Shown: one piece after another, positions 1-64,000 of the stretch
How positions within the stretch are numbered: position 1 is the first letter of the stretch
How the letters are laid out: each line of letters starts with the position of its first letter
Source of the DNA: Polynucleobacter sp. Tro8-14-1
GTDB lineage: Bacteria; Pseudomonadota; Gammaproteobacteria; Burkholderiales; Burkholderiaceae
Reading direction: 5' to 3'
Assembly: GCF_018881655.1 (NCBI RefSeq)
Contig: NZ_JACVPX010000001.1
Coordinates: 248,001-312,000, forward strand
DNA length: 64,000 nucleotides
Program-made: the position numbers and the translations under genes
The notes under the pieces: model-generated
Database searches by the model: none
The model's input: the letters and a program-made list of their open reading frames with translations, nothing else
What the model was told of the DNA's origin: nothing

Positions 1-2
1 TT

Positions 3-962
3 AAGCCGCTTGCCAAGAAAACCATGCGCGAGGGTGTTTTGGCCGGAATTGGCGGCTTTGGGGCCCTTTTTGAGGTACCTAAGCGCTATAAGGAGCCAGT
101 ATTAGTATCCGGTACGGATGGTGTTGGTACTAAGCTAAGGCTGGCTTTTGAGTGGAATCGTCATGAAACCATTGGTCAAGACTTGGTAGCCATGAGTGTG
201 AATGACATCCTGGTTCAGGGTGCTGAGCCCCTTTTCTTCTTGGACTACTTTGCATGCGGCAAGTTGACTGTGGATACCGCAGCAACGGTTGTTGGTGGCA
301 TTGCCAAGGGTTGTGAATTATCTGGTTGCGCATTAATCGGTGGTGAGACCGCAGAAATGCCGGGCATGTACCCACCAGGCGAATATGACTTAGCCGGATT
401 TGCCGTGGGCGCAGTTGAAAAATCCAAAATCATTACTGGCGCAACGATTGTTCCGGGTGATGCGGTATTAGCAGTTGGCTCTAGTGGCGCACATTCAAAT
501 GGCTACTCATTGGTCCGTAAGATTATTGAGCGTGCTGGTGCAAAGCCTACTGATGATTTGGGCGGTCGTCCATTGGGTGATGTGGTGATGGCGCCAACAG
601 AAATTTACGTAAAGCCACTGCTCAAATTGATTTCTGAAATCAATGTAAAAGGAATGGCGCATATCACGGGTGGTGGTTTGGTTGATAACGTGCCACGCGT
701 GCTCCCAGAAAACACTCAAGCAGTTTTGCATCGCGATAGCTGGCAAATGCCAGACCTCTTCCGTTGGTTGCAAATGAAGGGTGGCGTTGCTGATGCAGAA
801 ATGGTGCGCGTATTTAACTGCGGCATCGGTATGGTTGTGATTGTTGCGCCTGATCAAGTGGATACAGCAATCAAATCATTAACTGCGCAAGGTCTCAAGG
901 CTTGGACAGTTGGTGAAGTGGTTGAGCGTCCAAAAGATGCGCCACAAACCATCGTTATCTAA
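3..962 (+). CDS. purM: Phosphoribosylformylglycinamidine cyclo-ligase (AIR synthetase), 5' end outside window
   Basis: Catalyses the fifth step of de novo purine synthesis: ATP-dependent ring closure of FGAM to aminoimidazole ribonucleotide, in the cytoplasm as a dimer. The reading frame is open from the left edge and the first visible in-frame ATG (base 24) is internal, because PurM proteins run to about 345-350 residues and 319 are visible here. Family signatures are GTDGVGTKL near the start of the visible part, [20 protein letters not shown] in the middle, and the Gly-rich [12 protein letters not shown] stretch. The gene is intact to its TAA. It converges with miaA, which ends 11 bp downstream on the other strand, and no strong terminator is visible between them. 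Identification is certain; only the start is missing. Confidence 0.96.
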
Positions 963-973
963 ACGATCTACCT

Positions 974-1981
974 TTATTTTTGGATGAGATTGCTTTTGCA
1001 ATAATCTAGCGCCGCCTTCAACTCTTCGGGGTTGAAGGGGTCAAATGTGCTTCTTCCATCTATTGCACGCAGCCATGTAAGTTGACGCTTACCAAGTTGG
1101 CGCGTCGCTGCCAATGCTTTGTAACGCATTTCTTCAGCGTCAATTTCACCATTGAGAAACTCCCAGGCTTGGCGATAACCAACCGAACGTATCGCTGGAA
1201 GATTTGCATGCAATCTAGTATTGGTACGAAGAGTTTTGACTTCATCCATAAATCCAGCGGCAAGCATTTCATCAAAACGCTTTTCTAAGTTCAGATGCAA
1301 TCGCTTACGATCACTTGGTTCAAGTGAAATTAACTTAATCCATGGTGGAATCGCTGAACCTTCTCTGCCATCTTCACTGGGTGAGTCAGCCAGCAATAGA
1401 GACATGGGTTTGCAGGTAATTTCATAAACCTCTAGAGCACGTTGCACTCGTTGGGAATCGTTTGGCTTTAAGCGCGCTGCAGTTTTGGGATCAACCTTGG
1501 CAAGCTTGTCGTGCATTGCTGGCCAGCCAATGGCTTTACCCTCTTCATCCAAACGAGCACGAATTTCTGGATTTGCTGGAGGGAGCGAGGAGAGGCCATG
1601 CGCCCATGCCCGCCAATACAACATCGTTCCGCCAACCACCACTGGAATATTGCCTCGCGCACGAATCTCGGTGCAAAGTCGTTTTGCATCATTAGCAAAA
1701 CGTGCCGCTGAATACACTTCAGTCGGATCAATGATGTCAATCAGATGATGAATAACCGCAGCTTGCTCTGACTTAGTTGGTTTGGCGCTGCCAATATCTA
1801 AACCCCGATAGACTAAAGCGGAATCCATGCTGATAAGTTCAATCGTTAAGCCAATGGATTTCGCATGCTCAGCCAAAGACATGGCGAGATGGGTTTTGCC
1901 TGCGCCAGTAGGCCCAACAATACAAAGCGTTGAGACTTCATTTGGAGCATGCATAGGCTGAATGTAGGGTTCAGTTTGCAT
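974..1981 (-). CDS. miaA: tRNA dimethylallyltransferase
   Basis: Transfers a dimethylallyl group from DMAPP to N6 of A37 in tRNAs that read UNN codons, which improves decoding. The 335-residue length fits the family. The Walker A P-loop GPTGAGKT is at residues 23-30, followed by the substrate region DSALVYRGLDIGSAKPT, then GGTMLYWRA and the RSVGYRQ segment typical of MiaA. The annotated ATG gives an N-terminus about ten residues longer than many homologues; Met10 (base 1954) is an alternative start. The gene is monocistronic here: purM converges with it downstream, and the DedA gene diverges upstream with only 58 bp between starts, so both promoters must lie in that gap. Confidence 0.96.
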   Translation of the reverse strand: MQTEPYIQPMHAPNEVSTLCIVGPTGAGKTHLAMSLAEHAKSIGLTIELISMDSALVYRGLDIGSAKPTKSEQAAVIHHLIDIIDPTEVYSAARFANDAKRLCTEIRARGNIPVVVGGTMLYWRAWAHGLSSLPPANPEIRARLDEEGKAIGWPAMHDKLAKVDPKTAARLKPNDSQRVQRALEVYEITCKPMSLLLADSPSEDGREGSAIPPWIKLISLEPSDRKRLHLNLEKRFDEMLAAGFMDEVKTLRTNTRLHANLPAIRSVGYRQAWEFLNGEIDAEEMRYKALAATRQLGKRQLTWLRAIDGRSTFDPFNPEELKAALDYCKSNLIQK

Positions 1982-2039
1982 ACCTGATTATAAGAGCCTG
2001 TTAATATCCGCAACAACCCATAAGTTAAAGAGCGAGTTG

Positions 2040-2684
2040 ATGGATACCCTTTTGCAAATCAGTGATTTATTGCTGCATATTGATAAACATTTAGATGTGG
2101 TGATTCAGCAATACGGTCCTTGGGCCTATGGCCTCCTTTTTGCTATTGTTTTTGCAGAAACAGGCCTAGTGGTCGCACCTTTCTTACCAGGTGATTCGCT
2201 TCTGTTCATTGCAGGCGCCTATTGCGCTACCGAGCATTTCAATATCTGGACCTTGTGTATTGGTTTATTGATTGCTGCGGTCGCAGGCAATACCGTGAAC
2301 TACTTCATTGGCCGCTGGATTGGTAAGCGAGTATTCAGCAGTCAATCGCGCTGGATTGATCAAGGCGCTTTATTAAAAACCCACGCTTTTTATGAAAAGC
2401 ATGGTGGCAAAACAATCATCCTTGCCCGCTTCTTGCCAATTATTCGTACCTTTGCACCCTTTATTGCGGGTGTATCCGAGATGAACTTCTCACGCTTTCA
2501 GTTATTTAATATCGCTGGTGCGGCGTTGTGGGTCTTTGGTTTGGTCATAGCAGGATATTTCTTTGGCAATATCCCTGTCATTCGCCAGAATCTCAATGTG
2601 ATCGTCCTGGTAGGCGTGGGTGCAGCTGCTGTGCCGGTTTTATTTGCAGCAGCCTACAAAATTTTTCAGCGCAAGAAAAACTAA
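2040..2684 (+). CDS. DedA family integral membrane protein
   Basis: A 214-residue polytopic inner-membrane protein of the DedA/SNARE-associated (DUF2372, VTT domain) family. Members are linked to membrane-potential homeostasis and to lipid-carrier (undecaprenyl phosphate) flipping in several bacteria, but the substrate of this one cannot be told from sequence. Visible signatures are the FLPGDSLLFIAGAY segment around residue 50-65 and the RFLPIIRTFAPFIAGV motif with its paired Arg residues around 130-145. About five hydrophobic segments can be seen. The ATG at 2040 is chosen over an adjacent in-frame TTG at 2037. It diverges from miaA and converges with the SirB1-type gene. Confidence 0.9.
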   Translation: MDTLLQISDLLLHIDKHLDVVIQQYGPWAYGLLFAIVFAETGLVVAPFLPGDSLLFIAGAYCATEHFNIWTLCIGLLIAAVAGNTVNYFIGRWIGKRVFSSQSRWIDQGALLKTHAFYEKHGGKTIILARFLPIIRTFAPFIAGVSEMNFSRFQLFNIAGAALWVFGLVIAGYFFGNIPVIRQNLNVIVLVGVGAAAVPVLFAAAYKIFQRKKN

Positions 2685-2730
2685 CAGAAGTTTAAAAAAC
2701 CAAAGTGCTTACACTAACGCCCACTCGGCT

Positions 2731-3573
2731 TTAGTGCAGCTTGGTTTGACTTTCAAGTGTGGCAATGTGCTCGCGGATGTCGCCAGCATCCTCAGCTTCT
2801 GGAACTTCGCTGAGATAGCGATGCATATCCGCCAATGCGGGACGTAAGTACTCAAGTTGCGCAAAAATCAAACCCCTGTCCCGAATCTCTTCAATAGAGT
2901 CTGGTAACAGGATCACCAAACGCTCTTGAATGCCTAGTAAACGCTCCCAGCGCTCATGTTCTGAGTAAATCATTTTGAGGTTTCTCAGAAAGCGCGACAG
3001 AATCTCTCTTGAGCTAGAAGCACGTAGGAAGATATTGAGCGGCAGACTCAACTCACCCCGATAGCCTTTGGCGTCCAGGTAGGGATCAAGCATTTCTTGT
3101 AACTGAGTCTTTGATAACGATTCACCGGTCAAGGGATCCATGATGACTTCACCCTGTTGCAAAGAGATTCGCATCATGAAGTGATTCGGAAATGAAACAC
3201 CCCGAATTTTCAAGCCAATTTGATTGCCTAATTCCATCATCAAAATAGCTAATGAGATGGGGATCCCTCTGCGATTTTCAAGGATGTAATGCAAGTACGA
3301 ATTTTCAGGAGCATAGAAATCATTTGGGTTCGGACCAAAACCCAGCTCGGTATAAAAGAAATGCTTCAAAATTTGTAAGCGCTGAACGGGTGAGGTATCA
3401 GGCGTGATGCGAGTTTTGAGTTTGTTACCCATCTCATCAATTTGATCGAGAGCCCCTTGAACATCTAAATCAGGATAAGCGTGCTGTGCGACAGCGATTG
3501 CTGCCTCCGTTAAAGGAAGATGTTCGTCTTCAGCAACTAGGGAGGTGAAATAGTCGAGTTGTTGTGTTGGCAT
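2731..3573 (-). CDS. SirB1 family protein (transglutaminase-like fold, TPR C-terminus)
   Basis: A 280-residue cytoplasmic protein of the SirB1/YchA family (transglutaminase-like core plus tetratricopeptide-like C-terminal half). The core motifs are FGPNPNDFYAPENSYLHYIL, then RRGIPISLAILMMELG, then the SFPNHFMMR segment with its His and the DPLTGE segment. Its function is not established; homologues often sit near peptide-release or cell-envelope genes. The reading frame is open for another 40 codons upstream, but those overlap murJ and look non-coding, so the start is placed at the ATG giving MPTQQLDYF. That ATG lies 5 bp beyond the murJ stop codon, so the two genes are very likely co-transcribed. 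Confidence 0.87.
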   Translation of the reverse strand: MPTQQLDYFTSLVAEDEHLPLTEAAIAVAQHAYPDLDVQGALDQIDEMGNKLKTRITPDTSPVQRLQILKHFFYTELGFGPNPNDFYAPENSYLHYILENRRGIPISLAILMMELGNQIGLKIRGVSFPNHFMMRISLQQGEVIMDPLTGESLSKTQLQEMLDPYLDAKGYRGELSLPLNIFLRASSSREILSRFLRNLKMIYSEHERWERLLGIQERLVILLPDSIEEIRDRGLIFAQLEYLRPALADMHRYLSEVPEAEDAGDIREHIATLESQTKLH

Positions 3574-3578
3574 ACTGG

Positions 3579-5132
3579 CTATTTTGCATGACGCAAGAAT
3601 TTTTGCCAGCGAATTCCAACTAAACCTAGTGATGCGAAGTAAACAATGGCCGCAAGACCTAGCCATGCTCCCACCAAGCCAATACGTAGCCATGGCTCAG
3701 CTTGGAGGGCAATCCAATTGTGTGTGCCAGCAGCATAAAAAAGCACTGCTGCGAAGGGGATGAGGGCTAACAATAGCTGACCGAGGTACTTCAGCCAGCC
3801 TGAATTAGGTAGAGCTCCGCGTCGATGCAGGCCAACCCATAGCAGGGCGGCGTTTAGACAGGCGCCAGTACCAACTGAAAGGGCAAGGCCAGCATGCCCA
3901 AGCCAGGGAACAAATACTAGGTTGGCTAACTGGGTGGCTACTAAAACGAGTAATCCAATCTTGACGGGGGTGCGGATGTCTTGACGTGAATAAAATCCGG
4001 GTGCCAAAATTTTTACCAGAATTAAACCAATGAGGCCAACACCATAAGCCGCTAATGCACGTTGCGTCATCACGACATCAAGCGCACTGAATTTACCGTA
4101 GTGATACAAGACTGCTGCTAAAGGCTCGCCAAAAATAAAGAGTGCAATTGCGCAAGGCGCGGCCAGTAAGAATGTGAGTTGCAATCCCCAGATGAGTAAT
4201 TCGCCGGCATGTACCAAATCGTTTTTGGCGTTGGCCTTGCTGAGGCTTGGTAAAAGAACGGTTCCCAAGGCAACACCCAGTAGTGCAGTTGGAAATTCCA
4301 TTAAGCGATCTGCGTAGGATAGCCACGACACACTTCCCGCCTGCAGACGTGAAGCAATGTTGGTATTAATGATGAGGGAGATTTGTGCGACAGAAACAGC
4401 AAATACTGCCGGCCCCATTAATTTCATGACGCGCCGAGCTTCCGGATTGGTGACGGCTGATTTGATGGCGCCAGGCAATAAACCAATGCGAGGCAATAGG
4501 CCGAGGCGAGCAAGCGTTGGAACTTGAAGGGCAAGTTGCAGTATTCCACCAAGTAAAACACCAATACTTAAGGCATAAATTGGTTGCTCTAAGTGGGGTG
4601 CCAAAAAGATGGCGCTACCAATTAAGGCAAGATTGAGCAAGACAGGCGTAAATGCCGGGATTGCAAAGCGGTGATAGGTGTTCAAGATCCCCGCTGAGAG
4701 GGAGACCATAGAAATTAGCCCGATATAGGGGAACATGATTCGGGTCATAACGACGCTGGCGTCATAGGCTGGACCACCTTTAAACCCTGTGGCAATGACC
4801 AGAATGAGCACTGGGGCGCCAATGACTCCCAGTAGTACCGTAAGCAGCAAGGCCCAAAATAAGAGCGTGGCGACTGCATTTATGAGGATTTTGGCCTTAG
4901 TTTGATCTTCGTTTGTGGCAATTTCGCCCAAAATCGGCACAAAAGCTTGAGAAAAGGCCCCTTCGGCAAATAGCCGACGTAGCAAATTGGGTAGTCTAAA
5001 AGCCACATTAAAGGCATCTGTCCACTCGGAAGCCCCGAAACTACGGGCAATGAGGGTCTCCCGGAGCAGGCCCGTAATACGGGACAGCATAGTTAGGGAG
5101 CTGACCTTGGCAGCGGCAGAAAGCAGATTCAT
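3579..5132 (-). CDS. murJ: Lipid II flippase MurJ
   Basis: Flips lipid II across the inner membrane for peptidoglycan synthesis. It is 517 residues and strongly hydrophobic throughout, with about 14 membrane segments as in the MOP exporter superfamily. The N-terminus is diagnostic: SRITGLLRETLIARSFG, then TDAFNVAFRLPNLLRRLFAEGAFSQAFVP, which carries the conserved Arg and acidic residues of the central cavity. Neighbours agree with many betaproteobacteria: rpsT diverges from it with about 150 bp between starts, and the SirB1-type gene follows immediately. The gene is intact with no odd residues noted. Confidence 0.96.
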   Translation of the reverse strand: MNLLSAAAKVSSLTMLSRITGLLRETLIARSFGASEWTDAFNVAFRLPNLLRRLFAEGAFSQAFVPILGEIATNEDQTKAKILINAVATLLFWALLLTVLLGVIGAPVLILVIATGFKGGPAYDASVVMTRIMFPYIGLISMVSLSAGILNTYHRFAIPAFTPVLLNLALIGSAIFLAPHLEQPIYALSIGVLLGGILQLALQVPTLARLGLLPRIGLLPGAIKSAVTNPEARRVMKLMGPAVFAVSVAQISLIINTNIASRLQAGSVSWLSYADRLMEFPTALLGVALGTVLLPSLSKANAKNDLVHAGELLIWGLQLTFLLAAPCAIALFIFGEPLAAVLYHYGKFSALDVVMTQRALAAYGVGLIGLILVKILAPGFYSRQDIRTPVKIGLLVLVATQLANLVFVPWLGHAGLALSVGTGACLNAALLWVGLHRRGALPNSGWLKYLGQLLLALIPFAAVLFYAAGTHNWIALQAEPWLRIGLVGAWLGLAAIVYFASLGLVGIRWQKFLRHAK

Positions 5133-5283
5133 GAGGCGATTTTCACCTATTTATCGGTCGGCTGGGCTTTTTTGCCCCTTTAAGGTAAAATCTTGGGTTT
5201 TGGCGAGCTTGCTTATGATTCTGGCAAGTCCGCAAGATTTTTAACTAATCGCATTTTGCAATTTATAGAGGCAAGGTTTAAAG

Positions 5284-5550
5284 ATGGCCAATACAGCACA
5301 AGCGCGCAAGCGTGCACGCCAAGCAGTAAAACAAAACGAACATAACTCCAGTTTGCGTTCAAAGCTCCGCACTTCCATTAAGGCAGTTCGTAAAGCGATT
5401 GAAACTGGTGACAAAGCTTCTGCAGCGAAAGTTTTCGCGGCAACTCAAGCAACAATCGACAAGATTGCTGACAAAAAGATTGCTCACAAAAACACTGCAG
5501 CTCGTCAGAAGTCACGTTTGTCTGCAGCTATCAAGGCGATGGCAGCGTAA
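5284..5550 (+). CDS. rpsT: 30S ribosomal protein S20
   Basis: Binds the bottom of the 16S rRNA in the small subunit. It is 88 residues, very rich in Lys, Arg and Ala, and begins [20 protein letters not shown] as S20 proteins do; the C-terminal half carries [19 protein letters not shown] Shine-Dalgarno-like GAGGCAAGG lies upstream of the ATG. The gene is transcribed divergently from murJ and ends at a strong intrinsic terminator, so it is probably a single-gene unit. Confidence 0.97.
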
Positions 5551-5593
5551 TACAGTTTTAGTTTTAGGCTGGTCGAAGTAGTTTCGACCTAAG

Positions 5594-5625
5594 CCCGCTC
5601 CTCATCAGAGCGGGTTTTTGTTTTT
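5594..5625 (+). terminator. Intrinsic terminator after rpsT
   Basis: Inverted repeat CCCGCTC/GAGCGGG with a 7-nt loop, followed directly by a run of T broken by one G. It lies 44 bp after the rpsT stop and points rightward. The DUF3579 gene ends just beyond it on the other strand. Confidence 0.9.
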
Positions 5626-5938
5626 AAGGCTGGGCTGGGGTTGTTGGGTTGAACTCACACGCCTCTTCGATTGGTAGGCTATTGTCTTTGGCAAAGTTCA
5701 TGACAAAGTCTAGCGCTCGGGGATCTAGATCCCTCAGTCGAGTATCAATAACAACGCATTTCACTTTTGCAATAAGCACTGGTCTGACATAGGGCGAATA
5801 AGTGAAGCGAGGGTCCCCGGAATCACCGGGAGGGCGAAAAGTAGCCATCACCCCGCACAGACGCTCCGCCCAATCGCTGGGTCGAAATGGTTTGCCAGAA
5901 GTGGTAATGCCTTGAATGAAAAGCTTTTTGTGGTTCAA
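5624..5938 (-). CDS. DUF3579 family protein
   Basis: A 104-residue protein matching the betaproteobacterial DUF3579 family: it opens NHKKLFIQGITTSGK, continues FRPSDWAERLCGVM, and has a central VKCVVIDTRLRDLDPRALDF segment. No function is known to me. There is no ATG in frame before the upstream stop, so the start must be TTG at 5938 (or a less likely ATT further up). It diverges from argF, with about 120 bp between the two starts holding both promoters. Confidence 0.82.
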   Translation of the reverse strand: MNHKKLFIQGITTSGKPFRPSDWAERLCGVMATFRPPGDSGDPRFTYSPYVRPVLIAKVKCVVIDTRLRDLDPRALDFVMNFAKDNSLPIEEACEFNPTTPAQP

Positions 5939-6057
5939 GTTCGCGTAATGATGGTTGTAAGAAATAGTATTACTAAGTCCTCTAGCTTAACAGCCCAAGT
6001 TGGCCGTAAGATGGCTTTAGGGTCTATTTTCGTGCAGCCGAATGTTTGAAGAAAAAA

Positions 6058-7038
6058 ATGCAAGCCAAAACTTTAGTAGAAAGCTCAACTATGACATCGC
6101 TGGCAAAGCCTCAAGTGCCCGGTAAGGTAAAGCACTACCTGCAGTTTTCCGACCTGACTCGTCAAGAGTACGACTATTTACTCAAGCGTTCGGCGTGGCT
6201 TAAGGCCAAATTCAAGAGCTATGAAACTTGGCATCCACTGCATGACCGCACTTTGGCCATGATTTTTGAGAAGCACTCCACCCGTACTCGTCTGTCCTTC
6301 GAGGCGGGCATCCATCAGCTTGGTGGTCATGCGGTATACCTGAACACCAGAGATACCCAATTGGGTCGTGGCGAGCCTGTAGAGGATGCTGCTCAGGTGA
6401 TTTCAAGGATGACTGACATCATCATGATTCGCACCTTTGGCCAAGACATTATTGAGCGTTTTGCATCGAATTCACGGGTGCCGGTAATCAATGGCCTAAC
6501 AAACGAATTTCACCCTTGCCAAGTATTGGCCGATATCTTCACGTTTGTAGAGGCCCGTGGCCCGATTCAAGGAAAGACGGTAGCTTGGGTAGGTGATGCC
6601 AATAATATGGCCTATACCTGGATACAAGCGGCTGAATGTTTAGATTTTCAGTTGCGCTTCTCTGCGCCAGAGGGCTATCAGTTGGATGCAACACGTTTGT
6701 CGCCGAAATCCGCCAAGCATTTAACCATTTGCGCCGATCCTAAAGAAGCCTGCAACGGGGCTGACCTAGTGAGCACCGACGTCTGGACCAGCATGGGTTA
6801 TGAAGACGAAAATACTTTACGCATGAATGCTTTCCAGGACTGGATGGTGGATGAAGAGTTGATGGCATTAGCTAAGCCTAATGCGCTGTTTATGCACTGC
6901 TTGCCAGCGCACCGTGGTGAAGAGGTTTCAGCAGAAGTGATTGACGGACCACAAAGTATTGTTTGGGAAGAGGCGGAAAATCGTTTGCATGTCCAAAAGG
7001 CCCTAATGGAATATTTACTCTGTGGTCGTTTGGATTAA
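6058..7038 (+). CDS. argF: Ornithine carbamoyltransferase
   Basis: Makes citrulline from ornithine and carbamoyl phosphate in arginine synthesis. The carbamoyl-phosphate loop is STRTRLSFEAG, the HPCQ motif appears in FHPCQVLADI, and the ornithine-binding Cys motif is MHCLPAHRGEEV near the C-terminus, so all catalytic signatures are present. The start is uncertain. The frame opens at a TTG (6046), but ATG codons at 6058 and 6091 are more likely; conserved sequence begins only after 6115. No clear ribosome-binding site decides the question. argG follows 79 bp downstream in the same direction, giving consecutive steps of the pathway. Confidence 0.95.
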   Translation: MQAKTLVESSTMTSLAKPQVPGKVKHYLQFSDLTRQEYDYLLKRSAWLKAKFKSYETWHPLHDRTLAMIFEKHSTRTRLSFEAGIHQLGGHAVYLNTRDTQLGRGEPVEDAAQVISRMTDIIMIRTFGQDIIERFASNSRVPVINGLTNEFHPCQVLADIFTFVEARGPIQGKTVAWVGDANNMAYTWIQAAECLDFQLRFSAPEGYQLDATRLSPKSAKHLTICADPKEACNGADLVSTDVWTSMGYEDENTLRMNAFQDWMVDEELMALAKPNALFMHCLPAHRGEEVSAEVIDGPQSIVWEEAENRLHVQKALMEYLLCGRLD

Positions 7039-7117
7039 GTAATAAAACTTCAGCAATAAAATAATTAACAAATAACAAGCAATTCGTTTTCATTAATTTT
7101 GATTGAATAAGAAAAAC

Positions 7118-8350
7118 ATGTCCGATATTAAAAAAGCAGTCTTAGCGTATTCTGGCGGTCTAGATACCAGCGTGATCTTGAAGTGGCTTCAAGATACTTA
7201 TGGCTGCGAGATCGTGACCTTTACCGCTGACTTAGGTCAGGGCGAAGAGCTGGAGCCAGCACGCGCTAAGGCTTTGCAATTTGGCATCAAGCCTGAAAAC
7301 ATTTTTATTGATGACTTGCGCGAAGAGTTTGTTCGTGACTTTGTGTTCCCAATGTTCCGTGCGAATACGATTTACGAGGGTGAATATTTGTTGGGCACCT
7401 CTATTGCGCGCCCATTAATCGCTAAGCGCCAAATTGAAATTGCTCGCTTGACTGGCGCTGACTCTGTATCGCACGGCGCGACCGGCAAGGGAAATGACCA
7501 GGTTCGCTTTGAATTAGGTTACTACGCCCTTGAACCAGGAATCAAGGTAATCGCTCCTTGGCGTGAATGGGATCTTCTCTCACGTGAGAAGTTGATGGCT
7601 TACGCAGAAAAGCATGGCATTCCGGTTGAGATGAAGCATAAGCAAGGCGGTTCACCGTACTCAATGGATGCGAACCTCTTGCACATTAGCTATGAAGGCC
7701 GTCACCTCGAGAATCCAAACGCAGAGGCAGAAGAGTCTATGTGGCGTTGGACCGTTTCTCCTGAAAAGGCTCCAGATGCCCCAGAAATTATCGAGCTCGA
7801 ATTTAAGGCTGGCGACCCGGTAGCAATTGATGGAAAAGCCTATAAGCCACATGAGTTGTTGGCTGAATTAAATCGTCTTGGTGGTAAACATGGCATTGGT
7901 CGTCTCGACCTAGTAGAAAACCGCTTTGTTGGCATGAAGAGCCGTGGCTGTTACGAAACGCCTGGCGGCACCATTCTTCTAAAGGCTCATCGTGGTATCG
8001 AAAGCATCACCTTGGACCGTGAAGTAGCCCACTTAAAGGATGATTTGATGCCTCGCTATGCCAGTTTGATCTACAACGGTTTGTGGTGGGCGCCAGAGCG
8101 TCTCGCACTCCAAACCTTGATTGACCATACACAACTGGCTGTGAATGGCGTTGTGCGCCTCAAGCTCTACAAAGGTTCCGTCTCCGTGATTTCACGTGAT
8201 TCAGCAAATACTTTGTTTGATCAAAATATTGCAACCTTTGATGATGACGGTGGCGCATATAACCAAGCAGATGCTGGCGGCTTTATTAAGCTCAATGCAT
8301 TACGTATGCGTATTGCTGAAACAGCTAGACGTAAGCGCGCCAAGAAATAA
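7118..8350 (+). CDS. argG: Argininosuccinate synthase
   Basis: Condenses citrulline and aspartate with ATP, the step after ArgF. The protein is 410 residues from the ATG at 7118; an in-frame TTG five codons upstream is judged not to be the start. The N-terminal PP-loop AYSGGLDTS is at residues 9-17, followed by [15 protein letters not shown] in the citrulline/aspartate-binding region and the SPYSMDANL segment. Length and motifs are normal for the family. The intergenic gap after argF is AT-rich and could hold its own promoter or be read through. Confidence 0.97.
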
Positions 8351-8403
8351 AAAACAATAAAACAAGCAAACTATTAGAACCTAACAGAATAGAAAGAACC
8401 AAG

Positions 8404-8709
8404 ATGCAATTTGACCAAGTTTCCGTAGGCAAGAAGGCCAATGTATTTTTTGATGGCAAGTGTGTTTCTCATACTGTGACATTGCCTAATGGCGTTCGTA
8501 AGTCAGTTGGTGTGGTATTGCCAAGCACCTTGCGTTTTGACTTAAGTACTAAGGAGATTATGGAAGTAGTTGATGGCAATGCTTTTGTCAGCATCAATGG
8601 GGCCCCTGAGCAAGAGTTCAAGGCTGGTCAAAGCTGGGAAGTGGAAAAGGGCGGTTACTTCATTATTCGTGCTGAGCAACCAGTGCACTACGTTTGCCAT
8701 TTTGAATAA
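8404..8709 (+). CDS. ppnP: Pyrimidine/purine nucleoside phosphorylase (YaiE/DUF1255)
   Basis: A 101-residue cupin-like protein of the PpnP (YaiE) family, which splits several nucleosides with phosphate into base and ribose-1-phosphate. It shows the family core: NVFFDGKCVSHTV, then KSVGVVLPSTLRFDLST, EIMEVVDG and the terminal FIIRAEQPVHYVCHF. It starts at an ATG with AGAAAGAACC upstream as the only ribosome-binding candidate. It lies 53 bp after argG in the same direction and may be the last gene of that transcript, because a strong terminator follows it. Confidence 0.92.
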   Translation: MQFDQVSVGKKANVFFDGKCVSHTVTLPNGVRKSVGVVLPSTLRFDLSTKEIMEVVDGNAFVSINGAPEQEFKAGQSWEVEKGGYFIIRAEQPVHYVCHFE

Positions 8710-8732
8710 ATCAAAGGTGCCCACAAACAAAT

Positions 8733-8756
8733 CGCAGACCTCGGTCTGCGTTTTTT
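8733..8756 (+). terminator. Intrinsic terminator after ppnP
   Basis: Inverted repeat CGCAGAC/GTCTGCG with a 4-nt loop followed by six T residues, 24 bp past the ppnP stop. Confidence 0.92.
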
Positions 8757-8792
8757 ATTGGCCTAACATCAATGGATTTGAGTGATGTTGAA

Positions 8793-9257
8793 TTAATTTC
8801 TCGGCAAACCCGTAACAACCGTCCCTGGGACGATCACACGCTCAGAGAACCACTGCTTGTTCATTTCCAGTGCATAGCGCACAGCTGCTTTAGGGCAGTG
8901 ATTGTTGGTAGTTTCAGCCTGCATCTCTTCAATGTTCACAATCTTGCCATCATCTGCAATGAACGCAATCGAGAGCGGGATCTTGGTGTTGTTCATCCAG
9001 AAGCAGTGACCAGCTTTTTGTTCGAATATAAATAACATTCCAGAATTGGTTGGCATGCTGGCTCGGTTCATGAGACCAACTTCTCTAGCCTTCGGTGTAT
9101 CGGCAAGCTCAGCCTGAATACGGTAGATGCCCGTCTTTAATTCAATGTTGGGTAGACCGACGTTAACCTGGGCGAGCGTTAGGGTGGAGTAAAGAAAGAG
9201 CGCAGTAGAAAATACTTGGCGCAATAATTGTGAAGTGCTGGAGATTGATATAGACAT
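8793..9257 (-). CDS. DUF192 family exported protein
   Basis: A 154-residue DUF192 protein. The first ~30 residues form a signal peptide (hydrophobic FSTALFLYSTLTLAQ), so it is predicted to be periplasmic or secreted. The body has the family motifs TPKAREVGLMNRASMP, GMLFIFEQ, CFWMNNTKIPLSIAFI and VRYALEMNKQW. The function of DUF192 is unresolved. It is read in the same direction as the cold-shock gene upstream but is separated from it by a terminator, so it probably has its own promoter. Confidence 0.87.
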   Translation of the reverse strand: MSISISSTSQLLRQVFSTALFLYSTLTLAQVNVGLPNIELKTGIYRIQAELADTPKAREVGLMNRASMPTNSGMLFIFEQKAGHCFWMNNTKIPLSIAFIADDGKIVNIEEMQAETTNNHCPKAAVRYALEMNKQWFSERVIVPGTVVTGLPRN

Positions 9258-9290
9258 GCTGTGTATTTTAAGTCATACAAATTGCAGGCG

Positions 9291-9319
9291 AAAAAAAACC
9301 CAGGAACGAATCCTGGGTT
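9291..9319 (-). terminator. Intrinsic terminator after the cold-shock gene
   Basis: Read on the minus strand, AACCCAGGA/TCCTGGGTT with a 5-nt loop runs into a stretch of T (A run at 9291-9298 on the plus strand). It lies 22 bp past the cspA-type stop codon. Confidence 0.9.
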
Positions 9320-9341
9320 TTTAATAATGATCTAAGGACTA

Positions 9342-9545
9342 TTAAGCCGCTTGGATATTGGTAGCTTGCTTGCCTTTAGGACCTTGGGTAATGTCAAACG
9401 TTACCTTTTGGTTTTCCTTGAGGGTTTTGAACCCAGGCATAGTAATTGCGCTGAAATGCGCGAACAACTCTTCTTCACCATCATCAGGTTTGATAAAGCC
9501 AAAACCTTTTGCATCATTGAACCACTTAACAATTCCGGTCGCCAT
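9342..9545 (-). CDS. Cold-shock domain protein, CspA type
   Basis: A 67-residue single cold-shock domain (OB fold) that binds single-stranded RNA or DNA. The RNP1 motif is KGFGFI (residues 13-18) and the RNP2-like motif is LFAHFS, where many relatives have VFVHFS. The exact paralogue cannot be named. It is bounded downstream by a strong terminator. Upstream there is a 285-bp gap to the divergent clpS gene, long enough for the extended 5' leader usual for csp genes, though I see no clear cold box. Confidence 0.95.
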
Positions 9546-9692
9546 GCGAACTCCATTACATAAACTTAAAACAACCGTGATGAGGGTAAATACTTTTTAA
9601 TCAGTCTCAATCCACAACACGCCTAAATAGAACCTCTCTTGAAGCCTACCCCCCGATTGTTTGCCCTTTTTCGAGGGGTGTCAAGGAGTTAT

Positions 9693-9794
9693 ATGTCCCT
9701 ACCCCCTAGTAATTACCCCTTTTTTTATCGAAAAATGCCCCAATATGGGTTTAAGAGGGGTTTTTGCGTGTTTTTCGCAACATGGCCTCTGTAA
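9693..9794 (+). CDS. Candidate 33-residue leader ORF upstream of clpS
   Basis: A short frame with a good Shine-Dalgarno sequence (AAGGAG at 9683-9688, 4 nt from the ATG). It encodes a 33-residue peptide beginning MSLPPSNYPFFYRKM and ends with TAA 36 bp before the likely clpS start. There is no homology I recognise. It sits in the csp-clpS intergenic gap and overlaps a terminator-like hairpin, so it may be a leader peptide, or chance. Coding status is unproven. Confidence 0.3.
   Translation: MSLPPSNYPFFYRKMPQYGFKRGFCVFFATWPL
9715..9765 (+). terminator. Terminator-like hairpin in the clpS leader
   Basis: ACCCCTTTT (9715-9723) pairs with AAGAGGGGT (9753-9761) with one G-T pair, enclosing a smaller CCC/GGG hairpin, and is followed by TTTTTG and another T run at 9771-9775. 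It lies inside the csp-clpS gap, in front of clpS on its coding strand. It may be an attenuator or the end of an unseen small RNA. Confidence 0.4.
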
Positions 9795-9830
9795 ATTAAA
9801 GTTTGGATATCTGTGTTTAGAATGTTTCTC

Positions 9831-10178
9831 ATGAGTCGCGCTCCCAAAAATCCCACCACTGGCAACCCCAGCAATCCGTACGTTGAAGATACCCTTCTGC
9901 TCGAAAAGCAAATCGAGCAAGTTAAGGCGCCTTCGATGTATAAAGTTTTATTAATGAATGACGATTACACGCCAATGGAATTTGTGGTGATGGTGATTCA
10001 GGAGTATTTTAATAAGGATCATGAAACAGCTACACGCATCATGTTGCAAGTACATTTAGTTGGCAAGGGCGTTTGCGGAGTATTTACCCGCGATGTTGCC
10101 GCTACGAAAGTGCATCAAGTTATCGAACTCTCCCGTGAAGCGGGTCACCCACTACAGTGCACTATGGAGGAAGCATGA
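9831..10178 (+). CDS. clpS: ATP-dependent Clp protease adaptor ClpS
   Basis: Delivers N-degron substrates to ClpAP. It has the family core [16 protein letters not shown] with the substrate-pocket NDD and Met, then [20 protein letters not shown] and a C-terminal Ala-rich end. Possible starts are GTG 9813, ATG 9822 and ATG 9831; I take 9831 (115 residues, [11 protein letters not shown]), without a decisive ribosome-binding site. Its TGA overlaps the clpA ATG by 4 nt, so the adaptor and its unfoldase are translationally coupled. Confidence 0.95.
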
Positions 10179-12481
10179 TTGCCCAAGAATTAGAAGCGAG
10201 TTTGCACATGGCGTTTGTTGACGCAAGGGCATCGCGACATGAGTTCATCACAGTCGAGCATTTGCTCGCGGCTTTGCTGGATAACGCTACTGCGGTCGAA
10301 GTCTTAAAGGCTTGCGCAGTCAATATCGCAGAGCTACGCGCTCAACTCAAAAACTTTATTAACGACAACACACCTGTGGTGCCAGGCAATGATGAGGTTG
10401 ATACACAACCCACGCTAGGATTTCAGCGTGTGATTCAGCGCGCCATCATGCATGTGCAGTCAACATCGAATGGTAAGAAAGAAGTGACTGGTGCAAATGT
10501 GCTGGTCGCCATCTTCGGCGAAAAAGATTCGCATGCGGTTTATTTCTTGCAACAGCAGGGCGTTACCCGCTTAGATGTTGTGAACTTCATCAGTCATGGT
10601 GTGCGTAAAGATCAATCAGAGCATGTCAAGTCCGTTGAGCCTTCGCAGGAGGCTGAGGAATCTGCATCTTCTGGTAAAGAAAGCCCTCTTGAGCAATATA
10701 CCCAGAACCTCAATGTAATGGCCCGTCAAGGCAAGATTGACCCATTAATTGGGCGCGAGAGCGAGGTAGAGCGCGTGATTCAAGTGCTCTGCCGTCGTCG
10801 CAAAAACAATCCGTTATTGGTGGGCGAGGCTGGCGTAGGTAAGACAGCAATTGCTGAGGGCTTAGCCTGGAGAATTGTGAAGGGCGATGTGCCGGATATT
10901 TTGGCTAACGCGACTGTTTACTCTTTAGACATGGGTGCTCTTTTAGCGGGCACTAAATACCGTGGTGATTTTGAGCAACGCTTGAAGAGTGTTCTCAAGT
11001 CACTCAAAGATCACACTCATGGTGTTTTATTTATTGATGAGATTCATACGCTGATTGGAGCGGGTGCAGCTTCTGGCGGCACATTGGATGCGAGCAATTT
11101 ATTGAAGCCCGCTTTGTCTAATGGCCAGTTGAAATGTATTGGCGCAACCACCTTTACGGAATACCGTGGCATCTTTGAAAAGGATGCAGCTTTATCACGT
11201 CGTTTCCAGAAGGTGGATGTTGTAGAGCCAACCGTAGATCAAACAGTGCAAATCTTACGCGGCTTAAAGTCGCGCTTTGAGGAGCATCACAGCGTGAAGT
11301 ATGCGGCTGGTGCATTAGTTGCTGCCGCAGAACTTTCTGCTCGCTATATCAATGATCGTCATTTGCCAGATAAGGCGATTGACGTCATCGATGAAGCCGG
11401 TGCCGCTCAACGTATTTTGCCGAAGTCTAAGCAGAAGAAAACTATTGGTCGCCCAGAGATTGAAGAAATTGTGGCAAAGATTGCCCGCATACCGCCACAA
11501 TCAGTCACAGTCGATGACCGTAGTAAGTTGCAAACTCTGGATCGTGACATTAAGAGTGTGGTCTTCGGTCAAGATCCTGCGATCGAGGCCTTGGCTAGTG
11601 CTATCAAAATGACTCGTGCTGGTCTAGGCAAGATCGATCGTCCAATTGGTTCATTCTTGTTCTCCGGACCAACTGGTGTTGGTAAGACTGAAGTTGCTAA
11701 ACAGCTTGCCTATATTCTAGGTATTGAGTTGCTCCGTTTTGATATGTCCGAGTACATGGAGCGTCATGCAGTGAGTCGCTTGATTGGTGCGCCTCCAGGT
11801 TATGTAGGATTTGATCAAGGCGGCTTACTCACTGAAGCTGTTAATAAGAAGCCACATTGCGTGCTCTTGCTTGATGAAATTGAAAAAGCTCACCCAGATA
11901 TTTTCAATATTCTCTTGCAGGTGATGGATCATGGCACTTTGACGGATAACAATGGTCGCAAGACCGATTTCCGTAACGTGATCATCATCATGACCACCAA
12001 TGCCGGCGCTGAGGCAATGCAGAAATCAACCATTGGCTTTACCAATGCGCGTGAGTCTGGTGATGAGATGGCTGATATCAAGAAGTTCTTTACGCCAGAG
12101 TTCCGCAATCGCTTGGATGCCATTGTTTCCTTTAAAGCTCTTGATGAGTCGATCATCATGCGCGTGGTTGATAAGTTCTTGATGCAGTTAGAGGAGCAAC
12201 TCCATGAGAAGAAAGTGGATGCAACATTTAGCCCTGCCTTGCGAGCCCATTTGGCCAAGCATGGCTTCGATCCTTTAATGGGCGCTCGTCCGATGCAACG
12301 CATTATTCAAGACACTGTGCGTAAAGCACTTGCTGATGAGCTGCTGTTTGGTAAGTTAGCTCAAGGCGGTCATGTGGATGTTGATATTGATGCTGATGGC
12401 AAAGTCCTATTGAACTTTGATGCTCCAGTATTGCCAGGAAAACGTTCTAAAGCTGATGTAGCACCTGCTGAAGAAATTTAA
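10175..12481 (+). CDS. clpA: ATP-dependent Clp protease ATP-binding subunit ClpA
   Basis: AAA+ unfoldase partner of ClpP. The 768-residue protein has an N-terminal double-Clp-repeat domain beginning [14 protein letters not shown], a first AAA module (Walker A GEAGVGKT, Walker B LFIDEIHT) and a second AAA module (Walker A GPTGVGKT, Walker [13 protein letters not shown]). The ClpP-docking loop is recognisable as [11 protein letters not shown]. The start is the ATG overlapping the clpS TGA (ATGA), with GGAGG just upstream; an earlier in-frame ATG at 10157 lies inside clpS and is less likely. The C-terminal module has [20 protein letters not shown], as expected. Confidence 0.97.
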
Positions 12482-12523
12482 TTCGCTAATTTTTTAAATA
12501 AAAACAACCCAAAAAAGGAAGAT

Positions 12524-12757
12524 ATGTCTCATCACGATAAATTACTAGAAGCTTTTGAAAACTACAAAGCTGAGAATGAAAAGTTTCAAGGCAAAGGTAT
12601 TAAAGCTTCTGCAGCACGCGCTCGTAAGGCTTTGCAGGAGATTGCTGGTTCTTGCAAAGAGCGCCGTAAAGAAATTACTGCTGAAAAAGAATCTCGTGAA
12701 GGCGCTGGTGCAGGCATGTCACAAGATGCGGCACGTAAGGCCCATATTCGTAAGTAA
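12524..12757 (+). CDS. Small charged protein of unknown function
   Basis: 77 residues, about one third Lys, Arg or Glu, beginning MSHHDKLLEAFENYKAENEK and containing KASAARARKALQEIAG and KERRKEIT. The composition suggests an amphipathic helical, possibly nucleic-acid-binding protein. The basic segment recalls small histone-H1-like proteins of betaproteobacteria, but I cannot assign it. A clear ribosome-binding site (AAAAAGGAAG) precedes the ATG and a strong terminator follows, so it looks like a genuine expressed gene. It lies 42 bp after clpA. Confidence 0.75.
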   Translation: MSHHDKLLEAFENYKAENEKFQGKGIKASAARARKALQEIAGSCKERRKEITAEKESREGAGAGMSQDAARKAHIRK

Positions 12758-12778
12758 GCAATTTGTAATCTAAGGAGA

Positions 12779-12800
12779 GCCACCTTCGGGTGGTTTTTTA
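12779..12800 (+). terminator. Intrinsic terminator after the small charged protein
   Basis: CCACC/GGTGG stem closed by a TTCG tetraloop and followed by six T residues, a textbook stable hairpin terminator for the clpA downstream gene. Confidence 0.9.
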
Positions 12801-12893
12801 TTACTCGTTTGCAAACAATTTGCTGAAGTTCGTCGCCTAGGTTATTTAATAATAGAATCTCTTCTTTAGGCAATTTAAGCAATATTTTTATAT

Positions 12894-14273
12894 ATGAGCT
12901 CATCCGATGGTTTGGCAAAAAATTCACTAGGCGTATTTGAGTCAATCATTATGGGTATTGCGGGGACCGCGCCCGCCTTTAGTGTTGCCGTAACTAGCGC
13001 GGCTATTGTTGCCTCGGTCGGTGTTTTATCTGTAGGAAGCATTTTGTATTGCGGCCTCATTATGTTTGGGATCACCTTAGCTTTCATTCATTTGAGCAAG
13101 ATTCAGCCTAACGCTGGTGCCGCCTATGCTTGGGTGGGTCATGTTTTTGGACCTGCTTGGGGATTCTTTGCTGGCTGGGGTTTATTGATTGCCTCTATTT
13201 TTTTCATGGTTTCGGCAACCATTCCTGCGGCTAGTTCTACCTTGCTGCTCATCGCTCCTGATCAAGCTGAAAACACCCAACTCATTTCAGCAATAGCTGC
13301 CGTCTGGTTAACGGTGGTTTCATTAATTGTTGGGCGGGGCATAAAGCATTCCAGTTTTATGCAAATCGCGCTCACTCTTTTTGAGTCTGTCATTTTATTC
13401 GTGCTGATTGCTGGTGGACTGATGAGTTACTGGTCAAAGCCGGCACACCCACCTTCCTTTGTATGGATTTCTCCGCTCTCTTTTTCTCCGCAACTATTCG
13501 CTACGGGTGCGCTTACGGCCATCTTTTTCTTCTGGGGCTGGGATGTCACCATGAACTTAAGTGAGGAGAGTAAGGGTGGGCAAAAAAACGCAGGTGGGGC
13601 TGCAGGTAAGGGGGCATTTTGGTCGGTACTGAATATGATGCTTTTCTTTGTGCTGATGATGGTTGTGGTTTTAATGGTCTTAACTGATCGTGAAATTGCC
13701 GACTCTGGTACCAATGTCCTTTTTGCGATTGCCAATAAATTATTCCCGGCACCCTGGAGTTATCTTGCAGTCTTTTGCACAATATTTAGTACGGTTGGAA
13801 CGATAGAGACTCAGATTTTGCAGTTCAGTCGCAGTATGTTTGCAATGGCGCGAGATGGTATGTTGCATCCCGTCTACGCAAAAGTGCATGACCAATACAA
13901 AACGCCTTGGGTCGCTACTTTTGTTATTTGGTTTTTAGGGGTGATATTACTTTTTTCCTCATCCTTTATGCCTTCAGTGAAAGCAATCTTGACCAGCTCC
14001 ATTTTGGCAATTGGATTTCAGATTTGTTTTTATATGAGTTTGACTGGCTTTGCTTGTGCATGGCATTACAGGAAAAAACTCAATGCCGGCTTCGGGTCAG
14101 CGATGGCATATGTTATATGGCCTGGGTTCTCAGGCGCATTCATGGTATTCGTTGCTATTTACAGCATCCCGACTTTTGATGCATTTACCATCATGATGGG
14201 AGTTGGAGGTTTGCTTTTAGGTTTTCTGCCCCTAGCATTTAGTCGCAAAAGAGCACTCGCTACCACTCGTTAG
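12894..14273 (+). CDS. APC-family amino-acid/polyamine permease
   Basis: A 459-residue inner-membrane transporter with about 12 hydrophobic helices. The N-terminal helix carries the substrate-binding motif region IIMGIAGTAPAFSVAVTSAA (unwound helix 1 of LeuT-fold APC proteins). Further signatures are PNAGAAYAWVGHVFGPAWGFFAGW and FFWGWDVTMNLSEES. The substrate cannot be told. It is the only gene between a terminator upstream and the convergent dut gene downstream, so it is a single-gene unit. A weak 5-bp hairpin with four T residues spans its stop codon. Confidence 0.88.
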   Translation: MSSSDGLAKNSLGVFESIIMGIAGTAPAFSVAVTSAAIVASVGVLSVGSILYCGLIMFGITLAFIHLSKIQPNAGAAYAWVGHVFGPAWGFFAGWGLLIASIFFMVSATIPAASSTLLLIAPDQAENTQLISAIAAVWLTVVSLIVGRGIKHSSFMQIALTLFESVILFVLIAGGLMSYWSKPAHPPSFVWISPLSFSPQLFATGALTAIFFFWGWDVTMNLSEESKGGQKNAGGAAGKGAFWSVLNMMLFFVLMMVVVLMVLTDREIADSGTNVLFAIANKLFPAPWSYLAVFCTIFSTVGTIETQILQFSRSMFAMARDGMLHPVYAKVHDQYKTPWVATFVIWFLGVILLFSSSFMPSVKAILTSSILAIGFQICFYMSLTGFACAWHYRKKLNAGFGSAMAYVIWPGFSGAFMVFVAIYSIPTFDAFTIMMGVGGLLLGFLPLAFSRKRALATTR

Positions 14274-14283
14274 AGTGTTTTAA

Positions 14284-14733
14284 TTAGGCACGTCCTGTGC
14301 TGCCAAAGCCACCGGCGCCACGACTACTCTCGGTGAACTCGTCAACTACCTTGAGCTCTACTTGTTGTACCGGCATGACAACCAATTGAGCTAAACGCTC
14401 CATCGGCTCGAGCTTAAATGAAGTGGAGCCGCGATTCCAAGTGCTCACCATGAGCTGGCCTTGATAGTCTGAGTCAATTAAGCCAACTAAGTTACCAAGA
14501 ACGATGCCATGCTTATGGCCTAAGCCAGAGCGCGGCAGAATAAAGGCCGCATAGCGTGGATCTTCAACATAGATTGCTAATCCGGTAGGCACGAGCACCG
14601 TTTGACCAGGGGCAATCTCGATTGCTTCATCAATACAGGCGCGCAGATCTAATCCAGCGCTGCCAGGGGTGCCATAGCTTGGCAACTGATCGCGCATACG
14701 TTCGTCGAGAATTTTGACTTGGAGAGATTGCAT
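14284..14733 (-). CDS. dut: dUTP diphosphatase
   Basis: Hydrolyses dUTP to dUMP, keeping uracil out of DNA and feeding dTMP synthesis; homotrimeric. At 149 residues all five dUTPase motifs are visible: [41 protein letters not shown] and the C-terminal [11 protein letters not shown] that closes over the nucleotide. It follows coaBC in the same direction with a 20-bp gap, the usual coaBC-dut order of proteobacteria. Confidence 0.97.
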
Positions 14734-14753
14734 GATGTTCCTAAAACGGGGAT

Positions 14754-15965
14754 TTAAATTTTCTTAGCAACTAGCGCAATGAGTTGACGTGCAAGCTGAA
14801 GCTTTTCTGCTTTAGCAATTTTTTTGCTGCCGCTGGTGTCAATCACGAGCAATTGATTGAGGTCGCTGCCGAATGTATCGGGACCAATGTTGCCAACAAT
14901 CATTGGGATACCTTTGCGCTGGCGCTTCTCATCGGCATGCTTTTCTAGATCTGTTGACTCTGCTGCAAAGCCTACGCAATAGGGGTGCGGCTTACCACCT
15001 TTAGTTTTCACTGTCTTAGCAACGTCAAGCAGAATGTCTGGGTTAGCTGAAAACTCTAGATGAGGCGCTTGATTACCTTGGCGCTTCATTTTTTCTTTGG
15101 CGGGCTTAGCAATGCCCCAGTCAGCGACGGCGGCGACTGCAAAGAAAACATCGCAGTCAGTTGCACTCAGAGTAGCCGCATGCATTTCTTTGGCGCTAAC
15201 GACATTGGTGCGGGTGATTTGTCCGGTAGCTTCAAGTGGGGTACTGAGATTACATGGCCCAGCAATTAAATGGACTTGAGCGCCAGCCTCAACAGCAGCT
15301 CTTGCAATAGCAAAACCCATCTTGCCCGAGCTGTGATTGGTGATGCCACGCACTGGATCAATCGCTTCAAATGTGGGGCCTGCAGTAATTAATACTTTTT
15401 TGCCGGCCAATACTTTTTTCTGAAAGAAGGCAATGACTTGCTCAGTGATTTCTGTAGGCTCAAGCATTCTGCCCATACCCACTTCGCCACAAGCTTGGAA
15501 GCCGCTGGCAGGCCCAAGAAGGATAACGCCATCGTCCGCAAGCCGTTTGATGCTTCTTTGGGTAGCTGCATGCTCCCACATCTGCTTGTTCATCGCCGGA
15601 GTCAGCAAGAGAGGGCAATCTCTTGCAAGGCATAAGGTGGTCAATAAGTCATCAGCTAAGCCCAGAGAAAGCTTGGCCATGAGATCAGCGCTTGCAGGGG
15701 CAATCAGAATGGCATCTGCAGAACGAGATAACTCAATGTGCGCCATATTGTTTGGAATGGTGCTATCCCATTGACTCAGGTAAACCGGATTACCTGTGAG
15801 GGCTTGCATGGTCACAGGCGTTACAAATTGTTGTGCAGCCTCGGTCATCACTACTTGTACGGATGCACCATCTTGCATGAGTTGACGTGCAAGCTCAGGG
15901 GCTTTATAGGCCGCTATCCCACCAGAGATTCCGAGAACGATCTTCTTATTAATAAGTGATTGCAT
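14754..15965 (-). CDS. coaBC: Bifunctional phosphopantothenoylcysteine decarboxylase / phosphopantothenate-cysteine ligase
   Basis: Two consecutive steps of coenzyme A synthesis. The N-terminal CoaC flavoprotein domain (about residues 1-185) has [16 protein letters not shown], the catalytic-His region [18 protein letters not shown] and the [12 protein letters not shown] Cys segment. The C-terminal CoaB domain has [20 protein letters not shown] and the [10 protein letters not shown] nucleotide-binding segment. The 403-residue length is normal for the fusion. It lies between lspA and dut on one leftward transcript. Confidence 0.96.
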
Positions 15966-15974
15966 GGCGCCAGC

Positions 15975-16466
15975 TTAATGGGATTGGGCGGATTTGCCAA
16001 ATGACTTGCGTAATTCACCCCAAATAATGAGGGCAGCACCGATGCAGATGGCGCTATCGGCCATATTAAATGCGGGCCAATGCCAATTGCCGTAATGTAA
16101 GTCAATAAAGTCGACTACAGCACCATACATAACGCGATCTAAGACATTACCAAGTGCGCCACCCAGAATGAAGCTCAAGGCTATGCAGAGTAGCTTATCG
16201 CTTTGGTTTTTATATAGCATCCAAATAATGTAAACAGAGGCTACTAGCCCAAGAATGGTGAAGAACCAGCGCTGCCAACCAGAGCCTTGCGCCAGAAATG
16301 AAAACGCGGCACCTGGATTAAAGAGGAGTAGCCAGTTCATAAAAGGCAGAACAGGTTCAGGTACACCCATTTGCAAATTACTGAGTGCTGACCACTTGCT
16401 AAGTTGATCTAGCAATAACACGATGACAGCAATTGCTAGATAACGAGGTAGAGCAAGACTTTTCAT
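15975..16466 (-). CDS. lspA: Lipoprotein signal peptidase (signal peptidase II)
   Basis: Inner-membrane aspartyl protease that removes signal peptides from diacylated prolipoproteins. It is 163 residues with four membrane helices. The catalytic Asp residues sit in GALGNVLDRVMYGAVVDFI and HWPAFNMADSAICIG. The ATG at 16466 is taken as the start, 11 bp after the ileS stop; an in-frame TTG at 16481 would overlap that stop. The ileS-lspA pair and the upstream ribF repeat the conserved ribF-ileS-lspA operon. Confidence 0.96.
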   Translation of the reverse strand: MKSLALPRYLAIAVIVLLLDQLSKWSALSNLQMGVPEPVLPFMNWLLLFNPGAAFSFLAQGSGWQRWFFTILGLVASVYIIWMLYKNQSDKLLCIALSFILGGALGNVLDRVMYGAVVDFIDLHYGNWHWPAFNMADSAICIGAALIIWGELRKSFGKSAQSH

Positions 16467-16477
16467 ATGGCTGCTAC

Positions 16478-19339
16478 TCAAGCGAAGAGGCGGTGATCAC
16501 CATCACCAAACAAGTTGCTAATACAGCGACCACATAATTCTGGATGGTCGGCATTGCTTCCTACATCTTTGGTGTGATGCCAGCAGCGCCCACATTTTTT
16601 ATATTGGCTACCGCGTACCAAAACTTCTAACCCCTCATTACTGAGTTCAGTATTGGCGCTAGAGGTGATGGTTACAAAGCGTAAATCATCTTCTAATGAG
16701 TGGAGGATGGCGAAATCAACATCACCGACTTTGATCGTGAGTTCAGCTTGCAGCGATGAGCCTACATTACCTGCTTCGCGCTCAATCTCAATTGCTTTAG
16801 TTACTTCAGAACGAATTTCACGAATACGATTCCATTTAGCCAGCAATTCCTCAGCATGAGCAATCTCAGGGAACTTGCCAAACTCTTCCATAAAGATCGA
16901 TTCTGCAGGCTTGCTGCCTGAGCCATGGGGGAAGTCTTTCCAGGCCTCCTCTGCGGTGAAGGAGAGGAATGGCGATAGCCACTTTAAGAGGTTTCGGGTG
17001 ATATGGAATAGGGCGTTCTGAGCAGCGCGACGGTCAGGAGAGTCGGGTGCGCTCGTGTAGAGGCGATCCTTCAGAATATCCAAATAGAAGCCGCCCAAGT
17101 CCTCGGAGCAGAAAGACAGCATGCGAGCTACTGCTGGTTGGAATTCATATGCTTTGTAATGCGCCTCCGTATCACTCTGCAATTGATTAGCAAGAGCAAC
17201 TGCGTAGCGATCAATCTCAAGCCACTGCTCAGCAGGCATCGTGTGCTTGCTAGGATCAAAATCTGATAGGTTGGCTAGCAAGAAACGCAAAGTATTACGA
17301 ATACGACGATAGCTCTCAGTAACGCGTTTGAGAATCTCGTCTGAGATCGTCATTTCACCTGAGTAGTCGGTAGAGGCAACCCAGAGGCGAATGATCTCAG
17401 CACCGAGTTTGTCGGCAACTTGTTGAGGCGCAATCACATTGCCCACAGATTTACTCATCTTGCGGCCTTGACCATCGACGGTAAAGCCATGCGTAAGGAG
17501 TGCCTTATATGGTGGCTTGCCATCGAGCATGGCGCCAGTCAGCAATGAGGAGTGGAACCAACCACGATGTTGGTCTGAACCCTCGAGATATAAATCAGCC
17601 AAGCGACCGTTTGGTGTTTCTGCGTCAGCAGTTAATAACTCATCACGGTGCGATCCACGAATGACATGCCAATGGGTTGTTCCAGAATCAAACCAGACAT
17701 CTAAGGTGTCACGGTTCTTTTCATACTGGGCAGCTTCTTCGCCCAGAAGCTCGGCAACTTCCAATTTTTGCCAGGCTTCAATACCTTCTTTTTCTACACG
17801 CTTAGCGATTTCTTCGAGTAGTTCAACAGTACGTGGATGTGGTTCACCACTTTCCTTATGTACAAAGAACGCCATTGGCACGCCCCATTGGCGCTGACGT
17901 GACAAAGTCCAGTCCGGACGATTGGCAATCATGCTGTTAAGACGTTGTTTACCCCATGCCGGGAAGAACTCAGTGCTATCGATGCCCGCTAATGCAGTCT
18001 CACGCAAACTTGCTTTGCCATCGGACGGTTTCTTGTCCATGCTGGCAAACCATTGTGAGGTTGCGCGATAAATAATAGGCGACTTGTGACGCCAGCAATG
18101 CATGTATGAGTGGGTATACGTTTTATCACGCAGGAGACTGCCTGCTTCGCGCATAGCTTCAACAATTTTGGGATTGGCTTTCCAGATATATTCATTGGCG
18201 AAGAGTGGCAACCAAGATGCGTAAACGCCATTACCCATGACTGGATTCAGAATATCTTTATCAGCAAGCTTATTGGCTTTACAAGACTTAAAGTCCTCCT
18301 CGCCATAAGCGGGCGCAGAGTGAACAATGCCAGTACCGGTATCTAAGGTAACGTACTCTGCCGGATAAATAGGTGAGAGACGCTTATAGCCCTCATGCAA
18401 TGGCGCTAGCGGATGCCAGAAAGAAATGTTTGCCAATTGAGCACCCTGGCAAGTGGCAATCACTTCGCCCTCTAGACCATAGTCTTGCAAACAAATCTCA
18501 ACTCGGTCCTTTGCCAGAATTAATAACTTGTTGCCAACATCTACTAAGGCGTAAGTAAGTTCTGGGTGGACATTCATTGCTTGGTTGGCAGGAATGGTCC
18601 AAGGAGTTGTTGTCCAGATGACAATTTGACCTGGTTTATTTGGTAGCTCAGCAAGTCCAAATGCTTTTGCCAGCTGTGGGCGCTGTACATCATCAAAGGC
18701 AAAGCCAACATCCACCGTTGGGTCAGTTTTATCTTGGTATTCCACTTCCGCTTCAGCTAGCGCGGAGCCACAATCAAAGCACCAGTTCACCGGTTTCAAT
18801 CCGCGGAAGACATATCCTTTTTCCCAGATTTTCCCAAGGGCACGAATTTCATCAGCCTCATTGCGGAAGTTCATAGTGAGGTAGGGGTTATTCCAATCAC
18901 CTAATACACCTAAGCGTTCAAAATCTTTCTTCTGTTTTTCCACTTGAACATGAGCATAGGCACGTGCTTTGGATTGCACTTCGGCAGTTGGTAAATTCTT
19001 GCCAAACTCTTTTTCAATCTGAATTTCAATCGGCATACCATGGCAATCCCAGCCGGGTACATAAACAGAGTCAAAGCCCATGAGCCAGCGTGATTTGACG
19101 ATCATGTCTTTCAAAATCTTGTTTACTGCGTGTCCAATATGAATATCGCCATTTGCATATGGAGGGCCATCATGCAGAATGAATTTTGGTTGATTGGCAT
19201 GGGCCGCACGAATCTTTTCGTAGAGCTTGTTTTTTTGCCAGCCAGCTACCCATTGTGGTTCGCGCTTAGCTAGATCTCCTCGCATTGGGAAAGAAGTATC
19301 TAGTAGATTGACGGGATAAGAGTTTTCTTTTTCAGACAT
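16478..19339 (-). CDS. ileS: Isoleucyl-tRNA synthetase
   Basis: Class I synthetase, 953 residues from the ATG giving [20 protein letters not shown]. The HIGH signature appears as [11 protein letters not shown], the KMSKS loop as [10 protein letters not shown], the editing domain contains [12 protein letters not shown], and the C-terminal zinc site is [11 protein letters not shown]...CGRC. The open frame extends further upstream, but this overlaps ribF and is ignored; the chosen start overlaps the ribF stop by 8 bp. The enzyme charges, among others, the tRNA-Ile2 after its CAU anticodon has been modified to lysidine. The tRNA at the right end of this window is of that type. Confidence 0.97.
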
Positions 19340-20282
19340 AAGCTTTTTTCTGGAAATAATTTCTGGCATGTGTTGCATCTGCTGCAATCGCTTGTGTAAG
19401 GGTTTCGAGGTCCGGATACTTCGCCTCATCACGGATTTTTTCTAATAGTTCTACGGTAATAATTTTTCCGTAAACATCCGCGTTGTAATCAAAAATGTGA
19501 GTTTCTAGCAATACTCTGCCTTCATCTTCCACTGTTGGTCTAACACCCAAGCTCGCCACAGCAGGCAGTGGCTTATCGCTTAAGCCTAACACTTGTGCAG
19601 TGAAGATTCCGGTCGTTGCCGGTTTGCGATGGTGGAGATGATTGGCAACCGCTAAATTCAAAGTGGGGAACCCAAGTTGACGTCCTAGCTTCTGACCATG
19701 AAGCACGTGCCCAGATATTCCGTAAGGACGCCCTAATAATTTTTCTGCTAACTGCATGTCACCAGAAGCTAGCGCAGTACGAAGTGCAGAACTTGAAATG
19801 CGTTCACCATTTTCTTGAATAGTTTGGAGGCTAGATACTTCGAAGCCATATTTTTCACCAGCAGCTTTTAAGTTAGCAAAGTTTCCTGCGCGTTTTGCGC
19901 CATAGCAAAAATCATCACCAATCAAAATCCATTTGGCGTTCAGACGTTTGACAATAATTTCTGAAACAAATTCTTCAGGCGACAGTTTGGCAAAAGCAGA
20001 ATTGAAATGCTCAACAACAACGCGGTCTATACCAAGTTCGGCAAGGGCCGCTAATTTGTCACGCAAATTGAGAATGCGTGGCGGCGCCTGTTCGGGAGAA
20101 AAGAATTCTTTTGGGTGCGGCTCAAAGGTCATTACACAACTGACTAGGCCTCGATCCTTGGCGCCGTTAACCAGTTCCTTGAGTAGGGCGCGATGACCCC
20201 TGTGCACGCCATCGAAATTACCGATGGTTAGGGCACAAGCTGGTCCTGCAGAAAACTGGGTGGGGCCACGGAATACGTTCAC
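19332..20282 (-). CDS. ribF: Bifunctional riboflavin kinase / FAD synthetase
   Basis: Makes FMN and then FAD from riboflavin. The N-terminal nucleotidyltransferase domain has [16 protein letters not shown] (the HxGH-like motif) and the C-terminal kinase domain has [24 protein letters not shown] and the GVFT-like TTGIFTAQV. The length is 316 residues. The start codon is GTG. It heads a ribF-ileS-lspA-coaBC-dut block, all read leftward with overlaps or short gaps. purN diverges, leaving only 39 bp between starts for two promoters. Confidence 0.96.
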
Positions 20283-20309
20283 AAAATCGCTTTCAGGGTA
20301 GCCATCAAT

Positions 20310-20315
20310 TATATT
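20310..20315 (+). promoter_or_regulatory. Candidate purN -10 box
   Basis: TATATT lies 6 nt before the purN ATG (20322), so transcription would begin at or next to the A of the start codon and give a leaderless mRNA. The -35 region is poor by eye (TCGCTT). Confidence 0.4.
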
Positions 20316-20321
20316 GTGGGC

Positions 20322-20951
20322 ATGCCTTCTATCGTCACCTTAATCTCCGGCCGCGGATCTAATTTCGAGGCCATCGTCAAAACGGCTCAAAAAGAGCACT
20401 GGCCAGTCACTTTTGCTGGGGTTATAGCGAATCACTCAGCGGCTAAGGGCCTTGATTTTGCTCGTTCGCAGGGCATTCCCGCCTTTACCATCGAGCATAA
20501 GGAGCACGCGACCCGAGAATCCTTTGATGCCGCCTTAATTAAGCAGATTGATGCCTTAGGGGCTGATTTGGTGGTTCTTGCGGGCTTTATGAGAATTTTG
20601 ACCCCGGGCTTTATTCGCCATTTTGAGGGTCGATTGATCAATATCCACCCAGCCTTATTACCCGCCTTCCCCGGTTTGCATACCCACGAGCGGGCTTTGG
20701 AGGCTGGAGTGAAGGAGCATGGTGCCACCGTTCACTTCGTAAATGAGGGTGTAGACGAGGGCCCCATTATTTGTCAGGCCTCAGTTCCAGTGCTGGAAAG
20801 TGACGATGCTGACACCTTAGCTGCCCGTGTTTTGTCTGCTGAGCATCAAATTTACCCGCGGGCCGTAAAATGGTTCCTTGATGGACGATTGCGCATAGAT
20901 GGTAATCAAGTGAAGTTACAACCCCCGGAGTCGCAATTTTTTAAATTATGA
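20322..20951 (+). CDS. purN: Phosphoribosylglycinamide formyltransferase
   Basis: Third step of purine synthesis: transfers a formyl group from 10-formyl-THF to GAR. It is 209 residues with LISGRGSNFEAI at the N-terminus (GAR phosphate binding), the catalytic Asn-His-Asp set in NIHPALLPAFPGLHTHERAL and the GVDEGPIICQ segment. The start is set at ATG 20322 because no ribosome-binding site precedes either this codon or the GTG at 20316. Its TGA overlaps the next gene's ATG by 4 nt. Confidence 0.95.
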   Translation: MPSIVTLISGRGSNFEAIVKTAQKEHWPVTFAGVIANHSAAKGLDFARSQGIPAFTIEHKEHATRESFDAALIKQIDALGADLVVLAGFMRILTPGFIRHFEGRLINIHPALLPAFPGLHTHERALEAGVKEHGATVHFVNEGVDEGPIICQASVPVLESDDADTLAARVLSAEHQIYPRAVKWFLDGRLRIDGNQVKLQPPESQFFKL

Positions 20952-22507
20952 GTGCAGAACGTCCACCCCGCAAATCTGGTAGCAGATTAGCCCCCCACAA
21001 AAGTTACGCGGCTAAATCGAAAGATCCGCTGCGTCGTCCCGAGCGTCGCAACGCTAGCGGTAATTTAATTGCACCAGAAGGTCAGAAGAATTTCTCGAAT
21101 GCAAAGGCATTGCCACAGCATGCAATTCATCTTGAGCGTTTACTTCCCGAATTGCTTAGTTTTGAACAGCCAGCTGACCGAGTAGTCAGTCGTTATTTCA
21201 GAGAAGAGAAGCAACTCGGAAATCGCGATCGTGCGTTGATTGCCGAGAGTGCGTTTGCCATTTTGCGCCGTAAGAATGAGTTCTCCCAATTTGCCTCAAG
21301 TGGCGAAGGCTCTCAGTCTAGACGCCTAGCCCTATTGGGTTTGCTGTCCGCTCTGTCTGAAGGCGGATTGGGTTCTGCGAATCGTGCGGAGAGTGCAATT
21401 GCTGACTTAGCGCATGTACTAAAGCCCGGTGAGTATGAGTGGCTACAGCGTTTTGCAACAGTTGATCCTACGGCATTAAATCCTCTCGTGCGGAACAATC
21501 TGCCAGAGTGGTTGTGGGATGCCTTTGGAAAATATCCCGGTGAAGAAGCTCGCGAAGATTTGGCTAAATCATTAATGCATCCAGCACTGTTAGATTTGCG
21601 CGCGAACACCATGAAAACCAATCGCGAAGAGCTGCTCGTGCAGATGAATGCATTGGGTGGTCGCTATCAAGCAATTCCAACTCCTTATGCGCCTGATGGT
21701 GTGCGCATTATGGGTAAGCCTGCTCTGCAAAATACCCCCGGTTTTAAAGCGGGCATGTTTGAGGTTCAGGATGAAGGTAGTCAGCTTTTGGCCTATTTAC
21801 TCGCGCCTAAACGCGGTGAGATGATTGTTGACTTTTGCGCTGGAGCTGGCGGCAAGACTTTGGCCATTGGAGCGATCATGCGCTCTACAGGGCGTTTGTA
21901 TGCTTTAGATACATCAGAGCGTCGTTTGGCGAATTTGAAACCAAGACAGGCCCGTAGCGGCCTTTCAAACGTTCATCCTGTGTGGATTGATAGTGAGAAT
22001 GACGCCAAGATCAAGCGCTTGGCAGGCAAGATTGACCGTGTTCTAGTGGATGCCCCTTGTAGCGGTATGGGTACCTTGCGACGCAATCCTGATCTGAAGT
22101 GGCGCCAGACCCCTGCCGGAGTCTTGGAGCTCAATCAGAAGCAGATGAATATCTTGACCTCAGCCGCGCGCTTGCTCAAACCAGGTGGACGCTTGGTTTA
22201 CGCCACTTGCAGCCTCTTGCCTCAGGAGAATCAAGCGATTGCCGAAGATTTTTTGGCAAAACACCCTCAATTTGAGGCTGTTCCAGCAGCTGAAGTACTT
22301 AAGCCATTGTTTCCAAAGGATAAATTACCGATAGGCTGTAGTTCGGATAATCCTTGGTGGCAGTTGTGGCCCCATATTCATGGAACAGATGGCTTTTTTG
22401 GAGCTGTATTTCAGAAAAAGGCTGCTGCCCCAGTTGTCGAGTCAGAAAAAGACCCTCAAAAAGAGACTAAGGTCAAAAACAAGAAGACCCCTAAAGAACT
22501 AAAATAG
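20948..22507 (+). CDS. RsmB/NOP-family SAM-dependent RNA (cytosine-5) methyltransferase
   Basis: A 519-residue enzyme with a long basic N-terminus, an NusB-like helical domain and a C-terminal m5C methyltransferase domain. The SAM site is VDFCAGAGGKTLAIGA, and the two catalytic Cys motifs are DAPCSGMGTLRRNPD and YATCSLLPQEN. The nearest named relative is RsmB (16S rRNA C967), but the exact target cannot be assigned from sequence. It overlaps purN by 4 nt (ATGA) and is therefore co-translated with it. The Lys-rich C-terminal tail is unremarkable. Confidence 0.9.
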   Translation: MSAERPPRKSGSRLAPHKSYAAKSKDPLRRPERRNASGNLIAPEGQKNFSNAKALPQHAIHLERLLPELLSFEQPADRVVSRYFREEKQLGNRDRALIAESAFAILRRKNEFSQFASSGEGSQSRRLALLGLLSALSEGGLGSANRAESAIADLAHVLKPGEYEWLQRFATVDPTALNPLVRNNLPEWLWDAFGKYPGEEAREDLAKSLMHPALLDLRANTMKTNREELLVQMNALGGRYQAIPTPYAPDGVRIMGKPALQNTPGFKAGMFEVQDEGSQLLAYLLAPKRGEMIVDFCAGAGGKTLAIGAIMRSTGRLYALDTSERRLANLKPRQARSGLSNVHPVWIDSENDAKIKRLAGKIDRVLVDAPCSGMGTLRRNPDLKWRQTPAGVLELNQKQMNILTSAARLLKPGGRLVYATCSLLPQENQAIAEDFLAKHPQFEAVPAAEVLKPLFPKDKLPIGCSSDNPWWQLWPHIHGTDGFFGAVFQKKAAAPVVESEKDPQKETKVKNKKTPKELK

Positions 22508-22535
22508 AGTTTTAGACCTCTTTAGGGATTCCCTT

Positions 22536-23729
22536 TTGAATACAGCTTCAAGTTTTGATTTGTTCCTCCATTGGCTAGCTAATGGATATTTAGATTGGTC
22601 TTGGTGGCAGATTACCGTCTTCACTCTGGTAGTGACTCATATCACGATTGCTGCGGTGACGATTTTCTTGCACCGCTGCCAAGCGCACCGGGCTTTGGAT
22701 CTGCATCCAATCATTTCCCATTTTTTCCGCTTTTGGCTTTGGCTAACCACAGGCATGGTAACCAAAGAATGGGCCGCCATTCATCGCAAGCACCACGCTA
22801 AATGTGAAACCATTGATGATCCTCATAGCCCACAGATTTTGGGAATCAATACAGTGCTATCTCGCGGTGCTGAGCTCTATAAAAATGAAGCAGCCAATCA
22901 AGAGACCTTAAATAAATTTGGTCACGGCACTCCAGATGATTGGATCGAGCGCAATATCTACTCTAAGTTTTCTTGGCAGGGCGTTGCCATCATGCTCATC
23001 ATCGATGTATTTTTGTTTGGCGCAATCGGCCTAACAGTTTGGGCAGTGCAAATGCTCTGGATTCCGATTACTGCAGCCGGCATTATTAACGGCATTGGCC
23101 ACTATTGGGGCTACCGTAATTTTGATAATGAAGATGCTTCCCGAAATATTGTTCCTTGGGGTATTTTGATTGGCGGTGAAGAGTTGCATAACAATCACCA
23201 CACCTTTGCAACGAGTGCGAAGCTATCAAACAAATGGTATGAGTTTGATATTGGTTGGATGTATATCCAGATCATGAGCGCAGTTGGCTTAGCTACTGTG
23301 AAGAAGACTCCTCCTAAGCCGGTGCTGAGTGATTTGCGTCCTGCTGATCATAGTACTTTAGAGGCCATCATTGCGAACCGCTATGAAATCATGGCGCGCT
23401 ACAGTAAGACATTGCGCAACTTTTTTAGTAATGAAGTCCAGCACATGCAGGTCTTGGCTGCTCACTTAGGTGATGCTCGCACTTGGCTGGCTAAAGATGA
23501 ATCTCGTTTGACTGAGCAAGAGAAAGCAAAGCTTGAAGAGCTCATGGCGAGCAATGCTCAGCTACGCAAGATGATTGAGATGCGTCGTGATCTACAAGCT
23601 ATCTGGGGTCGCTCTAACGCTACCAAAGAACAATTACTTTCTCAGCTGCATGCTTGGTGTCAGCGTGCCGAAGACAGTGGCTTAACAAGTCTGCGCGAAT
23701 TCTCTTTGAGATTACGTCGTTACGCTTAA
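22536..23729 (+). CDS. Fatty-acid desaturase (membrane di-iron, delta-9 type)
   Basis: A 397-residue membrane desaturase introducing a double bond into acyl chains, which adjusts membrane fluidity. The three histidine clusters that bind the di-iron centre are HRCQAHR, HRKHH and HNNHH. Two hydrophobic pairs of helices flank them. After about residue 270 a long charged helical C-terminal extension follows. No ATG exists before the upstream in-frame stop at 22500, so the start is TTG at 22536; AGGG sits 8 nt upstream. It lies 28 bp after the methyltransferase gene. Confidence 0.9.
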   Translation: MNTASSFDLFLHWLANGYLDWSWWQITVFTLVVTHITIAAVTIFLHRCQAHRALDLHPIISHFFRFWLWLTTGMVTKEWAAIHRKHHAKCETIDDPHSPQILGINTVLSRGAELYKNEAANQETLNKFGHGTPDDWIERNIYSKFSWQGVAIMLIIDVFLFGAIGLTVWAVQMLWIPITAAGIINGIGHYWGYRNFDNEDASRNIVPWGILIGGEELHNNHHTFATSAKLSNKWYEFDIGWMYIQIMSAVGLATVKKTPPKPVLSDLRPADHSTLEAIIANRYEIMARYSKTLRNFFSNEVQHMQVLAAHLGDARTWLAKDESRLTEQEKAKLEELMASNAQLRKMIEMRRDLQAIWGRSNATKEQLLSQLHAWCQRAEDSGLTSLREFSLRLRRYA

Positions 23730-23773
23730 AAGAAAAATTTCGAACTCAGTGCTTGGAAGAATTTCTAGGCAAT

Positions 23774-23802
23774 AAAAAACCCGCTGATGAAGCGGGTTTT
23801 TT
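23774..23802. terminator. Bidirectional intrinsic terminator
   Basis: AAAAAACCCGCT/AGCGGGTTTTTT with a 5-nt loop, between the desaturase stop (rightward) and the rpmG stop (leftward). The A and T flanks let it work in both directions. Confidence 0.92.
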
Positions 23803-23820
23803 ATTTGCTTGAAGTAAAGA

Positions 23821-23988
23821 TTACTTTAGCTTTGTTTCTTTGTAAGCAACGTGCTTGCGAATGGTTGGATCGAATTTCATGATCTCCATTTTCTCAGGCT
23901 TTGTACGCTTGTTTTTTGAAGTTGTATAGAAGTGACCAGTACCTGCTGATGACTCTAACTTGATTTTTTCTCTGCCGCCTTTAGCCAT
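23821..23988 (-). CDS. rpmG: 50S ribosomal protein L33
   Basis: A 55-residue basic protein read from my own translation of the minus strand: it opens [20 protein letters not shown] and ends [12 protein letters not shown], typical of the Cys-less form of L33. GGAG sits just ahead of the ATG. It follows rpmB with an 11-bp gap; the rpmB-rpmG pair is conserved across proteobacteria. Confidence 0.95.
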
Positions 23989-23999
23989 TTGTGCGCTCC

Positions 24000-24233
24000 T
24001 TAAATTTCGCCACGTGCACGAAGATCAGACAACACAGCATCGATGCCGTTCTTGTCGATAACGCGCAAACCAGCATTGGTTAAGCGCAAGCTAATCCAAC
24101 GGTTTTCAGATTCAACCCAGAAACGACGGTTTTGCAAATTCGGCAAAAAGCGACGCTTCGTTTTATTGTTTGCATGGGATACATTGTTGCCAACCATCGG
24201 CTTCTTCCCAGTGACTTGGCAAACTTTTGCCAT
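24000..24233 (-). CDS. rpmB: 50S ribosomal protein L28
   Basis: A 77-residue ribosomal protein opening [20 protein letters not shown], then [13 protein letters not shown], as L28 does. It is the first gene of the rpmB-rpmG operon. The 140-bp gap to radC upstream must contain the operon promoter; I could not fix it with confidence. Confidence 0.96.
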
Positions 24234-24377
24234 GACATAACTCCATTAATTGCGAAAAGAAAAGATTGTATCAGTCTCAGCCTATTTTCGGCTAGCCCTA
24301 AATAGCTTTGTTTGGGGGGAATTGGGCATAAAGTGGGTATCCAGGTGAAAAATAGCCTATCAAGTTAGCATTTACTA

Positions 24378-25073
24378 TCATTTAAAGTCAATATTCATAA
24401 GACCAGAGTCTGAAAATGAGAAAAAACCGCCGCCACTCACAATACAGTGGTCCAGGAGCTGAATATCTACCAGCTGCAAGGCGTTTGCTAGCACCTTGGT
24501 GAGTTTTCGATCTGCATCACTAGGTAATGGATTGCCGCTGGGGTGATTGTGAGCCACGATCAAGGCGCTAGCATTCTTAGCAAGGGCTTCTTTCAGGATT
24601 TCACGGGGGTAAATGGCTGTTTGGGTAATAGACCCCCGAAAAAGCTCATCACACTCAATCAGGTGAAGGCGGGAGTCTAAGTACAGACATAGAAATACCT
24701 CATGGGGGAGGCGGCCAATTTTGGCCTGCAAGAACTCTCTGACGTGGTTAGGCGACGAAAAGATGGGGTCATGGGTCAGGCCATCTTCTAGGCTTCTCTT
24801 CACTAGCTCATATGCCGCCTGAATTTGAGACCACTTAGAAAGCCCCATGCCATGGAGGCGCGTGAATTCTTCAGGGGTGCTGGCCAATAGTTTCGGGAGG
24901 CTACCAAAGTGATGCAGGAGATCCTTGGCTAGGGCAACAGCACTTTTGCCCCTAACCCCAACCCGCAAAAAGATGGCCAGTAGCTCCGCATCAGAAAGAG
25001 CCGCCGCGCCATTTAGGCGGAGTTTTTCTCGAGGCTGCTGATTTTTTGGCCAGTCTGTAATGGGAGAGTGCAC
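24378..25073 (-). CDS. radC: RadC family JAB-domain protein
   Basis: 231 residues from the GTG at 25073 (VHSPITDWPKNQQPREKL), which matches the usual RadC length; the frame is open further upstream, but that overlaps the divergent fkpB gene. A helix-hairpin-helix region (LHGMGLSKWSQI) is followed by the JAB/MPN metal site HNHPSGNPLPSDAD near residue 175. Despite its name, a role in DNA repair is doubtful; the real function is unknown. Start codons of radC and fkpB are only 30 bp apart. Confidence 0.92.
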   Translation of the reverse strand: MHSPITDWPKNQQPREKLRLNGAAALSDAELLAIFLRVGVRGKSAVALAKDLLHHFGSLPKLLASTPEEFTRLHGMGLSKWSQIQAAYELVKRSLEDGLTHDPIFSSPNHVREFLQAKIGRLPHEVFLCLYLDSRLHLIECDELFRGSITQTAIYPREILKEALAKNASALIVAHNHPSGNPLPSDADRKLTKVLANALQLVDIQLLDHCIVSGGGFFSFSDSGLMNIDFK

Positions 25074-25103
25074 AGCCAGCGTGGGCCTAGATACAATCAC
25101 CTT

Positions 25104-25550
25104 ATGACCAAGCTTACTGTTTTGCCTAATTCCTACCTGACTCTCAACTATCGGCTCACTTTGCCCAGCGGGGAGGATTACATCAACACTTTTGTCGATC
25201 GTCCTGCGACGGTTTTGATGGGGTCTGGACAATTTGCTCCTTGCTTTGAGAATGTATTGCTAGGTTTAGGTGTTGGCGAGAAAAAAAGTGCGCTGCTTGC
25301 GCCAGAAGAAAGTTTTGGTGAGCGCAAAGAAGATTTGGTGCAATGGGTATCTTTGAAGGCGCTTAAAGAAGGTCGCGATGATGATGTGGAATTTAATCCT
25401 GGGGATGTGATTGAGTTCAATGCGCCTGGTGGCGCTCAATATGCAGGCGTGCTGCAATCGATTAATGAAGAGGGTGCCTGGTTTGACTTTAACCATCCAT
25501 TGGCTGGCAGACCGGTTACCTTTGAAGCAGAGATTGTGGCGATTTTGTAA
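25104..25550 (+). CDS. fkpB: FKBP-type peptidyl-prolyl cis-trans isomerase, SlpA/FkpB type
   Basis: A 148-residue prolyl isomerase with an inserted-in-flap domain: NYRLTLPSGEDYINTF, then FENVLLGLGVGEKKSALLAPEESFGERKEDLVQ, then the metal-independent VDFNHPLAG-like stretch FDFNHPLAGRPVTFE. It starts at the ATG giving MTKLTVLPNSY. It is followed after 3 bp by ispH, the same fkpB-ispH order as in E. coli. Confidence 0.92.
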   Translation: MTKLTVLPNSYLTLNYRLTLPSGEDYINTFVDRPATVLMGSGQFAPCFENVLLGLGVGEKKSALLAPEESFGERKEDLVQWVSLKALKEGRDDDVEFNPGDVIEFNAPGGAQYAGVLQSINEEGAWFDFNHPLAGRPVTFEAEIVAIL

Positions 25551-25553
25551 ATC

Positions 25554-26495
25554 ATGAGCGACTCCAATCAACCAGAAATTTTGATGGCTCAGCCGCGTGG
25601 TTTTTGCGCAGGCGTAGATCGTGCCATCAACATCGTTAATGAGGCGCTCAATCGTTTTGGCGCACCAATATATGTGCGCCATGAAATTGTTCACAACGCC
25701 TATGTAGTCAATGAGTTGCGCGATAAGGGCGCGGTATTTGTAGATGAATTGCATGAGGTTCCCAAAGGCGGCATTGTTGTATTTAGTGCTCATGGGGTTT
25801 CTCAGGAAGTTCGCAAGGATGCCGAGGCGCGGGGTTTGCAGGTATATGACGCTACATGTCCCTTGGTAACTAAAGTTCATCTTGAAGTTGTCAAGATGTG
25901 TAAAGACGGCTTCACGGTATTGATGATTGGTCACGCTGGACATCCTGAAGTTGAAGGAACGATGGGGCAGGTGAAAGAGGGCGTCTTCTTAATCGAGAGA
26001 GTTGGCGATGTGGGATCTTTGCCTTTCCCGGCCGACGAAAAGATTGCATTTGTTACCCAGACAACACTCTCGGTAGATGAGACAAAAGAAATTGTCGATG
26101 CGCTAACGATGAAGTTTCCCAATATTGTTCAGCCCCGCAAGCAAGATATTTGTTATGCCACTCAGAATCGTCAAGATGCTGTGAAATTTATGGCGCCTCA
26201 GGTTGAGGTCGTTATTGTGGTGGGAAGCGCGACAAGCTCGAACTCCAATCGCTTGCGTGAACTTTCTGAAAAGCTAGGCGTTCCTTCTTACATGGTGGAT
26301 GCACCAGAGCAACTCAAGCCGGAATGGTTTGCTGGTAAGAAACGGGTTGGTTTAACTGCGGGCGCATCAGCGCCAGAGAGTTTGGCGCAATCGATTGTGA
26401 GTCGAATTCAGGAGTTTGGCCCTAGACAGGTTCGAGCGCTTGATGGAGTAACAGAAGAAGTGACTTTTTCTCTACCCAAAAACTTAATTGGGTAG
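25554..26495 (+). CDS. ispH: 4-hydroxy-3-methylbut-2-enyl diphosphate reductase
   Basis: Last step of the MEP isoprenoid pathway, making IPP and DMAPP with a [4Fe-4S] cluster. The three cluster Cys residues are in PRGFCAGVDRAI, DATCPLVTKVH and DICYATQNRQ. His residues of the active site are visible in HEIVHNAYVV and SAHGVS. The 313-residue length is standard. With dxs and ispA at 52-55 kb, three genes of isoprenoid synthesis lie in this window. Its end forms half of a perfect hairpin facing argD. Confidence 0.97.
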   Translation: MSDSNQPEILMAQPRGFCAGVDRAINIVNEALNRFGAPIYVRHEIVHNAYVVNELRDKGAVFVDELHEVPKGGIVVFSAHGVSQEVRKDAEARGLQVYDATCPLVTKVHLEVVKMCKDGFTVLMIGHAGHPEVEGTMGQVKEGVFLIERVGDVGSLPFPADEKIAFVTQTTLSVDETKEIVDALTMKFPNIVQPRKQDICYATQNRQDAVKFMAPQVEVVIVVGSATSSNSNRLRELSEKLGVPSYMVDAPEQLKPEWFAGKKRVGLTAGASAPESLAQSIVSRIQEFGPRQVRALDGVTEEVTFSLPKNLIG

Positions 26496-26497
26496 AG
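26470..26497. terminator. Perfect 10-bp hairpin at the ispH/argD convergent junction
   Basis: CTCTACCCAA (26470-26479) and TTGGGTAGAG (26488-26497) are exact complements with an 8-nt loop. It covers the last ispH codons and ends just before the argD stop. No T run follows on either side, so it may be a weak terminator or a 3'-end stabiliser. Confidence 0.5.
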
Positions 26498-26498
26498 C

Positions 26499-27692
26499 TT
26501 AGCCGACTTGCTTTAACAGCTCGCGCAGCATATTACACATCTGACGAATTTCATAGTCTGATACATTTAAAGCAGGCATAAAGCGCAACAAGTTTGGTCT
26601 TGGTGAATTAATCAACAATCCTTCGGGACTGCGATCTCTGGCAAGATCAACCAGTTTTGGGCCAATATCTTTTCCAAGCATGAGTGCGCGTAGTAATCCT
26701 TCGCCACGCTCACCTTCAAGATTAAATTCTGCACAAAGCTTGAGTAATTCAGACTTGAGTAATTCGCCTTTAGCTTTGACGCTATCCAAAAACCCTGGGG
26801 CTAGCAGCTGTTCAATGACACTGATGCCGACGGCAGTCATGAGTGGGTTGCCGTTATAGGTTCCACCTTGATCGCCTGGCACAAAGCAGGCTACGGCATC
26901 AGTTGCCAATAGAGCTGCTAGTGGAACACCACCACCAATACCTTTACCCAAAGTCATGATGTCTGGCTCAATGCCGTAGTTTTGGTAGGCAAAGAGCGCG
27001 CCGGTACGGCCGCAACCAGCCTGCACTTCATCGGCAATTAACAGAATGTTATTTTCTTTGGTGAACTTGCGCAGCTCGCGCATAAATTCTTGAGTGGCTG
27101 GAATCACGCCGCCTTCACCTTGAACGGGTTCAAGCATGACCGCAACTGTTTTGTCGGTCACCAGTTTCTTAACGGATTCCAAGTCATTTAAATCTGCCTT
27201 TGGAAATCCTGCCACTTGCGGGGCAAACATCGTGTCCCAGTTTGGCTTTCCAGAGGCGCTCATTGTGGCTAGTGTGCGGCCATGAAAGCTGTGATCAAAC
27301 GTGATGATCTCAAATGCGCCAGATTTATTGAGTTGGCCCCATTTGCGCGCTAATTTAATGGCGCCTTCATTCGCTTCAGCTCCGCTATTGGCAAAGAAGA
27401 CTTTGTCAAAGCAGCTGTTCTCAGTCAGTAGATTGGATAAGGCAATCATCGGTTCGTTAAAGAATGCCGGACTAGGATTAATGAGCGTCTTCGCTTGTTT
27501 ATTGAGCGCCTCAATCATTCCTGGGTTGCAGTGACCTAAGCAATTAACAGCCCAGCCTTGTAAGAAATCCAAATAGCGTTTGCCATTGTTATCTGTGAGC
27601 CATGAGCCTTTACCCTCGACCATGATCACCTCAGGGCGTGGGGTAATGAACATGACTGAGTGGGTGTCAATAGTCTGAGTTGGCTTATTCAT
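26499..27692 (-). CDS. argD: Acetylornithine aminotransferase (class III PLP transaminase)
   Basis: Class III aminotransferase of 397 residues. The phosphate-binding segment is [20 protein letters not shown], the PLP Asp is in [15 protein letters not shown], and the Schiff-base Lys is in [16 protein letters not shown]. Sequence style fits ArgD, which converts N-acetylglutamate semialdehyde to N-acetylornithine, feeding the ArgF and ArgG enzymes encoded at 6-8 kb. Related class III enzymes (for example GABA or succinylornithine transaminases) cannot be fully excluded. It converges with ispH. Confidence 0.88.
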
Positions 27693-27773
27693 GCTGGTCT
27701 GCTTGGCTTAATAATGAAAAGTAAGGGTTTTGAATTAATGGCTCTATTATCTAACTGAATGGGTTTACAGGCT

Positions 27774-28814
27774 CTAGGCTGTTGCTAAATCAGCCGCGCT
27801 GGTGAAGGAGTCGGCAAAGAACTCTTCCTCTGGCAATTGACACTTGGCTGAGAAGTCATTTCTGGCGGCATTGACCATGACCGGGGCGCCACAGGCATAC
27901 ACCTGAAAGTCCCTCATATTAGGATGGTCGGCCATAACGGCTTGATGCACAAAGCCAGTGCGACCTTGCCAAGCATCATCTGCCAAGGCATCAGAAATTA
28001 CGGGGATGTATTTAAAGTCGACGATTTCTTTTCCCCACGCTTTGCATAAATCATCTAAATACAGATCGCTGGGTCGACGTCCACCCCAGTAAAGATGGAT
28101 TGGTCGATGAATCTTCTTTGCCTGCATTTGTTCGATGATGGATTTGATTGGAGCAAAACCGGTGCCGGCTGCAACAAAAATAATTGGTTTTTTAGAATCC
28201 TCCCTTAAGAAGAAGCTTCCCAAGGGGCCCTCAAAACGAAGAATGTCTTTTTCTTTTAATGCGGGCGTGACGGCTCCAAACACAAAATCTGTAAACAGGC
28301 CGCCTGGCAAATGACGAATATGCAACTCAAGTGGACCCTCTTGATCAGGCGCGTTGGCGATTGAGTAAGCGCGGCGTTGACCATCTTTGAGGAGGAACTC
28401 CAAATACTGTCCAGCCAGGAATTGAAAGCGTTCTGAAGCAGGTAGTTGAAGTTTGAGAATGGCAACATCATCACTAGGTTTAGTAATCGTATTGACTCGG
28501 CAGGGCACCTTGCGAATCGCAATATCGCCTGCTCCTTGGACTTCACGAGCTTCAATCAGTAGGTCTGAATGGGGATGGGAGCAGCAAAATAGAATGCCAC
28601 CTGCAGTCTCATCGGCCTTACTCAGGGCGCTTTCACTATGCTGACCATGAGTTACTTGGCCCTCTAAAACTTTACCTTTGCAAGAGCCACAAGCGCCATT
28701 TTTACAGCCATAGGGCAGGTTGATGCCTTGGCGAAGAGCGGCCTCCAGAAGATTCTCATCTGGATTGACGGTGAATTGTTTGCCGCTCGTTTTGAGCGTG
28801 ACTTGATAAGACAC
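27774..28814 (-). CDS. 2Fe-2S ferredoxin / NAD(P)H reductase fusion (CDP-6-deoxy-delta-3,4-glucoseen reductase family)
   Basis: A soluble electron-transfer protein of 346 residues. The N-terminal plant-type ferredoxin domain has GCKNGACGSCKGKV plus the distal Cys in LFCCSHPH. The central FAD domain has RAYSIANAP (RxYS motif) and the C-terminal NAD domain has FVAAGTGFAPIKSII and VYACGAPVM. The physiological partner is unknown; in betaproteobacteria such proteins often serve as generic oxygenase reductases. The start is placed at GTG 28814, which has AAGGA at a good 6-nt distance; the in-frame ATG at 28820 abuts that motif and seems worse placed. Confidence 0.85.
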   Translation of the reverse strand: MSYQVTLKTSGKQFTVNPDENLLEAALRQGINLPYGCKNGACGSCKGKVLEGQVTHGQHSESALSKADETAGGILFCCSHPHSDLLIEAREVQGAGDIAIRKVPCRVNTITKPSDDVAILKLQLPASERFQFLAGQYLEFLLKDGQRRAYSIANAPDQEGPLELHIRHLPGGLFTDFVFGAVTPALKEKDILRFEGPLGSFFLREDSKKPIIFVAAGTGFAPIKSIIEQMQAKKIHRPIHLYWGGRRPSDLYLDDLCKAWGKEIVDFKYIPVISDALADDAWQGRTGFVHQAVMADHPNMRDFQVYACGAPVMVNAARNDFSAKCQLPEEEFFADSFTSAADLATA

Positions 28815-28841
28815 TCTCATTCCTTTCAATAAATCGTTACG

Positions 28842-29738
28842 ATGCTACTTATGCAATCTTTTGGTAAACCTTCAATCCTGATTATTGGCTGTGGAGATAT
28901 TGGTCTTCGGGTAGCCAAGCAGCTTTCACGAAGCCATCGTGTATTGGCACTGACTTCTCAACAGAATCGTTTTCAGGAGTTGAGGGCGGTTGGCGCGACT
29001 CCTATTTTGGGTAATCTGGATCATCCAGAGTCTTTATGGCGCCTTAGCGGTTTAGCTCAAACCGTCATTCATCTAGCGCCACCTCAAAATGGGGGAAATC
29101 GTGATTGCCGAACCCGCAACCTTCTCCGAATTTTAGCCCAAGGCTCCAATGCCGTCAGGCGCCTGATTTATATCAGCACCACGGGTGTTTACGGTGATCA
29201 TAGGGGTGGAAAGGTGAGTGAGGCTACCCCAGTAAGCCCCCAAAGTGAGCGTGCGCAAAGAAGGGTGGATGCCGAGAGAATTCTCCGTTTATGGGCGCCC
29301 GCCCATGGAGTGACTTTGACTATTTTGCGCGTCCCGGGAATTTATGCGGCAGACCGCTTGCCGATTGAGAGGCTTCAGGCGCGAACACCCGCATTGCTGC
29401 CAGAGGAAGATGCTTATTCCAATCATATTCACAGCGATGATTTGGCAAGGTTAGTGTGTGCAGCGGTTTATCACGGCAAACCCCAGCGCATCATTAATGC
29501 CTGTGATGGTGGCGAGACCAAAATGGGTGATTACTTTGATGAAGTGGCGGATGCTTTTGGTCTGGAAAGGCCAGCCAGATTGCCTGGCGGCGAGTTGCAA
29601 AAAATTGTTAGTCCGATGCTTTGGTCCTTTATGCGCGAGTCACGCAGGGTTACCAATCAGCGCCTACCGGAATTAAAAACACCGCTACGCTATCCCAGCG
29701 TAGGACATTTTCTAAAAACTATTTCCAGGAATCCTTGA
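28842..29738 (+). CDS. NAD-dependent epimerase/dehydratase family protein (YeeZ-like)
   Basis: A 298-residue extended short-chain dehydrogenase-like protein. The N-terminal Rossmann motif is ILIIGCGDIGLRVAKQL; YISTTGVYGDHRGG holds the Tyr of the active-site region and RVPGIYAADRLP the later substrate motif. The substrate is not known. Met4 (28851) is an alternative start. It diverges from the ferredoxin reductase with under 30 bp between starts, and its 3' end overlaps the convergent glnS by 20 bp. Confidence 0.83.
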   Translation: MLLMQSFGKPSILIIGCGDIGLRVAKQLSRSHRVLALTSQQNRFQELRAVGATPILGNLDHPESLWRLSGLAQTVIHLAPPQNGGNRDCRTRNLLRILAQGSNAVRRLIYISTTGVYGDHRGGKVSEATPVSPQSERAQRRVDAERILRLWAPAHGVTLTILRVPGIYAADRLPIERLQARTPALLPEEDAYSNHIHSDDLARLVCAAVYHGKPQRIINACDGGETKMGDYFDEVADAFGLERPARLPGGELQKIVSPMLWSFMRESRRVTNQRLPELKTPLRYPSVGHFLKTISRNP

Positions 29739-31497
29739 GGCCAACCGTACGGTTGAATACTGGTTTGCCAGGTTTGGAGTCATTCTTGTCTGCAACAAAG
29801 TAGCCGTGACGCTCGAACTGGAATTGATCTTCTGCTTTGGCATCTTTCATGCAGGGTTCTAAGTAAGCGGCAATTGTTTGCTTTGAATTTGGATTGATCG
29901 ATTCTAAGAAATTCTTGTCACCACTATCTGGGTGGGGGTCGCTAAACAGGTGATCGTATAGACGCACTTCTGCAGGAATCGCTTCAGCCGCGCTAATCCA
30001 GTGAATATTGCCCTTGACCTTGTAGTTATTAGAGCCAGCGGTGCCGCTCTTGCTATCGGGAAAGTGTGTCACGTTGACTTGGGTGACATTCCCTTGTGCG
30101 TCGGTTTCAAAACCAGTGCATTCCACTACAAAGCCATGGCGTAAGCGAACACGGCTACCAGGCTGATCTCCAATCGGTGGATAAAGTCTGAAGAATCCCT
30201 TGATGGGTTCCTTCATAAAGTCGTCTGCTTCAATCCACAGTTCGCGCGTGAAATGAAATTCACGATTGCCCCACTCGGGTTGATTCGGATGGCGTGGAGC
30301 AGAGCATGCTTCTTTTACTGAGGCATCAAAGTTTTCCACTACGAGCTTGAGTGGTTTGAGTACCGCAGTAGCGCGTGGAGCCCTGACTTCTAGATCATCG
30401 CGTAATGCTTGATCAAGGGTGCTCATATCAATCCAGCTATCAGCTTTAGAGACACCAATGCGCTCGCAAAATAAGCGAATACTTTCAGGAGTGTAACCAC
30501 GGCGACGAATGCCTACGATGGTTGGCATTCGAGGATCATCCCAACCCTCAACATGCTTTTCTTCTACAAGCTGCAGTAACTTACGTTTGCTGGTGATGGT
30601 GTAAGTCAGGTTGAGGCGTGCGAACTCATATTGATGTGGCACCGGGTCTTTAAAGACACCCAATTCTTTTAATGAATTCACAATCCAATCGTACAAGGGG
30701 CGGTTGTTCTCGAACTCTAGTGTGCAGATGGAGTGGGAGACATTCTCTAATGCGTCAGAGATGCAATGTGTGAAGTCATATAAAGGGTAAATGCACCATT
30801 TGCTGCCAGTGCGGTGGTGATCGGTATGGCGGATGCGGTAAACCACGGGATCACGCATCACAATGTTGGGATGCGTCATGTCAATTTTCAGGCGCAATAC
30901 ATGCTCGCCATCCTTGAACTTCCCATCACGCATTTCGCGGAACAAGGAGAGATTCTCTTCTGGGCTGCGATCGCGGTAAGGACTATTTTTTCCAGCTTGG
31001 CCAAAGTTACCTCGATTGGCATGAATGTCATCAGCACTTTGGCTATCGACATACGCTTTGCCATTCTGAATCAAGATTTCAGCAAACTCATAGAGTTTGT
31101 CAAAGTAGTCGCTTGCGTGATAAAGATGGGTTCCCCAATCAAAACCTAGCCACTTCACTGCATCCAAAATGCTGTCGGCGTATTCCACATCCTCTTTAAC
31201 TGGGTTGGTGTCATCTAGACGCATATTGCAGCGCGCACCCCCAGCTTGATTGTTGTAATCAGCAGCTAATCCAAAGTTCAGACAAATGCTTTTAGCGTGA
31301 CCAATATGTAAGTAGCCATTAGGTTCTGGTGGAAAGCGGGTGATGATCGATGGGATAGATTCCCCAGCAAGATTGGTGCGCTGTGCAAAAGCCCCGCTTG
31401 CCAAATCATGATCGATGATCTGACGCAAGAAATTAGACGATTCGGCTACAGCGCCGGCATTTGCTTTGGAAGGTTTGCTATCTTGGGACATAGCCAT
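29719..31497 (-). CDS. glnS: Glutaminyl-tRNA synthetase
   Basis: Class I synthetase charging tRNA-Gln. It is 592 residues from the ATG giving MAMSQDSKPSKANAG; the open frame upstream of it is non-coding and overlaps tctA. Signatures are RFPPEPNGYLHIGHAKS (HIGH) and the MSK-type loop in YTITSKRKLLQL. The C-terminal anticodon-binding domain includes RVRLRHGFVVECTGFE. Direct GlnRS rather than the amidotransferase route is usual for this group. The last 20 bp overlap the convergent epimerase gene. No ribosome-binding site is evident. Confidence 0.97.
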   Translation of the reverse strand: MAMSQDSKPSKANAGAVAESSNFLRQIIDHDLASGAFAQRTNLAGESIPSIITRFPPEPNGYLHIGHAKSICLNFGLAADYNNQAGGARCNMRLDDTNPVKEDVEYADSILDAVKWLGFDWGTHLYHASDYFDKLYEFAEILIQNGKAYVDSQSADDIHANRGNFGQAGKNSPYRDRSPEENLSLFREMRDGKFKDGEHVLRLKIDMTHPNIVMRDPVVYRIRHTDHHRTGSKWCIYPLYDFTHCISDALENVSHSICTLEFENNRPLYDWIVNSLKELGVFKDPVPHQYEFARLNLTYTITSKRKLLQLVEEKHVEGWDDPRMPTIVGIRRRGYTPESIRLFCERIGVSKADSWIDMSTLDQALRDDLEVRAPRATAVLKPLKLVVENFDASVKEACSAPRHPNQPEWGNREFHFTRELWIEADDFMKEPIKGFFRLYPPIGDQPGSRVRLRHGFVVECTGFETDAQGNVTQVNVTHFPDSKSGTAGSNNYKVKGNIHWISAAEAIPAEVRLYDHLFSDPHPDSGDKNFLESINPNSKQTIAAYLEPCMKDAKAEDQFQFERHGYFVADKNDSKPGKPVFNRTVGLKDSWK

Positions 31498-31524
31498 ATT
31501 GTAGAGAAAACCCCCGCCCATAAA

Positions 31525-31551
31525 GAAAAAGCCCGCAAACAGCTGCGGGCT
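31525..31551 (-). terminator. Intrinsic terminator after tctA
   Basis: On the minus strand AGCCCGCA and TGCGGGCT pair across a 6-nt loop and are followed by TTTTTC. It separates tctBA from glnS, which is read in the same direction. Confidence 0.88.
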
Positions 31552-31574
31552 CGTTTCCGGTAGGTCTAAGGCAA

Positions 31575-33077
31575 TTAGTCTTCGACAAACGCCTCTTCGC
31601 GAGTCTTCTTGACTGCCGGCAAGGTAACCATGACCACCAAGAGTGCTGATGCAATCAGCAATCCCAAGGAAAGTGGACGAGTCAGGAAGGTAGTGAAATC
31701 GCCACGGGATAACAATAATGCGCGGCGGAAGTTCTCTTCCATCATTGGTCCAAGTACGAAGCCCAAAAGCAATGGAGGCGGTTCGCAACCCAGTTTGAAA
31801 AAGAGGTAACCAATGATGCCGAAGGCAGCGGTCACGTATACGTCAAACACAGTGTTGTTTACGGTATAGACGCCGATACAGCAGAAAACCAGAATGGCTG
31901 GGTACATGAAGCGATAAGGAATCTTCAGTAACTTTACCCAGATACCAATCAAGGGCAAGTTCAAGAGAATCAACATCACGTTACCAATCCACATGGAAGC
32001 GATCAGACCCCAGAACAAAGCAGGGTTGCTGGTCATGACTTGTGGGCCAGGCTGAATATTATGAATAGTCATCGCGCCAACCATTAATGCCATCACTGCG
32101 TTTGGTGGGATACCTAAGGTAAGTAAAGGAATAAATGATGTTTGAGCAGCAGCATTGTTGGCTGACTCTGGACCAGCTACACCCTCAATCGCACCTTTAC
32201 CAAACTCATGGCTGTATTTGGAGGATTTCTTCTCGACAGAGTAGGCGCCGAAAGATGCCAAGGCTGCTCCTCCGCCTGGCAGGATGCCTAAAATTGAGCC
32301 AATAAAAGTACCACGCAAGATAGACGGAATCATGCGTTTGACGTCTTCCTTGGTAGGAATCATGGTGGTCATCTTATTGAGGAAGCCTTCGTCCTCATCG
32401 GTCTTCTCAAGGTTGCCCATGATTTCTGCGAAACCGAATACACCCATAGCAACAGCTACGAAACCAATACCGTCACTTAATTCAGGAATATCAAACGCAT
32501 AACGCGATACACCCGAGTTAACGTCGGTGCCGATCAAGCCCATTAGAAGACCCAAGACGATCATGCCGATCGCTTTGATCAGAGAGCCGGATGCTAAGAC
32601 CACTGCACCAATCAAACCCAAGACCATGAGAGAGAAATATTCAGCGGGCCCAAATTTAAATGCCAACTGTGAGAGGGGTGCAGCAAAAGCGGCCAACACT
32701 AAAGTTGCCACGCAACCCGCAAAGAATGAACCCATGCCGGCAGTGAACAATGCAACACCAGCTCGACCATTTCTGGCCATTTGGTAGCCATCGATCGCCG
32801 TAACCACCGAGGATGTTTCTCCTGGGATGTTCAACAGAATCGCTGTTGTAGAGCCACCGTACTGTGAGCCGTAGTAAATACCAGCCAACATAATCAATGC
32901 AGCGATTGGAGGCAAGGCATAAGTAGCTGGCAATAACATGGCAATAGTGGCGATTGGACCCAAGCCTGGCAACACGCCAATCAGGGTTCCCAATACACAG
33001 CCGATCAGACAGTAAAGAAGATTTTGTAATGTAAACGCGGTATCAAAACCGAGAGCTAAATTAGCAAATAAGTCCAT
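31575..33077 (-). CDS. tctA: Tripartite tricarboxylate transporter large permease TctA
   Basis: A 500-residue inner-membrane subunit of a TTT-family carboxylate importer with about 11-12 helices. Signatures are GTLIGVLPGLGPIATIAMLLP, then YYGSQYGGSTTAILLNIPGE and the mirrored second half GILPGGGAALASFGAYSVEK and GVAGPESANNAAAQTSFIPL. It follows tctB with an 18-bp gap. No periplasmic binding protein (TctC) gene is in the window, so the substrate is unknown. Confidence 0.94.
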   Translation of the reverse strand: MDLFANLALGFDTAFTLQNLLYCLIGCVLGTLIGVLPGLGPIATIAMLLPATYALPPIAALIMLAGIYYGSQYGGSTTAILLNIPGETSSVVTAIDGYQMARNGRAGVALFTAGMGSFFAGCVATLVLAAFAAPLSQLAFKFGPAEYFSLMVLGLIGAVVLASGSLIKAIGMIVLGLLMGLIGTDVNSGVSRYAFDIPELSDGIGFVAVAMGVFGFAEIMGNLEKTDEDEGFLNKMTTMIPTKEDVKRMIPSILRGTFIGSILGILPGGGAALASFGAYSVEKKSSKYSHEFGKGAIEGVAGPESANNAAAQTSFIPLLTLGIPPNAVMALMVGAMTIHNIQPGPQVMTSNPALFWGLIASMWIGNVMLILLNLPLIGIWVKLLKIPYRFMYPAILVFCCIGVYTVNNTVFDVYVTAAFGIIGYLFFKLGCEPPPLLLGFVLGPMMEENFRRALLLSRGDFTTFLTRPLSLGLLIASALLVVMVTLPAVKKTREEAFVED

Positions 33078-33095
33078 TTTCAGTATCCCGGTACG

Positions 33096-33554
33096 TTATT
33101 GAAGAAAGAAAGGCAGTAATGGGAACTGCAATTTCAGACCCAAAACGAATACCGAATAAGTGAAAACAATTAGAAATGTGGCATTGATTAAAGTGCCTTT
33201 CCAATGAAATTCATGACTTGCGCTGGCTGACATAAATACCAAAACGAAGACCGCTACGATAAAGCCCATCGTTGGTAGGAGGGCGCCGTATGCAATGACG
33301 GATCCAGTAATGAGGCCAATGACCTTCCAGTTGAAAGGAGGGATTTTTTCAATCGCTGCTTTGGCACTGAGTGACTTCACTAGGATTATTAAGCCCAGGG
33401 CTGTCATAACTAGGCCAAGCCAGAAGGGGAAGTATCCAGGCCCCATTTTGGCGGGAGTTCCCATTGGGTACTGGGTAGCCATGAAGGTAAAAAAGAGACC
33501 AATGACCATATACATTAGGCCGGCCCCAAAATCTTTTTGATTACGGATTTCCAA
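33096..33554 (-). CDS. tctB: Tripartite tricarboxylate transporter small permease TctB
   Basis: A 152-residue four-helix membrane protein of the TctB family; the loop YPMGTPAKMGPGYFPFWLG is diagnostic. The start is TTG at 33554, supported by AAGGAG six nt upstream; no better codon exists nearby. It is the first gene of a tctB-tctA unit that diverges from alaS. The transcript could also be influenced by the palindrome in the intergenic gap. Confidence 0.88.
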   Translation of the reverse strand: MEIRNQKDFGAGLMYMVIGLFFTFMATQYPMGTPAKMGPGYFPFWLGLVMTALGLIILVKSLSAKAAIEKIPPFNWKVIGLITGSVIAYGALLPTMGFIVAVFVLVFMSASASHEFHWKGTLINATFLIVFTYSVFVLGLKLQFPLLPFFLQ

Positions 33555-33629
33555 GTTGCGCTCCTTAATTACCGACTTATTTGTCGATTTATTGATGTTG
33601 AGTGATTGTAAGGCAGGATACGGGGATCT

Positions 33630-33651
33630 TGTCTAGGGTTTGCCCTAGACA
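33630..33651. promoter_or_regulatory. Perfect palindrome between tctB and alaS (candidate operator)
   Basis: TGTCTAGGG and CCCTAGACA are exact inverted repeats of 9 bp with a TTTG spacer. The right arm overlaps the candidate -35 box of alaS. It has no T run, so an operator is more likely than a terminator. E. coli AlaRS is known to repress its own gene through a palindrome at its promoter; a similar role here is inference. Confidence 0.5.
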
Positions 33652-33668
33652 GGTGCCAATGCGATAAT
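33640..33668 (+). promoter_or_regulatory. Candidate alaS promoter (leaderless)
   Basis: -35 TTGCCC (33640-33645), 17-bp spacer, -10 GATAAT (33663-33668). The predicted start of transcription is 33675-33676, which is the A of the alaS ATG. No ribosome-binding site precedes the ATG. Confidence 0.5.
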
Positions 33669-33675
33669 TATTGCC

Positions 33676-36300
33676 ATGAAAGTCTCCCAAATTCGCCAGG
33701 CCTATCTGGACTTCTTTGCCCAAAAAGGTCACCAAATCGTCCCTTCCAGCCCAGTAGTGCCAGGGGATGACCCAACCCTGCTATTTACTAATGCAGGCAT
33801 GAACCAATTTAAGGATGTGTTTTTGGGCTTCGATAAGCGCCCATATAACCGCGCGACGACTGCTCAGAAGTGCATCCGAGCCGGTGGAAAGCACAATGAC
33901 TTGGATAACGTCGGATACACCGCGCGTCACCATACCTTTTTTGAAATGTTGGGTAATTTCTCTTTTGGAGATTATTTCAAGAAGGACGCTATTCAATTTG
34001 CCTGGGATTTATTGACCCAAGTTTTCCAGTTGCCAAAAGAAAAACTCCTAGTCACTGTCTATGCTGAAGATGACGAGGCTTATGACATTTGGAATAAGCA
34101 AATTGGTGTGCCCGCCGATCGCATTATTCGCATTGGGGATAACAAGGGCGCGCGTTACGCATCGGATAATTTTTGGATGATGGGTGACACAGGCCCTTGC
34201 GGACCTTGCACTGAAATTTTCTACGATCACGGTGAGCATATTCCTGGCGGCCCTCCTGGAAGTCCTGATGAAGATGGTGATCGCTTCATCGAAATTTGGA
34301 ATAACGTCTTCATGCAGTACAACCGCGATGAGGCCGGTGTAATGCATCCGCTACCTAAGCCTAGCGTTGATACAGGCATGGGTCTTGAGCGCATTGCAGC
34401 AGTGTTGCAGCATGTTCACTCCAATTATGAGATCGACCTTTTCGTCAATCTCCTTAAGGCTTCTAAGGATGCGGTTGATGCGGCGGGTGGTGAAAACTGT
34501 GATGCACAAAGCCCATCACTCAAAGTGATTGCAGACCATATCCGCGCATGTAGCTTCATTGTCGTTGATGGCGTCATTCCAGGTAATGCCGGTCGTGGTT
34601 ATGTATTGCGTCGCATTGCGCGTCGCGCGATTCGTCATGGTTATAAGTTGGGGGCACGTAAACCATTCTTTTATCAGTTGGTGCCTGCGCTTGTCAAAGA
34701 GATGGGCGAAGCCTATCCAGAGTTGCGTGCCGCACAAGACAAAGTCAGTGAAGTCATTAAGCAAGAAGAAGAGCGCTTCTTCCAAACGATTGCTAATGGC
34801 ATGGAAATTTTGGATGGTGCTTTAGCTGGCGGCGCAAAAGTAGTCGATGGAGAAACTGCTTTCCGTTTGCATGACACTTTTGGTTTCCCATTGGATTTAA
34901 CCGCTGACGTTTGTCGTGAGCGTGGCGTTACTGTTGATGCCGAAGGTTTTGAAGTGGCGATGCAGAAGCAACGTGATCAAGCAAGAGCCGCAGGCAAATT
35001 CAAGGTAGCTCAAGGGCTTGATTACAAGGGTAAGCCTACGCAATTTCATGGGTATGACACCTTAAAGCATGAAGGCGCCAAAGTCACAGCCCTTTATGTG
35101 GATGGCTCTGAGGTCGCCTCAGTGAAGGCTGGCGATGCAGCGGTGATCGTATTAGATAACACGCCTTTTTATGCGGAATCTGGTGGCCAAGTAGGCGATA
35201 AAGGTGAGTTGCGTAATGAAACTGTGCGCTTCTCAGTGGATGACACCTTCAAGATTCAGGCTGATGTATTTGGCCATCAAGGCGAATTACATGAGGGCGA
35301 GCTTAAGGTCGGCGATGCGCTTAATGCCTTGGTAGATGTGCAGCAAAGAACCGACACGATGCGTAACCACAGCGCTACTCATATCTTGCACAAAGCCTTA
35401 CGTGAAGTGCTGGGCGATCATGTGCAACAAAAAGGGTCATTGGTAGATGCCACTAAGACCCGTTTCGACTTTACTCACAACGCACCTATTACGGCTGAGC
35501 AAATTCGTCGCATTGAAGATATTGTGAATCAAGAGATTCTGGAAAATACCGCTACTTCAGGCAAGGTCATGTCTTTGGATGATGCCCAAAAGACTGGCGC
35601 CATGATGCTCTTTGGTGAGAAGTATGGCGCTGAAGTGCGTGTGCTGGAGATCGGTTCTTCTAAAGAGCTCTGTGGCGGCACTCACGTAGGTCGCACCGGC
35701 GATATCGGTAGCTTGAAGATTGTTTCGGAGGGCGGTGTTGCCGCTGGTATCCGCCGCGTTGAGGCTGTGACCGGTAATAACGCGCTGCATTTCTTGCAAG
35801 GTTTGGAAGACAAGATCAATGAAGCTGCGGCGATTCTCAAAACCCACCCTGGTGATTTGGTCAATCGCGTTGCGCAACTTCAAGAAAGCCTGCGTCAAGC
35901 GGAGCGCGATTTAGAAAAAGTGAACTCTAAGTTAGCTGCCAGCCAGGGCGATGAGTTAGCAGGTCAAGCCATCGATGTGAATGGCATTAAAGTCATTGCT
36001 GCTCGACTTGATGGCGCTGATGCTGGCGTGCTTCGTGAAACCATGGATGCTCTCAAGGCAAAGTTGAAGACTGCTGCCATTGTGTTGGCCTCGGTGCAGG
36101 GTGATAAGGTGAGTTTGATCGCAGGCGTGACGGCTGATTCGATTGGCAAAGTAAAGGCAGGCGATCTCGTGAACTTTGTTGCCCAACAAGTGGGCGGTAA
36201 AGGCGGCGGTAAACCAGAAATGGCGATGGCCGGCGGAACTGATCCTAGTAAGCTGGGTGAGGCCTTGGACGGCGTTAAAGACTGGATAGCAAGCAAATGA
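33676..36300 (+). CDS. alaS: Alanyl-tRNA synthetase
   Basis: Class II synthetase of 874 residues. The catalytic N-terminal domain has [16 protein letters not shown] and [20 protein letters not shown]; the editing domain has the zinc motif [12 protein letters not shown] and [14 protein letters not shown]; the C-terminal oligomerisation/C-Ala domain ends in Gly-rich [13 protein letters not shown]. All are intact. The stop overlaps the tusA-like ATG by 4 nt. The promoter region is unusually close to the ATG and contains a palindrome. Confidence 0.97.
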
Positions 36301-36542
36301 GTGAACCAGTGAATATTGCTTTTAATGCAGAGGTAGATGCAATTGGCATGAACTGTCCATTGCCTATCCTGCGCACTAAAAAAGCCTTGGCAACGATGCA
36401 GTCAGGTGAGGTCTTGAAGATTAAGGCAACCGATGCGGGCGCCGCTCATGACTTCCCTGCATTTGCCAAGCAAACTGGTAATGAGTTGCTTGCAAGCACT
36501 ACAGAAGGTGATGTACTGGTTTTCTTTATGAAGCGCAGATAA
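36297..36542 (+). CDS. TusA/SirA-family sulfurtransferase
   Basis: An 81-residue sulfur-carrier protein. The active Cys is in the CPxP motif [14 protein letters not shown], followed by the [10 protein letters not shown] and [13 protein letters not shown] segments of the family. TusA proteins relay persulfide sulfur for tRNA thiolation or molybdenum cofactor; which of these applies here is unknown. It overlaps the alaS stop by 4 nt (ATGA), so the two are translated together, an arrangement suggesting a tRNA-related role. Confidence 0.9.
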
Positions 36543-36584
36543 GAAAAATTCTGACGCTTATACTTCTTGGTAAGTAATCAAACA

Positions 36585-36614
36585 AAAAGGCAGAGATTAA
36601 TCTCTGCCTTTTTG
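36585..36614. terminator. Bidirectional intrinsic terminator
   Basis: AAAAAGGCAGAGAT and ATCTCTGCCTTTTT are exact complements around a 2-nt centre, serving the convergent ends of the tusA-like gene and galU. Confidence 0.93.
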
Positions 36615-36633
36615 TATATCTAACCCCAGAGGA

Positions 36634-37524
36634 TTACTTTAAAGACCAGCTTTTTAAGTACTCTGCAAATTCCTCACCCACTTCTTGGTGGCGCAGCGCG
36701 AAATCTACAGAGGCCTTGAGGTAGCCCAACTTGCTACCGCAGTCATAACGAACACCATCATATTTGTAAGCAAATACAGGCTCTTCTTTTAGTAATGCAG
36801 CAATGGCATCGGTGAGTTGAATTTCTCCGCCGGCACCAGGTTTTACATTGCGGATATGGTCAAAAATCTTTGCTGAGAGCACATAGCGCCCGACTACCGC
36901 GAGGTCAGAAGGCGCATCTGCTGGCTTTGGTTTCTCAACGATGCCATTGAGGCGATAAATGCCTTTGCTGACCTCATCTCCTGAGACTATTCCGTATGAG
37001 CTGCTTTTGGCAGGATCGATTTTTTCCACTGCCAAAACAGATCCCTCTTGCTCTTCATACACTTTGAGCATTTGAGAGAGAACTGGCGGTTGCCCATCCA
37101 AAAGGTCGTCGGCCAAAATAACTGCAAATGGTTCATCACCAACTACTCTGGCAGCACATAAAACCGCATGTCCCAAGCCCAATGGTTCAGCTTGTCTAAT
37201 GTAGATGCAGTCTACATTATCAGGTTTAACGCTGCGAACAAGTTGAAGAAGGTCCTGTTTATTCTTTGCTTCTAGGGCTGCCTCTAACTCGTAGGCTTTA
37301 TCAAAGTGATCTTCAATGGCGCGCTTGCTGCGACCCGTAACAAAAATGAGCTCAGTAATTCCAGCTGCAACAGCTTCATCAACAGCGTATTGAATCAGCG
37401 GCTTATCCACGACATTGAGCATTTCTTTTGGGCTGGCTTTAGTGGCAGGCAAAAAGCGTGTGCCAAATCCCGCAACGGGAAATACAGCCTTAGTTACTTT
37501 TTTGGAGCCGAAATGGATTGACAT
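36634..37524 (-). CDS. galU: UTP-glucose-1-phosphate uridylyltransferase
   Basis: Makes UDP-glucose for cell-surface polysaccharides. It is 296 residues, with [20 protein letters not shown] (nucleotide-binding loop and catalytic Arg/Lys), [24 protein letters not shown] (metal Asp) and [13 protein letters not shown] near the end. The ATG is set by its match to family N-termini. It follows valS in the same direction after 22 bp, so co-transcription is possible although the functions are unrelated. Confidence 0.96.
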
Positions 37525-37546
37525 GGATGGTCCGTTCTAATCGTTT

Positions 37547-40438
37547 TTATTTGAGACGCTCTAATTGTGCAGCTAGCTTCTCATGGTTTTGCTCAAAGCC
37601 TGCAAGACGCTGTTTTTCTTGGGCAACAACCTCGGCTGGGGCGCGTGCCACAAAGCTTTCATTGGTTAATTTGCCCTTGGCTTTATTGATTTCATTAGCT
37701 AGACGCTCAATTTCCTTGCCAAGGCGAATGCGCTCAGCAGCAACATCCACTTCAATCTTGAGAAGAAGTTTGATATTACCCACCAAAGCAATTGGTGCTC
37801 CGGGAGCATCTTTTTCTAAAGCAGATTCATCACCGTAGATTTTGACCTCAGTTAATTTAGCAAGGGCCATAAGATAAGGCGTCGCTTTTTCCAGGAACTC
37901 TTTTGGACCGCAGATCCAGAGAGGCACTTTTTGACCAGGAGGAACCTGCATCTCGCCACGAAGATTTCTGCAGGCATCCACAATTGCTTTGATCTGCATA
38001 ACCCAGGCTTCACTCTTCTCATCAATCTTTTCAGGCTGAGCAACAGGATAAGGTTGGAGCGCAATGGTTTGTTTTTCTTGCTGGGCTAAAACTTTTCCAG
38101 ATTTAGGGCCAACAGTCTGCCAAAGCGTTTCGGTAATAAATGGAATTAAAGGATGCGCCATGCGCAAAATAGTTTCCAAAACGCGCAAGAGGGTACGGCG
38201 AGTGGCGCGTTGTTGTGCTGGAGTGCCAGTCTGTAATTGCACCTTAGCAAGCTCTAGATACCAATCGCAATACTCATCCCAAACAAATTGGTAAATGCTG
38301 CTGGCAATATTATCAAAGCGATAAGCTTCAAAGCCTTTGGCCACTTCGGCTTCAGTTCTTTGGAGTTGTGAAACGATCCAACGATCAGCTGGTGAAAAAT
38401 CCAAATAGCCATCGGGACCGCATTGGTTATCACAAGGTGCAAAGCCATTGTCTTCATCGCCACCAGGGCAATTCATGAGCACAAAGCGAGTGGCATTCCA
38501 AAGTTTGTTACAGAAATTGCGATAGCCTTCGCAACGCTTTTGATCAAAGTTAATATTGCGACCCAGCGAAGCCAAAGAGGCAAAAGTAAAGCGCAGGGCA
38601 TCAGTGCCAAACGCAGGAATACCATCCGGAAACTCTTTTTTTGTTTTCTTGCTAATACTCTCGGCTTGTTTTGGATTCATGAGGCCGGTAGTTCTCTTGC
38701 CTACCAACTCCTCAATCTTGATGCCATCAATCAAATCGATTGGGTCCAAAGTGTTGCCTTTGGACTTGCTCATCTTCTGACCTTCAGCATCGCGCACTAG
38801 GCCATGCACATAGACAGTGTGGAATGGTACTTTTCCAGTGAAGTGGCATGTCATCATAACCATGCGTGCTACCCAGAAGAAGATGATGTCAAAACCAGTC
38901 ACCAAAACAGATGAAGGTAGGAAGTGATTTAAAGCAGGCGTTTCTTCGGGCCAACCTAAAGAGCTAAATGGTACGAGCGCAGAGCTGAACCAAGTATCCA
39001 GAACGTCAGGGTCACGGTTGAGTTTGCCGGTGTATCCAGCGGCAGCAGCTTTCGTTTTAGCCTCTTCCTCAGAGCGACCGACAAAAATTTGTCCATCATC
39101 GCCATACCAAGCGGGGATTTGATGACCCCACCAGAGTTGACGGGAGATGCACCAGTCTTGAATATTTTCTAACCACTGAGTATAGGTATTGATCCAGTTC
39201 TCTGGAACCAGCTTGATATCACCTTTGGTTACCGCATCCAAGGCAGCACCAGCAATCGAGGAGCCTGGTTGATACTTATTATCGGGACTAGGTTTAGACA
39301 TCGCCACAAACCATTGGTCAGTGAGCATTGGTTCAATGATGGTTTGGGTGCGATCACCGCGTGGCACCATTAATTTATGTGGCTGAACTTTTTCCAATAA
39401 ACCAGCAGCCTCTAAATCAGAAACTACTTGTTTGCGTGCTGCGAATCTTTCCATGCCTTGATAGGCGGCTGGAGCATTCTCATTAATTTTGGCATCCAAA
39501 GTGAGGATGTTGATCATGGGTAGTTGATGACGTTGACCTACTGCATAGTCATTAAAGTCATGTGCGGGAGTTACCTTCACAACTCCAGTGCCAAAGTTCA
39601 AATCAACATAGTCATCAGCAATCACGGGGATCTGGCGATCACACAAAGGCAAGTTTACTGACTTGCCGATAAGATGCTTGTAGCGCTCATCTTCTGGGTT
39701 CACCATGACAGCAACGTCGCCTAATAAGGTTTCTGGACGTGTAGTGGCAACAGTGAGGTGGCCAGAGCCATCGGTTAATGGATAGCGTATATGCCACATC
39801 GATCCATCTTCTTCTTCGCTCACTACTTCTAAATCAGAAACTGCCGTACCCAAAACAGGATCCCAGTTCACCAAGCGTTTACCGCGGTAAATCAAACCTT
39901 GTTCATGTAGGCGGACAAATACTTCGACAACTGCCTTGGACATCTTACTGTCCATCGTGAAATATTCTTTGCCCCAATCGATCGAAGCACCTAAGCGACG
40001 AATTTGGCGGGTAATCGTGTTGCCGGAAGTTTCTTTCCACTCCCATACTTTTTCTAAAAACTTGTCGCGGCCTAAGTCGTGGCGAGAAACTTTTTGCGCA
40101 TCGAGTTGACGCTCCACAACAATTTGAGTCGCAATACCGGCATGATCGGTGCCCGGTACCCATAAAGTATTTTTGCCTGACATGCGCGCATGACGTACCA
40201 AGCCATCCATGATGGTTTGATTGAATGCGTGACCCATATGCAGGGTGCCGGTCACATTAGGCGGTGGCAGCTGAATAGAAAAGTCACCCTTGCCCTCATC
40301 CATAGTCGAGTTGGCGATACCTCGACGTTCCCACTCTGGACCCCAGTAGGCCTCTATCGGGGCGGGTTCGTAGGATTTGGCGAGCTCGTCCGCTGAGCTG
40401 GCCGCTGGTGAATTAGGGGTATTTGAGGCATTTGGCAT
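37547..40438 (-). CDS. valS: Valyl-tRNA synthetase
   Basis: Class I synthetase, 963 residues from the ATG giving [11 protein letters not shown]. The HIGH motif is [15 protein letters not shown], the editing domain has [15 protein letters not shown], the KMSKS loop is [13 protein letters not shown], and a C-terminal coiled-coil arm is visible ([20 protein letters not shown]). The frame has an in-frame TTG 9 nt upstream, but the ATG is preferred. The start codon is only 24 bp from the uvrD ATG on the other strand. Confidence 0.97.
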
Positions 40439-40447
40439 AAGAGGCAA

Positions 40448-40455
40448 ATTATAAT
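40448..40455. promoter_or_regulatory. Shared divergent -10 element of valS and uvrD
   Basis: ATTATAAT lies in the palindromic AATTATAATT, giving a consensus TATAAT on each strand (plus 40450-40455, minus 40453-40448). Predicted starts fall at 40462-40463 for uvrD and about 40441 for valS, at or within 3 nt of each ATG. No convincing -35 boxes were found. Confidence 0.5.
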
Positions 40456-40462
40456 TGGGCTG

Positions 40463-42829
40463 ATGTACTCAGACTTGCTCGCGAACCTCAATCCAGAACA
40501 GCGCGAGGCAGTGACCCTCCCGCCCGTCCACGAAAATGGCCAAGCCCAGTCAGCCTTGATTTTGGCTGGGGCAGGGAGCGGCAAGACCCGCGTCCTCACC
40601 ACCCGTATAGCCTGGTTGATTCAGACCGGCCAGGTATCCCCTATTGGCGTCCTAGCGGTGACCTTCACCAATAAGGCTGCCAAAGAGATGATGCTGCGTC
40701 TCAGTGCCATGCTGCCGATTAATACACGTGGGATGTGGATTGGCACCTTTCATGGTCTTTGTAACCGTTTATTGCGTGCTCATCACAAGGAAGCGGGTTT
40801 ACCGTCGACTTTCCAAATCTTGGATACCCAAGATCAGCTCTCTGCAATTAAGCGCCTTTTAAAGGGCTTAAAAGTCGATGATGAAAAATATCCTGCAAAG
40901 CAGTTGCAATACTTTATTGCCCACGCCAAGGAGCGCGGTCAACGCGCAAAAGATTTAGCGCTGGGCGATGACTTCCAAGCCAAGATGGCGCAACTGTATG
41001 CGGCTTACGATGAACAATGTCAGCGCGAAGGTGTGGTGGATTTTGCTGAACTCTTATTGCGCAGTTATGAATTACTCAAACATAGCGAGGCGATTCGGAC
41101 TCACTATCAAGAGCGCTTTCGTCATATTTTGATTGATGAGTTTCAAGATACCAATGCTTTGCAATATGCATGGCTTAAATTGTTATCGGGTCATGACGCA
41201 AGTCGCATCAATGTCAGTGGCATGGGTAGTAGTTCCGTTTTTGCGGTGGGGGATGATGATCAAAGTATTTATGCATTCCGTGGCGCCGACGTTGAAAATA
41301 TGCGTCTCTATGAAAAGCAATATCACCCATTGATGGTGAAGTTAGAGCAGAACTATCGCTCACACGGCCATATTTTAGATACGGCAAATCACCTGATTGC
41401 GAATAACTCTGAGCGCCTGGGTAAAAACCTGCGAACGGATGCTGGTCATGGCGAGCCAGTCCGTATCTATGAAGCACCGAGCGATCATGCCGAAGCCGCT
41501 TGGCTGGTGGACGAAATCAAGGCTTTAGTCAATAGTGGTATCAAGCGTACTGAAGTAGCTTTGCTCTATCGTAGTAATGCCCAGTCACGCATTATTGAGC
41601 ACGCATTATTTTCTGCGGGTATTCCGTATCGTGTGTATGGCGGTTTGCGCTTCTTCGAACGTGCTGAAATTAAACATGCACTCGCTTACTTACGCTTGCT
41701 CGAGAATCCAAATGACGACACTTCATTCTCCCGAGTCGTGAATTTCCCGACCCGCGGAATTGGTGCAAGATCAATCGAAGCCTTACAAGATGCTGCCAGA
41801 GCACAACAGTGTTCTTTATATTTAGCTGCCTCTACTTTAGAAGGCAAAGCCGGCGCCGCACTTAGTGGATTTGTGCGTTTAGTAGATCACATGCGTGAAG
41901 CTACGCGTCACAACACTTTGCCAGAAACAGTCGAATTTGTAATTCAGCATAGTGGCTTGATTCAGCATTACCTCTCTGAGCGCGAAGGACAGGATCGCGT
42001 CGAGAACTTACAAGAATTGATTAACGCTGCCACTGCCTTTATTGCCGAAGAAGGTTACGGTCAAGACGCAGCCGCTGCAATGTTGCCGGGAGAGAATGCT
42101 CCAGGCGTTGTAGAGGTTTCACCTTTGGCGGCCTTCTTATCCCATGCTTCATTGGAGGCTGGTGACAATCAAGCCCAAGCAGGGCAAGATGCCGTCCAAC
42201 TGATGACAGTGCACTCAGCAAAAGGCTTAGAGTTCACTTCGGTGTTCATTACCGGTCTCGAGGAAGGTTTATTCCCGCATGAGAACAGTGTGAACGAGCA
42301 GAATGGCTTAGAAGAAGAGCGTCGTCTGATGTATGTGGCGATTACGCGTGCGAAGGAGCGACTGTATCTCTCACACACCCAATCTCGTATGCTGCATGGC
42401 CAAGTACGCTACAACATGCCTTCCCGCTTCCTAGAAGAGCTCCCATCCGATTCATTGAAATGGCTTACTCCTAAAGCAAGAGATGCACGCTGGGGCGGTG
42501 GAAACTCAAGATCAGGATCTACTTGGCAAGATGGTTATACCCGTCAACGCGAATATGAGTCGAATGACTTTTTTGATTCAGGCTCTGAACGTCAAAGACC
42601 GGCGAAGCGAGTTGGTTCAGCGTCGATGGAGGTGAAAAGACTAGCCTCCCCACCTCGCGGCAATTATCCATTCACCATTGGGCAGAATGTCTTTCATACG
42701 AAGTTCGGTGAAGGACGCGTGACTGGTTTAGAAGGTGTAGATGCTGATGCAAGGGCGCAGGTTAATTTCAAGCGTCATGGCATCAAGTGGTTACAGCTGA
42801 GTATTGCGAAGCTTGCTGCGATTGACTGA
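40463..42829 (+). CDS. uvrD: ATP-dependent DNA helicase, UvrD/PcrA type (SF1A)
   Basis: A 788-residue 3'-5' helicase used in mismatch and excision repair. Motifs in order are [13 protein letters not shown] (Walker A), [22 protein letters not shown] (motif II), [14 protein letters not shown] (III), [12 protein letters not shown] (IV), [14 protein letters not shown] (V) and [15 protein letters not shown] (VI). The C-terminal RNAP-interacting Tudor-like segment [20 protein letters not shown] is present, which favours UvrD/PcrA over Rep. No Shine-Dalgarno sequence precedes the ATG. Confidence 0.94.
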
Positions 42830-42837
42830 TAAATTAA

Positions 42838-43617
42838 TTAAACAGGTAACACCACTTCATCTTCTGTGAAGCAAGCTTTCCAAGTCGCATAAAAAGAGCA
42901 GTGCATTATCGTCAAGCCCGCCATAGAAATCGGGGCGATGATGAACGAGGCTGCCTGCCCCAGATCAAGCGCATCAAAAATCATTCCCACTGTTAGCGGA
43001 ATGGCAATCAGAATGGCGCTCCAAATGGCTAGATACAGAAAGAATGCGGCTTTATTGGCCCAGCACGCTAATGCGCTAGAGAAGAGTGCTTGTGGCACAG
43101 ACATATCGGTCCATGCAACCAAGACTGGTGAAAACCACATCAACATCGCTACTGGTATGTACAGTATCGCGCCAAAGCAAAGCACCAAGTAAACCTGACG
43201 CAAAGCCTCGGGCGTGATAGGTTTATCACTAGTCATCAGTGGAAGCAGTAATTCAAAGTCAACTAAGAGACTTAAGATAAAGCTGAGCAACAAAATCATG
43301 CCGGCATACACCAGACCTAATTGCAGAATTCTTTTTCGCACGATAGGGCCAGACCGCAGGGCTATCAAATAGACCATCGGCCTAATGCGCTCCTTTTGAA
43401 TGCCTTGGCGGCAAGCCGTCATGAATCCAACTGAAAGAGTTGGCGTGAGCAGAAGCACTGCAAAGACGCCAATCACTGGAACGACGACTGCTAGCTGCGC
43501 TGCAAAGACGTACATAAAGACCAGCATTAAAAAGCCCAAGGGATTTTGTTTAAAGAGCCAAATGCCTTGTCTAATCCAGGTGTAGCCTTCTTTGGGTGCT
43601 ACGGAATTCAGTTTCAT
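42838..43617 (-). CDS. BPSS1780-type membrane protein of unknown function
   Basis: A 259-residue integral membrane protein with about six hydrophobic segments. The N-terminal GYTWIRQGIWLFKQNPLGFL segment matches proteins labelled BPSS1780 family in Burkholderiales. Function is unknown. Its ATG overlaps the thrB TGA (ATGA), so it is translationally coupled to homoserine kinase. It converges with uvrD with an 8-bp gap and no visible terminator. Confidence 0.78.
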   Translation of the reverse strand: MKLNSVAPKEGYTWIRQGIWLFKQNPLGFLMLVFMYVFAAQLAVVVPVIGVFAVLLLTPTLSVGFMTACRQGIQKERIRPMVYLIALRSGPIVRKRILQLGLVYAGMILLLSFILSLLVDFELLLPLMTSDKPITPEALRQVYLVLCFGAILYIPVAMLMWFSPVLVAWTDMSVPQALFSSALACWANKAAFFLYLAIWSAILIAIPLTVGMIFDALDLGQAASFIIAPISMAGLTIMHCSFYATWKACFTEDEVVLPV

Positions 43618-44588
43618 AGTGAGCGGCGACTTAAAAGAATACGTTCAAAGTGCGTAGGGTCATGCGGGGTAAGCATCTGCGCATCACGCGGCAAATAGAA
43701 GTCCCAGAGTCTTGAAACCCAGAAGCGTAAAGCTGCTGCACGCAACATGAGTGGCCAGCTAACTTGCTCTTCTTTGGTGAGAGGGCGAACCAACTGATAG
43801 GCTTTCATGAACGCGTCTAAGCGAATAGGATCTAAATCTTGCTTGTTATCAGCAAGACACCAGTCATTGACGGTGACGGCGATATCAAATAGCCATTTAT
43901 CAGTGCCGGCAAAGTAAAAATCAAAGAAGCCGCCCAATTGATCTTGAGAAATATCAGATCCTTTGGGGTCAAATAAAACATTGTCGCGGAAGAGATCGCA
44001 ATGACTCGCCCCTTGCGGCAATCCATCATAGGTGCCTGAGGCAAAAAATTCCTCTTGAGTTTTTAACTCATGAGTAATGAGTTCTTTCTGGGGCGTGCTT
44101 AAATGTTGCAATACCGAAGGTATTGTTTTCTGCCACCAAGCAAGGCTACGAAGATTCTCTTGGGACTTTGGAAAATCCTTTCCAGCCAAATGCATCTTCG
44201 CTAGCATCCCGCCAACAAGAGCGCAATGATTGGCTTCTGGTTGGAGTCTGGAAAGGCCTGGTAGCTTGGTAACAATGGCTGCCGGCTTGCCTTTGAGGGT
44301 AAAGAGAATGTTGCCCTGTTTGTTTTCAATCGGCTTGGGTACAGGCACACCTTTGTTTGCCAGGTGGCGCATTAACTCTAAATAGAAAGGAAGTTGTTCC
44401 GCAGACAATCTTTCAAAGATTGTTAAAACATATTCCCGCTTCTTGCCATCCTTGGTGGTATCTAAGAAAAAATTAGAGTTTTCAATACCACCATGAATGC
44501 CACGAATTTCAGTGGCTTGGCCGATATCAAAGTCTTGAGTAATCCATTGAGAAATATCTTCAAGCTCAATCGGGGTAAATACAGCCAT
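43614..44588 (-). CDS. thrB: Homoserine kinase, APH-fold (type II ThrB)
   Basis: Phosphorylates homoserine in threonine synthesis. The 324-residue protein belongs to the aminoglycoside-phosphotransferase fold, not the GHMP fold of E. coli ThrB. Visible motifs are IHGGIENSNFFLDT (nucleotide loop), the catalytic ASHCDLFRDNVLF with the Brenner motif, and GGFFDFYFAGTDKWLFDIAV with the metal Asp. It is followed by the BPSS1780-type gene with a 4-nt overlap and preceded by a small exported-protein gene. Confidence 0.93.
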   Translation of the reverse strand: MAVFTPIELEDISQWITQDFDIGQATEIRGIHGGIENSNFFLDTTKDGKKREYVLTIFERLSAEQLPFYLELMRHLANKGVPVPKPIENKQGNILFTLKGKPAAIVTKLPGLSRLQPEANHCALVGGMLAKMHLAGKDFPKSQENLRSLAWWQKTIPSVLQHLSTPQKELITHELKTQEEFFASGTYDGLPQGASHCDLFRDNVLFDPKGSDISQDQLGGFFDFYFAGTDKWLFDIAVTVNDWCLADNKQDLDPIRLDAFMKAYQLVRPLTKEEQVSWPLMLRAAALRFWVSRLWDFYLPRDAQMLTPHDPTHFERILLSRRSL

Positions 44589-44610
44589 AAATCAGTAAAT
44601 GCTTTTTAAA

Positions 44611-45015
44611 TTAAAAGGGAATGCTGACGCTAGGAACGCTGATCAGATCTGTATCTTTTGGAGGTCCTGGCATCACAGATGTGGGTGGTGCCATTTCATA
44701 GCTGGTGTATGGCGTTTTTACATCTACCTGTGTTGGAGAATTGACATCCTTATATTCGGTAACGGTGGTGCCGTTTTTGTCTCGGTATTGATAGTTTGGC
44801 TTGCGTTGCTCAGGGTTGGATGTCGCCCCACTTGCGCTCACAGCAGGTGCGAGTGGCTGACTATTGATACGGTTTAATTCTGATGGGCTCAGTGCCTGGC
44901 TGTTATTCTGAGCGTGGGCTGAAGTGGTGCCAAAAAGTCCAAAAACCACCAAAAAACTCATTAGGGTTAGGCTTTGACTCATTGAGCGGCTAATTAAGTT
45001 CGTTAAATAATGCAT
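44611..45015 (-). CDS. Small exported protein, possibly DUF2782-like
   Basis: 134 residues with a signal peptide of about 36 residues ending TSAHAQ, so it is predicted periplasmic. The mature part is Ser/Pro/Asn-rich and has a short conserved-looking core YRDKNGTTVTEYKDVNS. Position between thrB and polA resembles the DUF2782 gene of other betaproteobacteria, but the sequence match is only suggestive. AAGGTG lies 6 nt before the ATG, supporting the start. It reads toward thrB with a 22-bp gap. Confidence 0.65.
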   Translation of the reverse strand: MHYLTNLISRSMSQSLTLMSFLVVFGLFGTTSAHAQNNSQALSPSELNRINSQPLAPAVSASGATSNPEQRKPNYQYRDKNGTTVTEYKDVNSPTQVDVKTPYTSYEMAPPTSVMPGPPKDTDLISVPSVSIPF

Positions 45016-45098
45016 TTTTTCACCTTTTCAAGCCTACTCTCGGTCGGTTCCCTAACCAGACCTGTAGGCAATTCACAACTAGATTGTACGATTGCGGT

Positions 45099-47924
45099 AT
45101 GACTAAACATAGACTCTTGTTGGTAGACGGCTCTAGCTACCTCTATCGCGCCTTCCACGCCATGCCAGACCTCAGAAATGGGGCTGGAGAGCCTACTGGG
45201 GCTATTTATGGCATGGTGAATATGATGCGCCGGGCCCGATCTGAGCTTAAGGCCGACCATATTGCCTGTGTTTTTGATGCTAAAGGGAAGACCTTCCGCG
45301 ACGAAATGTACTCGGAATACAAGGCGCATCGCTCCCCCATGCCTGAGGATTTGGTTAAACAGATTGAGCCAATTCATGCCATGGTGAAGGCTTTAGGATG
45401 GCCCGTATTGATGGTCTCCGGCGTTGAGGCGGACGACGTCATTGGGACTTTGGCTTGCCAAGCTACGCAAGCGGGTTGGGAAACCATCATCTCCACGGGC
45501 GATAAAGATTTGGCGCAACTGGTAAATCCTTCAGTCACCCTCATCAATACGATGACAAATGAAAAGCTAGATATCGAAGGTGTCAAAGAAAAGTTTGGCG
45601 TACCACCAGAATTGATTGTGGATTATTTATCTATCATCGGCGATACCGTCGATAACGTGCCAGGTGTTCCGAAGGCGGGACCAAAGACGGCCAATAAATG
45701 GCTAGCGGAATTTGGTAATCTCGATAACTTGATGGCAAATGCCGATCAAGTTAAAGGCGTAGTTGGTGAAAACTTGCGCGCTACGCTTCCTTGGTTGCCG
45801 CAAGCTCGTCAACTCATTACGGTAAAAACCGATTGTGATTTATCGCCCCATTTACCAAGCTTAGATGACTTGCATGCCAAGTCTGAAGACGCGCCTTTAT
45901 TACGTGAATTATTTGAGCGCTATGCATTTAAGACTTGGTTGCGTGACGTGGAAAAGCAGCTCACAAGCCCGGATAGTAAGGCTGAGCCAGCAAGCTTTGA
46001 TTTGGCAGGTAGCCCAATTTCTTCCTCTGAGGGCGGAGCAGATAAAGAAAAAAAGACACGCGTGATTGCTGGCTCGCCGACTAAAGATTTGTCACAAGAA
46101 ACTCGAGACTCACAAGATGCGGTCGAGCGTCACTACGAATGCGTCGTGGACGAAGCGAGTTTAGAGAAGTGGCTTAAGAGGATTGAGGCATCTGAGTTAA
46201 CGGCAGTTGATACGGAAACTACTAGTCTTGATGCGCTTGCGGCAGAACTTGTTGGAATTTCTTTATCAGTAAAGCCGGGTGAAGCTTGTTACATTCCAGT
46301 TGCTCACCGCAACGGTGAGGTACAACTTGATCGTGACTTAGTGCTTGCGCGCATGAAGCCTTGGTTAGAAAGCGCAACGCATTTAAAAGTAGGTCAAAAC
46401 TTAAAGTACGATGCTCATATCTTTGCAAACTATGACATTACCTTAAAGGGTGTTGCATTCGATACCTTGCTAGAGTCATATGTGCTCGAGTCGCACATGC
46501 CCCACAATATGGACAGCTTGGCTGAACGCCATCTGGGCATGAAAACCATTCGCTATGAAGAGGTGTGCGGCAAAGGCGTCCACCAGATTGGTTTTGATCA
46601 AGTCGATCTCCAAATTGCAACAGACTATGCGGCAGAAGATGCCGATATTACTTTGCGTCTGCATTTGGAGTTATGGCCACAGATTCAGGAAAACTCAGGC
46701 TTGCTCTATATCTATGAAAAGGTAGAAATGCCCGCTATGCGTGTGCTCGGCATCATGGAGCGTAACGGTATTCGGATTGATTCAGCATTATTGGCCAAAC
46801 AAGGCCAGCAGGTGGGCAAACGTTTGCTTGAGTTAGAAGGCGAAATTCACAAGCTAGCAGGTCAGCCATTTAATATTCAGTCACCTAAGCAGATCGCAGA
46901 AATTTTATTTGGACAACTTGAGCTTCCGGTAATTAAAAAGACGCCTTCAGGTGCACCCTCTACCGATGAGGAGGTGTTGCAGAAGCTAGCGGAAGACTAT
47001 CCCTTGCCTGCGCGCATTTTGGATTACCGCAGTTTGGCAAAGCTAATGTCCACCTATATTGAGAAGCTTCCTCGCATGGCCGATCCCAAGACGGGTCGCG
47101 TTCATACGAACTTTTCTCAAGCTACTGCAGTTACAGGTCGCCTGGCATCAAGCGATCCAAACTTGCAAAATATTCCAGTGCGCACAGAAGAGGGTCGTCG
47201 TATTCGTGAGGCCTTTATTCCAGCAGACGGATGCAAATTATTGTCAGCGGATTATTCCCAAGTTGAGTTGCGCATCATGGCGCATATTGCCGAAGATGAA
47301 AATCTATTAACGGCATTTAAAGAAGGTAAAGACGTTCACCAAGCCACGGCAGCAGAGATTTTTGGTGTCCCATTAGATGATGTTAATTCTGAGCAACGTC
47401 GTTACGCCAAAGTCATTAACTTTGGCCTGATTTACGGAATGAGTGCTTTTGGTTTAGCCGGCAATCTGGGTATTGAGCGTTCTGCTGCACAAAACTACAT
47501 CGCTAAATACTTCGATCGTTATCCAGGGGTGGCTCAATATATGGAGCGCACCCGTCTCGAAGCAAGAGAGAATGGTTATGTAGAGACGGTCTTTGGGCGA
47601 CGTCTTTGGTTGCCAGAAATCAAGGGTTCCAATGGTCCGCGACGCCAGGGAGCTGAGCGGGCAGCGATTAATGCCCCAATGCAAGGTACTGCTGCTGACT
47701 TAATTAAATTGGCCATGATCGCCGTTGAGGACTGGCTCGAAAAGGAGCAGCTCAAGACGAAGCTTTTACTTCAGGTTCATGATGAGTTGGTGCTAGACGT
47801 GCCTTTTGATGAGCTTGAGCTAGTGCAAGCTAAATTACCCGGTTTGATGTGCAATGTCGCCCAGTTAAAGGTGCCTTTAGTGGTTAGTATTGGGATTGGC
47901 GATAATTGGGAAGAAGCGCACTAA
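45099..47924 (+). CDS. polA: DNA polymerase I
   Basis: A 941-residue repair and Okazaki-fragment polymerase. The N-terminal 5'-3' exonuclease domain has LLLVDGSSYLYRAFHA and EADDVIGTLA; the 3'-5' exonuclease domain keeps its acidic motif AVDTETTSLDAL; the polymerase domain has DYSQVELRIMAHIA (motif A), RRYAKVINFGLIYGMSAFG (O helix) and QVHDELVLDVP (motif C). A weakly conserved linker (residues about 290-340) joins the first two domains. The start is ATG 45099, not an in-frame codon 15 nt upstream. It diverges from the small exported-protein gene. Confidence 0.97.
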   Translation: MTKHRLLLVDGSSYLYRAFHAMPDLRNGAGEPTGAIYGMVNMMRRARSELKADHIACVFDAKGKTFRDEMYSEYKAHRSPMPEDLVKQIEPIHAMVKALGWPVLMVSGVEADDVIGTLACQATQAGWETIISTGDKDLAQLVNPSVTLINTMTNEKLDIEGVKEKFGVPPELIVDYLSIIGDTVDNVPGVPKAGPKTANKWLAEFGNLDNLMANADQVKGVVGENLRATLPWLPQARQLITVKTDCDLSPHLPSLDDLHAKSEDAPLLRELFERYAFKTWLRDVEKQLTSPDSKAEPASFDLAGSPISSSEGGADKEKKTRVIAGSPTKDLSQETRDSQDAVERHYECVVDEASLEKWLKRIEASELTAVDTETTSLDALAAELVGISLSVKPGEACYIPVAHRNGEVQLDRDLVLARMKPWLESATHLKVGQNLKYDAHIFANYDITLKGVAFDTLLESYVLESHMPHNMDSLAERHLGMKTIRYEEVCGKGVHQIGFDQVDLQIATDYAAEDADITLRLHLELWPQIQENSGLLYIYEKVEMPAMRVLGIMERNGIRIDSALLAKQGQQVGKRLLELEGEIHKLAGQPFNIQSPKQIAEILFGQLELPVIKKTPSGAPSTDEEVLQKLAEDYPLPARILDYRSLAKLMSTYIEKLPRMADPKTGRVHTNFSQATAVTGRLASSDPNLQNIPVRTEEGRRIREAFIPADGCKLLSADYSQVELRIMAHIAEDENLLTAFKEGKDVHQATAAEIFGVPLDDVNSEQRRYAKVINFGLIYGMSAFGLAGNLGIERSAAQNYIAKYFDRYPGVAQYMERTRLEARENGYVETVFGRRLWLPEIKGSNGPRRQGAERAAINAPMQGTAADLIKLAMIAVEDWLEKEQLKTKLLLQVHDELVLDVPFDELELVQAKLPGLMCNVAQLKVPLVVSIGIGDNWEEAH

Positions 47925-47960
47925 GTATTCAATGAGAAATGCAAGTCAGGAGATAAGGTA

Positions 47961-48836
47961 ATGAGTAAAGACATTCAAAATAGTCGACGCAATTTTATGA
48001 AAACATCTGCAATTAGCGCGACTGCTATTGGGGTTGGATTTGCGGGAGCCTCTGAGCCTGTGATGGCTGCGGCTATTGAAACCGATTTCAAAGGCATCAA
48101 AGCTGGTGAGCAGATGATCCCCGTTGGTAGCTTTCAGTTGCCAGCGTATGTCTCTCGACCTGAAAAAGCTAAAGGCTCTTTGCCAATCATTATTGTGGCG
48201 AGCGAGATTTTTGGTGTGCACGAATACATTGCTGATGTCACCAGACGTTTTGCGAAGTTGGGATATCTTGCGATTGCCCCAGAGTTCTTTGCTCGTGCAG
48301 GCGACCCCAATACTTACGGCACCATTGCTGAAATTATGACTAATATTGTGGCCAAGACTCCGGATGCTCAAGTCTTGAACGATCTACAGGCTGCTTTAGT
48401 GTGGGCTGGCAAAAATGGCGGTGACTTAAAACGCGTCGGTGTTACTGGCTTCTGTTGGGGTGGTCGTATTACTTGGTTGTCCGCAACCTTGCCGCAGGTG
48501 CGTGCCGGTGTAGCTTGGTACGGTCGTCTCATCGGCGAGAAGACTGAGGGCAATCCTCGCCATCCTATAGATATTGCTGCTGATTTAAAAGCGCCAGTGC
48601 TCGGCTTGTATGGCGCTGCTGATACCGGAATTTCTTTGGAGAGTATTGATCAAATGCGCGCCGCTTTGGCGCAGGCCGCCCCTAAGAATCCTGTTGCCAA
48701 GGCTTGTGAATTTGTGGTTTATCCAGATACCCCCCATGCATTCCATGCTGATTACCGCGCTAGCTATCGTGAAGGTCCTGCGAAAGATGGTTGGGAAAAG
48801 TGCCTAGCCTGGTTTAAGAAAAACGGAGTGGCATAA
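47961..48836 (+). CDS. Dienelactone hydrolase family protein with a Tat-type signal
   Basis: A 291-residue alpha/beta hydrolase. The N-terminus has a twin-arginine signal (SRRNFMKTSAISATAIG) ending near EPVMAA, so export in folded form is likely. The mature domain has the dienelactone-hydrolase nucleophile motif GVTGFCWGGR with Cys, plus a later Asp (YGAADTGIS) and His (PDTPHAFHADY). The natural substrate is not known. GGAGATAAGG upstream supports the start. It lies 36 bp after polA and 5 bp before the ZIP gene, so the latter pair is probably one unit. Confidence 0.9.
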   Translation: MSKDIQNSRRNFMKTSAISATAIGVGFAGASEPVMAAAIETDFKGIKAGEQMIPVGSFQLPAYVSRPEKAKGSLPIIIVASEIFGVHEYIADVTRRFAKLGYLAIAPEFFARAGDPNTYGTIAEIMTNIVAKTPDAQVLNDLQAALVWAGKNGGDLKRVGVTGFCWGGRITWLSATLPQVRAGVAWYGRLIGEKTEGNPRHPIDIAADLKAPVLGLYGAADTGISLESIDQMRAALAQAAPKNPVAKACEFVVYPDTPHAFHADYRASYREGPAKDGWEKCLAWFKKNGVA

Positions 48837-48841
48837 GCTCG

Positions 48842-49615
48842 ATGACTGTTTTACAAAGCATCCTCCTGGTGACTGCGTTAGCGGGGACTGCTAGCGTCTT
48901 GGTGGCTGCAAGCTGTTCTTTGGCCATGCTCTCCAAGATGGTCAACAATATGGTGAGCCTATCGGTCGGCATCTTGCTAGCAACCGCTTTGCTCCACTCC
49001 TTGCCGGAAGCATTTAGCATGGAAGGTGCAAAACCTCAGTTCTTATTTGCTACTTTGCTTGCTGGGTTATTGGGTTTCTTCTTGCTTGAGAAGATCGCTT
49101 TACTGCGACACGATCATCATCATGAAGGTGATGGTCACCACCACCACCATGGGCATGATGCAGAAAATGCTGGGCGTAGTGGCTGGATGATTTTGGTTGG
49201 GGATGGCATTCATAACTTCGTAGATGGCATCTTGATTGCTGCAGCCTTTATGGCCGACTATCAAGTGGGTATCTTCACTGCCATTGCCATCATTGCCCAT
49301 GAGATTCCACAAGAGATTGGTGATTTCATTGTCTTGTTAAATGCTGGCTTTTCCCGTGCACGAGCCTTGTTGTACAACCTTATCTGCGGTTTATCAGCAG
49401 TAGTGGGTGGCGTATTGGCTTATTTCTTCCTGGAAAAAGCGCATGCAGCGATGCCATATTTATTGGTTGTCGCTTCTAGTAGTTTTATTTATATTGCGGT
49501 GAGTGATCTCATCCCGCAAATGCACCGTCGCCCACACTGGGTCGAGTCTTTACGTCAGACGGTCTTGATTGCTTGTGGCGTAGGGTTTGTGATCCTACTG
49601 TCCCTATTGCACTAA
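48842..49615 (+). CDS. ZIP-family divalent metal transporter
   Basis: A 257-residue inner-membrane protein with eight predicted helices. A cytoplasmic-type His-rich loop (DHHHEGDGHHHHHGHD) follows helix 3; the metal-site helices are GDGIHNFVDGILIAAAF and AIIAHEIPQEIGDFIVLLNAG. Zinc or iron uptake is the usual role. It begins 5 bp after the hydrolase gene and converges with the sulfurtransferase gene. Nothing in sequence shows zinc regulation. Confidence 0.93.
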   Translation: MTVLQSILLVTALAGTASVLVAASCSLAMLSKMVNNMVSLSVGILLATALLHSLPEAFSMEGAKPQFLFATLLAGLLGFFLLEKIALLRHDHHHEGDGHHHHHGHDAENAGRSGWMILVGDGIHNFVDGILIAAAFMADYQVGIFTAIAIIAHEIPQEIGDFIVLLNAGFSRARALLYNLICGLSAVVGGVLAYFFLEKAHAAMPYLLVVASSSFIYIAVSDLIPQMHRRPHWVESLRQTVLIACGVGFVILLSLLH

Positions 49616-49621
49616 CAAGTT

Positions 49622-50452
49622 TTAAAGTTCAACAGGCCTTTTGGGGTCTGCGCACCATTCGCTCCAGCCACCTGCATACAGGCGTGAGCCTTTAAAGCCA
49701 GCAAGCTCCATCGCTAGAAGGTTATGGCAGGCAGTGACGCCAGATCCACATTGGTGAATAACTTCAGAAGCTTTAGTGGTCCCGAGGAATGCTGAAAATT
49801 CTTTGAATAACTGCTCAGGAGTTTTGAATGCAGTCGCATTGAGATTATTTTTGAAGAAGCGATTCATTGCACCGGGAATATGCCCGCCAACTGGATCCAG
49901 CGTTTCATTTTGACCATGAAAGCGATCTTCAGTGCGTGCATCGATGATTTTGTTTTTCTTTGTCTCTAGATTAGCCGCCACTTCATCAACTAGAACTAGG
50001 CCCGCATAAGGCATCGCTCCAATAGCTTCGGTGCAAGGGCTAGGCGATTTTGGAATAGAGCCCATAGGACCATTCCAAGAATCTAAGCCACCATCTAGCA
50101 CTCGAACATTAGCGTGTCCTGTTGCCTTGAGCATCCACCACAAACGGCTGGCATACACTGAGCCTTGTTTGTCATAGGTAACTACTAAGGTATTGGGGTT
50201 AATGCCCAAGCGCGTTTTAGTTTTAGCCCAGGCTTCTGGACTGGGCAGGGGATGTCTGCCGTTCGTGCCAGTCTTGTTTCCTGAGAGATCTTTATCGAGG
50301 TCTACATAAATGGCACCAGGAATATGACTTTCTTCGTAGGATTTTTTGCCGATCAGTGGGTCGACTAAATCAAAGCGACAGTCACAGAGCAATACATTTT
50401 CACCGCTATTAATGATTTCTTCTAACTGGTTAGCTGAGATTAGAGGAGTCAT
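49622..50452 (-). CDS. sseA: 3-mercaptopyruvate sulfurtransferase type rhodanese
   Basis: A 276-residue tandem rhodanese. The first domain is inactive-type, and the second carries the active loop HQCGSGVTACHN; CGSGVT is the loop of mercaptopyruvate sulfurtransferases, unlike the CRKGVT of thiosulfate sulfurtransferases. The start ATG has AGGAAG upstream. It lies 70 bp after the Rieske oxygenase gene in the same direction. Confidence 0.9.
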   Translation of the reverse strand: MTPLISANQLEEIINSGENVLLCDCRFDLVDPLIGKKSYEESHIPGAIYVDLDKDLSGNKTGTNGRHPLPSPEAWAKTKTRLGINPNTLVVTYDKQGSVYASRLWWMLKATGHANVRVLDGGLDSWNGPMGSIPKSPSPCTEAIGAMPYAGLVLVDEVAANLETKKNKIIDARTEDRFHGQNETLDPVGGHIPGAMNRFFKNNLNATAFKTPEQLFKEFSAFLGTTKASEVIHQCGSGVTACHNLLAMELAGFKGSRLYAGGWSEWCADPKRPVEL

Positions 50453-50522
50453 GATGCTTCCTATTTTTAGTGATGGGGGTTATTAATAAAGGGTATTAAT
50501 AAAACCGTAAAGTTCGTTTTGA

Positions 50523-51629
50523 TTATGCGTCTTCGAAGTTCATGACCCGGCGATACCACTCATGAAAATGTTGCATGCCATCTTCCATTGGGCTCTGATA
50601 TGGGCCTACTTCATTAATGCCGCGGGCAAGTAGGGCTGCTCGGCCCTGATCCATGCGCTCAGCAATTTCATCATCCTCGATGCAAGTTTCCATATAAGCA
50701 GCACGTTCTGCTTCCACAAATTCACGCTCAAACAAAGCGATTTCTTCTGGATAGTAGAACTCAACAATATTGCGTGTTTTGCTGGGACCCATAGGGTGCA
50801 GTGTTGATACGCACAGAACGCCTGGGTACCACTCCACCATGACATTGGGGTAATAGGTAAGCCAGATGGCACCATGGCGTGGGGCTTTGCCGTCAAATTG
50901 ACGAAGTACAGCTTCATGCCAGTTGCGATAGGTTGGTGAGCCTGGAATTTGTAAATCTTTGTGAATGCCAACGGTTTGAACGCTATGCCAATCGCCGAAC
51001 TCCCAGTGTAGATCTTCGCAAGAAACAAACTTTCCAAGGCCTGGATGAAATGGCACAACGTGATAGTCCTCGAGATAAACCTCGATGAATGTTTTCCAGT
51101 TGTAGTTGCATTCATGTACTTCAACATGGTCAAGAACGTAACCTTCAAATTTGAGGTCATCGGCAACGCCCAGTTTGGCGAGGTCAGTGCGTACGTCGCG
51201 TGGACCTTCGAATAGGAGTCCTTGCCAATTTTGTAAAGGGGATTTGCCAAGATTTAAACAAGGCTTATCTTCAAAGTGAGGGGCACCTAATAAATTGCCG
51301 CCTAAGTCATAAGTCCAGCGATGTAATGGGCAAACAATATTGTCAGCTTTACCGCGACCATTGAGCATCAATGCTTGACGATGGCGACAAACATTGGAAA
51401 GGAGTTCTACGCCAGACTCATTGCGAACAAGTATGCGACCTTCGTTTTCTGCGCTTAAAGTTTGATAGGAGCCCATTTCAGGCACCATCAATTCGTGACC
51501 AACATAGCCGGGCCCCTGCTTAAAAAGCAGTTCGATTTCCCGCTGATACAGGTCAGCGTCAAAATATGCCGAAACCGGCAATTGCAAATTGGACGGCGCA
51601 AGCTTCTGCGCGGTAGCCAGATTAGTCAT
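50523..51629 (-). CDS. Rieske-type aromatic-ring/quaternary-amine oxygenase alpha subunit
   Basis: A 368-residue mononuclear-iron oxygenase. The Rieske [2Fe-2S] ligands are NVCRHRQALM and IVCPLHRWTYD (CxH...CxxH). The catalytic domain has the iron-binding EDYHVVPFHPGL motif with two His. No small subunit or reductase gene is adjacent; the ferredoxin reductase at 28 kb could supply electrons, but that is speculative. The substrate is unknown. The ATG at 51629 follows GGGGAGA closely; a GTG at 51638 is possible. Confidence 0.88.
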   Translation of the reverse strand: MTNLATAQKLAPSNLQLPVSAYFDADLYQREIELLFKQGPGYVGHELMVPEMGSYQTLSAENEGRILVRNESGVELLSNVCRHRQALMLNGRGKADNIVCPLHRWTYDLGGNLLGAPHFEDKPCLNLGKSPLQNWQGLLFEGPRDVRTDLAKLGVADDLKFEGYVLDHVEVHECNYNWKTFIEVYLEDYHVVPFHPGLGKFVSCEDLHWEFGDWHSVQTVGIHKDLQIPGSPTYRNWHEAVLRQFDGKAPRHGAIWLTYYPNVMVEWYPGVLCVSTLHPMGPSKTRNIVEFYYPEEIALFEREFVEAERAAYMETCIEDDEIAERMDQGRAALLARGINEVGPYQSPMEDGMQHFHEWYRRVMNFEDA

Positions 51630-51791
51630 TCTCCCCACCCCCGAAAACGTCAGCCGAAGCTAAGCGGAATAACCAATCCAACCATCGACGGATCGATATT
51701 GGAAAGGAAGGGGTGGATTATACCCATCCAAACGGCTTCTCGCTTTAATATATAGGGCTGTCCGTGTGGGAAATACCAAGGAATCCAGCTT

Positions 51792-52025
51792 ATGCCAGCC
51801 AAGAAGTCAGAGAGTCAAAAACCCGGTCTTGAGGTCCAAATTGACCCCGATTTACGCTATGAGCAAGCCGTTAAAGAGCTTGAAAAGCTCATTTCCGATA
51901 TGGAATCTGGCAAATTTTCCCTAGAAGAAACCTTGTTAGCCTATCAACGAGGCGCAGCCTTGCTAAAACATTGTCAGGGAATGTTGGCTCAAGTTGAGCA
52001 ACAAGTGCGAGTGTTCGAGGCTTAA
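51792..52025 (+). CDS. xseB: Exodeoxyribonuclease VII small subunit
   Basis: A 77-residue subunit of exonuclease VII. The coiled-coil core reads RYEQAVKELEKLISDMESGK, then FSLEETLLAYQRGAALLKHC, typical of XseB. It is directly followed by ispA: the TAA is at 52023-52025 and the ispA TTG begins at 52026, so xseB-ispA-dxs is one operon as in most proteobacteria. Confidence 0.95.
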   Translation: MPAKKSESQKPGLEVQIDPDLRYEQAVKELEKLISDMESGKFSLEETLLAYQRGAALLKHCQGMLAQVEQQVRVFEA

Positions 52026-52922
52026 TTGGGCACTGCTTTTCAATTTCAGGAGTGGATTACCTATCACTCCGAGCGAACTGAGTTGGCGTTAGATCGCTTG
52101 CTCGATTCCGCGCAAACTACGCCGCATCGTTTACATGAGGCTATGCGTTACGCAGCGCAAGGTGGCGGCAAGCGTATTCGTCCTTTATTAGTTTATGCCG
52201 CAGGTCAACTTGGCAATAACGCCGAAAGTAGCGAATCATTGGATGCTGCGGCTGTAGCAATTGAGTGTATTCATGCTTATTCATTGGTACATGATGATTT
52301 GCCATGCATGGATGATGATGACTTACGTCGCGGTCGTCCGACAGTGCACAAAGCTTTTGATGAAGCAACAGCATTACTCGTTGGGGATGCATTACAAACG
52401 CGCGCTTTTGAAATCTTGGCCAATGCAAATGGTGATGCGCAAGTTCGCCTCAACATGATTTCTGCATTAGCGGCTGCCTCTGGCTCACGCGGCATGGCGG
52501 GTGGTCAGGCGATTGATTTAGAAAGTGTTGGCAAGAAATTAGACCTGGATGGTCTAAAGCAAATGCATGCTATGAAAACAGGAGCTTTGTTGTCATGCGC
52601 TGTGGAATTAGGCGGTATTACTGCCCACCTAAATCCAGCGCAAATGGCGCATTTGAAAAGTTACTCAAAGTCCCTGGGATTAGCCTTTCAGATTGTGGAT
52701 GATGTGCTGGACGCCACCGCGGATAGTCAAACCTTGGGTAAGACGGCTGGCAAGGACGCTGCTGCTAATAAGCCGACCTACGTGACCTTGATGGGTTTAG
52801 ACTATGCACAGAAGCAGGCTAAAGAGTTGCAAGAAACAGCAATCGCTAGCTTGGATAGTTTTGGTGCATCTGCACAAGCATTAAAAGATTTAGCTCTCTT
52901 GGTTGTCAATCGCGGCAAGTAA
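52026..52922 (+). CDS. ispA: Farnesyl diphosphate synthase (polyprenyl synthetase)
   Basis: Chain-elongating prenyltransferase, 298 residues. The two Asp-rich motifs are DDLPCMDDDDLRRG and FQIVDDVLDAT; GGGKRIRPLLVYAAG is also typical. The start is TTG at 52026, abutting the xseB stop; the first ATG (Met40) would remove conserved sequence. Translation by coupling from xseB is likely because no separate ribosome-binding site is evident. The gene acts downstream of ispH and dxs in isoprenoid synthesis. Confidence 0.93.
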   Translation: MGTAFQFQEWITYHSERTELALDRLLDSAQTTPHRLHEAMRYAAQGGGKRIRPLLVYAAGQLGNNAESSESLDAAAVAIECIHAYSLVHDDLPCMDDDDLRRGRPTVHKAFDEATALLVGDALQTRAFEILANANGDAQVRLNMISALAAASGSRGMAGGQAIDLESVGKKLDLDGLKQMHAMKTGALLSCAVELGGITAHLNPAQMAHLKSYSKSLGLAFQIVDDVLDATADSQTLGKTAGKDAAANKPTYVTLMGLDYAQKQAKELQETAIASLDSFGASAQALKDLALLVVNRGK

Positions 52923-52975
52923 GAGATCAATAAGAATAATAAGAGAAATTCATCAGTACAGATTATTTAGGTTCA

Positions 52976-54877
52976 ATGACTTTACATTCCATTAACTCCC
53001 CCGACGATCTCAAAAAACTCTCCCGCGAAGAGCTACCAGCTTTAGCTGATGAGTTGCGCGAGTTTGTCTTGGATTCTGTATCCAAGACGGGTGGACATCT
53101 GTCGTCCAACTTGGGAACGGTAGAGCTCTCTATTGCCTTGCACTACGTATTTGATACCCCAGACGATCGCATTGTTTGGGATGTTGGCCATCAGAGTTAC
53201 CCACATAAGATTCTGACTGGTCGTCGTGAACGCATGGGTAGCTTGCGTCAGCACAAGGGCCTATCAGGCTTTCCGCATCGCTCTGAAAGTGAGTTTGATG
53301 CTTTTGGTACCGGTCATTCATCCACGAGTATTTCTGCAGCAATGGGTATGGCGCGTGCGTTTCAAACCAAAGGCGAACGACATGTAGCCGTAGCAGTGAT
53401 TGGTGATAGTGCGATGACTGGCGGTATGGCTTTTGAGGCCATGAATAATGCCGGTGTATACGACGACTTACCCCTCGTAGTGATTTTGAATGACAACGAC
53501 ATGTCGATCTCGCCTGCTGTGGGCGCGCTCAATCGCCATCTGGCTAGATTGCTTAGTGGCAATATTTATTCGGCGACGAAAAAAGGCATTGATAGTGTTT
53601 TATCAATTGCGCCTCCTTTGCGTGAGTTTGCTAAACGCCTTGAAGATCACGCTAAAGGAATGGTTTCTCCATCGACAATCTTCCAAGAGTTTGGCTTTAA
53701 TTATTTCGGCCCGATTGATGGCCATGATTTAGATGCCTTGATCCCGATGCTGCAGAACGTGCGTCGCTTGGCTTTAGAAGGTCGCGGACCCCAGTTCTTG
53801 CACGTGGTGACTAAAAAAGGTCAAGGCTATGAATTGGCTGAGGCTGATCCTGTGCTCTATCACGGCCCTAGTAAATTTAATCCTGAAGAGGGTGTCAAAA
53901 AATCAGCCGCCAGCAAAAAAACGTTTACTCAAGTATTTGGTGAGTGGTTATGCGACATGGCGCATGCAGATCCTTTATTGGTGGGCATTACTCCAGCCAT
54001 GCGAGAGGGTTCTGGTTTAGTTGAATTTGAGAAGAGTTTCCCTAAGCGTTACTACGACGTCGGTATCGCTGAACAGCACGCGGTCACTTTTGCAGCTGGT
54101 ATGGCATGTGAAGGCATGAAACCAGTAGTAGCGATTTACTCTACTTTCTTACAGCGCGCGTATGACCAACTCATTCACGATGTGGCGATACAGGATTTGC
54201 CGGTGTTGTTTGCATTAGATCGCGCTGGTCTCGTTGGTGCTGATGGCGCTACGCACGCTGGCGCTTATGACATTCCATTCTTGCGTTGTATTCCGAATAT
54301 GCTAGTGATGACGCCGGCAGATGAATCGGAATGCCGCGACTTGTTAACGACTGCCTTTCATCAGCCACATCCAAGCGCAGTGCGCTATCCGCGTGGTGCA
54401 GGCGTTGGCACTATCCCATCTAAAGAATTACGCACTCTGCCATTTGGCAAAGGTGAGATTCGTCGCAAATCCACTGCGCCTGCTGGTCAACGTGTGGCGA
54501 TATTGGCGTTTGGCACTTTGCTCTACCCAGCACTCGAAGTGGCTGAAGGGATTAATGCAACGGTGGCCAATATGCGCTTTGTAAAGCCGCTCGATGTAGA
54601 TCTCATCCAATCGTTAGCGGCTGATCATGATTATTTTGTGACGATTGAGGATGGGGCTATTGCCGGTGGTGCAGGTAGCGCTTGTTTAGAGGCGCTCTCG
54701 AATCTCGGTATTCAGAAACCCCTCTTGCAATTAGGTCTTCCTGATCAATTTATCGAGCATGGTGACTACAGCCTGCTGATGGCCAAGTATGGCTTGGATG
54801 TTGAGGGTATTGCTAACTCCATCAAACAACGTTTTCCGGCAATATTGACCATAAATACTACGCTGTTAGGCAAATAA
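52976..54877 (+). CDS. dxs: 1-deoxy-D-xylulose-5-phosphate synthase
   Basis: First step of the MEP pathway, thiamine-diphosphate dependent. The 633-residue protein has [17 protein letters not shown], the ThDP-binding [18 protein letters not shown], and [18 protein letters not shown] in the central domain, then a C-terminal transketolase domain. Length and motifs are normal. It lies 53 bp after ispA and 25 bp before folE2. Confidence 0.97.
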
Positions 54878-54902
54878 GCCCGTTTTGCCTGAAAATAGAG
54901 CC

Positions 54903-55730
54903 ATGAATGACTTGAATCCCGCATTTCTGAAAGCCAGCGCAATGCCTGACGTGCAATCCACTTTGGATGAGCGGGCACTGCCTATTGAGCAAGTTGGTAT
55001 TCGTGGCGTACGTCATCCACTGACCATTCGCAGCAAGACGGGTAACTTCCCATCGGTTGGAACTTTTGAGATGGATGTGGCCTTACCTGCGCATGTAAAG
55101 GGTACGCACATGTCGCGATTCATGGCGCTTCTCCAAAAACAAGATGCGGCTGTGGATAGCACCACCATTGTTGCCTTAGTTCGTGATATGTTGCCTTTGC
55201 TCGATGCTAAAGAAGGCCACGTGCAATTTACTTACACACATTTCGTAAAAAAAGCAGCGCCGGTTTCTGGTGTAGAAAGTTTGATGGATTACGAAGTGAC
55301 TTGGATGGCAACAGCCAAGCAAAATGCAACAGGCGGCGCTGATATTGAATTGGGTTTACGCGCACAAGTTCCAGTAATGAGTTTGTGTCCTTGCTCAAAA
55401 GAGATTTCTGAGTTTGGTGCACATAATCAACGTTCACACGTCACTATGACTGTAGCGTTGGATTCTGAAACGCAGATGACAGTGGAGGATTTAGTTGCCG
55501 CTGCTGAAAGCGAAGCTTCTAGCGAGTTATGGGGATTGCTGAAACGTCCCGATGAGAAATGGGTTACTGAGCATTCTTATAGCAACCCGAAGTTTGTAGA
55601 AGACTTAGTGCGTGACGTAGCCGGCAATCTCAAGGCAGATCAGCGTATCCGCTCTTTTGTGGTGGAGGCTGAGAACTTTGAATCCATTCACAACCACAGC
55701 GCATTCGCCAGAATCAGTCATCAGAAATAG
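54903..55730 (+). CDS. folE2: GTP cyclohydrolase FolE2 (type IB)
   Basis: Makes dihydroneopterin triphosphate from GTP for folate; type IB is the zinc-independent alternative to FolE. It is 275 residues from ATG 54903 (an in-frame TTG at 54885 is judged unlikely). The motif MSLCPCSKEISEFGAHNQRS carries the catalytic Cys, and the N-terminal VGIRGVRHPLTIRS also fits. It is the last gene of the xseB-ispA-dxs-folE2 run and converges with tsaD. Confidence 0.94.
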   Translation: MNDLNPAFLKASAMPDVQSTLDERALPIEQVGIRGVRHPLTIRSKTGNFPSVGTFEMDVALPAHVKGTHMSRFMALLQKQDAAVDSTTIVALVRDMLPLLDAKEGHVQFTYTHFVKKAAPVSGVESLMDYEVTWMATAKQNATGGADIELGLRAQVPVMSLCPCSKEISEFGAHNQRSHVTMTVALDSETQMTVEDLVAAAESEASSELWGLLKRPDEKWVTEHSYSNPKFVEDLVRDVAGNLKADQRIRSFVVEAENFESIHNHSAFARISHQK

Positions 55731-55753
55731 GCAAATTCAGATAGGCAATAAAT

Positions 55754-56827
55754 CTATTTCAGGTTATTGCTTTGCAAATCCCAGCGGGGTTTGATATCAA
55801 AGGCTCCAGAAGTTGTGGAGCCATTATTTTTTTCGATCATGCGCAGCGCCCCAGCAAAAGCGATCATCACGCCGTTATCCGTGCAGAGTTCAAGCGGCGG
55901 GTAATGTACTTCAAAACCATTATGTTTCGCTTTGTCATTGAGTGCAGCACGTAGTTGCAAATTGGCACCAACGCCACCTGCGAGCACTAAATGTTTGCAG
56001 GCCGTTTGTTTGAGTGCTTTCTCGGACTTACTGACAAGAACTGCCACGATGGAGTCAACAAAACTTCTAGCAAGATCCGCGTGAAATTGTGCAACCTCTG
56101 AAGGGTTCACAATATTTTTTTCTGCAAACTTTTTCGCTTGATTGAGAACGGCCGTCTTTAATCCAGAGAAAGAAAAATCTAAATCACCAGAGTGCAACAT
56201 GGGTTTAGGTAAATCAAAAATACCTGGGCGGCCTTGCTCTGCCAATTTAGAAATAGCTGCGCCACCGGGGTAATCCAAGCCGAGTAATTTGGCCGTCTTA
56301 TCAAAGGCTTCTCCCGCCGCATCATCCAAGGTTTCGCCAAGCAGCTCGTATTGACCAATTCCGGAGACTTTCATGAGTTGCGTGTGGCCACCAGATACCA
56401 GCAAGGCAATAAAGGGGAATTGAGGGGCGGTTTGGCCCAAAAGCGGGGAAAGTAGGTGTCCTTCGAGGTGATGTACCCCTATAGACGGTAAATTGAGACC
56501 TTGGGCTAGGGATTTAGCAAAAGCGCTTCCTACCAGGAGGGCGCCAGCCAATCCGGGGCCCTGAGTGAATGCCACAGCATCAATATCGGCCAATTTGAGG
56601 CCAGATTGGGCTAAGGATTGGTCTAAGAGGGGTAAAACACGACGAATATGGTCGCGGGAGGCTAATTCGGGGACAACGCCCCCATAGTCCCGGTGCATGG
56701 CGATTTGAGAGTGCAGGCCCTGGCCCAATATGCCCTGGAAGGCCGGTTTACCCTCTTCCCAAGGCGTGGTGTTGTATAAAGCCACCCCGGTCTCGTCACA
56801 AGAAGTTTCTATTCCTAAAACAATCAT
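55754..56827 (-). CDS. tsaD: tRNA N6-adenosine threonylcarbamoyltransferase
   Basis: Makes t6A37 in tRNAs that read ANN codons, with TsaB, TsaC and TsaE. It is 357 residues, opening [17 protein letters not shown], with the metal motif [13 protein letters not shown] and the ASKHA nucleotide segments LVSGGHTQL and [12 protein letters not shown]. It diverges from rpsU, the common tsaD-rpsU-dnaG-rpoD arrangement. Its substrates include the tRNA-Ile2 type encoded at the right end. Confidence 0.96.
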
Positions 56828-56842
56828 TTTTTTACTTAGCCG

Positions 56843-56851
56843 TGCTAGAAT
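56843..56851 (+). promoter_or_regulatory. Candidate rpsU extended -10 promoter
   Basis: TGCTAGAAT gives the TGn extension plus a 5/6 match to TATAAT, 53 bp before the rpsU ATG. The -35 region is weak, as extended -10 promoters allow. Confidence 0.5.
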
Positions 56852-56904
56852 CGCAATTCAGTTAATTTTTCGATATCTATCGAGCATATACGAGTTAAAT
56901 AAGT

Positions 56905-57117
56905 ATGACTACAGTCCGCCTCCGCGAAAACGAACCATTTGAAGTGGCATTGCGCCGTTTCAAGCGCACCATTGAAAAGAATGGCCTTTTGACAGACTTG
57001 CGTGCACGCGAGTTCTACGAGAAGCCAACGGCTGAACGTAAGCGCAAGAAGGCTGCAGCTGCTAAGCGCCATTACAAGCGTATTCGTAGCCAAATGTTGC
57101 CTAAGAAGCTTTACTAA
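56905..57117 (+). CDS. rpsU: 30S ribosomal protein S21
   Basis: A 70-residue very basic ribosomal protein: [20 protein letters not shown] at the start, [20 protein letters not shown] later. It is the first gene of the macromolecular-synthesis cluster rpsU-yqeY-dnaG-rpoD. A terminator follows it, so downstream genes rely on read-through or on their own promoters. Confidence 0.97.
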
Positions 57118-57152
57118 TAGAATTTAAAAGCTCTCCTCACCGAGAGGCTTTG

Positions 57153-57188
57153 AAACCCGCTGACGGTGAAACGCAGCGGGTTTTTGCT
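57153..57188 (+). terminator. Intrinsic terminator after rpsU
   Basis: AAACCCGCTG and CAGCGGGTTT pair across an 11-nt loop and are followed by T residues. It lies 36 bp after the rpsU stop. Confidence 0.88.
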
Positions 57189-57245
57189 TTTTAATCACCA
57201 TTATTAAATGTTCGACGTTTTATATTCAACACCAGGAATAAAGCC

Positions 57246-57692
57246 ATGAGTCTAAAAGATCAAATCACCGAAGATATGAAAAATGCTATGCGCGCCAAAG
57301 AAGTTGAGCGCCTAGGAACGATTCGTCTTTTATTGGCGGCGATCAAGCAACGCGAAGTCGACGAGCGCATCGTGGTTGACGATGCTGGTGTGATTGCAAC
57401 TGTCGAAAAAATGATTAAGCAACGTAAAGACTCGATCTCTCAATTTGAAAAAGCCAATCGCGATGATTTAGTTGCGATTGAATCTGCTGAGATGGTGATT
57501 TTGCAAACCTACTTGCCGGCGCAGTTATCCGATGCTGAAGTAGAAGCTGCAGTGGCTGCTGCCGTTGCTTCAACTGGCGCTGCAGGCCCACAGGATATGG
57601 GTAAGGTCATTGGCGTACTGAAAGGTCAATTGGCTGGCAAAGCAGATATGGGTAAAGTATCTGGCTTGGTAAAAGCCACATTGGCGAAGTAA
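57246..57692 (+). CDS. GatB/YqeY domain-containing protein
   Basis: A 148-residue protein with the helical YqeY domain also found at the C-terminus of GatB, which contacts tRNA. Signatures are LKDQITEDMKNAMRAKEVER, then LGTIRLLLAAIKQREVDE and the C-terminal MGKVIGVLKGQLAGKADMGK. A role in tRNA-dependent amidation is unlikely given glnS in the window. It lies between rpsU and dnaG as in many betaproteobacteria. Confidence 0.9.
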   Translation: MSLKDQITEDMKNAMRAKEVERLGTIRLLLAAIKQREVDERIVVDDAGVIATVEKMIKQRKDSISQFEKANRDDLVAIESAEMVILQTYLPAQLSDAEVEAAVAAAVASTGAAGPQDMGKVIGVLKGQLAGKADMGKVSGLVKATLAK

Positions 57693-57741
57693 GTAAACTC
57701 AGTAGCTAGTCAAGAAAGCAAAATCCTTTCATACTGGCTAC

Positions 57742-59718
57742 ATGGCGCTCATTCCACAATCCTTCATTGCCGATCTTTTAAATCGGGTTGATATCGTTGA
57801 TGTGGTTGGGCAGCACGTTAAGCTAAAAAAAGCGGGCGCGAACTTTCAGGGTTTGTGCCCCTTCCATTCAGAGAAGTCCCCATCATTTTCAGTTTCACCT
57901 ACTAAACAGTTTTATCATTGCTTTGGTTGTGGCGCCCATGGATCTGCCATTAGTTTCTTAATGGAGTATTCCGGACTTGGATATGTGGATGCTATTGAAG
58001 ATCTTGCGCGTTCCGTAGGCTTAGATGTGCCTCGTGAAGAGCGCACTGCAAATGATGTAGCGAGACAGCAGCAAGCAATGGCATTGAGTGAGGTGATGAG
58101 CACTGCTGCAGATTGGTATCGCCAACAACTCAAAGGCAATACCAGGGCAGTTGAGTATTTAAAGGGCCGTGGACTCACTGGTGAGATTGCTAAGCGTTAT
58201 GCCTTAGGTTATGCGCCTGACGGCTGGCAGGGTCTTGAAGCAGTATTTGGCCCCTACTCTAATGATGAGGTTGCCAAGACTTTGCTAGAGGGCGGTTTAC
58301 TGATTCAGGGTGAACAGTCCGAAGGTGCAAATGTAAAGCGCTACGACCGTTTCCGTGACCGCATTATGTTTCCTATTCGCAATCCCAAAGGTCAAACCAT
58401 TGGCTTTGGTGGACGGATCTTGGATCAAGGTGAACCCAAGTATTTAAATTCTCCTGAGACGCCATTGTTCTCAAAAGGCAATACGCTTTATGGCTTGTTT
58501 GAAGCAAGACAAGCGATTCGTACCCAGGAATATGTTTTGGTGTGCGAAGGTTATATGGATGTTGTTGCCTTAGCGCAATTGGGTTTTCCAAATGCGGTTG
58601 CAACACTGGGTACAGCTTGTACAGCAAACCATGTACGCATGCTACTCAGACAAACCGATAAAGTGGTTTTCTCATTTGATGGTGACTCCGCTGGTCAACG
58701 TGCTGCCCAGCGTGCTCTTGAAGCATGTTTGCCGCTCATGTCAGATGATAAAGAAATTCGCTTCTTATTCTTACCGACAGAGCATGACCCTGATAGCTAT
58801 GTTCGTGCTTATGGCGCACCTGCTTTTGAGAAGGTGATTAAAGAGGCTATGTCTATCTCTAGCTTCTTCTTTAAGGTTGTTAGTGAGGGTCACGAGCAAA
58901 CTACCCCAGAAGGTCGAGCCCATACCCATCATGCCGCTAAGCCACTTTTACTCTCGATGCCTCCCATTGCTTTGCGTACGCAAATTCTGCGCGAACTCGC
59001 GATTCGCACCAATACTACCCCTGCAGAACTAGAAGCATTTTGTGGTTTAACAGTAGCGCCCGCACCTGTTCGTCAAACTACTTATCAGCCAGCACAGGCG
59101 CGCTATCAAGGTGGACAAGGTAATCAAGGCAACCGAAATAGCCAAAATAATTTTTCTAATAATGGCAATCGTCAAGGCGCGCCTTGGCAAGCATCCAAAG
59201 GTTCTGCAAAAAGAGTTGCTACTCAAAATATCGAGCCACCCAAAGCGCCAACGGATTTAGCCGAGCAAATGCTGCGAGTGATTATCCAGTTTCCGCATTT
59301 AGGAAAAGCATTGGATGAAAATAAGCGCGCACTAGCATTGAAGGCGGCAGAGCAGAGATCTGAAAAAGCCCACGCTTTAATGAAAGATCTTTTGTCACAG
59401 TGTGACTTGGTTGAGTTGATTCCAGGCGAGGGTAATAAACCAGCGATCGCAGGTGCCGGCGCATTTGCCATGTTCCAAGATCAACTCTCTCGTAGTGAGT
59501 TGGCTCCTCTGTATGAGGTCCTGAGAAATCGAGTAATGGGCTCTGATTTGGAGTTAGAGGGTGCAGCTGCTGATCTTGAGGGGGCATTCAAAAAGCTGGA
59601 ATTAACCCATCTCAAGCAGGAAATGACTGAAATCGCCCAAAAGATCTCTGGAAGCATTGCTTCTGAGCAAGACAAAGCCCGTTATCGGGAATTGGGCGAA
59701 AAGCTGAAATTCTCCTAA
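57742..59718 (+). CDS. dnaG: DNA primase
   Basis: Makes RNA primers at the fork. The 658-residue protein has the N-terminal zinc finger CPFHSEKSPSFSVSPT...CFGCG, the TOPRIM catalytic core with VCEGYMDVVALAQ and SFDGDSAGQRAAQ, and a C-terminal DnaB-interaction domain. A Gln/Asn/Gly-rich linker near residues 440-490 (GNQGNRNSQNNFSNNGNRQG) is longer and more polar than in E. coli. The ATG at 57742 matches family N-termini. Confidence 0.97.
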   Translation: MALIPQSFIADLLNRVDIVDVVGQHVKLKKAGANFQGLCPFHSEKSPSFSVSPTKQFYHCFGCGAHGSAISFLMEYSGLGYVDAIEDLARSVGLDVPREERTANDVARQQQAMALSEVMSTAADWYRQQLKGNTRAVEYLKGRGLTGEIAKRYALGYAPDGWQGLEAVFGPYSNDEVAKTLLEGGLLIQGEQSEGANVKRYDRFRDRIMFPIRNPKGQTIGFGGRILDQGEPKYLNSPETPLFSKGNTLYGLFEARQAIRTQEYVLVCEGYMDVVALAQLGFPNAVATLGTACTANHVRMLLRQTDKVVFSFDGDSAGQRAAQRALEACLPLMSDDKEIRFLFLPTEHDPDSYVRAYGAPAFEKVIKEAMSISSFFFKVVSEGHEQTTPEGRAHTHHAAKPLLLSMPPIALRTQILRELAIRTNTTPAELEAFCGLTVAPAPVRQTTYQPAQARYQGGQGNQGNRNSQNNFSNNGNRQGAPWQASKGSAKRVATQNIEPPKAPTDLAEQMLRVIIQFPHLGKALDENKRALALKAAEQRSEKAHALMKDLLSQCDLVELIPGEGNKPAIAGAGAFAMFQDQLSRSELAPLYEVLRNRVMGSDLELEGAAADLEGAFKKLELTHLKQEMTEIAQKISGSIASEQDKARYRELGEKLKFS

Positions 59719-59801
59719 GAATTTACTGAAACACCCCTAGAAATCCCCCGAAATTACCCCATATTTTTAAGTGTTACGGAGGTAAAAAAGTCGCAATCGA
59801 C

Positions 59802-59807
59802 TATAAT
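59802..59807 (+). promoter_or_regulatory. Candidate rpoD -10 box
   Basis: Consensus TATAAT in the dnaG-rpoD gap, 146 bp before the rpoD ATG. The -35 position is unclear. The 234-bp gap also holds a short tandem GTAAGTGA repeat near 59875-59890; no other signal is recognised. Confidence 0.4.
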
Positions 59808-59952
59808 CCTCTGTTCCCAAGAAAAAACCGATTTAATTCAGCCACTTGCGCTTTATTTTGATGAAATTTGGGGTAAGTGAGTAAGTGAGTTACTACGGGG
59901 CTGTGTTTCATCAGTCGATATCAATAACAGTAATGTGAGTAAGTGCTAATAA

Positions 59953-62514
59953 ATGCCGAATACCAAGACCAAAAAACCAGCTCCAAAAGCGAAAGCTCCA
60001 GCTAAACCAGTAAAAGCCGCTGCAAAACCAGCGGCCAAAGCAAAAACCCCAGCTAAGCCAGTAAAGGCTGCCGCAAAACCAGTTTCTAAAGCTAAATCAC
60101 CAGCTAAGCCCGCTCCAAAAGCGAAAGCTCCTGCAAAGCCAGTAAAAGCGGCTGCAAAACCAGCGCCTAAAGCTAAGGCACCTGCTAAGCCAGCTCCAAA
60201 AGCTAAAGCACCAGTTAAACCGGTGAAGGCTGTCACAAAGCCAGCCCCTAAGGTTGCAGCTAAAGCGCCAGCAAAACCAACAAAAGCAGTTGCAAAGCCA
60301 GCGGCAAAAGCGCCGGCAAAGCCAGTTGCTAAAGCCCCTGTGAAAGCAGCAAAAGCAGAAGTCAAAGTTGAGCCAGTAAAAAAAGGTAAAGCTGCGCCTG
60401 CTCCTAAGGTTGAGCCAGTTAAAGAGGCAAAGGAAGTAAAAGCAACCAAAGATAAAAAAGCCCAGGTTGCTGAAGTTGAGGCGCCAGTAGCTGAAGAAGA
60501 AAAGAAGCGTGGCCGTAAAGCCAAGACGGATGCTCCTGCAGAAAATGCGGAGCCAGTTTTAACGGATCGTCAAAAAGCGCGTGAGCGTAAAGCTAAAGAG
60601 AAGGCGCTCTTAAAAGAATTTGCAGCACAGCAGTTGGGTACTGAAGAGCAGCAAGAGCTACGTCGTGCTCGTTTGAAGACTTTGATCAAGATGGGTATGT
60701 CCAAGGGCTATTTAACCCATGGCGAGATGAATGACGTGATGTCTGACGAGTTGTCTGATGCGGATGCATTAGAGACTTTGATCAGCTTGCTCAATGACAT
60801 CGGTATTACTGTTTACGAACAAGCGCCCGATGCTGAAACTTTAATCCTGTCTGACAATACAGAGGCCGCAGCTTCCGAAGAAGAGGCTGAAGAAAAGGCT
60901 GAAGCTGCTTTATCTACAGTTGATTCAGAATTCGGACGCACTACCGATCCAGTACGCATGTATATGCGTGAGATGGGTACAGTGGATTTGCTGACTCGCG
61001 AAGGCGAGATCGTCATTGCGAAGAAGATTGAGGCCGGCCTCAAAGATATGGTGATGGCTTTGGCCGCTTGCCCAGTAACGATTGCGGAGATTCTGAGCAA
61101 CGTTGACAAGATCGCTAGTGGCGAGATGGAGATTGACCAGTTTGTTGATGGTCTAGTTGATCCTAACGCAGAAGATATTAAGCTTGGACCTGAAGAGCCA
61201 GAAATTGATCCGGACGCTGAAGAGGGCGAAGATGACGGCGGTGAGGATGAGGGCGGCGGTGGCGGCGGTGGCGCTGCAACAGCGAATGCCAAGCAACTAG
61301 AAGAGTTAAAGCAGATTTCTTTAGAGAAGTTTGCCATCGTTCGCACACAAGCTGACAAGATGCGCCGTGCGTTTGATAAGGATGGTTATAACTGTCCTGC
61401 GTATCTGAAAGCACAAGAAGCAATTCGCGCTGAATTGCTTGGTTTCCGTTTGACAGCGAAGAGTGTTGAGAAGTTATGTGACACTATGCGCTCACAAGTA
61501 GACCAGGTATGGAAACTCGAGCGTGGCATCGTAAGTCTTTTGGTAGATAAAGTTGGCGTTAATCGTAGCGAAGTATTAAAGGACTTCCCTAAGATGTCTA
61601 TGAATTTGACTTGGACTGAGAAGTTGCTTAAAGAGAATAAGCCTTACAGCGCACTCTTGCAACGTAACGTCCCTGCAATTCAAGAACTTCAACAGAAGTT
61701 GATTGATATTCAGAAGAATGTTGTTATTCCACTTCCAGAATTAAAAGAAGTAAACAAGCAGATGATCGCTGGCGAGAAGCGTGCCCGTGAAGCGAAACGT
61801 GAGATGACGGTAGCCAACTTACGTTTGGTAATCTCCATTGCTAAGAAATACACCAACCGCGGCTTGCAGTTCTTGGACTTGATTCAAGAAGGCAACATCG
61901 GCTTGATGAAAGCGGTAGATAAGTTTGAATACCGTCGTGGCTATAAGTTCTCTACCTATGCAACATGGTGGATTCGTCAGGCGATTACTCGTTCGATTGC
62001 TGACCAGGCCCGTACGATCCGTATCCCTGTTCACATGATTGAGACAATCAACAAGATGAACCGTATCAGCCGTCAGATCTTGCAAGAAACTGGCCATGAG
62101 CCAGATGCTGCAACCTTGGCGCTGAAGATGGAGATTCCTGAAGATAAGATCCGCAAGATCATGAAGATTGCTAAAGAGCCTATCTCCATGGAGACACCAA
62201 TTGGTGACGATGAAGATTCTCATTTGGGCGACTTTATTGAAGATGGCAATACATTGGCTCCAGCCGAAGCAGCATTGCATGACTCTATGCGTGATGTGGT
62301 GAAGGACGTTCTTGATTCATTAACACCACGTGAAGCAAAAGTATTGCGTATGCGCTTTGGTGTTGAGATGAGCACTGATCACACTCTCGAAGAAGTCGGC
62401 AAGCAGTTTGACGTTACTCGTGAGCGTATTCGTCAGATCGAAGCTAAGGCCCTGAGAAAAATGCGTCATCCAAGCCGTAGCGACAAACTCAAGACCTTCC
62501 TCGAGGAAGATTGA
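59953..62514 (+). CDS. rpoD: RNA polymerase primary sigma factor (sigma-70) with an Ala/Lys/Pro-rich N-terminal extension
   Basis: An 853-residue housekeeping sigma factor. Residues 1 to about 155 are nearly all Ala, Lys, Pro and Val in repeats such as [15 protein letters not shown]; an acidic/basic stretch follows to about 205. Region 1.1 begins around [18 protein letters not shown] non-conserved acidic Gly-rich patch ([16 protein letters not shown]) lies before region 2. Regions 2.3-2.4 ([20 protein letters not shown]) and 4.2 ([20 protein letters not shown]) are normal. No Met lies between the first codon and region 1.1, so the extension is not a start-choice artefact. Extended RpoD N-termini are common in Burkholderiales. 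Confidence 0.96.
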
Positions 62515-62531
62515 TTGTCTAGCACTTCGAT

Positions 62532-62564
62532 ATCGTGAGTCCTTTATAAAAAAGGATTCACGAT
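62532..62564. terminator. 14-bp hairpin at the rpoD/vapC convergent junction
   Basis: ATCGTGAGTCCTTT (62532-62545) pairs with AAAGGATTCACGAT (62551-62564) with one G-T pair and a 5-nt loop. It covers the vapC stop codon. There is no T run, so termination in either direction is plausible but not proven. Confidence 0.55.
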
Positions 62565-62948
62565 CTGCAGTCTCTTATCAATTACTTGCCGGTGCTGCAT
62601 ATCTTCTGAGTACAGTTTTTCGCATCCTGCTTGCAAAGCCGCAGCAATAATCATTGAATCATAGTGATGGTATCCATATCGCCTGGACACCATCAATCCA
62701 GTTTCAAAAGTATCTATATCAAGCGATCTTACGTTGAATGTAGACGTAAATAAATCTAAGAATTCATCCAGCTCACTATTAGATATTTTTATTTTTCTAA
62801 TGCTAGCAGAAGTAAATTCATTAAGCACTTGAACGCTTATTACGTTCGATTGCTGTAAATTTTTAGTAACCCAGTCTGCTTTTTTGGTATCTGATGATAG
62901 TAAATAAAGTAGGGTATTGGTATCAAAAAATATCTTCTTAGCGTTCAT
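62544..62948 (-). CDS. VapC-type PIN-domain toxin
   Basis: A 134-residue PIN-domain ribonuclease, typical in length for VapC. The first acidic residue is Asp9 in FFDTNTLLYLLS; further acidic positions are Glu in QVLNEFTSAS and Asp in YHYDSMIIAAAL and YSEDMQH, so the catalytic set appears intact. Its start overlaps the 3' end of the antitoxin gene by 11 nt, so the two are translationally coupled. VapC toxins commonly cut tRNA or rRNA; the target of this one is unknown. Confidence 0.88.
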   Translation of the reverse strand: MNAKKIFFDTNTLLYLLSSDTKKADWVTKNLQQSNVISVQVLNEFTSASIRKIKISNSELDEFLDLFTSTFNVRSLDIDTFETGLMVSRRYGYHHYDSMIIAAALQAGCEKLYSEDMQHRQVIDKRLQIVNPFL

Positions 62949-63168
62949 TCAATTCAGATCTATCAAAGTGAAAATCAGCGGGCATGCGACCACGAAATTT
63001 TCTCAAACTTTGAAGCCTATCCTGCAGGGAAGGTTTCTTCTTAACTTGGAAATGCTTTTTATCCGCAACATGGACCTCAATGTCATCCCCTTCTTTTAGC
63101 TCTAAAAATTCGACCACTTGAGCTGGTAGACGAATGGCAAGGCTGTTCCCCCATTTTGATACGACCAT
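62938..63168 (-). CDS. AbrB/MazE-type antitoxin (VapB)
   Basis: A 76-residue antitoxin with an N-terminal swapped-hairpin DNA-binding domain (VVSKWGNSLAIRLPAQVVEF, then LKEGDDIEV) and a C-terminal toxin-binding tail ending DFHFDRSELNER. The start is ATG 63168, which has GGAG nine nt upstream; an earlier ATG at 63177 abuts that GGAG and is judged wrong. The pair is likely autoregulated through the palindrome just upstream. Confidence 0.87.
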   Translation of the reverse strand: MVVSKWGNSLAIRLPAQVVEFLELKEGDDIEVHVADKKHFQVKKKPSLQDRLQSLRKFRGRMPADFHFDRSELNER

Positions 63169-63181
63169 GATTTTCATCTCC

Positions 63182-63213
63182 TTTAGATATACATATAATA
63201 ATGTATATCTAAA
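63182..63213 (-). promoter_or_regulatory. Palindromic operator of the vapBC unit
   Basis: TTTAGATATACAT and ATGTATATCTAAA are exact 13-bp inverted repeats with an ATAATA spacer, centred 30 bp before the antitoxin ATG. Position and symmetry fit binding by an AbrB-type antitoxin dimer of dimers; TA-rich promoter elements lie inside it. Confidence 0.75.
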
Positions 63214-63270
63214 TAAAAACCAACATTTCAGCAAGTGCATACCAATCAATCATTTGAAAGCCCCTTCAAT

Positions 63271-63276
63271 TACAAT
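63271..63276 (+). promoter_or_regulatory. -10 box ahead of the tRNA half-gene
   Basis: TACAAT (5/6 match) lies 9 nt before the first base of the tRNA 5' half (63286), the normal spacing for a tRNA promoter. No good -35 box is seen. It looks like the original promoter of the tRNA-Ile2 gene. Confidence 0.5.
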
Positions 63277-63282
63277 GAGTGG

Positions 63283-63323
63283 TTAGGGCCCATAGCTCAG
63301 TTGGTTAGAGCAGGGGACTCATA
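63283..63323 (+). pseudogene. Duplicated 5' half of tRNA-Ile2(CAU), ending in the anticodon loop
   Basis: 41 bp identical to 63516-63556 except one base (G at 63314 for A at 63547). It covers the acceptor 5' strand, the D arm, the anticodon 5' strand and the CAU anticodon, then breaks off. The following bases do not contain the 3' half of a tRNA or intron sequence, so it cannot fold into a tRNA. The break is within a base or two of the point where the group I intron enters the complete copy. Confidence 0.9.
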
Positions 63324-63518
63324 AGAAAGAAGCCCTAGGGGTCTTGTAACAAAGACCTCAATGATTTCAAGAGCTTAGTGGTGAATTAGGTAGTCAAAAT
63401 TGCTTACACACCGCTTACACACCGAAGCTTTTTTCATGGTGTGTAGTAAATGCGGTTTTTATGTGGTTTTAAGAAGTAAAACACCCCTCAAAAGGTGTGT
63501 AGTAAATGTAAAGTTTTA
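63324..63518. other. 195-bp spacer with iterated integrase-arm-like motifs
   Basis: No gene is visible. It contains GCTTACACACC twice in tandem (63402-63412, 63413-63423) and, in the opposite orientation, GGTGTGTAGTAAATG twice (63438-63452, 63494-63508); all four share the core TACACACC or its complement. A small GGTCTT/AAGACC hairpin is at 63340-63357. Repeated short sites in both orientations between two copies of a tRNA segment resemble the attachment region of a tyrosine-recombinase element, but no integrase gene is present. Confidence 0.55.
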
Positions 63519-63804
63519 GGGCCCATAGCTCAGTTGGTTAGAGCAGAGGACTCATAGCGAAAGTTGTGCCTTATGCGTGGAAACTGCATAAGGGATGGTG
63601 TCAAATTCGGAGAAAGCTAAGTTCAGTAATGAATATGCTAACGCCGAGCGAAGCTTAGTAAGAAATTACTTTGAACGTGTAGAGACTAGACGGCACCCAC
63701 CTAAGTTCAGAAATGAATACGGTGAAGGCATAGTCCAGGGAGTAATGAAAATTACACAAACCGGAATCCTTTGGTCCCAGGTTCAAGTCCTGGTGGGCCC
63801 ACCA
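63519..63804 (+). tRNA. tRNA-Ile2 (anticodon CAU, lysidine type), interrupted by a group I intron
   Basis: Exon 1 is 63519-63555 and exon 2 is 63765-63804 with an encoded CCA. Joined, they fold perfectly: acceptor GGGCCCA/TGGGCCC, D arm, anticodon stem GAGGA/TCCTT (one G-T pair), loop CTCATAA, five-base variable loop, T arm CCAGG-TTCAAGT-CCTGG. Anticodon CAU fits tRNA-Met or tRNA-Ile2. C4-G69 and C5-G68, which the lysidine synthetase TilS recognises in tRNA-Ile2, are both present, and the TTCAAGT T loop resembles E. coli tRNA-Ile2, so Ile2 is preferred over elongator Met. The intron splits the gene between U36 and A37. Automated tools may miss it or call it a Met pseudogene. Confidence 0.93.
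63556..63764 (+). ncRNA. Group I self-splicing intron in the tRNA-Ile2 anticodon loop (IC3-like, 209 nt)
   Basis: All core elements can be drawn. P1: exon CAU plus AGC pairs with GUUGUG (63563-63568) over a GAAA loop, with the U-G pair at the 5' splice site. P2: 63569-63576 with 63586-63593. P3: GGTGTC 63597-63602 with GGCACC 63692-63697. P4: TCGG 63607-63610 with CCGA 63644-63647. P6: AGTAA/TTACT with a GAAA loop (63657-63670). P7, the guanosine site: GACTA 63684-63688 with TAGTC 63731-63735. P8: CACC 63698-63701 with GGTG 63721-63724 and a GAAA-capped inner stem. P9: GTAAT-GAAA-ATTAC (63742-63755). The terminal G is 63764. Core stretches such as AGAGACTAGACGGCACCCAC match the Azoarcus tRNA-Ile intron (about 205 nt) as I recall it. 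It encodes no protein. Confidence 0.95.
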
Positions 63805-63812
63805 GAAAAGCA

Positions 63813-63847
63813 AACCCTCATCAGTAATGGTGGGGGTTTTGTCTTTT
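63813..63847 (+). terminator. Intrinsic terminator after the tRNA
   Basis: AACCCTCAT (63813-63821) pairs with GTGGGGGTT (63830-63838) with two G-T pairs, followed by TTGTCTTTT. It starts 8 bp past the tRNA CCA end. Confidence 0.75.
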
Positions 63848-63875
63848 GAGCGTTACTTAAAGTAACGCTTAGAAT
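63846..63875 (+). promoter_or_regulatory. Candidate promoter with an internal palindrome for the last ORF
   Basis: -35 TTGAGC (63846-63851), 18-bp spacer, -10 TAGAAT (63870-63875). The spacer region contains AGCGTTACTT-A-AAGTAACGCT (63849-63869), a 10-bp inverted repeat. Transcription would start near the ATG at 63882, giving a leaderless mRNA. Confidence 0.4.
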
Positions 63876-63881
63876 AGTCTG

Positions 63882-64000
63882 ATGAATAATGACTCCACTA
63901 AATTAGAGGAAATAAAAAAGCTTGCCTCTACTGATTTAGGGTTACTTTTTCATAATTTCCAATCTTCTTCTACTGGGTTATCAGCGAAGCAGTGGAGGGC
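63882..64000 (+). CDS. Start of an ORF cut by the right edge, possibly a P-type cation ATPase
   Basis: Translates as MNNDSTKLEEIKKLASTDLG, then LLFHNFQSSSTGLSAKQWRA, running off the window. The GLSAKQW segment after a short helical N-terminus recalls the cation-ATPase N-terminal domain (such as Mg2+ or Ca2+ pumps), where GLS precedes a helix. With only 39 residues visible this is a guess. It begins 78 bp after the tRNA, with no Shine-Dalgarno sequence and a -10-like TAGAAT right before it. Confidence 0.45.
   Translation, partial: MNNDSTKLEEIKKLASTDLGLLFHNFQSSSTGLSAKQWR

What the first reader, a model, noticed from the sequence alone, without database searches (positions are those of the whole stretch)
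63519..63804. A tRNA-Ile2(CAU) gene split in its anticodon loop by an Azoarcus-like group I intron
Seen directly: two exons that join to a perfect cloverleaf, separated by 209 nt that contain P1 with the splice-site U-G pair, P2, P3, P4, P6, P7, P8, P9 and a terminal G. Four hairpins carry GAAA loops. Known: small group I introns occur in bacterial tRNA genes, and the Azoarcus tRNA-Ile(CAU) intron is a model ribozyme. Inference: this is a self-splicing IC3-type relative in a Polynucleobacter-like host. The gene appears essential, since it reads AUA through lysidine, so splicing would be required before TilS and IleS can act.
Basis: partly seen in the sequence, partly recalled or inferred. Interest (0 to 1): 0.9.

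Follow-up and report, generated by a model that had tools for sequence, protein, structure and literature searches.

The report
Ribozyme-split tRNA carried by genomic islands
A tRNA gene in a bacterium is interrupted by a self-splicing-type RNA at the very spot where mobile DNA islands appear to cut that tRNA; the interrupted gene looks like the spare copy such islands carry, so the intron may hide the spare from being cut again.

Summary
In detail: window 63519-63804 is a tRNA-Ile2(CAU) gene split after CAU by a 209-nt group I intron (RF00028, 61.3 bits; same ends from ARAGORN with introns). A displaced 5' tRNA half ends at 63324 and is followed by an attP-like arm region. The layout recurs in the genus (186 genomes searched): a tyrosine integrase appears to recombine within the 7-nt anticodon loop CTCATAA; the island leaves the old 5' half behind, brings a complete replacement tRNA-Ile2 about 190 nt inside its left end, and leaves a 3' half at the far end. 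Of 94 arm regions, 79 are followed by a tRNA split by a group I intron, 8 by an unsplit tRNA, 2 by another arm, 1 by no tRNA, 4 are cut by contig ends. Two different group I introns occupy two positions in the same loop. Junctions in unsplit loops (112) far outnumber those found in split ones (6 by pattern, 2 by eye). I conclude the split gene is an island-borne replacement, and propose that the intron shields it from the integrase. Unsplit replacements exist and some split copies were hit; splicing and shielding are untested at the bench.

The parts
59953..62514 (+). rpoD-like sigma factor gene; the tRNA-Ile2 site lies beside such a gene in several relatives
   Evidence: ORF; same neighbour in L044, L045; family name recalled
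63286..63324 (+). displaced 5' half of tRNA-Ile2 (tRNA positions 1-39), left behind at the island's left junction (attL)
   Evidence: 97% match to tRNA 1-39; repeat D1
63318..63324 (+). presumed 7-nt crossover core CTCATAA = anticodon loop
   Evidence: shared limit of the 5' halves (1-38/39) and 3' halves (33-77) in relatives
63325..63515 (+). island left-end arm region: GCTTACACACC twice in direct repeat (63402-63423), GGTGTGTAGTAAATG twice (63438-63452, 63494-63508); role as integrase arm sites inferred
   Evidence: matches in 78 of 186 genus genomes
63519..63555 (+). 5' exon of replacement tRNA-Ile2, ending CTCAT
63556..63764 (+). group I intron, 209 nt, ends in G; too short for a homing endonuclease
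63765..63804 (+). 3' exon of replacement tRNA-Ile2 with encoded CCA
63882..64000 (+). start of a cation-ATPase-like gene, first large ORF downstream (continues past the window; L004 3882-6464)
   Evidence: ORF; function recalled from sequence, no family search

Best explanation
The split gene is the replacement tRNA carried at the left end of an integrative island. A tyrosine integrase recombines island and host within the 7-nt anticodon loop CTCATAA of host tRNA-Ile2. This cuts the host gene in two: the 5' half stays at attL (63286-63324 here), the 3' half ends up at attR. The island's own site does not carry the missing tRNA half, so the cut gene is not restored; instead the island brings a whole tRNA-Ile2 about 190 nt inside attL. 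A group I intron sits inside that gene's loop. Self-splicing restores the tRNA as RNA, while as DNA the loop is no longer an intact target, so the copy is largely hidden from the island's own integrase and from later islands. Shown by sequence: the intron, the halves, the junction types, the recurrence, the conserved RNA structure. Inferred: splicing, integrase action, and the shielding benefit.
For: Layout in the window. Distinct junction sequences in the loci scanned: 18 left ones (T5.CTCATAA.arm, L007 settled), 12 island-to-island ones (A.CTCATAA.arm), 7 right ones (A.CTCATAA.T3), 5 unsplit genes. Three islands bounded by both junctions: G079 about 2.4 kb with an AbiEii-like protein and a DUF6088 protein, G075 about 3.8 kb, G067 about 33 kb with a 190-aa integrase 2.7 kb from attR. 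Arm followed by a split tRNA in 79 of 94 arm hits (68 first intron, 10 second intron of which one is truncated, 1 chimera), unsplit 8, second arm 2, no tRNA 1, cut by contig end 4. The second intron sits before the anticodon (GGACT|CATAATCC), so two introns break the same core at two places. Right junctions in unsplit loops 112 sites in 77 of 186 genomes (summed) against 6 sites in 6 of 186 in first-intron copies. Same layout elsewhere: of intron-bearing tRNAs with at least 400 nt upstream, a 5' half (26 of 34 nt or better) lies 177-485 nt upstream in 17 of 43 non-initiator CAT tRNAs; at least 5 of the 17 are titled Polynucleobacter, others Methylotenera, Gulbenkiania, Sterolibacterium, Rhodoferax (many are MAGs); initiator-like 0 of 12, Leu 1 of 102, other 0 of 21, Arg 2 of 22. 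A related integrase (47-53% identity) is in 4 of 11 such genomes, on the same contig as the split gene in G187 and G194. Intron copies in one genome are closer to a copy in another species in 6 of 8 cases, 1 tie, 1 not.
Against: Eight unsplit replacements exist, so the intron is not required. Split copies were hit: pattern sites in G043, G044, G045, G104, G108, G143 and, by eye, G180 and a second G143 site with another intron start. Two tandem arms occur before a split copy in G043. In the own genome, relatives of this integrase lie by tRNA-Phe and tRNA-Met genes that are unsplit. The genome's four listed members of this integrase family all lie away from the window copy, and no clean attR was found in the own genome. 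Twenty-six of 43 intron-bearing CAT tRNAs in the wider set show no 5' half at the threshold. Six of the split genes scanned had no core upstream; G032 and G034 carry the split gene next to rpoD with no attL. In 17 of 20 right-end stretches of about 12 kb no member of the integrase family was found. Junction counts are inherited states, not independent events.
Confidence: 0.65

Rival explanations
1. The gene is an island-borne replacement as above, but the intron is a neutral passenger: it entered the replacement tRNA once or twice and is kept because loss is rare, with no shielding benefit.
For: Unsplit replacements exist (8 of 94 arms); tRNA-Phe in the own genome, beside a relative of the integrase, is unsplit; the intron should splice out without harm.
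Against: Two different introns at two positions of the same 7-nt core; 112 against 6 junction sites; RNA pairing is kept, 14 of 43 pairs with changes on both sides (this shows selection for splicing, not for shielding).
Confidence: 0.25
2. An ordinary native tRNA gene with an Azoarcus-type intron; the upstream half and arm are a chance remnant of an unrelated island.
For: Some relatives (G032, G034) have the split gene next to rpoD without an attL; 40 of 109 RF00028 rows in the genus do not directly follow a detected arm.
Against: 69 of 94 arm hits have an RF00028 hit directly after them, and the half-plus-split-gene layout recurs in several genera.
Confidence: 0.07
3. Splicing acts as a switch on AUA translation, tying the tRNA supply to GTP or magnesium.
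For: Only split copies were seen in the own genome.
Against: No regulatory element was sought; presence is patchy, RF00028 matches in 69 of 186 genomes.
Confidence: 0.03

Closest known systems
Azoarcus BH72 pre-tRNA-Ile group I intron (recalled; named in passages seen of PMC3984707)
   Same: Small group I intron in tRNA-Ile(CAU), in the anticodon loop (recalled)
   Different: Here tied to an attL, a displaced 5' half and an arm region; the Azoarcus context was not examined
Genomic islands in tRNA genes (Islander, PMC4383910; abstract start and passages seen)
   Same: Tyrosine integrase, anticodon-centred crossover as one class, displaced tRNA fragment
   Different: There attP is said to carry a tRNA fragment that restores the gene; here a whole second gene is brought, mostly split. 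The term intron has 0 occurrences in that text
Caldiarchaeum tRNA-Thr locus (PMC3293823; abstract start and passages seen), citing the proposal of Randau and Soll
   Same: 5' tRNA fragment upstream of an intron-bearing copy, intron said to come with a mobile element, protection proposed
   Different: Archaeal intron, one tRNA locus; here group I introns, bacteria, many genomes, two introns, and junction counts
Tycheposons (recalled; mentioned in passages seen of PMC10872708; a look-up of the paper I believed original failed)
   Same: Cargo islands at tRNA genes with tyrosine recombinases
   Different: Intron-split tRNA not known to me for them; not compared here

Membership tests
Group I intron | Covariance-model match over the whole core | tested here: met
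   RF00028 positions 1-253, 61.3 bits, cut-off 50
Group I intron | Splice-site U-G pair and terminal G | tested here: met
   U63555-G63566 in folded P1, G63764
Group I intron | Self-splicing | not testable with these tools
   Needs transcription with GTP
Group I intron subgroup IC3 | Subgroup-specific features | not tested
   Recalled likeness only
tRNA-Ile2(CAU) | Cloverleaf with CAU anticodon after removal of the intron | tested here: met
   ARAGORN labels it Met(cat), the Ile2 label rests on recall of ileX-type genes
tRNA-Ile2(CAU) | Lysidine at C34 | not testable with these tools
   Needs RNA analysis
Integrase-driven tRNA island | Both junctions around cargo | tested here: met
   Met in relatives G079, G075, G067; not in the window copy
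Integrase-driven tRNA island | Integrase gene in the element at the window | tested here: not met
   No hit in L004-L006, C5:308001-368000; the four listed family members in G000 lie elsewhere; the local copy is a remnant
Integrase-driven tRNA island | Clean attR downstream of the window copy | tested here: not met
   3' half at C5:316053 lacks the full core; no attR pattern in G000

The most novel reading that the evidence does not exclude
Mobile islands have captured self-splicing introns at least twice as DNA-level shields: the ribozyme breaks the integrase's target inside the island's own replacement tRNA and repairs it as RNA. Island transfer would then also be the way these tRNA introns, which have no homing gene, spread between species.
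Probability: 0.45. Interest if true: 0.9.

Novelty: new variant of a known kind. Interest (0 to 1): 0.76.

Why it matters
It gives a bacterial, many-genome case for the idea that tRNA introns block integration, which I found argued from an archaeal locus (PMC3293823, passages seen), and makes it testable with two plasmids. It also offers a route by which tRNA group I introns without homing genes could move between bacteria; a 2014 review says there is little evidence that bacterial introns move horizontally among species (PMC3984707, passage seen). ARAGORN run without introns misses the gene.

Tried and rejected
Rejected: chance or pseudogene (score, pairing). Rejected: intron required in every replacement tRNA (8 unsplit). 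Rejected: intron as a perfect block. Plasmid and phage collections gave no record where one place covers 80% of 63283-63804 (10 and 99 records with shorter matches). Of 8 CAT intron tRNAs in viral contigs, 6 of them with 400 nt or more upstream, none showed a 5' half at the 26/34 threshold. Of the proteins beside the integrase, those given to Pfam, NCBIfam and PHROGs had no family except one PHROG of unknown function. Literature: ten searches, whose listings were in part cut (for example 12 of 1,516); among the papers listed none, by its title and abstract start, describes this layout with group I introns in bacteria; the archaeal case PMC3293823 is the nearest. Subscription journals are mostly absent from that library.

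Rows dropped: 12 arm matches of 57 nt or less before the count of 94; 30 of 241 core sites without an ARAGORN intron tRNA; 11 of 211 rows with under 400 nt upstream. Where I had not read the sequence, an arm-linked copy was called first-intron by its RF00028 score (47.9 bits or more).

Full report
What is there. The window ends in a tRNA-Ile2(CAU) gene (63519-63804) split after the anticodon by a 209-nt group I intron. Rfam RF00028 scores 61.3 bits, ARAGORN with introns allowed gives the exons, and as first run it finds nothing. P1 folds with the splice-site wobble. I aligned 37 of the 49 distinct introns extracted; they share a fold with 43 pairs, 14 of them with at least one sequence changed on both sides.

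What lies around it. At 63286-63324 stands a second 5' half of the same tRNA, ending in CTCATAA, followed by about 190 nt with direct and inverted repeats of the kind integrases bind (role inferred). An rpoD-like gene lies upstream, as in relatives. Downstream, the contig holds a second complete split copy (C5:336847-337141), a partial intron with 3' exon (C5:339291), and 3' exon pieces at C5:316053 and 345364. I read this as an array of island remnants; no member of the integrase family was found in C5:308001-368000.

Relatives. In 186 genomes of the genus, 69 have an RF00028 hit, up to five in one genome; the hit in G052 looks like another tRNA by eye (L034). The genus is Polynucleobacter: L023 matches a record so titled. 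The joined-exon query shows unsplit genes in many genomes (94 full-length rows by my count of the list) and many 3' halves that start at position 33, in the anticodon loop. Read together, there are four junctions: unsplit GAGGA.CTCATAA.TCC; left T5.CTCATAA.arm; right A.CTCATAA.T3; and A.CTCATAA.arm between neighbouring islands. The distinct sequences give 18 left (one of them settled), 12 island-to-island, 7 right and 5 unsplit, with 6 split genes that had no core upstream. The shared letters are those of the loop, so I take them as the crossover overlap. Three relatives show both ends around cargo.

What follows the arm. One search found the arm in 78 of 186 genomes; I used the 94 rows of 76 nt or more, in 70 genomes, and dropped 12 shorter ones. 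An RF00028 hit follows directly in 69. Reading the rest gives in all 79 split, 8 unsplit, 2 followed by a second arm, 1 with no tRNA (G181), and 4 cut by contig ends. Of the split ones 68 carry the window's intron type, 10 a different group I intron placed before the anticodon (one of them truncated, G147), and 1 is a chimera of both that is probably dead. So two introns break the same loop at two places. In the other direction, 40 of the 109 RF00028 rows do not directly follow a detected arm; some of these have a diverged arm and a 5' half (for example L009 and L031), some have lost it, some were hit by another island.

Does the intron protect? Right junctions in unsplit loops: 112 sites in 77 of 186 genomes. 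Right junctions in copies with the first intron: 6 sites in 6 of 186, three of which (G044, G045, G108) look like one inherited event, plus two seen by eye with another intron start. As the lists hold about as many split as unsplit copies (109 RF00028 rows, 94 unsplit rows), the split ones look disfavoured but not immune. The counts are inherited states, not events, and exposure time is unknown.

Integrase. A tyrosine recombinase of about 190 aa that is nearly all catalytic domain (Pfam PF00589) lies 2.7 to 5.5 kb inside the right end in G067, G044 and G093, and 5.4 kb before the A.CTCATAA.arm junction in G184. Of the 20 right-end stretches of about 12 kb fetched, 3 show it (G044, G093, and G065 at 11.8 kb); so the other 17 lack it within that reach and may be mobilised in trans or decayed. 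The family is in 95 of 186 genomes at E 1e-25, more than have this arm. In the own genome members lie near a tRNA-Phe gene with two 5' halves and several 3' pieces, and near a tRNA-Met gene with a 3' half; both genes are unsplit. Tandem 5' halves occur at tRNA-Phe there and at the unsplit tRNA-Ile2 in G123, as expected if unsplit replacements can be hit again; but G043 also has two tandem arms, the second followed by a split copy.

Beyond the genus. ARAGORN found 211 intron-bearing tRNAs at 241 core sites. Among the 200 with at least 400 nt upstream, a 5' half is found in 17 of 43 non-initiator CAT tRNAs, 2 of 22 Arg, 1 of 102 Leu, 0 of 12 initiator-like and 0 of 21 others. At least 5 of the 17 are titled Polynucleobacter; other titles include Methylotenera, Gulbenkiania mobilis, Sterolibacterium, Rhodoferax, a beta proteobacterium AAP51 and, surely by misbinning, an Akkermansia MAG; one of the two Arg cases is Enterovibrio norvegicus, the other has no title shown. 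Of 11 such genomes (9 with the CAT gene, 2 with Arg), 4 hold a close relative of the integrase, the rest only weak matches or none; in G187 it is about 4 kb from the split gene, in G194 about 34 kb away on the same contig, with a remnant beside the split gene.

Movement. Intron copies within one genome are often less alike than copies in different species: in 6 of 8 tests, among the 32 genus copies compared, the closest copy is elsewhere, 1 tie, 1 within. The window's intron with its short flanks is 95.9% identical to one in G182 but 87.0% to its neighbour in the same genome.

Judgement. That the split gene is an island's replacement tRNA is well supported by sequence. That it splices is likely from structure and from the lack of a seen unsplit copy in the genome. 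That the intron is kept because it shields the gene is the best reading of the two-intron pattern and the junction counts, but unsplit replacements and some hits in split copies keep it open. The archaeal precedent (PMC3293823, passages seen) means that the idea is not new; the ribozyme version in bacteria did not appear in the listings of ten literature searches.

Noticed in passing
window 62544-63249 (-): A PIN-domain-like ORF (62544-62948) and an AbrB/MazE-like ORF (62938-63249) sit between rpoD and the displaced tRNA half, perhaps another toxin-antitoxin accretion; labels recalled, no family search.
   Followed up: no
L044 7012-8597 (G079): A 2.4-kb island with both junctions and no integrase carries an AbiEii-like protein and a DUF6088 protein: a minimal cargo island.
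   Followed up: partly
L377 (G000:C11:180000-199999): tRNA-Phe array: intact gene at 9940, 5' halves at 1156 and 3088, 3' pieces at 14776 and beyond, with a relative of the integrase.
   Followed up: partly
L117, L172: tRNA-Arg(UCU) genes with group I introns and 5' halves 144 and 191 nt upstream, one in Enterovibrio norvegicus.
   Followed up: partly
L322 (G119:C59:1-1200): Chimera: 5' part of the first intron, 3' part of the second, which would duplicate CAT in the spliced tRNA.
   Followed up: no
L310 (G181:C35:1-900): An arm region followed by a terminator-like stretch but no tRNA: the replacement gene looks deleted.
   Followed up: no
L005 10248-11288 (C5:338248-339288): A DUF4325 plus HATPase protein gene ends directly at a truncated intron and 3' exon.
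   Followed up: no
window 63844-63874 and copies at C5:336436, 337186, 337805: Repeated palindrome around GAGCGTTACTTAAAGTAACGC beside these tRNA copies.
   Followed up: no
L299 (G099), L306 (G062): Arm plus unsplit tRNA where the 5' half is degenerate and no rpoD end lies directly upstream: perhaps secondary integration sites.
   Followed up: no
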